Origin: Sanderia malayensis
Taxonomy: Eukaryota; Cnidaria; Scyphozoa; Semaeostomeae; Pelagiidae
Length of the DNA stretch: 64,000 nucleotides
Direction: 5' to 3'
NCBI GenBank assembly: GCA_013076295.1
Contig: RQOL01000863.1
Span: forward strand, 2,112,180 to 2,176,179
Position 1 is the first letter of the stretch, and every line of letters begins with the position of its first letter. The translations under genes were made by a program, and so were the position numbers. Of the stretch, positions 1-64,000 are shown one piece after another. The notes under the pieces were generated by a model, which ran no database searches, was not told the origin of the DNA, and saw only the letters and a list, made by a program, of their open reading frames with translations.

Positions 1-46
1 TGATCATCACACTGCCTTCTCATGCATGCGTGTATTTACTTTGCAG

Positions 47-3000
47 TTTTCACATGTGCGGTGGAGAACGAACCATACGAAGAAACTGATTACTCTTGCT
101 TAACAACAGAATACCTCGGTGAGGTAGAGATATTTATTTTATTTCAAGTGATTTATTAAACTCATTACATTATGTCCCAGTGCCTCGCTCGCAACCCGCT
201 CAAGCGAGCAAAACAAGTGAGGCACAGGGACGCAATGTAGTGAGTCTACTCATTTGTATGATATATACTGCTGTGTACTGCCATCGACTACTTTACCTTT
301 GATGTTGTATTCCTGTATTGCGAAATCTGCACAATGTATTTTTTGTTAGGAAGGAGAAGCTACCGAAGAAATGGAAGAAGACAATAAAAGCATATTGTGG
401 GCTTTGCTCAAACAGGTACACCGAAACATTTATTTTGTCGTTGAAGATATTTGATAACAGGACCCCCTAAGCTATAGGATCTTTAATAGTTAGCCTGAAT
501 GGTCAGTGAAGCTAAACGGGGGGTATGGTCGTTGTTGTATTTCTGTTGATTGCTGTTGTATTTGTGTAGGTTCGACCTGGCATGGACTTATCCAAAGTGA
601 CGTTACCAACCTTCATCCTCGAACCACGATCATTTCTTGACAAGCTTGCCGACTATTACTATCACATTGACTATTTGGCAAGGTACATACCCCCGCCAGC
701 AGCTAGCATTGTGATAGTATTTGAGCATAATGCTATCATTATGCCGGGGGTTGAGTGCTATTTCTTTACTACTTTGTATGTTTGTTTCAAAATACAGTGC
801 AGCGATGGAAGAGGATCCTTATACGAGGATGAAATCAATGGTGAAGTGGTATCTATCTGGTTTTTACAAGAAGCCAAAGGTATATGGTACCATGTGTCTA
901 TTTACGCTGCTTACCCCCCCCCCGACAGACCAGAGTTTTGCATACTGATTGACTTGTATTGAGCTCCAACCACGGGTGTGTCGTAACTCGCTGATTTTTC
1001 TTTCCTAGGGATTGAAAAAGCCTTATAATCCCATCATTGGGGAATTATTCAAATGCATGTGGCCGAACCCGAAGACTGGAACTAGGACGTTCTTCGTAGC
1101 AGAGCAAGTATCCCATCATCCACCGGTCTCCGCATTTTACTGCTCCAACAGAAAGGATGGTTACGTCACTCAAGGCTCTATTCTCGCCAAGTCAAAGTTC
1201 TATGGTACTCAATGACACTACACTTCAATGCTCTGCACCACATTACACGTCCATTACAGTGACGTAACTTTATGGACAGCCCTTGATTTTCATAATCTAA
1301 TTCATTCTAGGCAACTCATCGTCTGCAATTTTAGATGGTACAGCCACTGTCTCATTTCTTAGACTTGGAGAAGATTACCTTGTCAACATGCCGTACGCTC
1401 ACATTAAAGGTATGGTAAAATGCTTCTATCTCTAACCTTTAACTACATCTACAACAGTGTCGTTCATCGAAACAGAGCTATCGATCCTTTTTATCTCGGA
1501 GTGGAGCTCGCAGAAGCGTACAGGAGAGGATATAAGATTATGCGAGCTTCTAAAAGCCTGTACAAACTAATAATGTGACAAAACGATTACTATTCCTGAG
1601 TTTTTACTACGTGTTTCATTGAATTTCTTTGCAAGGTATACTTCTTGGAACGTTAACGGCCGAGCTCGGAGGAACTGTTGTTATTAGGTGTGAGAAAACC
1701 GCCTATAGTGCAGAGATTGAATTCAAATTGAAGGTATAATAATGCTGTCTGTATACCTTATGTTATGCCTCTTTCCACGCCACTGTTTACTCCCTTCTGT
1801 CATATGTGTTCTTTGGTCAACCTTTATGATCTGTATCTTACGTGTTCCTTTGTGAATTTCTCTGTTTTGTATTTAATATGTTCCTTTATTAATCTCTATC
1901 TTCTGTATCATATGTGTTCTTCTGTGAAACCCTCTGTTAAATCCTCTGTTCCGCATCTTATAACTCTTTGTGGATGAATTAAATCATTGGATTTTATGTT
2001 TGTAAATCGTAGCCATTTTGGAAGAAAACTGCGCAGAGTAACCGCATTACTGGCAAGATAAAAATGGGCAAAGATGTCTTGTCGAAGATCGAAGGAACCT
2101 GGGTGAGAAATTATTCTCGATCTGTGTTGATTTCACAATGCACTTATTTATTAGATATGGTTTTTTCTGATTTCTATTCTTTTTCTGCTTAGGATGGTGA
2201 TATCTTTATTACAGAGTACTCTTCGAAGGGTTCACAGGTACGTAAGAATTTGTATAGAATGTTCTGCATTACACTGCTGCCTAGTGTACAGGTAGAGCTA
2301 CCTGTACACTAGGTGTAATGCTTCATAGCTCTACACTACATTACACTGCACCATGTTTTTTTACATTAAGCTACACTGTATTGGTCTGCATTACATTCCA
2401 CTGTAATGCAGTATGGTAGACTACCTAGTATTACACTACATTGTGAAATCGTACACTGCACTATGCTACGCTTCGTTGTTTTTTTATTGCACTTTAATGC
2501 ACTTTACTATAGTGTACATCACTCTGAATTGCATAGAATTGCGTTTGTGTGTCTTCAATTTGTTTCATCGTTTCCAGGGAGACGAACCTCTTCCTGAAGT
2601 CTTCTTCAATCCTGACGATGCAAAGAAGCAACGCCTTAAGAGATATTGTACTGACGTCACCAAGCAGGAAGATTACGAGTCAGAGAAACTATGGGCTAAG
2701 GTTACCGAGGCAATCAGAGCTCAGGATCAGGTAAAATACGAGTTCGTTATGTAGTTACCGAGTAAGTTGCATTCTTTCTGTAACATAGGATAAGACTGTT
2801 TCTCACGGGCATTGCTTTATATTATCAGGAAGCAGCTACGAGAGAGAAGCTGGTATTAGAAGACCAGCAACGGGAGTTGCACCGCGAGCTGAAAGAGACA
2901 TCAGAACACTGGAAACCAAGGCTGTTTGAATTAGATGCTCTTTCTCCAAATCCACACGCATGGGTCTACAAGTACAGAGAGTGAGTGCTGAACAATTTCT

Positions 3001-4471
3001 GATTAAATACTCAGATTTTTCAGCTGTGGTTTTTTCAAGTTAATTGTTTGTAATTATGGAACACAGCTTTATTTCTTTTTCACAACCTTATTCAGCTGTA
3101 TATCATGTATCAGGGATCTGTTTATGGCCTACTACCCTTATTGGGGGCTCTGTTTATGATATACCACCCCTATAGGGGGCTTTGTTTATTGTCTATTACC
3201 CTTATTGAGGCTCTCTTTATGACCTACCACCCATATAGGGCCTCTCTTTATTGTCTACCACCCTTATAGGGTTCTGTTTGCAGACTGTTATGGAGCTGTT
3301 ACAATTCCACGACCCTTATTGAGCTCTGTTCCTAAGCCCTTATAGGCCTCTACATATCAACCACCTTGATGGGGCTTGTGTTCTTACAGCCTCTCAGCTC
3401 CCAATGCAGCAGCTGGTATATTGTTAAGTTTCATTTATGCATTTTTCTTGCACGCTTCATGCAAATTCATAAATGTTCATTGCAACGTTCCATTTCCATA
3501 GCTTGCGTCCATGGGACCTTGGCACAGATCTTTTGCAATACGAGCACAATGGAGTGATAAAGACAGTCACGCGCCACGTCACTCCTGTTGTTAAGCGAAG
3601 CACCAGCATACCCAACATGTTCCTGCCTGCCACAGGTAGATCATCAGTGGCAGCGATTGCCAACAGGCTGCCCAGCATTGTTGAACCAGGTGATTACCCG
3701 GCTAAGAAACTAAGCCGTGATTTCAATGCTGAGTTTGACAGGTAACTAAGGCTTATCAATACTACTGTTTGCTACATTAAAAAACAACTGAACAGTTGTT
3801 TTCTTATGTCAATTTTGTTTTTTTTTCGTCTCTGTTTTTCCCATCGTCCTTCCCCCATCCCCCATCTTTGTTTCTCTTCTCTTTGTCTGCATCTCCCTCT
3901 ACCCCCACTCAATGATTCTCCTTTTATTTTCTCAATCTTTTGATCCATATGTGGCCCTCTTGTTTTTGTCTCTATTTCACCTCCATTCCTCTCTTCCAGC
4001 TTTTCTTCCGATTTCCCTGTCTCTTGGATTTGACTTTCCTCACCTCTTCATTGCATGCCAAAATCTCTCCCCTTTTCTCCCCCTCTCCCCCTTCTCTACC
4101 CCCACTTGCTTTTTTCTCCATCTCCGTTGCTAACAGACTAATGTCCCCCATGCTAACAATTTAACCTCGCATCTCTCCCTAGATCAAGCCTCGAAAATGC
4201 ACCCAACAGCAGTGACGAAGACTCTTACTCAAGATCGAACATCCAGCTGAAATCAGCCAATCAGCAGGCTTTTGAAGAGGTCATACGACCCCTCGTGACC
4301 TCTCAGGACGACATCAAAAATCAACTCACTGCACTGAGGCTTGAAATTCGAAAGCTTTCAAAAACCAACCTAGAACACAGGGGACTGACGATGATAGATT
4401 GGTTTGTTTTATTCCTTTCGTTGGCGCTTTATTCCTACGCATTGAAGTGGATGTTTGGACAACGTCACTGA
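47..4471 (+). CDS. OSBPL8: Oxysterol-binding protein-related protein, ORP5/ORP8 type (5' truncated by window)
   Basis: C-terminal 565 codons of an ORP lipid-exchange protein. I assemble exons 47-123, 350-415, 570-682, 798-879, 1009-1204, 1311-1409, 1636-1733, 2013-2102, 2193-2237, 2578-2730, 2829-2980, 3502-3741 and 4183-4471; phases agree throughout. The diagnostic ORD signature EQVSHHPP is in the 1009 exon, preceded by GLKKPYNPIIGE; the 570 exon carries the lipid-entry segment around LPTFILEPRSFLDKL. The 3502 exon has LRPWD. The last exon ends in a hydrophobic segment (DWFVLFLSLALYSYALKWMF) just before the stop. Such a tail anchor is the feature that separates ORP5/8 from other ORPs, which at ER-plasma-membrane contacts swap phosphatidylserine for PI4P (family knowledge). 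The PH domain and start lie outside the window. ORP5 versus ORP8 cannot be decided: invertebrates usually have one co-orthologue. Confidence 0.93.
2281..2312. repeat. Near-perfect 32-bp palindrome in ORP intron
   Basis: Two 15-bp arms (2281-2295 and 2298-2312) are exact reverse complements separated by only AG. It sits in an intron that is otherwise made of degenerate repeats of TACACTGCA-like words (about 2260-2530). Confidence 0.8.
3118..3275. repeat. Degenerate tandem repeat, ~31-bp unit, ~5 copies
   Basis: Successive units of the form TTTAT..CTACCACCCTTATAGGGGGCTCTG recur about every 31-32 bp inside the ORP intron between the 2829 and 3502 exons, with weaker units continuing to about 3375. 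A minisatellite with no coding potential. Confidence 0.7.
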
Positions 4472-5574
4472 ATAGATATCGCCAATTTTTAGGTTGTAGT
4501 TATAAGAGTGGTTTGTGTTTATGTTTTGTGCTATGGATTATCACGTTATTGCATGTTGAATGAAACATATAAAGTTTTTATTTTTTCGTTTTACTGCCAA
4601 TCTAGAAGTAATGTTATACCAATCATTATTAAGCAACCAATACAGTTAGGGTTATTTTAATTTTATCATTATCATTTTTTTATTTGCTTTTTATGTTTTA
4701 TCATATTTATTAGTTCATAGTTCGTAGTGTATTTCATTCTCTCTATTTTTAGTTAGGGTCTATTTAGTAGACATTTCAAATGCAGTGTCCTGATACTAAA
4801 TTGGATTCTAAATATCAGGGAATGAATTCCATAACTGAATTATTATTATAATTCTCAAATATTTCATTCATTTTACATAACAATACACACATATATATAA
4901 ATATATATGTATATTAAATAAATTCAGCAATTATATTTTAATTAGAGTTGTTCATTCAATAAATGGATTTTGAATTCGTGAAATGTACATTTAACAGCGT
5001 GAATATATGTTGATTGAATAAAGTCTTCAGCAGTCTTCAGCAAGCTATCTGAAGGGTGGTTCCAGTCCAGTAAATTCCCTTTTCCTGGTCCACGTTTCTT
5101 GTTCCAGCTTATTGACTATGCCATATGAGTCGAGCAGAGAAGTGGCATCAGTTTGCAGTGTCCGAGTTTTGTCTTTTTCGTCTGCAGGTTTTGTTATTGC
5201 AGGTGGGTCATTTAAACTTGACCCAGGGGCTGTTACGTCACGAACAGAGATCAAGATCTCCTCGCCACGTGACTTTGTCGTTGCGAAGGGCTGACTGTGA
5301 TTCGTAAACAATTCAATTGAATGCAAAGGTCGACTTGAATAAAAATGCAAATGAGCCGGCTTTGAAAAGTTCCCACATTGAATCGAAACATTGTTGGTTA
5401 TATAAAAGAAAAACATCAAATGATTGGCGGAGTATTTTGCTAATATATTGGATGAAGAATTTGTCAAACATAAAAGCATCACATATAACTCTTTCAGCCT
5501 ATTTCCATTGCTGCCGCAGCCATCCGAGAAGGCCTAATGAATCAACGCCTTTGTCCTTCAACTCACAACAAATC
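4472..5574. other. Intergenic / 3' and 5' flanks, no gene seen
   Basis: AT-rich 3' flank of the ORP gene, with AATAAA-type signals near 5015, followed by the 5' region of the ChaC2 gene. A 145-codon open frame on the minus strand (5045-5482) has no recognisable protein character and is judged chance. Confidence 0.6.
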
Positions 5575-6842
5575 ATGAATTTTACAGATAATACAGATCA
5601 AGAATCAATACAAGTCAACGATGGAGAGCCAGTTTGGATCTTTGGTTATGGGTCTTTGATATGGAAAACGAATTTTCCCTACTCGAAAAAGCTCTTTGGC
5701 TTTATCAGAAGTTACTCTCGGAGGTTCTGGCAAGGCAGCACAGATCATAGAGGAGTTCCCGGCAAGGTATGATATGCAAACATTTGTGGCTATTACTGTA
5801 TTCTGCTTCGTAGAGCAAGTCCACTTTAATTAATATAGAAAATTTACTTTATTTGATTTATTTAATGCGTTGAGAGTTTTATTTATCACCTCCCTTTCAG
5901 CCAGGACGAGTTGCAACGTTGATCAAGGACAATAAGGTACATTATCATGGCCTGCATTGCATGCAATAAATAACAATAGGCTGTACATTTTCTCCTGCGC
6001 AGTGTCTTGCGCTGTCTTCACGCAGGCTACGGGATGCTTCGAATACTTGCTTCTATTTTGGACCTTTCGAATCACGGTCCCACCCCTTCAATGATTTTTT
6101 TAATAAATGCCCCTCAAATAATGTTGCTTATTTGAAGCAAAAACGCATTCCTCCAAGTACTAGAAGAAACTATGGTTCACCCTTTGTCCCCTGATAGTGC
6201 TCTGCCCCTCTAATAATAAGAAAGTCAAAAAACGCTTCCCGGCATATATTCGAAATCTTGTGTTTTCTTATATCGTTGTTCTCCACTTGATTATCTTAAA
6301 AAAACCCTTTTCTCGTGCTATAGTCATTGATTTACAATGTGACTATAGTTATAAAAAGTTACTAATGCGTGATTTTGCAGTCTGTGACTTGGGGCATGGC
6401 GTACGAGGTTTTGCCTCGGTCAGTGCCGGAAGTGATGGCCTACTTGGATCACCGTGAAAAGGGTGGCTACACATTGCACTCTGTCCAGTTTTACCCAAAA
6501 GATGGATTCTCAATCCCTTTCAAAGTTCTCGTCTACATTGCGACTGAAAGCAACGAGGAGTACCTTGGAGATGCGCCGCTGAATGATATCGCAAAGCAAA
6601 TCGCTACTTCACGAGGGCCCAGTGGAGAGAACAGTGAATATTTGTTGCGTTTGGCTCAGGCGGTTCGGGTGATGGGTGTTCGTGATGACCACCTGTTTGA
6701 ACTTGAGACCCGAGTTACGCAAGAGCTGATAAACAATAGAATGCTAGAAGTCGAGAAAACTTGTAACCAAGACAAGGAATTGTTGCAGACGAATAAAAAG
6801 CTTGTACTCGTCGGAAAGCAAAATACAGATGAAGAGGACTGA
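5575..6842 (+). CDS. CHAC2: Glutathione-specific gamma-glutamylcyclotransferase, ChaC2 type
   Basis: Three exons, 5575-5766, 5901-5936 and 6381-6842, give 229 aa. ChaC enzymes cleave glutathione to 5-oxoproline and Cys-Gly in the cytosol. Seen: the family's opening [11 protein letters not shown] at residues ~18-28, the block [20 protein letters not shown], and DHREKGGY holding the catalytic glutamate, followed by YPKDG and the [10 protein letters not shown] motif. ChaC2 proteins normally start directly at [11 protein letters not shown]; here an acidic/polar extension of about 17 residues precedes it. The start at 5575 is the nearest in-frame ATG; an ATG at 5317 is also in frame but would add a long unlike leader. 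A Lys/Glu-rich tail after residue ~205 is also longer than usual. Strong call for ChaC; ChaC2 rather than ChaC1 from the [13 protein letters not shown] wording. Confidence 0.95.
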
Positions 6843-7519
6843 ACATTTTAAAATATATATGCTTTTTAGAAAAGACTATGATTTAACATTTGTTCATATT
6901 GATGTATAATTTATATAGGATTAGGATACATATTTGTGTGGTTGTTATGTATTTTAGGAAGTGAAGTAAGCTGATAAAGGAAGGCCTGTGTTTATTTCTT
7001 CTTCTCTATGCTCAAGGATTATCCAATCCAGAGATCCAGAGATGTAAAAGGCACAAAGCAGACTTATTGACTTTTGAATACTCTGATTAACTCTGATTGA
7101 CAGTCATTTTCAATTATTAACATAGCAAAAGCTATTTCAGATATTCCTGGAGAGAGAATTGACAGAAAACATGGCAAAAGGAGATGTCTGAGTTTTTCAT
7201 AATTCACAATACATCATTAAGTTTAATTTTTACTGACAATTATAACGTTTAGTCTGATGGTCATTTTCGTTTGCAAACTGTCCGGAAACTTGATCTAAAA
7301 AGTGGGAGGTACTTATGAATACAATCTAAATGTTTTCTGCCTTTGGTCCCTGTGGGTTCAATATCAAATCAACAAGCCTCGGGAGTGAGTGATTGACGCA
7401 GTAGCAAAGAAAGAGCTAAAATGTTATATTTCAACACTGTCGCTTAGTCTAGTAGTCATATACGCGATAAAACGAACACTAAAACACCACAGTAGATGAG
7501 ATATTGAGCCCTTTCGAAC
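6843..7519. other. Intergenic, no gene seen
   Basis: Short AT-rich spacer between the ChaC2 stop and the UBE2M start. It must hold the ChaC2 3' UTR and the UBE2M promoter; I see no repeat or reading frame worth naming. Confidence 0.6.
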
Positions 7520-9310
7520 ATGATCAAATTATTTTCCTTGAAACAGCAAAAGAAAGATGGCGAAGCTGGAAAATCTGGAACAAAAAGGGCTTCCGCTGCC
7601 CAGTTGAGAATTCAGAAAGGTATAAACCGGACATCAATGCATTTACCGTAACAAATTTCTCGATTTAGTAGGGTTAATCCCGTGTTTATCGCTGAGAACA
7701 TTTGATCTTGTCAATCCTGGACTGGACTTAAGGCTTAGGCCAAGCCCAAATATTTGAAACAATAGAGGCCTGGGTATAGGCATTGAATTGTTATTTTCAT
7801 ACGTCATTTCTTGTATATTGGAGAAGGAATTTTGCGGTAGGGGGTCATTAAGAGGGGTTCGGGGGGCTTTTTGGTGTTCTCAGTTAATTAAAGAAGTTGC
7901 TCTTAGCTAATCAACTTGATTTATTTAGACAGTTTGTTTATGGTTGATACACTTAGTAACAGATTTCAAACTCATTTGTTACCAGATCTAAATGAACTTC
8001 AGTTGCCAAAAACATGTCAGACAGATTTTGCAGACCCAGATGATCTGTTAAACTTCAAATTGATAATATGCCCAGATGAGGTTCGTTGTAGCTTCCATTA
8101 AATCAAATTTGTAAACACACTTATGCAACTGCATGCTCTAAAGATAATCATACCATCTCCTCCTTCAGGGCTTCTACAGAAATGGCAAATTCACTTTTAG
8201 CTTCAAGGTATGGTTATTACTTTGATATTGTAATATTTTGGTATTTTCATTTGGCATGTAAATCTGCGCATAATGTATGCTGTCTTTTCATTTTTGATTT
8301 CCTTTGTGGATTTCAGGTTGGTCCAAATTATCCACACGAACCACCAAAAGTAAAATGTGAGACAATGGTGAGTGATTTTTGCCACATGCTTTATCTCTTT
8401 GTTGCATCATATTTTACCCCTCACTTTAACTTTTATTTATCTTTCACTTACTCTCTTTTCTTTTAGGTTTATCATCCAAACATAGACCTTGAGGGAAATG
8501 TCTGCTTGAACATCTTAAGGTGCTCTTAAAATCATTTTCATTGCGCTATTTATCATATAGAACTCTAGAGCTCTATCATTGCTTTGAGCATTTGAATGTG
8601 GATTGATCTTCTTTTTGCTCCACCACAGAGAAGATTGGAAACCTGTGCTCACAGTAAACTCAATAGTTTATGGCATACAGTACCTTTTTCTGGTGAGTAA
8701 TTGCAAGAATAAATAGATAATTGTCTTTATCTGCAACTAGCAGACATCTCTGCTGAGCTGATATCTTCAGTGCGATCCAACCATGCTTCTTCTAACAACA
8801 TTTTTCTAACAAAATAGGAGCCTAATCCGGAAGATCCCCTAAACAAAGGTATGTATTCCAGCATTGATTGTTGCAAAGCCTTTCATATACAGTAAAAACC
8901 CGCATATAAGAACCAATGGATTAAGAATCTTCAGGGTGATTTTGCTGCTCAAAACAATAGACGAAGCAATGGCCTATTTGGAACAATAGGCTGGATGGAA
9001 ATTTACAAACTCTTATATGTGGGTTATGTGGGTTTTTACTGTACATTCTATTTTTACAAAGTCTTTATGTAGAAGTCTTGGGTCTTCCTGTGCCCCTATC
9101 AGGGTAATTGCTTGCTGTTTAAAGTAAACTACTTTACACTACAATGAACCTTCTACAAATTGAGAATTTGCAAGTGTTAAAACTTTTCTTATTCATCTAG
9201 ATGCTGCGGAAATCCTACGACAAAACAGAAGGTTGTTTGAGCAGAATGTTACTCGGTCAATGAGGGGTGGCTACATTGGTAGTGTCTACTTTGAACATTG
9301 TTTAAAATAG
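7520..9310 (+). CDS. UBE2M: NEDD8-conjugating enzyme UBC12
   Basis: Eight exons (7520-7619, 7986-8080, 8169-8207, 8317-8367, 8467-8519, 8629-8692, 8818-8848, 9201-9310) give 180 aa, close to the usual 183. UBC12 takes NEDD8 from the NAE1-UBA3 E1 and passes it to cullins. The N-terminus [12 protein letters not shown] is the peptide that docks in the E1 groove and is almost unchanged from vertebrates. The UBC fold follows: [53 protein letters not shown] with the catalytic Cys after GNV, then [13 protein letters not shown] and the C-terminal [18 protein letters not shown]. All expected segments are present with no breaks. The second exon ends with an unusual GTTCGT donor. The intron at 8849-9200 contains a MITE. 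Confidence 0.98.
8890..9041. mobile_element. MITE copy 1 (CAGTAAAAACCCGCATATAAG family)
   Basis: A 152-bp foldback element with terminal inverted repeats starting CAGTAAAAACCC and ending GGGTTTTTACTG, flanked on both sides by TA. The TA target duplication and CAGT start fit pogo/Tigger-like Tc1-mariner derivatives. It lies in an intron of UBE2M and is inverted relative to copies 2 and 3. No coding capacity. Confidence 0.85.
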
Positions 9311-9859
9311 AAGAACTTTTTATCACACAAGCGATTTCTTTATTTAGTTCATGCATCTATGTATGCAGTTGAATTTCATTTACTGTTTAATAATTATTGA
9401 TTTTTTAATCACAGAAAAATTTCATCAACAATTATTGTTGACTGCAATAAAGCAATCCTTAGTGAAGGCATTTTAGTTTGATAAAAGTATTACTAATATT
9501 TGCAGACGTCCTGTATCCACTATTGTACGTCATGGTAGATGGAGATTTTCAGCACTCCCCTCCCCCTCCCACCTCAATCTCATTGAGGCATATGCGCATG
9601 CGAAGAAAGTTTTGAGCTACCACGTGCAACATAAAATGGCGGACAAACAAAACAATGAAGAAGTTGCAGTGAGAAGTTGTTGTGAAAATATAACAGTACA
9701 ATTAAAATAGTTTCTGAGAAATATGATACTGGGAGAGAGAGGTAAGATGTAAGAACTTAATTTTTCTTTAAATAACTTGTGTTTTGCGCGTTGACAAGCT
9801 GAACCTCCGCTTTGCCCTTTTGTCTCTCGCCGCTAAACCCGACCCACGTGCAACGAAAC
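9311..9859. promoter_or_regulatory. Spacer with probable ATPSCKMT promoter
   Basis: Between UBE2M and ATPSCKMT. CACGTG E-boxes occur near 9621 and 9845, and AAAATGGCGG (a YY1-like word, also a 24-codon mini-ORF start) lies near 9633. The stretch CCACGTGCAAC followed by an ATGGC word occurs twice, once here and once at the ATPSCKMT start codon. A GTAAGA donor-like site at 9741 suggests an untranslated first exon. All inference from motifs. Confidence 0.35.
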
Positions 9860-10495
9860 ATGGCCGACGAACCGGCTCGTGTGGAGGCCATTAAAAAGAG
9901 AAAAACGTGGGGGATTTATGTTGCCGCTTTTACTGGCTCCGTAGCTGTTGGTTTATGTTTGATATCAGCTCCATTTGTTACTCCTGCATTGCGGAAATAT
10001 TGCCTTCCGTATGTTCCTGCGACAAATAGACAGATTGAAAATGTTATCACACTTTGCAAGCATGGAGGACGAAGTGTGAACAGAAATTCAAATAATTTAA
10101 GACTTGTCGATCTTGGAAGTGGCGATGGTAGAATTGCTTTAGCAGCTGCAAAGCATGGATTTACGTCCACAGGCATTGAACTGAACCCATGGCTTGTTTT
10201 CTGCTCGCGAATCGCAGCAAGACTAAATGGCCTAAGTCAACTTGCAACTTTTGAAAGGAAGGACTTGTGGAAAGTTGATCTGTCTACGTATGATAGAATT
10301 GTGATATTCGGTGTTGCCGAAATGATGCCCGCATTGCAGGATAAGCTTCGACAAGAAGTCAAACCAGGGGCGAGTGTTATCGCCTGTAGATTCCCCATGC
10401 CCAACTGGGTCCCAGCCAAGTCTCTCGAAGAAGGAATAGACAGTGTATGGTTATACTCATCAGATGATTTCAATTGTAATCAGAAATCTATTTGA
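9860..10495 (+). CDS. ATPSCKMT: ATP synthase c-subunit lysine N-methyltransferase (FAM173B type)
   Basis: Single-exon gene of 211 aa. ATPSCKMT trimethylates a lysine on the mitochondrial ATP synthase c ring (family knowledge). Seen: one N-terminal membrane segment (WGIYVAAFTGSVAVGLCLI, residues ~17-35), then the highly family-specific FVTPALRKYCLPYVPAT, the SAM-binding motif LVDLGSGDGRIALAAAKHGF, GIELNPWLV, the motif-IV-like IFGVAEMM, and ACRFPMPNW near the end. The start at 9860 (ATGGCCGAC) is preferred; the frame is open to an ATG at 9812, but homologues begin close to the membrane segment. Convergent with the secreted-protein gene at 10851. The closely related FAM173A gene cannot be formally excluded, but the TPALRKYCLPYVPAT wording fits FAM173B. 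Confidence 0.95.
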   Translation: MADEPARVEAIKKRKTWGIYVAAFTGSVAVGLCLISAPFVTPALRKYCLPYVPATNRQIENVITLCKHGGRSVNRNSNNLRLVDLGSGDGRIALAAAKHGFTSTGIELNPWLVFCSRIAARLNGLSQLATFERKDLWKVDLSTYDRIVIFGVAEMMPALQDKLRQEVKPGASVIACRFPMPNWVPAKSLEEGIDSVWLYSSDDFNCNQKSI

Positions 10496-10850
10496 ACTCT
10501 AAGTGCAAAAATAAGATGTGAAATGTAATAATATCATAGTTAAATATGTCAATCAAACCCCAACTATTTGTAATTTTCATTGCAAAGTTAAACCACGCTT
10601 TTTTGTTAGATACCTAGCTAATAATGACCTCCACAAATTTTTCTAATTTCGGGGCTTTTAGCCGTATTTTATTAGTAAACGTTTCTTAGAAGTTCTTAAT
10701 AGGATATTTAAAGAAATGCATATATATTATGAAAAACATCAATGTAAATTAAACGAAAAATAAGTTTAAACTTGGTGCAAAGAACAGTAATTGTAGCAAC
10801 TGTTAAATGAAAGTTGTATGATCTGCTTCAAAGTTCTTTGTGCTTTGTGC

Positions 10851-13800
10851 TTAATTAAAATTAAAATGCTTCTCTTTCACACATCGACACAATCTGCGTC
10901 CCATTGGGTCACTAAACGTGCCACAGCCATCGCCAGGATGTACATTGATAAAGCCAGTACATGTGTTATTGCTGGGGTAGTACATCGGTGGGTGTGTTGC
11001 GTCATAGCAGTCGGCTGTTGTGTTTGTGTGCAGGCAGTTAAATCCAAATTCATGGAACGGGTACACAGTGTTTAACGTGATGTAAGATGATGAACATTGC
11101 TTCCCTGTGAGCTCGCACACTTCTTTGCAATTCATCCCCAGACCTCCAATAACGTAATCCAAGGACAGATCTGTTGGCAGGTATAAAATAATTAATTAAC
11201 ATAATAGTACATGTATAAGGGGGAGGGCGCACCACACTGAAAAACTCGATAAAGTTGATGTACGTTGACATCTCACAGAAGGCCCGCACTAATAAGTTAA
11301 TTGATGCAGATGCGCCCGGTGAAAAATGAATTCTCGATAAAGGGGGCGTGATGGAAAATCGTGATGGATGGGGGTCTGGGGGCGCTCCGAGCCCCCCAGC
11401 GTTGACAATTCTAATAGTTTTGACAATTAAAAGAATTTGTTACGAAGAGCATTGAGTAATAAAATTCCAAAGTTTGGCGCCTGGCTTTATCCGATGTCGT
11501 AGTCGTAATAATTCTAATGTTTTGATTTAAATCACATAGAATCGTTTTGTCCGTTATGAAAAGGTTGCACTGTTGACAGTGATCTTGATTCTTCTTTATT
11601 TTATACCAGTTTTTATTTTTATTATAAGTTTTTTTCAAAAGTCGGGAGGATTTTTTAATTGTCGGGAGGTCGGGAGATGACCTCTGAAATCGGGAGTCTC
11701 CCGGTCATATCGGGAGGGCTGGAACATATGCTTTGCTGGACTGGTTGCTGCTTTTTTTTGTCACAGCCCAGGCTCAGGCAGTATATATTTGAACGTATTT
11801 GTAGAGTTACGAAATTCAGTGGATCTGGCTGGTGCCAAGTAATTTGATTGCTCTCAATTTTGTTTTCATTTTTTTCATCGTTACGCGTATAAAATAAATG
11901 TTGGAAAATCTCAATATTCAAAGATTCAAAACAAGCAAGTCCAAGATAAATAAAAGAGTGTTCTGTTTTGTGTACGCTGTTGAGTATTGACAGTTCGATG
12001 ACGTGCTGCTGATAATCAACAACCCTGAAATGTTGTCCTCCAAGCGATAATTGGATCACGTTTGTAGAACATGAAAAACGACTTCTAATTAGTGTGGGAA
12101 TATCGGGTTTGACAAAGTTTATCCAGATGGCAGTGCGCCCTGGCCCTAACATAATCCACTTCAATCAATGTTTGTTGATTGAAGTGGAGTGTAAAGCAGT
12201 TCGTTGCAATGCTAAAAAGATATTTCATTGTAGTGTTAACGAGTTCATTATCATTGTAATGTTAAGTAGTTCATTGTAATGGTAAACATTTCATTGTAAT
12301 GTTAAACTGTTAATTTGTTGTGCTGTGCTGCTAAACTGCTGCTGCTAAACTGTAAAGTTAAGCAGCACATTGTACTATGATACAGTTCATTGTAGTATAA
12401 ACTGTTCATGATCATAAAACACGTTAGCTAACAAGATTACAGGAGGCATCTATAATAGCAAGAAGGTCTTTTCATCGAGACAACACAGCAAGCTAAAATC
12501 GAACCTAATCATTGTCAATAGAGCGTAGAATAACTACAGACACGAAATTATCTCACTCACATTCGGGATCGCTGTTTATAATGTTGACAAGTGAGCTGTG
12601 TTTGCTATAGTAGTAGTGCCCCAAATTTTCGTTGAAATGATATTGGTCTTTGGGTGCACTGTAACAGCGCCAGTAATATTTGACGAGACTTATTTCTGAG
12701 CCGCTGAAAAACGGATGCGTGTCCGGGTACCTAGAACTGCACCAATCATCGAGCTTCTTTTGCAGTGCTGTAAAGAAAAACGCCACAACGCCTGAGTACT
12801 ATGTTCTAGTACGTCAAAAATATGACTTCGTACAGGAAGAACCCACAAAAGGGGAAAGACTTTACAGGAAACACCAACAGACTTTTTTGAGAAATGGCTC
12901 TCTCATTTAAGAAACCTCGCCGTCGAAATCTCAAAAAATTTCTTGCAATGGGAATTGAAATATGTAAATAATTCATTATTGTTGGAAACTTTGTAATCAC
13001 ATTAAGAATATATGCGCTTATTATGTCGTTGTTATAACAAACGCATACATTTTTAACGTTGAAGGTTGCCATGAGTGCGAAGTTTCCAGAGATAATCTTC
13101 TTTGTTATAATATTCTCCGAACAAACTTATTCACGACTTTATAATGAATATGATTGTTTTCAAATTCGTGAAATTATGCAGCAGCTTGTACAAAGACAGT
13201 ATAGCTAAACCGCACCATGAAAATTTTATCTGGTCTATTTGAACTTATTCACATTTGACAATAACTGATAATTTCTTAGCCACATTATAAGAAACCGATC
13301 ATCCAGATGCCTTTTTGATAGGAAACTAAAGAAGTTGTTTGGAAAAAACTGGGTTTTGCTGCATTGATATCCCACAAAACGCATTTATATTCATACAGTT
13401 TGACACGCATGGCACAGAGTTGATAGGAATTGGCCCTTTTTTATTTAACTATATATAGATGTTATATTTCTTTCTCCGTTGTTGCATGGCTATACATACC
13501 CTTGCCATTGCAGCACTGTTGTCTTTCATTATCATCGTTGACCTAGAAGCAGAGAAAGACATTGATAGGTGACACATTTGAGAGAGAGAAAGTTGATATA
13601 CAATGGAAGAAAACATATGGGTAGCGTGAAAACAAAGTTCATTAATTTCTGAACTGATTTACTTAGCACTGCACACTGTCATTTTGGGAATTATTAAGCG
13701 AATGCTCCCCGTGCTGGCTTCTATGATTGTCACAGCCCTGGATGTAAACAGCAAATCGTTCTCACCTTTTCAAATTCCATGGCGATCCAGCCTTGAGAGT

Positions 13801-14128
13801 CATGCATTGTAAATTTATCATTGCGAGCGCAGGAAGAATATTGAACGTGCTCACAATTCCACGATGCATTGCTGCCTTCTTCTTTGTAGTTCGCGTATCC
13901 GCAAAAACAATTCGCCATGCATTCCAGGTAGCAACTTATTGCCGATGGAAATGTGTGCCTTGATATATATCCAGTTGTCGTGTTGAAGCGCTTATTTGCA
14001 GTTGTCTTCCCTGTTTTTGACTTCAAAACAGGTCCAGATACTGCTACCGGGCTGGGACACTTCACATATCCTTCTGTCGTCACCACAAAGAAACAACACC
14101 AGGTAATCAGTGCCAAGAAAGTAGACAT
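10851..14128 (-). CDS. Secreted Cys-rich protein, function unknown
   Basis: Four exons on the minus strand (14128-13766, 13542-13500, 12767-12561, 11170-10851) join in phase to 310 aa. Residues 1-20 (MSTFLALITWCCFFVVTTEG) are a clear signal peptide. An N-terminal module contains CYLECMANCFCGYANYKEE and a later paired Cys in QQCCNGK, reminiscent of PAN/apple-type extracellular domains. A middle part is rich in Tyr and Ser. The C-terminal module has a spaced pattern beginning GMNCKEVCELTGKQC and ending RRLCRC, with DCYDATHP and an NNTC between; similar C..VC..G..C...RLC.C modules occur in secreted or glycosyltransferase-associated proteins. I do not recognise the full protein. A 169-codon open frame inside the last intron (11655-12164) is skipped because the flanking exons join cleanly without it. 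Confidence 0.75.
11636..11725. repeat. GTCGGGAG-rich repeat remnant
   Basis: The words GTCGGGAGG, CGGGAGAT, CGGGAGTCTCCCG and CGGGAGGG recur within 90 bp, with one perfect small palindrome (CGGGAGTCTCCCG, odd centre). Looks like the end of an old interspersed repeat in the last intron of the secreted-protein gene; no family recognised. Confidence 0.4.
12185..12420. repeat. Degenerate ~20-bp tandem repeat
   Basis: Imperfect repeats of TTCATTGTAATGTTAAACTG occur about ten times in the intron between the 12561 and 11170 exon ends, grading into GCTGCTAAACTG units. Confidence 0.7.
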
Positions 14129-15251
14129 GTTGTAGACTCTGTCTATTGAAATCTTCTAAAGTCAAATCAAGCGATAACTGTCCCTCGTGTTCTCTAACTG
14201 TAATTGCACTTTCTTGTGTCACGTAAATATGCTCGCCAATCTTGCTTATCTGTACGCATCATAAACATAAATTTAAAATTCTCGCTTCTATTAATGTCAA
14301 TATGAAATGTTTACTGCCGTGACCAGACACTTTCTCGAAGTACTATGAATCGTTGGATAATGCAACATCAATGCATGTTTATGCATCAATGTTCAATTCC
14401 AATTGATATTGGGCGCTGTCAGTGACAACTTACATAATACAGAACTTCTTATTTATCACAACCAGTCTCTTCAAGATCGCAAACCAGGTTATTAGATTTT
14501 AAATAATTGATAAGGTACGAGTTCTCCCATAGTGTCTATTTTTGATTTTTTTTATTGTACCAGCCGACACTTGTGTTTGCAGAAAAGAAGCTAATTAATA
14601 ACGCCTGTGAAATTTTTTTCATATATTGTTTATTTCAAGAAGTGCAAAGTTCAATATTTGCTGGCATCAAAATCGAAATTTGGCATCAAGTTAAAGGTTT
14701 CGCGCACGAGTCTAAGAACTTGGGACGCTCAAAAACAGTCACCTTATGTGACAAAGAAAACGCTTTGTGGTATGACATGATTTGCAAACTCTTTCTTTCA
14801 ATTGGTGTAGAAACTCAAAATTGGAAATTTCGTTGCAAGGAGACTTTAGCAGCAAAAATAAGCCAAAGTGCGTCTTGTTAACCTGCACTTTGGAGACCCT
14901 GGATTATCTTGTTTGTGTTTCTTCGAAGGTGCTGTGGCGTCGTGGTGTAATCCAGCTGACCCGTGGTGTCAAGAGCTCGGTGTGGTCAGGGTTCGAGCCC
15001 AGCCACGGTAGCGTCACAGCCAGGGTCGAGGTCTCGATTAGTTAACCTACTACTGAGATCCTAACGACTGGCGCTAAAACACCACTTCACCTTCACCGCA
15101 GCTAAGCTGCCACGCAGAGGTTCATTCATTAAAAATTAATTTCCCGCCACGTGGCGTGGCTCTTCAAATTTCTACTTCCGCCCCACCACACCACCACAAC
15201 GATTCGAAGCAGAAGTTTCTTCAACAGTCAACACTCACTTGTTTTGCAAAA
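14129..15251. promoter_or_regulatory. Divergent intergenic region between secreted-protein gene and CRYZ
   Basis: The two genes diverge from this 1.1-kb region, so it should hold both promoters. It also contains the SINE-like element at 14931. A 108-codon plus-strand open frame (14555-14881) shows no protein-like features and is not annotated as a gene. Confidence 0.4.
14931..15056 (+). mobile_element. tRNA-derived SINE-like element
   Basis: Pol III internal promoter words are present at plausible spacing: an A-box-like GTGGTGTAATCCAG near 14943 and a B box GGTTCGAGCCC at 14990-15000. The ends GCTGTGGCG and CGTCACAGC pair with one mismatch, like an acceptor stem. The T arm and anticodon arm do not fold as a normal tRNA, so a SINE head is more likely than a tRNA gene. 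Confidence 0.55.
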
Positions 15252-18200
15252 ATGTTTGGCATTTCTGTCTCAAAGTTTGGAGGTCCTGAAGTGCTGAAAT
15301 TCTGCAAAGATATTCCTCTTCCAAAACCTGGTCTTAAAGAGGTATAACATAGTCACTCACCTTCGTGGGAAATTATATTTTTAAGCTATTTTTTGGTAAA
15401 AACTGCTAGTCATGTGGCCTAAAATGTGCACTCTTTTTTCTTCCAAGGTATTGATAAGAGTGAAGGCAGCAGGAGTTAACCCCGTGGATACCTATATTCG
15501 CTCGGGTGCTTATGCAAGAAAACCCCCTTTACCCTACACACCTGGGGGAGATGGTGCTGGGGTCATTGATGAAGTTGGGGAAAATGTCACTTCATTCCAG
15601 GTATGACGTCATTATGTGTCCTATATATCCTATTTTCAATGCTTTTCCTTTGTAATAACGATTTTCAGATAATTAAACTGGTGATACCGGCTTCATTTTT
15701 CGTTTGGAGTGAGTTTGAGTAAATGCCACGCCTCCAATATTATTCCAATTCAATTGAGTAATAACACTTTCTTTCCACTGCAGGTTGGTGACAGGGTCTG
15801 GTTCTTTAACAACATTTCTGGCTCATATGCAGAGTTCTGTACCTGTAAAGAAACCAATGTGTTCTGTTTGCCAGAGTCGATCAGTTTTCAACATGGTGCC
15901 GCATTAGGAGTTCCATACTTAACAGCACACAGAGCATTGCATCTCAAGTAAGACGGTGTTAAGAGTGTGTTAGCGCATGGCATATCCTTTCATGTGATAT
16001 TTGTTCTGTTCATAAAACAACTGTTGTTGTTGTTTGCTCTTGTAGATGTGCAGCTAAGAAAGGAGAGACTGTTTTAATCCATGGAGCAAGTGGAGCTGTA
16101 AGTAGTGCCTTTTTGTGCTGTGTTGTTTCACATTAACTGGTCACTTTTGCATTTGAGTGGCTGAATATTGATATTGAATTGCAGCTTGATAATTCAACAT
16201 AATATCTAATTAGGCAGGGATGTAGTTGAATAGGGGGGTTGGTTGTGCCATGCTCCCCCTTGTTATGTCTGGTTACGACCCTGTAATTAGTTCGAGTACG
16301 AAAGGACATTGGAATTCAACTAGAGTTTTGTCATGTTTATATTTAGTTTTATAGAAACGCTAAGTGCCTCAAGCGCATGTGTATTAAACCTGAGCTCATT
16401 TCCTTTCAAGGTTGGTGTGGCTGCAGCACAATTCGCCATTAATGCAGGACTGAGAGTATTTGGCACTGCTGGAACACCAGAGGGCATTTCAATGCTGAAA
16501 AACATTGGACTGCATGAAGTCTTTAATCACAAAGTAACAAATTATCAAGACGAAATCATGGTGAGTTGGAGACTTGAGCACCGTCATTCTCCACCCTTTT
16601 TCCAAAGAGACTGTGCATATGTATAAAGTTATAATTCAGAGGCATATCTTTTGAAAGGTCAACTTTGATTCCTTTTTAGAGAGCAACATCTGACAAAGGA
16701 GTAGATATCATTCTTGAAATGCTTGCAAATGTCAATTTAGGAAAAGATCTTCAACTGCTAGCCAAGAATGGCAGGATAGGAGTAAGTCACCGTAATAATT
16801 GTATCCCTAGTCCACTTGATAACCATGGAAACGCACTTATTCCTTCAGTTTCAATTATGACGTATGCAATGACGTCACTATTGTTTGCGTGTTTGTAATT
16901 TTAAAGGGCTACTCTCACCATATTTTTTTATTTCATTTCTGGGTAGTTTTTGACGTAAAAACAGGTACTGCACTTTTTAAATTTCGAAATTCGCTCATTA
17001 ACACCTCTTTTCACGGCTCCAAAAGTGCGATTTTCAGGCCATTTCTGAAAATGTCGCGCAACATGAAACGATCTGGGCCGAGGTTGTGTGACGTAGTTGC
17101 CGGAACGCAAAAAAACTTCTCTCTTTGGCTTCAGTATGGAAAAATCAACGTCGCGTCCGGTTTTCTCCCTTGTTTTCAATGATAAATACAAATGTTTTTT
17201 CAAACCACTTCAACACCATCATTACAAAGCTTATTGACATCTCCCCGTGTGTTTTTTTTTAATTTTCGGCATTGTTAAGGGCTGAAAATTGACCCCAAAG
17301 CTGATGCAGTGACAATGGATTTTTCCAGTATTCACACGCCTCACGTTGTTATCTGTTCATCACTCAACCTCTTCCTTCCTTTCATTTGCGTTATAAACAA
17401 CCAACTATTCGTGAATATAATAAGTTTGTTTATCGTTTCCATTTCCATCAGTTCTATAATCTATTTTATCAAGTTTTGCCGTGTGCTTGGTTTTAGCAAG
17501 ATAATTATGGATTATTTTTGTCTTTACTACTTGGGTTTTTGTCAAAGATATTGAAATGCTAAAGTGATGCGCTGTTAAAAAATTGCTCAAATTGAAATTG
17601 TTTGGTTGACATAACCATGGAGTTCTTGTTATAAATTATATACCTTGGTGGTTACATTGAAACCTAAGGCAAAGTAAAAGTGTATATTGTTGACAAAGTC
17701 AGACAATATGATCAAAACTAGAACACCAGTATGAAGCCCAACATTGTGCTGGAAAGTTTTTCTTCGAATTCACATTGAACTTGTGAAATCTTCGATCTCT
17801 GGACATTAATGTTCACACTCCTGGAAGGGATTTTCTAGTTTTTCTGCACAGCTATGACCATAACTACACTTGAAATATTACCAAAATATGAGCTGCTGCT
17901 TCAAAAACACACCAGATAAGACAAATAGGGTTATTTTCATGCATTATTAATCCAAAATAGCGGAATTCTGCTTTACCCGTGCCAGAACCTGTTCGGCCTA
18001 GCAATTTTACAATTTAGCAATTTTTAACTGACCCGATTTGGTTTAAATCTTATAAATGCATAGATAAGAGCTCACCAATTTTCCATACTATTAATTCTAT
18101 CGAAAAATTGTTGAAAGAGAGCTTGCTCCTCTTTAATTGAATAGATTTCGAATTCATATTGTTGTTTAAAACTATCCCGCACCACTGAAGGCTGTATGTG

Positions 18201-19806
18201 AAGCTCGCTCGAGACTGCGACGTTGAGGTCGAAAAACATGCCGGCTTGCAGCATAAGCGTGAGCAAATCATCCTCATTTTTGTAAAAAAACTCACTTTTT
18301 CATGATAAACGAGGCATCAACAGATTCCTCAGATCCTGAACTAGTTCGTGGCACGATTTAATTTTTTAAATACGACTTGGTTTTGACCATAATATGCAAA
18401 ACATTGAATTGGTACTGAACACAATAAAATAAATTTCATGCGTTCCGGCATCTACGTCACACCGGCCTCGCCCCAGTTTTCTTTTTGCCCGACTTTTTCT
18501 GAAAATCGCATTTTTAGAGCCGTGAAAAGAGGTGTTAATGAGCGAATTTCGAAATTTAATAAGTGCAGTACCTGTTTTTACGTCAAAAACTACCCAGAAA
18601 TGAAATAAAAAAATATGGTGAGAGTAGCCCTTTAAATGAAGTTACGATGTTTCGAGAATGCACCCTTTATCCAGTGAGCAGATGTCTCGGTAACGAGTGT
18701 ATGGTCGTTTAGTCGTAACACGAAACGTCGAACCGCATTCTTTCATGGTAGCAGTTGTTATGCAGCTTTTAATCACAGTCTTATCTACATTGATGGCATA
18801 ATAGGTTTACTTATTATTGAAACATGCGTAGTGCGCTATTTGCTTGAATTTCAGGTTGTTGGTAGTCGGGGGACGGTTGAAATCAACCCCAGAGATGCAA
18901 TGTCTCGCGAGGCCAGCATACATGGAGTAATGTTGATGCAAATTAACGAAGTAAGTATCTATTATTCCTCCCACCTTTATCATCAACGTCGTCTTCACCG
19001 TTATTTGCGTTGATGAGTTGCGCGAGTCAATCAAGCATTGCTCGTTTTCAGGGCGAATGGGATATGTATGCATGTATGTACATATATGCATACGTAACTA
19101 GGTTTATAGTGGATGCATGTGCCTATTTCATTGTGTCATCTAAGGCAACTCGAAGGAAATGCTTCCAAAATACAACAGAACCAATTATTGGATTAAATTA
19201 ACGATTATTATATCAACCAAGATTATATGAATACCACTAACAAAAAATATAATGACCAATGCAAGAAGATGGAAAATATGATGTTAAAAGCACACTAAAT
19301 CCAACCTAAAAAGAATCTTTTTCTTCGCCATGTGAAATGACTTTATTCCTCTGCGTTTCACGTCCAAATCTCAAATACATCATATCTGCAGTCATGTTAC
19401 AGTGTCATATATCGAACTGTGGAAATAGAGTTTAACATGACAGGTTTCTCTGATCTGTTACTTCCAGTTTGATCAGGAAATCAGGAAAAGGGCTTAAGTT
19501 GGAGAAGTCTTCCTGCTTCGCATCAGATTTTCGTGACGAAGGGTTGCGTGAAGTGCGAGCTATATTTTGTGCGTTTTTTTACGTGACAGTGAAGCATATT
19601 TACAGTACAGTGCTACTGCTTGACTTTAGGAAGAAAAACGTGAAACTGGTGAAGCAATTGCAAGAGGAATTGACGAGGGATGGCTGTATCCTTTCATTGG
19701 CAAAACTTACAAGATCGAAGATGCTTTGTCTGCTCACAGGGATATCATAGATTGTGGTGCAAAAGGAAAGTTAGTTCTGTCAGTGGAACAAGCTTCGTTA
19801 CTGTGA
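15252..19806 (+). CDS. CRYZ: Zeta-crystallin / quinone oxidoreductase
   Basis: Eight exons (15252-15341, 15448-15600, 15784-15947, 16046-16097, 16411-16560, 16680-16781, 18855-18950, 19630-19806) give 327 aa, near the human 329. It is a zinc-free MDR-family NADPH:quinone reductase that also binds AU-rich RNA in vertebrates (family knowledge). Seen: FGGPEVLKF at the start; [25 protein letters not shown]; the nucleotide-binding [18 protein letters not shown] spanning two exons; [41 protein letters not shown]; and the C-terminal ending GKLVLSVEQ. An in-frame ATG at 15156 would add 32 residues rich in Ser/Thr/His; I prefer 15252 on length, but a targeting leader is possible. The 2.07-kb intron 16782-18854 hosts a foldback element. 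Confidence 0.97.
16905..18631. mobile_element. 1.7-kb foldback DNA element, TTAA target site
   Basis: Long terminal inverted repeats begin AGGGCTACTCTCACC and end GGTGAGAGTAGCCCT. The outer ~130 bp of both arms are nearly identical; similarity continues to about 210 bp (to TGCCGGAACGC). TTAA flanks the element on both sides (16901-16904 and 18632-18635), the piggyBac-type signature. The ~1.3-kb interior has no transposase-like frame, so this is a non-autonomous element. It lies wholly inside one CRYZ intron. Confidence 0.85.
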
Positions 19807-22800
19807 GAGAATGGTGAGTGTTTACATCCGCCTGTTAGCTGTTGTGGATAATGACTAATTGAGTAATTCGCTCCTGCACAACAATTTTTCCTTGAAGTTC
19901 TGAGCAACTACATTTGTCAACTTTCTCGGTTTCAAAAATTTAGTACATCAGTAGAAAAACGTGTACAAGATCTCCCAAGTACTTTAAACTTTAAACTTTT
20001 TTAACAACTTGTAGAATAACTTTATTTAATCACAAAATTTAGTTGTTGTAATAAATTGATGTTTCTTGCAAATGGTTGTTTAACGCCACGCCTATGCTGT
20101 ACCCATATTTTATAACCACACCCAATTGGGTCCCCTCTTGGTAGAAAATAAAATTCTGAGCCAGTCCGCCATTGAAAGAAACCCTTTAACAATAGGGATA
20201 ACTGGTTTCTTTTGTTGACTTCATTGTGATGATAAATGTTATGCTTGATAAACGACTGTTAACGGTCAGGAGTTCCTTGTTCCTTTTTGAGACGTTGATG
20301 TCATTTGATCCATTACGTAACGTGTAAGTAATGCGCACGTGCGGGCTGAATATTTTTGGTTACACGAGCACACTTGACTGAACCGAAGCCATAACATTGA
20401 ATGAACTGAATCCATTACATTGACAAAAGCCGTCAAATTGACTGAAACCTTTACATTCAGAGAAGCCATAAGAGGTAATTATTACAGTAAATGAGTTGAA
20501 TTATTTTGAAATTGAAGTAAATTGAGACTGCAGCTGTGTGGGCTGCGGAACGGGAAGCTATTAAATGTTCATTCTCAATAATGAATGGTTTGACGTAGTA
20601 AGCGTTGATCACAGCGTCTTGGAGTTGATTGACATTTGATTCCTTATTTAAGATGCGGAGATGTCAATCATCCTTTGAGGACAATGAGCAAGTTCCTTGA
20701 CGAATTTTGACCCCTGGGACATGTCAATCATTGTGCAAGAAATTTACAAGCTTCTACCAGTGTTTTAACAAGTTAAATTTTAGAATTCCTTAAATATTAT
20801 TTTCGTGCTATTTTTGCAAGTGGCGTCATTGTTTATCCATTATAGATTTGTTCCTTGTTGAAGATGTCAGTTAACTTGTAAAGAGCGTTCAAAGGGGATT
20901 TGATTTCCGATGTCTGACTGACTACTATATTTAACGCAGGAGGATAAAATAACAGTTGCCTACATTCACTTACTTGATACAAGGTAATTTATTAATATTT
21001 ATTTAATTGTTGCCTTGCTTGTTTTATGCCAGGTTGCTTTTTTCATTAACAATATAAAGATATATACCAAAATGTCTTAAAGGATTTGTTGGAGAGCCAA
21101 GCTGCTTTACTACCATGCTTTCTTCAGTCAGTTAAACTTTATCAATTGATTGGTTTGTTTTTGTCATATTTTCATTTCTTCCCCCCCAAAAAACAGTGTC
21201 TTTCCAACTGTTCCACGTGGTTTGAGATGTTCAAGTCTTTCTAGGTCTTATTGTTAAGTTTTTTGATGTTTATTTATTAATTATTGAATAGGACTTATCA
21301 AGTTTAAACCATAGCAATCTTGTGAACTCAATGCACTTTGAGGCATTTTCCTTTGGTTCATTAACATGTACCATGTTGATATTTATGTATTCGTTGTGAT
21401 ATTGACCCATTCATACAATCGACAGTGTTTCTTTGCTACCAGTCAATTTGACCATGACAATCCCTGTTGTCTGTTTAGATGGAGTGGAGGTCCAATTCAA
21501 ACAAAGTACATGTGTTTCTGAGTAGCTTATTGTCGTTTGACAGACACGTATTTGGTTTCATTGGCATATTAGATTTCAATTTGGTTTCTGCCTCGTAGTT
21601 TCGATGTAGTAGTTGTTTGTGCTGAAATGGCAGAGAGCTTTTCTGAACCAACTGCTTACAGCTTTGCTTCAGAACTTGTCTTGTTTGAAGTTAGAAATGA
21701 CATCACTAAACCAGTTTTTTATTTACCTGGAAATAAATATCATCAATGCTTGGAAGTTGAAGCAATTATTGTAATATCTTCTGCAATCTTGTCTGGGTGT
21801 ATTACTCAATAATGAGTTTAGCTGTTGCATCTGCTTTGACGTGTTTACTAGATGGGTAATTATAAACTTTATCTGTGATCTATGTATTCACGCTGCCACT
21901 ATGTTCTCTACTAACAACCAATCTAACCATTCTTTAACCCTTGTTGATATGATATATAATATTGTCTGGCAATTCATAGAATAACTATTTAATGAAGCTA
22001 CTAGCTGCGTCTATTTCGTGTTAAAGTTTGTTGTTCAGAAACGTATGATTTTGTCGTGTTACTTACTTTACGTGGGGAAGAGGAAATTACAATATAATTC
22101 TTGTTCTTCTTTGTTTATGCTCTTTACCTGGATTTTTCTGTTTGTATATCCATATTGAATGTGATAATGTTTCACTGGACAGACATTATTTTTCTGTTTG
22201 AAATTATTCGAGGTTTTATTTCAAATTACGCTGTTTTGAGAAGGTATATTATCCCATTGAGGAATCAATAAAGTCATGGCTCGTTCCATGGATATTCGTC
22301 ATGTCCATTCCATGCAACAGCTTTAATAGATTTTCACTATATCTGTTGGAGAAATATAGGATATAAATATATAATTAATTGACAAGCGTAATTCCAAGAG
22401 GCACACTTCAAGATATATGGCAATTCTGAGATATGGAAAGATTTTGCTGAACTTAGTTGCAAATCAATTCATCTTTTGAGTTGTTTTTCCCGTCTAATCT
22501 CAGACGTTCCATTTTGATTTTTGGAAATCCCCTATAACTTTGCTTGAATCCTTTCTGGTACTTGTAGACGCTACTGTACAAACCAATACATGTTATGTTT
22601 ATTGTTGCTTGGTTTTGCTGCTCTGCTCTGCTACAATTGGCCTTCAGCAGCGCTTCAGAGCTTCAGAGCGTACTGATTCGAAACGGGGAAGTTAAATTTA
22701 CATATGGTGTATCATATCATAATGTACAATATAAGAGCGATGCTGATTTAACGAATGTATATAAAAGCTTGCAGTGTGATCTATGAAGGACAACAGCATT

Positions 22801-23559
22801 ATCCTGTCCTCATTACTTCGAGCTTCGTGCTTTGCTCTCTCGTTGAGTTGAAGCCTATTGTGTAGGCCTCTTTTTTGCTGTCGTTTTGAATACGTTTGTG
22901 GTTTTTTTTGAAACAGTTCAAAGACCCAGCCAGCTAGCCAGCCAGCAAAGGAACATTGTTTAAAAACACGTAAGTTTCTTTGTTGTCTTGATTAACATGT
23001 CTTCGTTTTTATTTCAATGATATCGTGACCTCTCGTATCGCGAACTCCTTGTTCAAGCGCGCTTGTTCAACAACCTTTAGGCATATTATAGGTTGCTGAT
23101 GTGTGTATATAGAGACCTGTACTATACATTGTTAGACTAACACCCAGCCATTAAAGATTAAAGCTTGGCACCAAGCGACTGGCAATACGCAAATGTTGAT
23201 CCTGCTTCGGATTGAAGTGGCCTTTAAACTCTAAGCACTTGCTCCGCAAAGCTATGGAGTAGGGGCAGTGAAAAGGGAGAAAAGCCCCCCACGGACCTGA
23301 CATGTCCCCGGACGTTCCAGGAATTTTTCCTGCCATTATGCAATAACGAGGCTGGATCAACATTGACTCCGTTTCACGCGATAATTTTTTGTGTTTCACT
23401 CTTTAGGCTGCTGAATTCAAATCTCTGTGCGAAAAGCTTGTTGTGATGTGATGTATTATAAACAATGTACTTGTTGATTAACTATTAATGTCGAGTAACC
23501 CATTGCTGATTTAGATAGACGAGAAGAAGTCATATGAAAACAACTCACACTTATGAAGC
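19807..23559. other. 3.7-kb intergenic region, probable ETS upstream region
   Basis: No supported gene. Contains a degenerate CATTGA/ACTGAA repeat near 20380-20470. A 63-codon open frame at 22595-22786 begins with a hydrophobic stretch but has no support. A GTAAGT donor-like site near 22970, after CCAGCCAGC repeats, could end an untranslated exon of the ETS gene; this is speculation. Confidence 0.45.
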
Positions 23560-25811
23560 ATGCATGAACTCGAGCTTTGGTTTTTGTCAAATGACCTTTA
23601 CTCAATTACCCAGCAAGATATTATGAGGTAAGCTATTGCATCTAATGTATTGTATCGCATTTTATTGTATCGCATTGTATTGTATTGTATTGTATCCATT
23701 TTGTTTGCTGCATTGAATTGTACTGGGTTGTTTGCATCCTTGCACTACACTTCTGCAGACAGAAGTTTTGCTACGGAGCTTTGACGCATCGATATTATTA
23801 TTCCGAATCTTTTATTGGAGAGCGATAAGGAATCTAGGAACGGGAAAGGATGAAACGCGGGAATAGTGATACACCAACCAATCTCCTCTTCTCGTAGCAT
23901 TATCAACAACATTGATGATTGTGAGGGAACGTTACTCACGGACAATGATATCCCCGACTTTCAGCAGATAGAAGACATTATACTCGATTTTGACCGTGGT
24001 GATCACCATGAAGCCACTGCAATAGGCAAGGGTTGGCATGTCGTTGATACACACGGAGATTTTTCATGTAAGTAGAGATGGGGAGTTAGAGAGAGACAAG
24101 ATTGAGAGATATTATCCCCGTTCACCTATTCTATTAAGAAATGGTGTATCGTCATATATCTCTCTAGGATCTTTGGCTGATAAGCTCTTAGTTCTTTGGC
24201 CTTCAGCTCTTTGGTCCTCAGTTTCTCAACCTTTTATCTCTTAACTTAGCTCCTTAACCCTTACTCTTAGTTGCTTCACCCTTTATCCGTTACCTTCATT
24301 CGCTTTTAAGCTCTTTCTTCTTAAGTCTTTCAATTCGATGGCCTTTCGTTTTACCCCTTCAACGTTTTGGTGCTTTGTTTTTCACTCTTTCGCTCTTTAG
24401 GTTTCAACTATTTGGCCCTTCAATTTGTTTGGCCCTTCTTTTTTACTCCTTAACCTTGCTTGACTTTGTTCTCAGCCCCTTTAATTCTTTGACTCTTCTT
24501 AGCCCTTCAGTTCTTTAGCTCTCAGCTGCACAACATATCAACGCTCGTAGATATACTGTGAAGCCACAGAACAGATAAAATAGCGATTTCTCAGCAGGCC
24601 TTCATTGTTTTAACGTGTCTTTTCTTCATGCAGATGTTGATGACAAAGTTGATGATGATAATGATGTCTTTATGGAGCCAGTCGGTGCTTCAATGCAAGT
24701 CTTTCCTTCACCAGAGAGGAAGGATTCTGACGAGTCGGATTATGAAGGCTCGTTGTCTTCTACAAACGGTGAGAAAGAGAAAAGCTTTTGATTATCATTA
24801 CTAGCTACCATGATTTAAGATTTATTAGCTACTATTATTTAAGATTTATTAGCTACTATTATTTAATTTTCGTGAAATTAAGACCCCATTCTGCAACTCG
24901 AGAAGATAATTGGAAAACTTTTTTAACCATGTGCTTCAGGTATTCGGCTTTTTGAAGAACTCACCGTGAAGGCTTTAATAAGCCTCCCTCTCTAATAAGC
25001 CCCTTTTTCAAAGCAACATTTTGAGCCCAGCCTCTTAGCCCCTAGTTTTTCAAATCGTGAACAATGACGAAGCCTGCCTTGATATATGTGCGCGTGGGGC
25101 AATTCTTTTCACAGCTATTGCATTGCAATTGATGAGATTATCATTTTAAAAAATTAATTAGGTTATTTTACTTTGCCTTCAGCAGCGTCGGTGAGTGAGG
25201 AGGCTCCTGCAACAAGCGGAGAACAAAGACGGAACAGGAAAAATAGAAAGAAACCCTTGGAATGTAAGCGGGGATATTTTCTTTGCTTTTTGTTTCTCCA
25301 ACTTTCGGATCCTTCTTGAATCTGATCGCACCCAACGTTCTTCCTCTTCATATTCTTCGTTTTCTCTTTGCGATCTTCTTCCTCTTTTGTTTTCTTCATC
25401 TTCATTCTCATTCTTCCTTCCTTTATCATCTTCTCTTCATTCTTCCTCATTTTTCGTTCCCCTCATTGTAGTCAACAAAATGTTATTTCATGCTTGGCAA
25501 TGTTCTTTTTTTTGTTCCTAGCCAAAACACTGCTGGCAAAATCGTTGATGGAATGGTTGGAGGACGACCAGCTGAACCCATCAGCAATAACATGGGTCGC
25601 TAAATCAGAAGGTTTGTTTCAAATTATCGACTCGACAACCATAGCTAGGCTGTGGGGTGCCATGAAGGGTAACAGCCGAATGACACACGAAAAACTCAGT
25701 CGCGCTTTGCGTCACTATTATAACGACGGTACCATGGAGCGGTTGGTGGGGAAAAAGAAGCTCCGTTACAAGTTTTCTGAGGCCGCGATGAGAAAGTTTA
25801 AGCTGAAATGA
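23560..25811 (+). CDS. ETS-domain transcription factor, small and divergent
   Basis: Five exons (23560-23627, 23898-24067, 24634-24768, 25183-25263, 25522-25811) give 247 aa. The start at 23560 was chosen because the short first exon (MHELELWFLSNDLYSITQQD) joins in phase to the second and no ATG lies in the second exon. Residues ~25-130 are acidic and probably an activation region; exon 4 supplies a basic stretch (RRNRKNRKK) like a nuclear signal. The ETS domain is at the C-terminus (~158-247): SLMEWLEDD, ITWVAKSEGLFQIID, ARLWGAMKG, and the recognition helix MTHEKLSRALRHYY with the two Arg that read GGA, then LRYKF. No PNT domain is visible. The C-terminal position and lack of PNT recall ELF/ESE-type factors, but I cannot place the subfamily. 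Confidence 0.88.
23640..23700. repeat. ATTGT-type pentanucleotide repeat
   Basis: Runs of TATTGTATTGTATTG with interruptions by TATCGCATT, located in the first intron of the ETS gene. Confidence 0.7.
24411..24582. repeat. ETS-intron repeat, copy 1
   Basis: About 165 bp of CTTT/TTTGGC-rich sequence ending CACAACATATCAACGCTCG and then GATATACTGTGAAG. It is repeated at 27010-27176 with only scattered mismatches and a 4-5-bp indel. It is the end of a longer (24160-24540) degenerate array of CTCTTT-like words in the second ETS intron. Confidence 0.8.
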
Positions 25812-27844
25812 TTTGGTATTCAAATCGAGGCTGTACTGTGCGCAGATTTACGCGACCTTGGAACCGAGGCTGTGTCGACGAGTTGAAATATTACATTGTT
25901 TGTGGAACACAAATATATATGTATATAATATGTATTAATAGTACACTACATAGATCATCAATGCGATGTGAAGGAGACTGAGGTTTTGCAGGCAAAGCCA
26001 AAAACGTTTTTTATTCCTTATATTTTTATTTTATTTTATGTTTTAACTTTTCAAAGGAAGCAGGCACTTCTTAAAACATGATTGCACAGCGCGTGCCATG
26101 CAGTCACATTTTTACTGATCAAATCACGTGAAACTGAGATCCTCAACTGCGTTGCGTTTCGAACTGTGGTGAAGTTGATCACGTGAAATGGTAGATGGAC
26201 TCTTTTGATTGGTTAATATCTTATATTGTGGTATTTCTTCTTGGCCGATTTTTCCTTGCAGTTGGCAATGGCATTTGACCTTGTTTTAGAAGGTTTTGTT
26301 TTTTAGTGGTCGAGAAGAATCTTTATCTAGTATATGATCTAAGGCAACACATGTCTCACAGCATACGTGACATCACGCAGTGGTTTTTGCTTATTCCAGT
26401 TGAATGAACATTTGTACTTGTGGCCATATGACGTCTGTAGGATATGTTAATTCATTAAGAACGAAAATCCACGATAGCTTGCCGGGGGTAGTCGTCACCT
26501 TATTGAAGCGAGCAAGCGATTAAGCATGTGAACGTCCGAGATTAGCGAACTCCAAAGCACTGCAAAGCACCGACTCCGCAGCCTGTTTTTCAGTAGTGTT
26601 ATATTCTGCCGGCGAGCAAGGAAAAGCCCACTCAACACCTAGAACTATAATCCATCGTTTCTAGAAACAACAGGTAATATAATAACCATCTGACCATACT
26701 TTATTTTTGGAGCTAGCTATTTTTACCACATAAGCGCTTCATCAAATAGTTTTATTGTTTTCGTGGTGTTTTTAATAGTAGCCCAGAAGATCAAAACGTA
26801 TGAATTATTAACAAACGATCAGTATTAGTCAGTATTTGCGTGTGTGTATTTTGCACCAATGTAAAGTAAAGCATCGTTATATTTAATGAAGTCACTGAAA
26901 CACAATGAGTTCTCCAAAGCAGTTCTTCAAAACGCGAGTTATTCTCTCCCACGTACAAGTTATCCCTCCCACGTACGAGTATTGGCTTAACAGTGCTGTT
27001 AATTGGTTGTTTGGCCCTTCAATTTGTTTGGCCTTTCTTTTTTACACCTTGACCTTACTGGACTTTGTTCTCAGCCCTTTAACTCTTTGACTCTTCTTAG
27101 CCCTTCAGTTCTTTAGCTCTCAGCTGCACAACATATCAACGCTCGTATCGTAGATATACTGTGAAGCAACAGAATAGCCGCCTCTTTGTGCTAAATTTTT
27201 TCATCGCGTCCAAAATTATGCATGACAGTAAACGCATAGCTGCAGAAGGGACCGAGGAACTTTGCCCGGCCTGCACTTGGATGTCCAAACTATAGTCTCT
27301 CGCAGCAGTTGGCCCCCTTCAGTAAGAGAATAGTGCTGTCGTCCAATTTTTCCGCCTGAGAACCTTGCCCCGCCTGAGAAATTTCCCCCGCTTCCTCCAG
27401 GCATAGTTTTGGTTGATTTTGCTCACCCAAGCTTACGTTTTTAGCTTCGTGTTCACGTGTAATTAGAATGGAGTTTGGGACACATCGCATGCCTGCATGA
27501 GTCAAGAGATTGTGCCTCATTTTCAAGATATAAGAGAGAGTTTGAGAAGGAGGCAATGTTTCTTTACTTGCGTGATGAGGCTTTTGTCACTTTCCATATG
27601 CCTCGCATCTAATGGCGTGATGCACCCCTTCCATCGAGAGTGAGATTAAGATAGTGGCTGAGAGTAAGATTCTAATATAACTTCATGTAAGTAGCAATGT
27701 TAGCTTGCATTGTTATCGATATACTTTATAATTTATCGTATGTTTTATAATCCATAATGTGTATAAGCAAGCATAGGCTATACCCATACATATGCAAATG
27801 TTTTATTCAACGTGGGTGTATGTTTTTAGCAATAAAGTTATAAT
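25812..27844. other. Intergenic region between ETS and galaxin-like genes
   Basis: The two genes converge here. Contains two ATCACGTGAAA words near 26124 and 26178, and the second copy of the ETS-intron repeat. No supported coding region; the minus-strand frames near 27216-27556 do not look like protein. Confidence 0.5.
27010..27176. repeat. ETS-intron repeat, copy 2
   Basis: Direct-orientation copy of 24411-24582, displaced 2.6 kb to the 3' side of the ETS gene. Similarity stops abruptly on both sides, so this is a short duplication or a dispersed repeat rather than a copy of the gene. Confidence 0.8.
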
Positions 27845-28471
27845 TTATTCCTGATTAAAGCGTGTTGCTTGGTGTACCAATCTTTTTCCCAGAGCACGAC
27901 GCCTTCGCAGGGGAAACAACACCATGCGGCCTGTCCAGTAATCGAAATAGCAGTAAAAATTTCGGCGGTCATACCTTGCTTGGCCGCACATTGCATACCT
28001 ATTTATGATGCTGTAGATGCCTGAACTGATACCTCTGATGCAGATTTGCGTGAGGTAGTTGTACTTTTGCCGCAGATTGCCACAGTTAAAGAACTTGGAG
28101 CGCGTGTGGTATTCGCCTGTGTTGATTTTACGGAGACACATCTCCGTTTCCGCGTTGTAAATAATGTTCTGCGTGCCATGACCGCAGCATTGGAATTGCG
28201 GGGGACTATACGGCCGACTGCCACCTGCGGAGGAGAGAAAGACAATTTTATCGTCAGCAATAGTTTCCTTCACAACCATTTTATCATGATCTTATTCATC
28301 AAATCCCCTCCCGCCTTTCAGATTACCCAGATAGCAAGTTACACAGTTGCAGCACCCCTGCATTAGTCAAGTATTACGTGACTTACACATTGCACCAGCC
28401 ACGTGACCAACTCTTGCACCAAGCATCAACAATGCACAGCCAAGAAGTGAGGCCAATCCAAAATGGCGCAT
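27845..28471 (-). CDS. Galaxin-like secreted protein
   Basis: Two coding exons on the minus strand (28471-28387, 28224-27845) join in phase to 154 aa; an acceptor just 5' of the ATG implies an upstream untranslated exon. Residues 1-27 form a signal peptide (RHFGLASLLGCALLMLGARV). The mature part has the galaxin-type repeat: a Cys-Cys-Gly or Cys-Gly start, then Tyr-Asn with a Cys 6-8 residues on, roughly every 30 residues (QCCGHGTQNIIYN, FNCGNLRQKYNY, AMCGQARYD). Galaxins are matrix proteins first found in stony-coral skeleton; galaxin-like proteins are also secreted by soft-bodied animals. Only the first unit keeps the double Cys, and the C-terminus is strongly basic (LRRRRALGKR), a possible processing site. 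Function is not shown by sequence. Confidence 0.75.
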
Positions 28472-31400
28472 ATCTGAAAAACAGACGTTTTCAAAGGTAT
28501 TAGCTACATTTCTTCCATTCATAAAAAAGAAGGTTTTCATTCATGCATTTTTCACGATACTATGCCCTAATCCTAATTATGCTGCGTTTCTTTTTCAGGT
28601 AATGCACATGGCAATATGGCATTGACTCGGTATTTGCATTGTCCATAGGTAAGTGTCTACTTTTGTACATCAGATATATACATGCATGCTATTCTGTTAT
28701 ATTGTGAGCCAATACTATGATCTTAAGGCCACTCTGGCTCCTGTGACCACATGAGTGGAGCCAGAAGTTCGTTATATAACAGCGGAACCCTTTTATAACG
28801 GACAATACAGGATTTGTCCCACTGTTAGTTGTGGAGAGGTCCTTCTGATCTCGCTCCATCGTGTGGGAAGTCGGAATCGGCGTTCCATAAAATTCAAATG
28901 ACTACTTGTACCATCTGGTACTGCTGCAACTTCAATGTCCGCAGAGTCAAGTGTTGTGTGTTGATTCCGAGTGTTGTTTGTTGTTTGCAAACATGAAAAT
29001 AAAATTACTTAAAATGCATTTTACCTTGTTTTGACAGCGCTTCCCGATTGCACAGTGAATAAAGTAGGAATATCAGGCCACGCGAACTTCTGTTAGGAAA
29101 GCTGTTTAGAACTGAGATCAATTCGTATGGATGGCCATCGTACCCTTTGGTAAGTTTTAATTGCTTTATTCATGTGTTTTAAAAAGAAATATCTTAGCCA
29201 TAGTCCTATGTCTCCAGGACTACCTTTTAACAGGAGGGTAGTAGCAGGTTTTGTAAACACCACACTTCTTGTGAATTTGAAAAAAATTAACACCGAAGCT
29301 CTGTATGCAGAATCTATTACGCTTGGTCGCTACGTTTTAAGCGTATATGTTGTACAAAATCTTTTATCTTACAATACGAATACGTTTTATACTGTTTTAT
29401 GCGATACGAATATTTTGTAAGCTTTCTACTGCGTTTGTTTTATTGAAAATTACCGGCAGGTGTAAGTTTTTGCCCTGGTTTGGCATTTAGCTTTGAGGTT
29501 AAGCGAAAATTACCTGTACTATGCCTGTATCAATGATCTATTCTAATCCAATGCTAGTCGTTTGAACTTAGAATTGGATGGTAGTAGGACATTTTTGGAA
29601 AATTTAGAATCCTGAAATTGGACCAACTTTGTGATCAATTCCAATTTCAATATCTTTCCGTGGACCAATTTTTTCTCCCAAAAAGCTAGAACACGTCCTT
29701 TTATCAAACACCATTTGAAGCAATATTCACTGGCGTTATATGTATTCCTACACTTTTCAAATTTATGTTTATAGCTACGTATGGTTCATTTGATATTTAT
29801 TTATTTATTATTTCCATTTTCAGTTTATTGATCATCTCTTTACACTTTCCTCCATCGGCTTCAATTAAAGGAAGCAGAAATATCAAACAGTACCCCCCCC
29901 CCACCCGAAATTTCGATTTTTTTATGTTGTTTGGCAATGAACCAAGCTGTCACTGCCGGGTGGGAGGGAGAGCTTTGTTATATAACCTTCCCATGCACAA
30001 TTCAGACCTCCTTGACATTTCGCAAAAGCAATGCCCACAACACACATCAAAACATATTTCTCGCTGTGGTAGAAATCACTTAGCGACAAAAGGCTTTTTT
30101 AATCCACTTCACAACGAATTTTTTGATTTTGCGCAGGAGTGGTGTCGAAACAAATAATTTGCGATTTCCAAATTCAAGAACTATTGTTCACACATTTGAT
30201 TTGATTAACTTTTTCATCCCGTGACTTTTCGCATCAGAAGTCATCTGCGTTTCAGGACACACGCACGCAGTTGTATGCACTGTTTTTCCTCATCCTCTGC
30301 CAACGTTTCTCCCGAGAAATATAGTTTTCTCTGCCTTTTAGAAAATAAAACAAACTGGCGAGTTTCGAAAATATACACAAGCAATAGGACTTCCAGCCCA
30401 GGTCCATCTCACAGGCGACAAAAGAGCGCTAACTATGATTATTGACTTCTCTCTATTTTGCCACTCAGTAAGTAGAAAGCAAATTTGGATTGTAAAGTTA
30501 AGATTATCAAGTCATAGGTGACTTAAAAAAACCCGTAAAAATTACGTTAAATACGAGAACACTTGTAAAATCCCCTATTAAAGTTTAACGAGGTTCGTGT
30601 ATTCATTCCACATGTTTGTTAAGAAGTGAAACATGCTAACCAACAACGTTGAATCCTCGTGCTATGACGTATAATGATTTTGATTCCTTGGTGTAAACAA
30701 AGGATGTAGTTAAGCGTACTAAAACATACAGTAAAAACCCGCATATAAGAACCTGTAAATTTTCCTTCCAGCCTATTGTTCCAAGACAATAGGGTATTGT
30801 TTTGTCTATTGTTTTGAGCAGCAAAATCACCCTGAAGGTTCTTAATCCACTGGTTCTTATATGCGGCTTTTTACTGTTCACGCCGTTATATGCGCCATTT
30901 TGGCATGGCCAGGCCTTCAACCAGCATCAAATCTCGATCGATAATAACTTGAAAGTATAATTAAGGCAGAGAATTAAGAGGACAATGCTTCTATTTTGTG
31001 CTTGCGATGTTGCTTATCCTTCGATCAAATAAATAGATCAGTATGATAGCCTACTTCTATTTTAGGCCTGCGCTAAAGATACCAATTCAGACCTCTCTTA
31101 TCGGGCCAAGAACTCTACAACCACGTTTTACACACGTGTAATAATTGTGTGCATTTGTGAACTGTTTTGCAACCGCTCTAATTTGACAACATTTATACAT
31201 GTACAAACTGTTTTCAATCGGAAGAAGAGAAATTTTTACATGTCAACAAATTGCTGCAAGGAAACTAGCTTCCTTGCTTATGCAACAACCAACACTGCTA
31301 TTGCCCATGTTATAACATGTCCAGGGTTCAGACCGCCATTGTAGATAGCAACCGGAACCCCGTTCAACCGAGTTATCTTGACTGGAGATCTATTATTTCT

Positions 31401-32603
31401 ATCGATTAGGCAGTACTCTTTTTTACGATTATGTTTGAATAGAAATGCGAGCAGCCCACACGGCTTGCTGTCTCCGAAGCGATTGCTTCGAGAGTTTTGA
31501 TTACAATCGAGGGCTTTGTCTGTTCGGCTTCATGCACGCCCTGATAAGGGCTCAAGATATTTGGAAGATAGGGAATTGAACATAGTGTGGTCATTGTGCA
31601 GAGATCACCGTGTAGTTCATACTGGCATTGTTTCTAAGAGTTGAATTATGAATCGTTTTTTATCCCACCCATGAGATTTTCCAATACGAAGCTCAGGCTC
31701 CACGCTTTATACTTTCTTTGCAGTGAAGTTAGTAATAGTAGTGATGCTACAATCAATGTCTCACCGAGCCCTCCCCCGTCTTTGCAGAACACCTGCCACT
31801 ATGTTGTATGGTTTCCTTGTGAGTGTGCGGCGAGTCAGTGACAGCTGGTTCTTTCTGCTTCTATTTTAATATAAGAAGCAGCGATTGGGATGAATTGAAA
31901 ATATCTTCAAAGTCAGTTGTTGAACGGCGTACACTACCAAGGTTTTCTCGGAGAACATAGGCCTGTTACAGAAGATTTGGCAAATACACAAAGCTGTATA
32001 TACATATATCTTTATATGTACTGCACTGTTGTGTACCTCTCGAGAGTTTACATAACATGGTACACAATACAGCGTTCAGCAACATTCAGTAAAGGTGCTG
32101 GTTAAATAACGACGTCTGTAAGAACAGGTATCCTTTATACACAAACGAGAGTTGGCCTGAGAGACAAAAGAACACGAAATAACTATTATATTTTGTGCAT
32201 AATAACTTATTGGTTTGGTTGGAAGCGTTGAACTGGTTGAGTTTTACGGTGTTAGGTGACTTGTCGGCTCGTACAACGCAAAGATAAGCCCACGTATATT
32301 TTGCGACCGCTCTTCGTGTCTTGCACGACGGGACGCGCAGGAAAGAAAACTCGAAAGGACTTGAATAACTTTAGTCGCCGGATTAGAATCCACAGAACCA
32401 GCTTTATCGTGTGACTTTGTGAGCATTCCCAGCCGAAGCTTAATTTACATTTCAAACAGACAGCAGCTACGATTAATATAGCAGGACGGCAATTTCAAAG
32501 AGCGAAGGATAAGAAAGAAAATATCAAGAGGTAGACGACGATAAAAAGCGAAGGAGAATTTCAGAGGGAAGACGATGGCTAGAGAGAGAGATTGCAAACG
32601 CAA
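28472..32603. other. 4-kb gene-poor region
   Basis: No convincing coding exons on either strand. Contains MITE copy 2 at 30729 and, near 28760-28990, a TTATATAACAGCGGAACCC..TTATAACGGACAATAC stretch that resembles a decayed repeat. The first 130 bases hold the 5' part of the galaxin-like gene. Confidence 0.5.
30729..30876. mobile_element. MITE copy 2 (CAGTAAAAACCCGCATATAAG family)
   Basis: 148 bp with inverted ends CAGTAAAAACCCGCATATAAG and CTTATATGCGGCTTTTTACTG; TA precedes the left end, while the right flank has mutated to TT. Very similar to copy 3 in the same orientation. Confidence 0.85.
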
Positions 32604-33044
32604 ATGTGCCCAGGTCACACGACCAACGCTGAGAGAGATTCACAATTTTCACGAGATGAGATCGCAGAGCTTTACATCTCGAGCCACGACGACAGGAGCA
32701 ACGATGATAGAAACGAGAGAATTCTGCAAGACGGCGTTTATCAACTCTTCCAGATGGGTGAACGAGTTGAAGAACACAACAGCATCGACCGGAGCGTCGT
32801 GTTATGATATGAGGATAATGACGACTATGCCGATGGGAAGGGAAAGATTGTCAAGCGAACTATGCAGATCCAAATCAACCCATTTGCCAAGACAACGGAC
32901 CATCGAAGTTTCACGACCAAGGCGAAGCGTAAGCTGGGCAGACGATCTAGTCAACGTCCATACTTACACCAAGCCAAGGCAGAGGGGACAAAATGGATGG
33001 CAGATACTAAAGCGAAGATTAAGTCAAGTTATCAAGGCGATTAA
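32604..33044 (+). pseudogene. Candidate gene with one in-frame TGA, product unknown
   Basis: The frame starting at ATG 32604 reads 67 codons with strong RNY codon character (for example RDEIAELYISSHDDRSND and RVEEHNSID), stops at TGA 32805-32807, then continues in the same frame for 78 more codons (YEDNDDYADGKGKIVKR, NPFAKTTDHRSF) to TAA at 33044. An overlapping frame (32575-33063, 162 codons, ATG in a good context) is open throughout but reads less like protein, although it contains RRSVSWADDLVNVH. No family recognised for either. Options: two short genes, a recent nonsense mutation, readthrough or selenocysteine, or the overlapping frame is the real one. No introns evident. Confidence 0.35.
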
Positions 33045-33063
33045 AGAAGATATTGAGTTCTAA

Positions 33064-34730
33064 ACTTTATTAATGACAAATAGAGTGATCATAATAGCTA
33101 TAGAGATATCGACGCTAACGATGTTTAGAATGCATTTGATCGTGGTGTGATATGCATAGCCCACAAACAGGTGAAGAATTAGTTGGTGTCGTAACTGGGG
33201 ATACGAATGTTAGTCAGTGGTCCTGGACAGGTCACAGCATCCAAGCAGATGCATGGCATATGAGTTTGACGATCAGAAGCCTTTTATATGATGTAATATG
33301 TTGTTGAACTTGTCAGAATAATTTCTTATGTTCCTGACCGGATTTTGTATATATGATGAGTCAGTGCCCCCGTAAAGTATTGCCAGTGGCGTAACGTATG
33401 AATAAGAATTTTTAACGTTTTCTCTTTTTCTCTCTCTCAATGTAATTACGTACTACATATTGACGTTTTTGGTAGTTTTTCTAAACTTCAACAAATATCC
33501 GACATGTAATTAATGACGCTAATGCCAGCTACTGTATATAGATATATTGTGCATTGATTGTCTGCATTACACACACATTTTAGCATGCACGGTAGTAACC
33601 AATTTCGTCTATGTAAAATACCGACGTGTATATGATACATCAAAATAGGTCTCTTTAACGCGATCGTTTTTCTGGCAAGGGAGTGTATTCTACATGTGCG
33701 CGCGTTCGCTAAATATATTCGCTTTGATTTCGCTTTTATGATAGAGAGAAAAATAAGATATTCGAGCAGCAGGTAGTTTTATTGTGCTAGCAGATATACG
33801 AATGATGCGAGGGCAGTAGTTCATTGTTAACTCCATGCTGTTCAAGCTCGCCAACGCAATGTTCGTCAGATAAGAAAACAAAGAAAACCAGGTTTTCATC
33901 GCTCGATTTTATTGCATCAGCTTCCATACTCAAATGAGTCAGTTAATTATACGATTGCAAAGAAAATAAAGAGGTTCAAGGATTTCCATTAAATTCAACA
34001 AAACATACAGACCACACAGTCTTTATCCTTTTCAATTCTTTAGTCTTATTAATAGCAGCCTCGTGGTTTTCATGCTTGTTTTAGTAGCAGCCTCGTTCTC
34101 ATGCCGCCTACATTTTGTCAATGTGTGTTCCCCCTGTCGCTTCAGATTGGACTTGGGCTCGATGTATGCTCCTATTTTGCATTTATAAGGGATTTGGGGT
34201 ATGTATGTACCCTTGTATGGCTTCCAATTTGAGTTGAAGTCAATATGCCCCTCTGTTGCTGCTTTTAATTGGAGATTGAATTGAACGTAAGCATGTGCTG
34301 TTCCCTTCCGTTGGCTGTTTTGGTTGAGTGTGGGAGAAGAGCATATGGGATATGCGGTCTTTGCAATAGAAGGCGGCATTCACTACACTGAATAGACGGA
34401 ATGGGAATTACATTTATAAGAGCTTCAAGAAAATATCCTTCTGTACGACTCGAGCAAGCAGTTGACATGTTGGGGGAATAGTTTCAGATTAAGTTATTTT
34501 TATCGTAGTTATTTTTATCGTTTATGGAATTTCGACGTCAGCAAAAATTTGCGATTGCTCCGTAAAGGTGGGAGGGTGTTTCGAATAAAAGGAGCGTCTA
34601 TTCGAGGGGGTTATTTAAAGAAAATTTAAAATAGAGGGACCTTTATTTGAGGGGGCGTTTAATTGAAGCATTACTGTGCGGAAACTTGTAGTCGACCGCG
34701 CAGTGTCTGCTAAGGACGGAGGAGCGTAAC

Positions 34731-34810
<80 letters not shown>

Positions 34811-36334
34811 GTTTTCGTCTTTCCGCTGGGAATTGTTTTCCAGCAGAATTGTCAGTACTCAGCTTCCAGACGTTGTTAGTACGACGAGGTGATGGGATCC
34901 AAGAGTGCCGAGTCTGTGCACATACGGCGACATCTGCTCGAAAACTCGTAAACATGAGAACAAAACAAGAGTCGAAAAGCAACTGAAAATAATATCGATT
35001 CTCAAAGAATCTCTCTTGTTTGTACGATTCTTGTCATGATATATTTTTCGATTTTTCAATTCATCCAAACCCGAGAAGAAATTTATTTAGATTATTAGAG
35101 AATCTCATTCAGATCAGTAGTGACAAGATATTGTAGATGAAATTGAGTTAGAGAAACTAGTGGATGTTTGAAATGTTGCAATTTTACCCAAGTTTAATGT
35201 AAATACTTTTGGCATGATTTATGGATGAAAACCTTACAAAGGCTCTTTTTCAAATGGGCGTTGTCCTAAAAAGGTTCACTGCCTCCCCACTTTGTGGGGC
35301 TCGTGCAGCCTCTGAACATGGCTGCCTGCAATTTCATAATGAATTTAAATGCAAAGTTGTAGTGAAATCCCGGACAGAGATACTTTGACCATCAAAGACA
35401 GAAGGGCTATATTTTTAAGCACAGGAACAAATAAGTAATCAAAACTTTGCTGTAATTTCGATGCTTTGTAATTTCTGTCATGGGGCGCTTAACCGATCTG
35501 GACACTTATAAAATTGACTGTAGCCATTTCTGTATTGTGTATTTCTGTTCTGTATCTGTAGCGCAGCCGGCGACTATTTGAATAAAAAGAGTCAAAATGA
35601 AGTGAACGGAAACAGAGGCCTTTTGAAGTGTTTTGACCACACTGAACAATAAGCTAAAAACCTAAATTGAAATTCAACAATATAGCTTGGGGCCCTGCCC
35701 TGTAGACTTATATATGATTTTACTTTGCTTCAGTTTTTACTGACGTTTTTCCAATGCAAACATACTTTTTTTCACATAAACAAACTACTTTTTTTAACCC
35801 GAATACTTTCTTCAACGTGCCGTCTGCCGCGGCGTCATGCCCGCGCCGTGCACACAGATTGGAAAGCCAAAACATAAAAATTTTGTTCTATATTGGTATA
35901 TTCTATATTCACCGGTTTTGTGAATATTTGACATTTGATTTTGGGCTTAAAAATACGAAATAATTAAAACCATCGATGGGCGACAAAAATTATCTGGCTT
36001 TCATAAAAAATTTAGTAATGCCTATTGGGGCCTAATTAAGTCCCTTGAGTTGGTTCACAAGTGAAACAAATTTTGAGCTGTCCCAAGTGCCCCCAGTCCA
36101 TTCTATTTTGACTGCAGGGGTGGTGGAAATTTTGTCTCAATTTTTGATTTGACAACTGACAAGTTGCTCCTTGTGAACAGCAGGTACTTTGTGAAGTCTC
36201 TAAATAGTTTTGTGCAAAGTACATCTACTGACCATGAGTTTTTTGAGTTGAATGCATTTAATTTAATGAAAATGCGGCGAAGAGGAAACCGTAAATCGTC
36301 GAGACGTGACAACAACTCGAGTTCATCAAACAAC
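33064..36334. other. Intergenic region upstream of PACSIN
   Basis: No supported gene. Contains the GATA microsatellite at 34731 and, near 34610-34680, GGGGGCGTTTAAT-type words like those in the KRR1 intron MITE, suggesting a decayed repeat. Confidence 0.5.
34731..34810. repeat. (GATA)n microsatellite
   Basis: About 20 uninterrupted GATA units. Confidence 0.98.
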
Positions 36335-39300
36335 ATGGCTGCCGTAAACTCGAGTGAGTCGTTTTGGGATATTGGGCATTTCAAGAAAGCTGTAAAGCGC
36401 GTGGATGATGGAGCGGTTGTTTGCGATGAATTATTGAAAATGATAGCCGAACGGGCTGAAATTGAGAGCAAGTATGCAAGGAAGCTGACTGCTTGGGATG
36501 AGAAATGGAGGAAGCAAGTGCAAAATGGGCCTATGTATGCTACAATGAAGAATGCATATTTAGGCGTGCTCACCGAGGCTCAGGATAGAGCGAGGATACA
36601 CGTAGATTGTTATGGGAAACTTCATAATCAAGTTGTTGAAAGTGTGAAGACATGGAAGAACCAGCAATATCACAAGAATTTTATGGGATATTGGAAGGAG
36701 ACGAAGGAACTTGATGAGGAGTTTACAAAGGCCCAAAAACCATGGGGTGAAGGCTTCAATAAAGTCCAGCGTGCGAAACGAAATTATCACTCAGCTTGTA
36801 AAAATCATGAAATAGCTTCCGAGGCTCTTAGTACAGCGTCCAAAGAAGAGGGCTTCGCACCCGAGAAGAGAAAAAAGCTTGAAGATACAGTCAGCAAGCA
36901 GGAGACCAATGTTGCTCGTGCTAAAAAGAAGTACAAGGAGAAATTGCAGAGACTAGACCCCTTGACAATATCCTACGAAACAGAAATGAAGAAAGTGTTT
37001 AATAAATCACAACAAATGGAGCAGAAAAAGCTGGATTTCTTCAAACATATTCTTTTGGAATTTCACAAATGTGTCAATATTACTGCCGACGAAAGGTACA
37101 TGATAAAACGTTGCTTCCTATTTCCCACAATTTTGTCGAAGCGTTATTTCCTGTCGGAAACGCCCCCAGCGCTTATCTTTTTAACTGATATCGACGAAGC
37201 GTTTATTACAAAAGAACATAAATTTTAAAGGCCTCAAGAGGTTTTTAACCTCTTGGGTGATATCTAGGGGTTACTATTTCGGCAAATATACCAAATTTGT
37301 TTATGTCATTGATGCAAATTGTACATGGGATGTGATTGCCAACTTAATGAAACGATTTGATAATTAATAGCACCTTGTTTGAGATGAGTAAACTTGCAAG
37401 TGTCCATGAAAATAGGAAATTGCTTGTATCTAAGGAAGCTGTATGCTCTGCTGTAACCATGACCTGTCATGAACTAAACATTTATGGTATGCCTGGGCTC
37501 CAGAGGTCACAGCAATATTTTTGTTAATAATCCCCTTGGTTTACTGGCCGCCTGACTGTCCTCTCCACCCACCTCTGTAAGCTGGAAATTATTGACATAA
37601 AGTCATTTGATATGGTGAGTCATATCAAGGTATTCTATTGTCTCACCTGACCACAATCTTTTTGTCAGGCTGTCCAAATTGTTTAAAGAGCAGCTAGAGT
37701 CAGCAAACATTGGTGATGTCAAGCATGATCTGACATGGTGGGCTGAGAATTACGGAGCTGACATGCCACAGCATTGGCCTCAATTTGAGGTATGTTCCAG
37801 AGCATATGCCCCCCTAAATTGTATATCCCCCCCTCATACTTGTTTGCAATCAAGTCAGAAAAGGTATTGAGTCATATTGAACCAGTTTAAAATAGTTTCT
37901 TCTTGAACTTCAGTGAGGTTTTTGTCTGTAGGAGTTTGTTAGTCGACAGAAGAAGAAGCACTGCAAAGTGTGTGCCGATAGAGGGCCAGGCTCGTTGTCT
38001 GATTGCCCTGCTAGTTGCTTTTCAGTTGCAACACTGAACATTAATGATTTAGATGCAGAACTTTGTCAATTCAGTGAGGAAGACTTAGCAGCAGTGAGGC
38101 AGGTTCTGAAACCGATCCCAAATCATTCTGAAGCATCCCAAAAATTGCTGTCCTCTTCGCCCGAGATAAGCAGTTCTATGCTTGGTAATTGTAGCAGGAA
38201 TAAAAGAAATTCTTATGCTGTGTATAGCAATTTCTATAAACATAAGGACCGGTTTGTGGACCAGATGGCCCAGGATGAAGGGGACAGCTTTTTGGATGAT
38301 CGTGACACCTGCAGTCTACTCAGTAGGGATGTTGCTACTGAACAAGATGTAGTGGAAGTGGGCGAGGCTGATGGTTTGTTAGAGAAGCTAGATTCATGTA
38401 GAACAGAGACAAGTGCTGATAGCGTCAAGAGTGAACCCTCAGACAGCACACAGAATCTTGCCTGGATGTACGAGTGTAACATAGACCTGATGAACTGCAA
38501 GCTGATGGCAGACTGCAGTCCAACTGTAGATCAGGATATTCACATGTCTTACAATGTGTATTCAGTTAGTGATAGATCGTTTCAGAAATCAGCTGTAGAT
38601 GCTAGTCAAGCCCAATACAGTAGTCTGGTGAGTTGAATCGCTCCAATCTTTTCGTATACAGTAAAAACCCGCATATAAGAACCTGTAAATTTTCCTTCCA
38701 GACTATTGTTCCAAGACAATAGGCTATTGTTTCATCTATTGTTTTGAGCAGCAAAATCACCCTGAAGGTTCTTAATCCGTTGGTTCTTATATGCGGGTTT
38801 TTACTATACTATATATCCGCGAATTGCCCCCTCCGTCGAACAAGCCTCCTCCCATTGAATAACTCCTCATTCAAAAATATCAAAAATTATCAAGCTTCCA
38901 GGGGGGTTAATTCAAGGATTCACTGATTCAGTCTTCAATCTTGTCGCCCCTTGTTCAACTCATATTTGAGTTTGTAATCAACAATACCTGCATACAATTT
39001 TACTTTGCTTGTTTTCAACCTGTAGATTCATACACTAGTTTGTACGATTTGTATTTCTTACAAAATAGAAGGTATTTTGGGCGTCAATGTTAGCGTGAAC
39101 CTTGCTGTTGATAGATGTTTGCTTCTTCCTCCTCAGGAGTTCGGTGAGACTAATACTCCGAGTTTCTCTGATAACGACATTGCAGAGAAGACAATAGAAG
39201 CTGAATCTACGTATCAAGTCCCCAGGCGAATGGACTCGCAGCCCAATGCAGCGTTCACTGATCACAACGGCAAGGACAACCCATTTTTGGCCAATGATGG

Positions 39301-39860
39301 AAGTACAAAGTATGCTTCGTTTTATTTATATCGCTTTTCTTTGTTATATTTGTATTCAGAGAGACGGGTAGTTGTTTATTTAACGGAGATGGGTTTAGTT
39401 AGTTGTCAGAGATAAGGACAAATTCCAGAGAGAGTTTTGGGGGCAACACGGAGGATGTGGGTCAGAAACAGCAGTTAAGAGAAGAACAGTAGATAGAACG
39501 CCTTGCCAGAGACAAAAGGGGGACAAATTGGAACTTCGATGAATGACAGGCGTGTTCATTACGCGCTGTCATTTGTATCTAATGCTATTTTACCCACCTA
39601 TATTCCAAACGCTTGAGTAATAACATCCTTTCTTTCACAGGTCGGACGATGAATGGGACGTTCCACCTCCCGAAGATGATAATCCTGGTGTTCCGGTCCG
39701 GGCTTTATACACGTACTCAGCCGTGGAAGATGACGAACTGTCGTTCCAATCAGGTGATGTGTTCGCCAAGTTGAGTGACGAAGATGCTCAAGGCTGGTGC
39801 AGAGGTAGGATCCAAGGCAAAGTAGGACTATACCCTGCTAATTACGTTGAATCTGTCTAG
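36335..39860 (+). CDS. PACSIN: PACSIN / syndapin, F-BAR and SH3 protein
   Basis: Five exons (36335-37095, 37669-37789, 37932-38627, 39137-39309, 39641-39860) give 656 aa; vertebrate PACSINs are about 420-490. The first exon holds nearly the whole F-BAR domain: SESFWDIGHFKKAVKRVDDG, ERAEIESKYA, WKETKE, AQKPWGEG and long coiled-coil helices, with TWWAENYGADMPQHWPQFE in exon 2. The C-terminal SH3 (VRALYTYSAVEDDELSFQSGD to GLYPANYVESV) matches PACSIN SH3. An NPF (NPFLAND) in exon 4 fits EHD binding. The family bends membranes and links dynamin and N-WASP in endocytosis. Exon 3 makes a long Ser/Asp-rich linker not typical of PACSIN, starting with a Cys cluster (HCKVCADRG..CPASC). The frame stays open upstream to 36149; 36335 fits homologues. 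Confidence 0.96.
38659..38806. mobile_element. MITE copy 3 (CAGTAAAAACCCGCATATAAG family)
   Basis: 148 bp, same orientation as copy 2, in the PACSIN intron 38628-39136. TA precedes the left end; the right end has drifted from ACTG to ACTA. Confidence 0.85.
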
Positions 39861-41038
39861 CGTATATTTGTATCGTGCTAATGTTGTGTTAGATCACCCC
39901 ACATCGTCAGTGATAAATCTGTCCACGTCGGTAACACAAGTTGAATTGAATTGAACTGACAGTTCTGGGTCATATTGAGTTGAATTGAACATGCAGATGC
40001 ATTCTGCTTGCATTTTAGTTCAATATCATTTTCTCCTTTCACCCTTCAGGGACTTGACAACTTTATTTACGACTTATATACCCTTTAACACTGCTTAATC
40101 TGTGTGGAGTTCCTTTTCTTCAACATGACTTATTGTTTTGAGCAGAAGTCCTTCAAACACTGATATGCCTTTAATCTGTCTACTTTTCTCTCGCATTTAT
40201 AAACTTCTTCAATAAATTTCTTCTTTAAGCTTCATTCTATTTTTATACGTGGACAGACGAACTCACAATAGGCCCACTGAACTAACAACCTCGCTGCAAA
40301 ATTTGTTGTTAAGATATAATTCTTTGTACTTTGTTTTTACGAATATTTATGCTTTCTGAACCACAATTGTTGCTTGTACGGCTATTTATTCGCCTGAAAA
40401 ATTTCACAATTAATTGACGATGTAGTTATGGAATTAAAAAGAAATTAAAGTTCATTAGAAATGTAGTTTTTTGTTCCTCTAACTTAAACTATACCTGTCC
40501 CAAGTTTTTTATTTCTAATTTTAACAATTTATATCCTACGTGATTCAAAAGAGATTATTAATTGTAATTTACTATTTACTAATTTTTTCATTTAACCAAG
40601 CATTGGAGCTAAACATGTATATTTTACATTCTACTGCAGATAATTCTACTTGTTTCAGAAAAATTTAACACGAAGCAATAGTTTCTCGATAACAAAAGCT
40701 TTTTGCAACATTTTAGTTTTCGTAAACTTTTGCACGAATTTTAAAGGTTTGAAGTGTTATGTTTTTAGTTGTTCTTTAATACACTGCTTAAAGTATAGAT
40801 ATAATAGATTATCAATTCCTAGGAGTTGCATAAAGATAGGAGAACATATTTTTGTTTTGATATTTTTGCCCTTCAAGTCAGGACCTTCGAGGACGCTCCC
40901 AAGATCCTATGCGCGCGCTGATGTCATCAAACTTTTTAGCATGTGCTTTGCTGAACAATCTCTCTACTGAATTTATTCAAAGCTGTCAGGCGTCTCTGCC
41001 AATTCACGCGAGAAAATTTCTCGATTTGCCAAGAAAAA
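39861..41038. other. Intergenic, PACSIN 3' flank and caprin promoter
   Basis: AT-rich. AATAAA near 40213 could end PACSIN transcripts. No coding region supported; a 106-codon frame at 40650-40970 looks random. Confidence 0.6.
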
Positions 41039-44000
41039 ATGCCAAGTGCTTCATCGAAATCTGCCGCAATGTCTTCTCAAGTGCCTAGTCTTGAAGGACA
41101 GGATCCGCTGAAAGTTGTCGTCTCAATGATGGAGAAGAAAGTTAGAAATCTCGAGAAGCGGAAGGTGAGGCTATTCCGAATGGCGTCATGCTCGTATTAT
41201 TTCCCCAAAGATCTGGAACTTTCTGAGTCTTTGTTCCCTTCAGTTTTGTTTACGTGCTTCTAAATCCCCAATTAGCCAAAACAGTTTTTGATATGCTCGA
41301 TTTATTTACCTCTGGTGTTATTTTTCAACCTGAGAATCATGATTTAGAGTAGTTACTACGGTTATTGAAGGAATTAGGCCCGATATGATATCCCATGCTT
41401 TCTTTAGGCCCATCTGTGACGTCGTGTGGTGACATATTCTTGTCTGTAAAATGACAGGATATCGGGGTGATTAGACCAAAATAGGGAGGGCCGGTGTTGC
41501 ACTTGAAATATCTCCTGTGTCTATTCTAGTGTTATTTATATTTATTTCAGACAAGGCTGGTTTCCTACACTCAACAAGTTGAAGAAGGAAAAAAACTAGT
41601 TGAAAAGGATCAGCAGGTACACAAAGTGAATTATAACCATGTCATATAATAAGATAATGCTAACTCATCACACTAAAAGTTGTCTCATCAAGTCGCAGTT
41701 AAATCATGCTAACTTGATCATACAATTATGGTTTAAGTCACAATGAAGTTATTTCAGGACACAGCTATTTGTGAGATATATATTAGTGTGGGCTATTTGT
41801 TGCTTTTAGGATGCAGTGAAGAAGATTGAATTTGTGGAAAACAGTCTTGAGCTTGCTAAGGAGTTCCATCAGATTTTCAGAATGATGGAACAAGAGGTTT
41901 TGCATTTGTTTATGTTGATTATCTTTCCATTTCATGACATACTGTTTCTTTATTGATACTATTTCAGTATCTCATGTATCATCCCATGCTTTGTTTTTTC
42001 AGTACATTAAGTTGCAGAAGAAGGAACAGAAGAGAGCCAAGTTGGAGATGAAGGAGAAGGGCTTTAACGAGAGAAAAAAGACCGCTACACAGATCCTTGA
42101 AGTTCAGACGCTGCTTGAGAACATCGATGATGACGTGAAAGAGGACTTTCGCAATGGAACTGAAGGAGCTTGCGTAAGAAATACATTGCTAACATCTATC
42201 TCATGCACCTATTTAGCTTTGTGACCTTCGTGAGCTTTGTGTCAGCTGGGCAGCAACTTTGAAAAGTAATGTCTTCGATTTAATTCCCATTTCAACTGTT
42301 TCGTTGTTGATGTTGTTGCTGCGGCCTGTTGAATTAACCTCGTTTTCAACACGAGGCTGTGTGTGAATCTCTTTTTCCTCCTCCCCGGTGACCTCCTTCA
42401 CCCCTTTGATGATTGCCCAATCTCTCTTAACAACAGGGTAAGACACCCATTAGCTGTTGCAATTTTCTTTGCAGAACAACCTTAGCAAATAAACTCAATA
42501 TGATTTCAATGTTGTCCTGCAAATACTTAGTTTTATTTCTCTGTGTTGTTGTAGAAATTGGAGGAGGAGGACTTAGCGAGACTTGATGAAATCTACAAGC
42601 TGATCACTCCAAGTCAGTGCGAAGATACGAAGGTCATGAAGGACCAGGTCGCGGCATCATCAATTCATCTTCACAACTTACTTGAGGAGAAGGATTTGCC
42701 TGTAATTGGCACAACTTGTATCCTTTTCAATGAGAATTAATGCTGCTTTACACACTTGTTTGCTCAACTTGCAACTTTATTTCACAAGCAGTGACATAGA
42801 AGCTTGTTTCATCTTTAATATGTATGACTGGGTTGTCTTGCAACTATAGAACTTTGTTTGTAGCTCATCAAAGTTCACTTCAATATTACATATTTTTCAA
42901 CATCAGCGCATTGTGGCCTTAACTCCTTCTTTAGATAAGCAATTATATGGCATCCTCAAGAAGATAAAGGAGTGTGGGTATTTTGATAAGTCTGAAAAAG
43001 TAGAAGAAGAAGCAGCAAGTGCACCTGTTGAGGACACTGCCACTGAAGACAGACAGCCAGTTGTCGAAGCAGAAGAGGCAGTCACTGAAGACAAAGATGA
43101 TGGACAGAAAGAGGAAGGAGATCTCACAACTGAAGCTGGTCAACCTGAACCAGGCTACAACGCTACTCCCGCAGAGCCATTGGTGAGTAATTCATAAGCG
43201 AATTTCATCCTCTTTGATGCCAGTGCTCTGTTGTTATCTGATGCTGTTATTTTTTAATCCAGGGGTTGTTTTAAATGTTGTTAATGTTGTTGAGGGGACA
43301 CTTTGCTCGGTTCTGTTAAAAGTTGCAATGATTATGCTTTGTTCATATTTATGAAGCATGTTTTTTTGTTATTTAAGTTGCAGGAAGGCATGACTGAAGC
43401 TGTTGAACCTGAACTTGTTAATGGCGTTGATTTACCTGTTGAGTTCAGTGAGCCAGCCGGAGATTCTGCTATCAATTTTCTCAGCTCGGAAGTTCAAGTG
43501 CCAGGTAAGCTGTTGTTAAAGATTACTACTTGAAGATCGCTTGTTTTCTAGTACATACAGGTAACTATAAAGGAAATTGTTGAATGAAGTAACTGAGTAT
43601 TGGCTGTTGTACTGATTTGACAGGTGAAGAATTGTTTTTGTTTTTGTAGCAGCTGATGTAGAAAGTGAAGAGGCGTCTGCAGAAGAGGGCAAGTTAAATG
43701 CAGCAAGTCCAGAATTCATTCCAAGAAGTCTACAGAGTGGTCAGTCAGAAGAATCTGGCTGGGTTGAAGGTGAAGGCAATGAGGCTGGAGCAGAGAATTC
43801 AGGAAGTGATGGCGGATGGCAAAATGGTATGTTATTTATAACAATGATTTATTTTCTCAATGTGATCTACCTGATTGCATCTATTTTTTCTTGCGTCTTT
43901 CAAATTTCTGATTTGGTTTACGTCTTTTTGCAGTGACAACATCGAGTGATGCACATCACGCGCAAAACCGAAGAGGAGGGCATAGAGGTAGGGACAGAGG

Positions 44001-44358
44001 GGGGTTCAGAGGGGGGCGTGGTGAAGGACGAGGTGGTCGAGGTCGTGGTGGATACGGTCAGAACAACTACCATCAGAGACAGGTAAAGTGTTTGTTTGAG
44101 ATTCATTGATCAAATTATTTCATTTATTTAGTTGAAATAATAATTTATTTAGTTGAAATAACGTTTTTAATTGGTGATTTATTTGGTCTTCAGGAGAGAG
44201 GAGACAATAATCAAAGGCGTGAAGGGGGTCACCCCAGAGGTGGAAGAGGCGGACGTGGTGGTCACCCGAGAGGAGGAAGGGGAGATTCGCGTGGAGCCCC
44301 CCGTGGAAACCGAGGCGGATACAGCAGACCCCAACAACAACAACAACCGCAACAATAA
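41039..44358 (+). CDS. CAPRIN1: Caprin-family RNA-binding protein
   Basis: Ten exons (41039-41164, 41551-41616, 41810-41896, 42003-42173, 42555-42717, 42935-43182, 43384-43504, 43650-43826, 43934-44082, 44194-44358) give 490 aa. Caprins bind mRNA, G3BP and FMRP in granules and control translation. The N-terminal half is the conserved HR1 helical region: DAVKKIEFVENSLELAKEF, LEEEDLARLDEIYKLI, and IGTTYKQLYGILKKIKECGYFD, which spans the 42717/42935 junction. The acceptor at 42935 was chosen because it alone restores GTTY; one at 42907 breaks frame. An acidic middle (43000-43500) is followed by RGG-type tails in the last two exons (RGGFRGGRGEGRGG, HPRGGRGGRGG) and a Gln run. No C1q domain or separate HR2 is visible, unlike CAPRIN2. 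The exon ending at 41896 uses a poor GTTTTG donor. Confidence 0.93.
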
Positions 44359-45268
44359 AGCAGCTGAAAAATGACTTAAATTGGAGAAATTGCGTTTTGT
44401 ACATAACCTCAATGTTGTAGTGCAGCTAAACCTGCTCGACAATTTTTGAAACCTTCAGTTTTCAAGCAAACTACTAGAAACAGATTTCGATGAAGCTCTT
44501 GGCACAATTATTCAGGCAGTATGATGTGACGTTTTCTGAAAGCAGAGGGCAAATTACAAGGCGCACCTAGACTCAAATTGTTCCTTGATTCCATTAAAAG
44601 AAATGGAGAGAAACAGAACAGTGGCTTAGCATTTAGTTGGTTTTGTTTGGATTTTTTCATCTAACCTTGCATTATTTCGTTAATAGAGCTATTATATAAG
44701 TACTGTAGAGTTTAATGTTGCACTATCAAATGTATTGTTCAAGGTTATTACCTATTTGTGTTATTTTGCAGACATTGTTTATCAATGAAAATAGTTGCAG
44801 GGAATTTCCCCAACAAACTAATCGAACCCCTATCTTTTTAATTATTTGTAGGTTGTAAGCAACTGTATCGTAAGTTGCTTAGATTGACTTTATATTGCTT
44901 GGCTACTTGTTCTGTTATTGTGGTTGAAAAATTGCCATTTTAGTTTTGAATTTTTGGAACAGATAAAGGTGATTTGTGACGTGTTTGTAATTTCGCTTTG
45001 TTTAACGTCGTATGAAAGTTCGCAATGTCTTCAATCCTGTTGTTTTTGTGTTCATTTTGATTATATGCTTGCCTGACACGATGCCCCAGTGATGCGAGCA
45101 GCTAGCGCTTTTCTAGCGTAGCTACATTCCAAGATTCTGATGCCATCATGTTGTATCAAAGGTGGGACATACAAACGCATGAGTTGGCCTTGCCACTCTT
45201 ACGGGCGGCCTATTATATGGAGTACGTTTTGCATTTCACATTGCTATAAATCAAGTCTTTCTCTTGAC
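44359..45268. other. Intergenic, caprin 3' flank
   Basis: AT-rich, no gene seen. The caprin stop codon itself lies inside an AATAAA word (44354-44359). Confidence 0.6.
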
Positions 45269-48518
<3,250 letters not shown>

Positions 48519-48879
48519 CGCGCAATGACTTGAAACTGCATTGTTTGGATTTGTGGGGGATCATTTGAAAAGTTTTAATTACTCAACTTGGATGACATGA
48601 AAACATGAACGCAAAATGGAAAAACGTTTTTTATTTTTCGATCAATGAGACTTTTTTATTATATCATAGATAGGGAATTCATTGCTGATAATATCTGCCC
48701 CTTTTATGCTATTCTCCGGCCCTTGATAATAAAACCCCAAAAGCGACACAGATATTGAGAGGTTTCAATAATTTTTATTTTTCCTTTATTTTTGTCTTGT
48801 GCTCATATCACATATTGATAACTACACATTCAATATTTACGTCATCGATTATAAAAATTATTGTCTATCCGTTTGTTCT

Positions 48880-51800
48880 TGTCTATCCGTTTGTCTATTG
48901 TCTATCCGTTTGTTCTAAGTCATCGTCATCATCATCATCATCATACTGGCTGTGCGATCTCGCTTTCATGCATTTGCACCTGTGCCTATCTATTTTTTCC
49001 ATTAATCTCTTTACGTCATCGACAAAGAAGAAGTCCACGCGTTGTTTTATCAGACTGTCTATCTTCGGCTCAAACGCTTTAATCGTTATATAATAATAAT
49101 AATCAATTTATTTAAAGTTGGCTGGTAAATACATAGCGTGATTAACAAGTTAATTTTGCTAATTAAAGCCAACTATTTAAAATACTGAAAAAAATCTATA
49201 ATGTTTATTAAGATTCTACTTAAAATAGTCCATATATTTTTTTTAAATAAATCTGAAATGTTTATTAAAAATCTACTTAAAATAGCCATATAAGTTCCTA
49301 AATAAATGATTAAAACAAGCAATAATAATTCATATAAAAAAGTAGTGTATGGTACAATAAAAGATTTTAAAATTTAAAATGAAAATAATGTTAAAAAATT
49401 TTACGATTATAAATATCCAAGGTTTGGAACGAACGGTCTGCAGAGTCTACATGTGCATTCATTACCGCGCCATTGTTTTATCTTTGACCTAAATTGCAAG
49501 AAGGATTCAACATTTCTTATTTCTTCAGGGATGCGATACCAAAGTTGAGGCCCTCTATATCTTACAGTTTCAGAACCAAAATGTACAGTTTTAATCCTTG
49601 GTAAGAAAAATTCATTGCCATTTCTCAGGTTAAACATAACTTCTCGCTGCCTGAAAATCTCACTCATAAAAGGAGGGCTTAAATTGTTCTGAGTTTTGAA
49701 CATTTCTAACATAAGTGTTTGTAGATTCTTAGTGTGGATGGTCACTGCTTTGTCTCTTTCCAATAAGGTCTCAAAATTAGATTCATAGTCCTTATATGCA
49801 ATCCTTAAAGCTCTTTCGTGAATTTTATCAATTTTATTGTTTAAATTTCTGCTATGAAACATCCAAGCTAACGGGCAGTATTGAAATTGACTTATGACGA
49901 ACGATCTCATTAAAAGTCGTAATTTGCCTGAGCCCATATAGGGAGACAGACGAGAAAGTGCAAAAAGTTTATTGCCGGCCTTTTTACATAACTTTGTGAT
50001 GTGCGTTTCAAAAGTAAGTTTATTATCGATTGTGACACCTAGCAGTTTTTCCTGATCTGTATTCTCGATACTACTGTTACCTATATTTACCGTAACTGAT
50101 TGGTTGGCACTTTTCCCTAGCACTAATAAGTGACACTTATCTGTATTTAACTTCATAAAATTATCTGCAAACCATTGAACAATAAAATTAGAATCATTTT
50201 CCAGCTTCCCAATAACATTGTTGAGGTTCTTATCGCATGCATAAATAGTTGTATCATCTGCATAATTGCAGATATCTGTTTCGTCAATAGAGAACAACAG
50301 ATCATTTATGTAAATGTTAAAGAGAAGGGGGCCAAGAACTGATCCTTGTGGGACGCCTAAGCTAAGATGTTCAAAGTTACTAAAAGACCCATTGATTTTT
50401 ACCCTTTGTTGCCTGCCCTCTAGAAAATTGTAAATAAGACATAGAGCTTCACGACTAAAACCATAAGCGTTTAGTTTTGCCAAAAGGAGGTCGTGCTTAA
50501 TGCAGTCAAACGCTTTCGAGAGGTCCATCAAGATTGCACCCACGTTTTCCCCATTGTCTAAACTGACTTTCCATTTTTCAAGCATTCGAATCAAAGCATG
50601 TTGTGTGTTATAACCTTTGCGAAAACCACAAAGTAGAACCGATAGATATGGTGTTATATATTCAATAATCTGCCTATCCAAAATTCTTTCAAAAATCTTG
50701 GAAACCGTTGCGGCACTGTCACTCATGCTGTACAATGTATAGACGCCGAGGGCTAAATCATAGTTGTAGTTGGTCTTAAGCGTCTGTATTGTTTGGTTCG
50801 TACCATACTTGGCATTGTCAAACATTACCAGGTTAACGTTTGCGATAGACGCGCCAACGGCCTTTGCAATAACGCCACTTAGGAACAGATAGTCTGCTAT
50901 TTTGTTTGTCGTGTTCGCGATTGGTTTGAGACATGGTGCTATTGATGGTAAAGCAGCAATTAATTGTTGCTTTATTCTGTGGGCTTTGGCATTTGGAAAT
51001 TTCCAACAATATGAATGGTAACTTGTACCAATGACCAGGTGTTTGTTCATCTGCAATGAAATAAGGAAGAGAGATTTTCTCTTCTCTCAACTACTCAATT
51101 GATGATAATAATCTAGCCGGCGGAGATGTTATTCTGAAATGCATTTGACAGTTATTGGATTGTGAATGCTGGAAAGAAGAGAGAGATCGCCTAGGCAACA
51201 GAGAATGCCTTAAACAATGTTGCATTTTGGATACCTTTTTTGCAGTGGATGTTTTCAATACGTCGTAGCCACCCACGATCACTTGGGATGCCATTCCAAA
51301 TGCCTTGACTATATTTGCAACTGCCTTGCCTGTTGCCATGGCATGCATCATGCTTGCTTTGTTCTTGTGCATCCCTGAAGATGGCTTCATCTGAAAAATA
51401 CAACATTAATGTTGTTGTTGTTGTTGTCGTTGTTGTTGCTGTGATGATGTTGTAGTGTATAGTTTTGCAACCCGTATATTTATGTTTGTAGTTTCAGCCA
51501 AGTGGACTCAATTCATAAAGCGATTGTATTTGTTGTGAGTGGCTACATAGTAAGATGATCATCATACCTCAATGTATACAAGAAGATTCGTCTTTTTTGC
51601 CCAATGTAGAAGATCGTCAAGAAAGACAACTCTTCTTCGTCTATTGTAACGGTAAGTTTTCTTGCCTGCAATGGAGCAAATTATTGAGAAATTTCGTGCA
51701 TCTAAAATTCTTTGCAAATTAGCCCTCGAGGACATATTTCAGAAGTTACGGCCATTATGTTGCAAAAGGTGCAAGTTCAAAGACAGGGACGTGAAAATGC

Positions 51801-52966
51801 TTTAATTTGCCTATCATTCCATTCAGCTTTTGTGGTCTTCGAACTCCATCAATTATCATTGCAAATGCAAACTGTCATGTCCTGGAGATGCTCCCCGAAT
51901 GGAAAGAGACCATTGAATTTATTCATCCCAGCAGAAGTAGACAGTTCAAGTTCGGCCTCGTGCTGTTACGTGGCACGAGACAAGCGACATTATGCAATGC
52001 ATTTAATTGCGTGGCACGAAGGGCGAGTCGCGTGGCTGGGTGTGTGATGTCTTACCGTATTTGATGACTTTCTTGTATCGCAGTTTCTCAATCTCACAGC
52101 GTGTCATATCAATTATGTTGCGATTCACTCCCGTCAGCCTCTGCGGGTAAGAATACACGTGACATATTCAATAGATTATTGATGTATATTCTATCCTTTT
52201 CTGCAGCCCTCGTACTGATTACCTCGTGTTCATCAAGCTGTTTTTACACTGTTTTTACTCCCACTCTATGTAGATTTCCTTTCTCCAAACTACTTCACTT
52301 GAAACTATAAAGTGTGGGTCATTGCATCACACCAATGCGATGTCCAAATTGGCTTTATCGATTATTCTCGTAGATGTGAATTTTCTTGTTATCATGTTTG
52401 AATGCAACCAGTTTTGGACTTCCAAAAAAGCAAAAGGCGTTGCCTTTTCTTGCTACTAAATTTTCCCCTGATACAGCTACCTTCTCCACCTGCCATTGTA
52501 CTAAAATCCCACCTTGTGTACCTACCATTGTATTGTAGTCGTGGAAGCAAACAAGTTGTTTGTCTTTTGTCAGGAAAACATCGACCTCGAACCCATCAGC
52601 TCCTGCTCTTCGTAGACTTCTGAATCCATCAAAACTGTTCTCTTGATACCATATTGGATTGCCTCTATGCCCCAAAACGAATGGTTTTCGTTTCTCGTGA
52701 TAAATATGACAGTCCGGAATGCCACTCGTTCGCTTCAGAGAACAGGCCTTCTGCTCAACTTTATTACCAGATATAAAAGTCAAGAAGCAACCTGAAATAG
52801 ATGGACAGAATTTGTTAATTTATTTACATGAAAAGGGGGTGTTTGAAGCCCTGAGTGTATGTTAATTGCTGTATTTTGAATTTTGAAGTCTTTTATTCGT
52901 AGCAAGATAATAACATAACAACTTACAACTGAAAAAAGTAACCAAACAGAATGCTTTAAGCGCCAT
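48880..52966 (-). CDS. GDPD-family phosphodiesterase, copy A, fused in frame to a LINE reverse transcriptase
   Basis: Exons 52966-52927, 52791-52526, 52140-52056, 51665-51568, 51390-51235 and 51050-49407 read as 762 aa. The first five exons and the start of the sixth match copy B closely: signal peptide, then GHRGN, GFEVDV and CFHDY with the GDPD catalytic His-Arg, Glu-x-Asp and His. After SDSAAT the frame runs straight into SKIFERILDRQ of the LINE. The original gene tail survives beyond the insert (49083 to the old stop at 48895, KAFEPKIDSLIKQRVDFF and an Asp run). Removing the 1622 bases (element plus one 4-bp target copy) restores 392 aa in frame. Whether the fusion is expressed or the copy is a dying pseudogene cannot be told from sequence. 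GDPD enzymes hydrolyse glycerophosphodiesters; the signal peptide suggests secretion. Confidence 0.85.
49088..50705 (-). mobile_element. 5'-truncated jockey/CR1-type LINE in the last exon of GDPD copy A
   Basis: 1618 bp flanked by the 4-bp target duplication CGTT (49084-49087 and 50706-50709); comparison with copy B confirms an empty site. The 3' end carries a short ATT/TTA trinucleotide tail followed by the host sequence, as expected for target-primed insertion. The element codes for a reverse transcriptase from just after the usual start of the domain: LMDLSKAFD (motif A Asp), LGVPQGSVLGPLLF, NYADDTTIYA (motif C), LGVTIDNKLTF, then the C-terminal region to the stop at 49407. The endonuclease and ORF1 are missing. 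No in-frame stops or frameshifts across about 430 codons, so the insertion is fairly young. Confidence 0.93.
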
Positions 52967-53455
52967 GTTCGTACAGCCCTGACTTGTTGTAGCTACCAGC
53001 CCTGCCTTTCTTTCCTCTGATGTATTCTATGGTGTATAGTTTACGTGAGTCACTTGGATATGGACTGCTGATTGATGTAGCCTTTCCTTGCTTATATGCA
53101 AGCTTGTTATAAATGGACAGGGAGTTTAGAAATTCGAGAATGCTTATAAAATACTTCGTGCTGTGGGAAGAAGTTGTTGCCTTTGTGTTGGTGCAGGGAT
53201 CCAAGTAAATAGGCGTTTGTAGAATGATTTGTTGGTTGGATCGTGGGAATGCTTTCTGTGTGACAATTGAATGAAATCAACAAAGTAATGTCCGCAGCGT
53301 ATACCTTTGGGAGGGTAGCAATGTCTGGGGAGAGGGAGGTAGTAATTGCATGCGCTGAACTAGAGTTCTTTTCTGCGTGGTGGCAACACTGTTTGTTTAT
53401 TTGCACTGCAGCTGAGTATGAATGACTTGCTTTTAGATAATTTAAATATTAAAGC
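52967..53455. promoter_or_regulatory. Duplicated bidirectional promoter region, copy A
   Basis: The 489 bp between the GDPD-A start and the FANCA exon-1 relic correspond to 56605-57088 (484 bp). Shared words include AAATATTAAAGCATGGATACTGG on the FANCA side and GTAGTCATTGCATGCGC-type sequence (53340 vs 56970), but much has diverged. Confidence 0.6.
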
Positions 53456-53570
53456 ATGGATACTGGATTGGTCAGTGTTGTAAACGAGAATTTTGATAGT
53501 CTTACCAACAGAGCCAAGGCAGGATTTGCACTACTTTGTCAAGTCTTTTCCGATAATTCGAATCTTGGAT
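53456..53570 (+). pseudogene. FANCA exon-1 relic
   Basis: Matches the true FANCA exon 1 (57089-57203) over most of its length: MDTGLV..NFDSL.NRAK.G is conserved in frame, then a 1-bp insertion near GGATTTGCAC shifts the frame, and the sequence is lost before the GTAAGT donor. No FANCA body follows, because GDPD copy B begins on the other strand. It marks the right edge of the duplicated block. Confidence 0.88.
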
Positions 53571-53842
53571 AATTCAAAGCAATTTATACCCCCACCCTTG
53601 AAATCTTTGCTAGTGCTTTCTAACTCTGGAGAGCTTAAAGATTCGTTAACTCCAACCATTTTTATCAGTAACGCCAGAAATATCACGGGTGTAGAGGTGA
53701 ACTGAGAGAAGCGACAGAGAAGAGGACAAACACAGACAGAGGCCTAAAATTTCGTTGACTTCTTCTGCTACACTACTTTTGTGTTACTCATATCACATAT
53801 TGATAAGGACACATTCAATGATTACGTCATTGGTTATAAAAA

Positions 53843-56604
53843 TTACTGTCTGTCCATTTGCTGTTCGGCCTGGTTTTCATCTGCCATTACGTCATTCAAA
53901 TCATCATCATCATGATCATCATCGGCCTCTTCTTCATCTGGGATGACGTCATTCAAGTCATCATTACCAACATCATACTTGCTGTGCGACCTCGTTTTGG
54001 TGCATTTGCATCTGTGCCTATCTATTTTTTCCACCAATCTCTTTACGTCATCAACAAAGAAGAAGTCCACGCGTTGTTTTATCAGACTGTCTATCTTCGG
54101 CTCAAACGCTTTAATCGTTGCGGCAGTGTCAGTCATGCTGTACAATGTATAGACGCCGAGGGCTAAATCATAGTTGTAGTTGGTCTTGAGCGTCTGTATT
54201 GTTTGGTTCGTACCATACTTGGTATTGTCAAACATTACCAGGTCGACGGCTGTAAAAGACGCGCCGATGGCCTTTGCAATAACCCCGTTCAAGTAAAGAT
54301 ACTCTACAAATTTGCTGGTCGCTATTGGAGTGAGACAGGGTGCTAATGATGGAAATCCAGCAATTACTTGGTGCTTTATTGCCGTGATCTGGGCACTTGG
54401 TATTTTCCATACATCCGAGTGCAGAGCTGTACCAATGACCAGATTCTTGTTCATCTACAATCAGATCAAGATATTTTTGTTATTTTCTGAAAGTATTGCA
54501 GCTTATTAGCCACTAAGGGTTCTTTGCCCATCCACTACCTTACCCCCTGGACAGATGTCACTTGACATTGTCCACAAATCGGGGATAATATTCTGGCCGG
54601 GCGATGTCCAATTTTTAATAACCAAGTTGAGAAAAAATGCCAAACAATGGTGGATTTTGCATACCTTTTTTACAGTGGATGTCTTCAAAACATCGTAGGA
54701 GTCTATCATGACCTGCAATTCCATTCCAAATGCCTTGACCATTTTCGCCACTGCCTTGCCTGTTGCCATGGCATGCATCATGCTTGCTTTGTTCTTGTGC
54801 ATCCCTGAAGATGGCTTCATCTGAAAAATACAATATTGTTGTTGCTGTTGTTGTTGTGATGATGCTATCGGGCTGTGTATAATTTTGCAACCCTTATGTT
54901 TATGTTAGTAGTTTTAGCCAAGTGGTCTCAAGTGTTGTGAGTGGCTGGTAAGATGGTCATCATACCTCAATGTATACAAGAAGATTCGTCCTTTTTGCCC
55001 AACGTAGAAGATCGTCAAGAAAGGCAATTCTTCTTCGTCTATTGTAACGGTATGTTTTCTTGCCTGCAATAAAGCGAATCATTGAATTATTTAGATGTCT
55101 TGAAAAGCCCACACAATCCCAATAAGCCCAACTACAAATTCTTTGTAAATTAGCCCCCCGGGACATTCAACTTTTGTGGTCTCCGAATTTCATCAATTAT
55201 CTTTGCCAAGCATCGTGTCCTGGAGATGCTCCCCGAAAGGAAAGAGACCATAGAATTCATTCATCCCAGCAGAAGTAGACAGTCTGATAGTTTACTTGAA
55301 AACAGGAATTGTCTCGTGCTGTTACGTGGCACGACACAAGCGACAGTACGCAATGCATTTAATTGCGTGGCACGAATGGCGAGTCGCGTGGCTGGGTGTA
55401 TGGGGGTGTTTGACGTCTTACCGTATTTGATGACTTTCTTGTATCGCAGTTTCTCAATCTCGCGGCGTGTCATGTCAATTATGTTACGATTCACTCCCGT
55501 CAGCCTCTGTGGGTAAGAATACACGTGGCATATTCAATAGATTATTGATTCATTTTAAACGTGTTTTCGTGAAAAACGCTGGCGTCTTCCCTGGGAACCA
55601 GACGCAAGGCTTTGCAGTTAACGGTTTCTCATTTTTGGCCGCATTTTAGTTCTGAAAGTTATTTAAAACATCTTAATTTTATGAATGGAAATTACAGTGA
55701 AAGGGGAAAAAAGCGTTGATGTGTAGCAAGCTATTTGTATTATTTCAAAACATCATTCAAATCATGGTCATGAACATCATATCCACACCCATATAGTCGA
55801 TATAGTCCTTGTTTTTGTCATAGAAAAGTATATTGAACCTGCAAATGCGGGCACGGAACGTTTTTTAATTAATTTTTAATTAAAATTTTTTAATTACTTT
55901 TTTGTAGCTCTAAGAGTTTCTTAAATATTAGGGTGTCTAGTACTAGCTTTTTGGCAACCTCGCTTCTTATGCTTGGATCATCTTCATATTTGCTGGCTGG
56001 TCTATCTCTACCCCCTCACTTTGGGTTCACCCAGCTGTTCTTGCACTATTTTTTCTTCAGCAATCTTGTAAATATTTTCATATCCACAAACAAATTTCCT
56101 TTGAATCTATTGACTGACTTAGAGCTATCGGGTGACGATCTGTTTAGTTAGCATGCAAACTCATTATCATCCTTTTAAACTTCCCAGAGTACTTTTTCTA
56201 CCTACCATTGTGTTATAGTCGTGGAAGCAAACAAGTTGTTTGTCTTTTGTCAGGAAAACGTCGACCTCGAACCCATCAGCTCCTGCTCTTCGTAGACTTC
56301 TGAATCCATCAAAACTGTTCTCTTGATACCATATGGGATTGCCTCTATGCCCCAAAACGAATGGTTTTCGTTTCTCGTGATAAATATGACAGTCCGGAAT
56401 GCCACTCGTTCGCTTAAGAGAACAGGCCTTCTGCTGAACTTTATTGCCAAATATAGGAGCCCAAAGGCAACCTGAATAAGAAAATATATGGACAATATTT
56501 ATTTATAGGAAAAATGAATTTCGTAGTCTTTTATTCGTAGCAAGATATCAACATAACAACTTACAACTGAGAAAAGTAACCAAACAGAAAGCTTTGAATG
56601 CCAT
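53843..56604 (-). CDS. GDPD-family phosphodiesterase, copy B (intact)
   Basis: Six exons (56604-56565, 56471-56206, 55506-55422, 55063-54966, 54820-54665, 54454-53843) give 418 aa; exon lengths 1-5 are identical to copy A. Residues 1-15 (MAFKAFCLVTFLSCC) look like a short signal peptide. The GDPD fold starts with VLGHRGNPIWYQENSFDGF: His55, Arg56; Glu82 and Asp84 in GFEVDVF; His97 in CFHDYNT; then LLVYIEMKP, the second metal-site strand. The family uses a divalent cation to split glycerophosphodiesters. The C-terminus adds RHRCKC and an acidic tail with two DDLNDV motifs that copy A lacks. Head-to-head with FANCA, ATGs 484 bp apart. It is like bacterial/UgpQ-type GDPDs rather than GDE1 or GPCPD1, as far as I can judge; substrate unknown. 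Confidence 0.9.
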
Positions 56605-57088
56605 GTTCGTACAGCCCTGCTTTCTTTCCTCTGATGTGTTTTTCTGATATAATGCAGCTTACTTGACTTGAGAGATTGTTGATGCCTGATTGCAGCAGCC
56701 TTTTCTGCCTTATGTGTGCGAGCAAACTTAGACCTCTAGGGAGTGTGCGAATTGAAAGTTGTGTTTGCGTTGCGACGTGCAATACTTCCTCTGCACGAAG
56801 GAGCAATTGCTTTTGTATTTGTGCAGAAAGCAAAATAAGTACGTTATGATTACCGTATCGAATGGCGGATGTTTTTAATGCCTTTTGTGAAGCGATTGAA
56901 TGGAAGGAACAAAGTAATATTTGCAAAAGATGCTTTAAAGGGGCGTTGTCATGCGTGGAGAGAGGGAGGTAGTCATTGCATGCGCAGAGCGAGAACTCCC
57001 TTCCTGCGTGGCGGCAATAATGTTTTCATTTGCACATGTGTTGTACGACTGAGACTGACTTGCTTTTAAAGATTTTAAATATTAAAGC
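56605..57088. promoter_or_regulatory. Bidirectional promoter region, GDPD copy B / FANCA
   Basis: Only 484 bp separate the two start codons on opposite strands, so the promoters must be shared or adjoin. No TATA box is obvious at either side. The arrangement is duplicated at 52967-53455. Confidence 0.65.
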
Positions 57089-60000
57089 ATGGATACTGGA
57101 TTGGTTAGTGATGCAAACAAGGATTTTGATAGTCTTATCAACAGAGCCAAGGAAGGATCACACTACTTTGTCAAGTCTTCACCGGAAGAATTTCAAATGA
57201 AAGGTAAGTTGAAGAAGCTTCTCAAGCTAGGCCTTTTTGGGGACCTAAAGGAGCAGTAGGTTTCTGTGCACGCCAGTTTTTAATGAGATATCCCCGGTGT
57301 ACGGGAACTTGGTTTTATTGTTTTCTATCGTTTTTCTTTGTGTATTATTGTTTAAATTTGCTGTACCATCTGCATATTAGCTAAACAGATCGTTTGGATT
57401 GAGTTTGAGTTTTTTCCACTCGCACTCCACTCTCTCTATTTTTAAGGTCCTGCAAGAACTGTTAAACATATATCAAATGTGATAGATTCGTTGCCTGTGC
57501 TCGGAATCTTGTCAGAGATTGGGCTGAGCCAAGAAGAAAATGACCAATCAGAATTCCGGGAAGAGAACCAGGAAGCAGCAATCAACAAGCAGCTTAATAA
57601 CATGCACCAGAATCTAGATTTGCAAGATGATATGTTGGTGGATATTTGCCCCAAATACTTCACTACAGAATTTCTAGCTAAACTCTTAGTGACGTTTGGT
57701 AAAAAGACATCCATTGTTGATAAGGATGCAGACACCAACCTTGATGCAGTTAAAGGCATCATCAAGGTGACAAAGAAACTCGTGCATCAAAGTAAGATAG
57801 ATCCATGTGTTCTTTCAAGGCATGTACTGTCAAATTTACATGTGTTTTCACTGCATGTTATTATTGAGATGGCAGATTCACAGCTTATATCTGTAAAGCA
57901 GTGGGTTTGTGAATTCTACAAGAAAAGTCAATTGTTGGACATGAAATACCAGGTTGTTGACTACATGAAGAAACCCAGTTCTGTAGAAAACTGTAGCCAC
58001 AGCAAACTTAAGAAATCTATGAAATTTCTTCTCCACATGCCAATGTTTAATAACGTTTGCTCTGATTATGACAAAGAGACAAGACACAGTGTGAATCAAG
58101 CTGTCTGTTCTATATTTGAGCAGTTGGATTTTTCCCAGATCTTCCTTGATAAACATCAGTGTAGCACAAGCAGTAATGATAAGTTCAGCCTCGTTTTGAG
58201 GATCAGTACCGAGACTGGTGATCATCATAATAATGAGAAACTTCAGCTCTTCACTTTGCTATTAGAAAACATGCTGAAAAGTGGAAATAATTTCATTGCT
58301 CTAGAGGACACTTTTGTGAAGCACGTTGATTGGCTGTATCAAGAACTCGATACGAGAACTACATCTGTTCTGCAAGAGATGCTTCTATATTTGGAAAATG
58401 ACGTCATTTTGGGAGCGGTCAAATCCAGTTTGAAATACAGCGCCGTGAGATTTCAGCGTTTGCTGTCGTTGTTGTCTGTCTGGTTGATCTGCTGCGAGGG
58501 CGCATGGAAAGCTGTTGTCGAGTTGCTGCGCGCGCAGATTGACATTGCAGTCGAAGTGAGAAGTGAGGATTATTTGAAGAGATGTCTTTTAGTGGCGAGA
58601 CACTGTTCTCTTGAGAGGCTATCCGGTTTCCCATCTTACGATGATTGGTTTGCAGAGCATATAGCCTCTCTGATTGGTGCGTTTTTCACCGAAGAGAGGT
58701 CGCTGGTTGGTTTCTACGTGAACTGCTTGACGAGTTTGTTGCCGGTTGAGTCGAAGTTTTTCCTCAATGTTCAGCTCTCCGCCGTCGCAAAACTACAATC
58801 GCTTGGAAAGGGCATCGTAAGCGAGTACACGAATGCTGGTAAGACGAAAATCAGCTATACCAAAGACACGAGACACGACACGAACACGAACACGAAAGCA
58901 TCGAGTTCAATGCTAAGCGTGCAGCTGAGTGAATTTGCCGTTAAAGACGTTGAGAAGGCCGTGTGTCAGTATGCAGCTACGTTGAAAATACCCACGGGTC
59001 TGCTGGAGGTGAGCGTGTTTCGAAAGTCCTACTTTGTTGGGTCGTTTCTGCCCGCGTTGTTGGTTCCTGGCCTTGTCAAGAACGATGTTAACAGGCAGAG
59101 ATTCGTGGAAGATCTGCGCAAGGCTGGAAAGATTCCCAGTAAAGTTATGCACGCCTATGAACAGGCGTTGGAGGCGTACGAGTTGGAGGAGGTTTTCTGC
59201 GCAGCTGATGTGAAGCTAGACGATCTGCTTGAAGCCGTGTTGAAGAAGGTATCAGAGCTGCCTGGCGTTGCGGAGGTGAGACGACATGCGGAGGAGCCGA
59301 AGAGACGTCGCATTATCATGCAGTCATATCTTTCATCATTGTCTCTTCACTTGAGGAAACTCTACGATGCTTTGAATGCAGGCTCTACTATTGAAAGTGA
59401 GAGGTATCGTTTCGAAGGAAGGGTAGTAAGCGACATACTCGATAACGTTTGCCAAGTCTGTGCTACTGAATTATCTGCTGATAATTCTAGTTTAAAGTTG
59501 CTTAAATCGTACATGAAGATGCTGGGGGACCATAAAGGTCTGCAGGTAATGTTGGAAGCAAAAGTGTTGATGCTGTTACGCGATGAACTTGAGAATCTGG
59601 AGAGGTATCACTTGAGCGGTATTGCTTGCATCATTGCTGCATGTAGTAATGGTTGCAGTGAAAAGAATGTTGGCGAATCGATCATGGAAAGTGCTGTAGA
59701 GAGCGTAAAACGGGCAAGAACGCCATTCTGGTTGCACAAATCTCTTCTTTTTATATCTGACGTTTTTCTGTTCTGCAATGAGCTGTACAGCGATGTGATT
59801 ATCACCAGTGATGAAGTGATTGCAATCACTGCCATCAGTGATTCAGTGATTATATCTGATCGTGTGATGAAGTATTTCTCTTTGATGCTGATGCGATTGA
59901 AATCAATGCGGATTATCATGACGAATCGATCGATCAATGATCATGATGATTCAATCAAAGTGATCAGTGATGCAATCGCGCTTGCTTGTTCTGTTGAGAA

Positions 60001-61534
60001 GCTGGATGCATTTAAAACTTATTTCTCTAATAACTCGATATTGTCTGCAGACTGGTTAGAGTTTGAACTGGCTCTGAATCCGTGCTTTGATCTCATGTCT
60101 TCGTTTCAAAAGCAGGACTACTATTATCACGTCATAAATGATATGGCCGCAACTTCTACGTGTTCTAGTGATTGGATGTATTTGAGCGTTGCTTCGAAAA
60201 TTGTCCACGTCTTGCTTGAATCGGGAGGTGTTAAAACAGAGCCTTTCAAGTGTGCTGATCATTGTGGAACCAATTGGAAATATTCCCAAATTATTAAGAC
60301 GAACCAGAGTAGTTTTAACGGCATGCTAAGTCTTCTGCAGTCGTTGAATTACAAGATATCTTTTGAAGGAAGGCACAGTGACAACCTGAATGCTTTGACG
60401 TCGAAGTGGCTGCTGTCAGCTTTCGAAGGCTGGCTCAAAATGGCACCAAGTGAATCCGGCCAATTTAGCACTGACCGAAACAACAGTTCAGTTGATGATA
60501 CTCTTGTTGCAAACAAGAAGGTATCAACCAACCAGGTTTCTATATTGTGTTACATTCTTCGTTCCTTGCCACCCGCCACCCTCTTCTCCACTAACTGCCT
60601 TTCTGATTTGAATTCCACATCAAGAAATAAAAGAATTTACGAGGTCGCAAGCTTTATCAATGACTTGGCCAAGTTTTTACTTCACGGCAGTTGCAGCTTC
60701 GTGTTGCCTTGCGATCTAACCGAATGCTTCGTGAATGCCATTATAAGCTACTGCGAGTTTTGTTCTTCGAGTCTTGGTGGTAGGAACAACAGTGGTTTTG
60801 ATGAAAGTGTAAAGCGTTTGCTCGAAGCTAGTCCAGTTATTTGTGTTTCAATTGCTTGCCATTCAAAGCAGGACCACATCGCGAATCGTCTTGAAAAATG
60901 CACTTCAAACGAACTGTATTGCTTCAAGGAATTACTTCTTCTGCAACAGGCGATATCAGCAGAGACTCGCTTTCACGGTGATGCCTCGTTCTCAGCACAG
61001 ATAATCGGTATTTGTATTTTTGTGTTGGGGAGTTCAATCGACGGCTCTCTCCTGCGCAGTAACCTAGTCACTGTACACCGCAAGGAGACGTTACAGGTCG
61101 TGTTCGATTGCTTCATGATTGATCTGAGTAAGGGCCTAATCGAAGGAACTGCAATGGAGAAGCTTCCTGTTGCTCTTGGGATTTTCAAGAAGATCCCTGG
61201 GATTGCACTCAGCGTAATTGAAGACGTCTTGGAAAATAGGGATCGATTGGGATTGCAAGATCTGCGGAAAATTTTTACTGCTGGTGTATGCACATTGGGC
61301 ATGTACCCTGTTGCAGTGTTAAAGGTGCTGGCGCTAATGGACCCGTTGTGTTTGCAGAACTTCGCCTGCAAACCTCGAGGCAAAGACGTCATAGCAAAGT
61401 GCATACGTCGTGTAGAATCTATTGTAAATGACGTCACATCTGAATGGCCTGAAGCATTGTTGTTGGAGCCGCTGAGCGTTGCATTTCTCGAAGATATGGA
61501 AAGAATTGCAGGAAGATTGAAATTGATTCGTTAG
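57089..61534 (+). CDS. FANCA: Fanconi anemia group A protein
   Basis: Two coding exons only (57089-57203 and 57447-61534) give 1400 aa, close to human 1455. FANCA is a scaffold of the nuclear FA core ubiquitin-ligase complex (with FAAP20 and FANCG) that monoubiquitinates FANCD2-FANCI at DNA crosslinks. The protein is all helical repeats; the best family matches are residues ~350-430 (VRFQRLLSLLSVWLICCEGA, FPSYDDWFAEH, LLPVESKFFLNVQ) and ~495-540 (DVEKAVCQYAATLKIPTGLLE, VFRKSYFVGSFLPALLVP, FVEDLRKAGKIPS). Later matches include DWLEFELALNP and DLAKFLLHGSC. The N-terminal 150 residues are weakly conserved. Exon 1 (MDTGLVSDANKDFDSLINR) is supported by phase and by its duplicated relic. The 4.1-kb uninterrupted exon is unusual. 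A GTGAT-rich stretch at 59790-59980 codes for a region absent from vertebrate FANCA. Confidence 0.95.
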
Positions 61535-61599
61535 GTTGGTGGAAAATTCCTTGTTAATTTTTCTCTTGCGTATTACATGTCCTTGTGTGCGATGAATGT

Positions 61600-61899
61600 C
61601 TTATTTACACTACACAAGCTAACAAGGGTTGGCCTCGGGTTGAACGAACCCAGGTTAATTTTGTGTAGTTTAACCCGGGTTAAGTTTCGAAAATGTTGTG
61701 CAAACGCAATACTGGGTCGAACAAGATTAGTTCCAATGATGAGCTTGGCCACTCGTGTAAAACAAGCAACAAGTGACTCCATAGATCTTAGATTTTCACT
61801 GCGTTTTACTATTGACCCAACTGCTACTACCGCTTGCATTACGCACCAAAACTAACTCGGGTCGGACTAGCTCGGGTATATTTGTGAAGTGTAAATAAG
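61600..61899. mobile_element. 300-bp MITE candidate
   Basis: Ends are 18-bp inverted repeats with one mismatch (CTTATTTACACTACACAA left; TTGTGAAGTGTAAATAAG right). The interior repeats AACCCGGGTTAA-type words, including one perfect palindrome TTAACCCGGGTTAA near 61669, and CTCGGGT words near both ends. No target duplication seen. Confidence 0.65.
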
Positions 61900-63789
61900 G
61901 CTGAAGAGGTATGCACAACTGTACATGGGTGGAACTAGATGTGTCACGTACAGAAATAGCCACTCCACTAAGTCCTGTACCACCTCAAGTACCATCTCAT
62001 TTGCACCGCCTTCACCCAGACCTGTCGTCAATCAATGTCAGAGTCCAGTGCACCTTCTGGGTGAGTTTTCTATTGAATTTGAGCATTGCTCATGTGTACA
62101 ATTGACGAAAGTTTCTCATAAAGACACTTGATATCAGTTTCGCACAGTAAGATTGGCTGGACTGTTTTGCCAAATTCTTCCGGAGGGGCGGAGATGTTTG
62201 GTTGCAATGAAGATGACGATGACTTATTCAAGACCGCAGACTGAAATACCAATGCCCAAGGTTAATGTCTCACCAACCAATGCTACTCATTAACGTCTCG
62301 CTGTGTCGCCCCGTGTTTTTGAAGCTTTTCCTTGCTTCAGTACTGAAGGTGGTGTGATTTCAGGGGGTCGCCTTTCCAACGGTTGCTCTTGGAAGCGTAT
62401 ATTTAATGGCTATCATTTGGGTCATTTTATTTGTGACGCAGATCAATTAGCGCATAGATTTCCAATCAATTGTACAAGAGCCAGTTGGGAAGGGTAATTT
62501 GTACAAAATATTGAAAATGAACAGTGCAACCAAAAGAGACATTAAGTAACAATTCCAATAGGACAACTTGATTTTAAAATTTGGATTTGTCGTTGTTATT
62601 AAGTGTCTGTTGGAATTGTCCTATTAGAATCGTCTTACTGAATATGTCTCCGTATTGATTCTTAAATTCAATTGTATATATTCCAGTTCTGTCTACCGGT
62701 CGCCTATTACAGATGAAACTCTATTCTACCATGCTTTTGGTTGTGATATGACTCATATGATATTTCATTGATTTGCAGATCATCAAGGCTGTTACGAACC
62801 CCATTCCGCAATGGGACAACATCCCGGTCCTTTCAGACCAACCAGGTGCAAAAATCCGGATCAATGGTTTGTCCATCCGGAATCAAATGTGACAGTTACT
62901 GGAGACCTGACATTACAATGGATGTTTGGAATTGTGGCTTTCTGAATTGAAAGCGGCTTCGGATTTCTAAGCCGTTGTGGAACCGAGTAGAATATGCGGC
63001 TTATCCCGTGTTTTGCGAAGATTGTGTCCCTATTTGCTTCGGTGTTTGATTGAGCATTAAAAGACCATGCGCTATGGCAATGGAATCAATTGGGAGTCGA
63101 TTTTCGCCGGTTCTCAATTACAACTGATTTCAACTGTCAACAAACACATCGAACTGTAGACAATCGTTGTGGATTAGGGCGGGACTCTAGCATGACACTA
63201 CTTGTATGACTACGTCTGCACACATATTTAACCTCTTTCCGGCAAGCTACAAAGTATAGTACAATGATGCGGCAAGCGTTTTTAAACAGAGATATGAGCA
63301 GAAAGTACAAAAGATGGTTTCTGTATGCTGGATTACTGCAGCTAGACGATCTATCAGACACACAAAGCTATGAATACTAGAGATAATTCTTGCATAATGG
63401 CCATTTAAACCGCACGTAGAAAAGCTGATATTCTGCCGTTATTGTCTTGTGCATTCGGCCATTGTGACCTGTTTTTACTTGGATTTGTCACGCCGTGTGG
63501 AAGTCATCGAGCTCGTCTTCGACTCCCAACTGCTTCTGGTTGATTAATGTCTAAACTCGCGTGGGCAACAGTTTGGTATCGCTGGCTTTTTGTTTCGCAG
63601 TCATTGCTTATGTGGTCACTTATTATCAGAACTTGCTCCCCGTTGGATAATATGATTATAATAAGAGTGGCGTAGCAAGTTGATTGGTTGGCAAGCAAGT
63701 GTTGGGATTTTCAAATTTTGCTGGAGGTGTTTCAAAAGAACGTTGTTCTTCTTTATTCAAGTTGCAACTCAATTGGCTTCCTAACCGTT

Positions 63790-63822
63790 GCTTGTCACTG
63801 CTTCGACTAGACAGTGACAAGC
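63790..63822. repeat. 11-bp-arm hairpin
   Basis: GCTTGTCACTG (63790-63800) and CAGTGACAAGC (63812-63822) are perfect reverse complements with an 11-nt loop. No gene context. Confidence 0.6.
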
Positions 63823-64000
63823 TATTACACAGAGAGGAGTGCAGTTGGAAAAAACAACAGTTAAAGAAGAGCGCAATTAATTGTGCAACCTTACTGTGCA
63901 ACCTTACTGCCCTGTAACCGCAGCTATTGGACATCCATTGTGAATTTTCCCTTGGGCCAATATATCAAGGCAAACCTCCTGCGATAGACTGACTGACGTC

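Follow-up and report, generated by a model that had tools for sequence, protein, structure and literature searches.

Does a long open frame that runs from a host gene into a retrotransposon mark a new chimeric gene, or an insertion that has broken an old one? The question is raised by a locus of the jellyfish Sanderia malayensis, found in a stretch of 64,000 nucleotides (the window; contig RQOL01000863.1, positions 2,112,180 to 2,176,179). Here a glycerophosphodiester phosphodiesterase (GDPD) gene can be read without interruption into the reverse transcriptase (RT) of a LINE.

Gene structure and the in-frame reading

The locus consists of two tandem GDPD genes, copies A and B, both on the minus strand and with an identical six-exon layout. 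The introns of copy A are all GT-AG, and its exons are as follows:

52927..52966, minus strand: exon 1, with the start codon and, by inspection, a likely signal peptide; donor GTAAGT
52526..52791, minus strand: exon 2, which carries the HRG, E-x-D and HD motifs and the PF03009 match; acceptor TTTCAG, donor GTAGGT
52056..52140, minus strand: exon 3
51568..51665, minus strand: exon 4
51235..51390, minus strand: exon 5
50706..51050, minus strand: host portion of exon 6, ending at the insertion site and sharing 81% identity with copy B

Read as a fusion, exon 6 extends from 51050 to 49407, passing from host GDPD sequence into the LINE, and the joined exons give an open frame of 762 aa that terminates at the LINE's own stop. 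The junction falls between ACG (50708-50706) and GTT (50705 downwards), that is, between T and V, in frame and on the same strand, and the RVT_1 profile is matched at positions 19-205 of 205. A preliminary description of this DNA had proposed an open last exon, an in-frame junction and a nearly whole RT domain, and was right on each point.

The host part of exon 6 diverges unevenly from its counterpart in copy B (54454 downwards), with a dS of 0.35 over 113 codons and of 0.07 in the last 45, a pattern that suggests patchy gene conversion.

On the plus strand, beside these two intron-rich genes, lies an uninterrupted frame of 1362 codons (57446-61534), with no stop over 4 kb, that matches the FANCA domains Fanconi_A_N, FANCA_helical and FANCA_arcN.

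Anatomy of the insertion and the empty site

Comparison with copy B, which has a single AACG and no insert at the matching site, delimits the element and its target-site duplication:

49088..50705, minus strand: 5'-truncated CR1-like LINE (1618 bp), comprising the last 432 ORF2 codons (RT and C-terminus), the stop TAA at 49409-49407 and a 3' UTR with a terminal ATT repeat
50706..50709, minus strand: AACG target-site duplication, 5' copy (CGTT on the plus strand)
49084..49087, minus strand: AACG target-site duplication, 3' copy (CGTT on the plus strand)
48895..49086, minus strand: stranded 3' part of copy A, 63 codons plus TAG (48897-48895), still open, holding the last barrel strand (DFFFVDD)
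53843..56604, minus strand: copy B, the tandem paralogue, which is intact and has the empty site; its 418 aa match EukProt gene18155 exactly

The earlier proposal that copy B supplies the empty site and that CGTT brackets the element is thus upheld. Among the 29 other LINE loci found in the genome, 23 extend to element position 1613-1618, and the 5' ends vary among copies where the retrieved flank reaches them. Both hallmarks of insertion by target-primed reverse transcription are present: a target-site duplication with an empty site, and a common 3' end with variable 5' truncation.

The stranded 3' part shares 92.6% identity with copy B over 163 bp, and its dN/dS against copy B is 0.20 over 49 codons; that the GDPD frame goes on unbroken past the element had escaped the preliminary description. 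Copy B itself matches the PF03009 profile and has the GDPD fold; its closest named relative is a protein of Rhopilema esculentum, at 44% identity. The GDPD family also extends beyond copies A and B: the same genome has other relatives on contig C569, near 3736468-3740705 and 1881138-1883249, with 26-45% identity, and one set of them seems to form a tandem pair.

Affiliation of the LINE

We call the element CR1-like on the basis of domain layout rather than of an RT tree. The layout is that of a longer relative, L033, which has an ORF1 with a match to Lipase_GDSL_2 (GDSL/SGNH hydrolase; 33.0 bits, cut-off 32.9), an upstream endonuclease match that is weak (Exo_endo_phos_2, 16.7 bits, below the cut-off of 27.4) and an RT (RVT_1, 112.8 bits), its ORF2 being split between two frames. 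In this order of GDSL/SGNH ORF1, weak endonuclease match and RT it resembles the CR1-like LINEs with an esterase ORF1, although CR1 is not alone in having this layout: PMC3905857 reports esterase ORF1s from CR1, RTEX and Penelope elements, including cnidarian ones. For the Jockey superfamily, another paper (PMC4120745) states that vertebrate groups were the only ones in which an esterase ORF1 was found. An esterase-type ORF1 in a jellyfish LINE (L033, 2908-3648) may be set against that statement, with a bearing that depends on the clade of the element.

Age of the insertion and origin of the open frame

The genome (184,004,477 bases in 918 contigs) was searched with the element, resulting in 43 matches, 30 of which were taken as loci, one being the window's own copy. 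Four of the 29 others (L012, L020, L022 and L024) were set aside because they were presumed to be second views or haplotigs, and L027-L029 because each is a tandem near-copy of L026, leaving 22 copies for comparison. Against these, the LINE in the window carries one private substitution in 1618 bp, in a systematic count limited to substitutions. The change is synonymous (CAA/CAG at 50409), and all 14 copies covering the position differ there from the window copy. The 95% upper bound is 5.6 substitutions, or 0.34%. One sibling, L013, differs from the window LINE at a single position in 1157 gapless bp, and the change is on L013's side. The insertion is very young. The preliminary description had left a choice between a very recent hit and a chimeric gene under constraint, and these counts speak for the former; for constraint on the RT part, a single private and synonymous substitution gives dN/dS no power.

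Of L002-L009, the eight longest copies besides the window's own, half also have the 432-codon RT frame open in one piece, and the remaining four show a stop or a split. Given one private synonymous substitution and siblings open over the same codons, the clean frame is, on the evidence of these copies, inherited from the source element. A very young insertion has also had little time for its frame to decay: under an assumed indel rate, the chance of the frame still being open in the absence of constraint is ∼86% if one change is expected and 46% if five are. The argument that the frame is clean over some 430 codons, earlier presented as a further coincidence, is therefore weightless, whereas the accompanying arithmetic, by which one insertion in six would match both strand and frame, is sound. 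A first look at the genome yielded 2410 RVT_1 candidates, of which 150 were scored; with that number of candidates and odds of one in six, an occasional in-frame case would need no special explanation.

Predicted consequences for the enzyme

The insertion site lies after residue 328 of copy B, and residues 329-418 of B, including strand 346-349, are missing from the fusion. Solved GDPD folds align over residues ∼37-367 to the structure model of copy B, which is of moderate confidence (mean pLDDT 60.0, from an alignment of five sequences). Six residues invariant in all five aligned proteins (E333, L339, D350, D351, L355 and R361) lie beyond the site. Unlike other GDPDs (PF03009), the fusion reading of copy A has no complete TIM barrel, its last strand and helices being absent. 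From the modelled fold we infer that the insertion breaks the barrel of copy A and that activity would be lost, with the upstream catalytic motifs all remaining in place.

We consider it very likely that copy A has been disabled by a young, in-frame exonic insertion of a CR1-like LINE while its tandem twin, copy B, is intact. Following what is generally known of LINEs, the element would have been copied into the last coding exon by target-primed reverse transcription, a process that, as the anatomy shows, truncated it at the 5' end and duplicated AACG. By chance it landed in sense and in phase, and the host frame consequently enters the ORF2 frame and stops at the element's stop. Transcription of copy A, should it occur, would by default give a message that ends at a poly(A) signal within the LINE. 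Candidate AATAAA hexamers occur in its 3' UTR at 49266, 49209 and 49112, but they are weak evidence because the exon and element contain such hexamers at four sites further upstream. The default product would be a GDPD minus its last strand and helices, plus 432 LINE residues, and misfolding would be expected once it enters the secretory pathway; the copy A allele would thus in effect be a knock-out, with copy B whole. The insertion is probably still polymorphic.

Alternative readings of the locus

The public gene model P0002 (EukProt gene18154-19965_t, 420 aa) shows no fusion. It implies the following intron:

49077..50614, minus strand: implied intron (1538 bp, nearly all LINE), donor AAAG/GTTATA, acceptor ATTAAAG/CG

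On this reading the LINE has become an intron: with 50614-49077 spliced out, most of the element is removed, the GDPD C-terminus is restored, and copy A encodes a 420-aa GDPD in which 30 LINE residues replace two host residues. Exon 6 and the C-terminus of the model match the window letter for letter, the downstream GDPD frame is intact past the LINE, and RNA-seq was one input to the annotation pipeline, according to the genome paper (PMC7305137). The implied splice sites, however, are poor by a small matrix, whose training set was the ten introns of the two GDPD copies themselves, amounting to five paralogue pairs. The donor reaches 1.6 bits, where those introns give 7.9-11.1, and ranks 21st among 96 GTs in the region; the acceptor scores -6.0 bits, against 6.3-15.7, and ranks 89th among 119 AGs. 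According to the same paper, the assembly was soft-masked and annotated with several ab initio predictors together with RNA-based PASA models, and soft-masking with ab initio prediction favours bridging a repeat. The structure model of the 420-aa product, from a shallow alignment, has a mean pLDDT of 50.3 versus 60.0 for copy B. Because the splice sites are weak, the intron is probably a prediction artefact, which we hold likelier than intronisation, and a LINE turned intron is unlikely.

We give little credence to a more specific form of this idea, an intron at birth. The LINE, whose private mutations number a handful at most, would already be spliced through a donor in ORF2 and a cryptic acceptor in the host exon immediately beyond its tail; the enzyme would keep its frame and gain 30 residues of LINE origin, and unspliced messages would yield the GDPD-RT fusion. 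Real splicing would make the locus an instance of intron gain from a LINE with a date attached. The locus is also a warning against gene models in which poor splice sites span young repeats.

That the fusion is a chimeric GDPD-RT gene maintained by selection is very improbable. The frame is open over 762 codons, in frame and on one strand, and its stop sits in the last exon, where nonsense-mediated decay would not be expected. Against this, the single private substitution offers no hint of selection on the fusion, the GDPD barrel is broken, and an N-terminally truncated RT would enter the secretory pathway. No protein combining GDPD and RT occurred among the 120 matches listed of 3455, as judged by precomputed Pfam labels after scoring the 7990 candidates that shared most words with the fusion. 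An assembly artefact joining LINE to gene is more improbable still, since the perfect 4-bp duplication, the clean LINE ends and a far-side remnant matching copy B are marks of a real insertion, and the assembly was built from PacBio reads according to PMC7305137.

Comparison with known fusions and insertions

A long clean host-TE fusion frame can be read directly from sequence yet say nothing on function; the age of the insertion relative to sibling copies should be considered first. Domesticated TE-host fusion genes are old, conserved between species and under constraint. Copy A resembles them in that host exons are joined to a TE-coded domain, but nothing in the locus shows age, cross-species conservation or constraint. 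It has the look of an unremarkable insertion that broke a gene, not of a newly working fusion gene.

Non-LTR elements that are 5'-truncated, flanked by a target-site duplication and lodged in exons break the host protein. LINE insertion mutations in coding exons are reviewed for mouse (PMC6466679) and human (PMC4859970). Like these insertions, the insert of copy A is 5'-truncated, carries a target-site duplication and lies inside an exon. Unlike them, it is in sense and in phase, and the host frame meets no early stop and continues into the RT frame.
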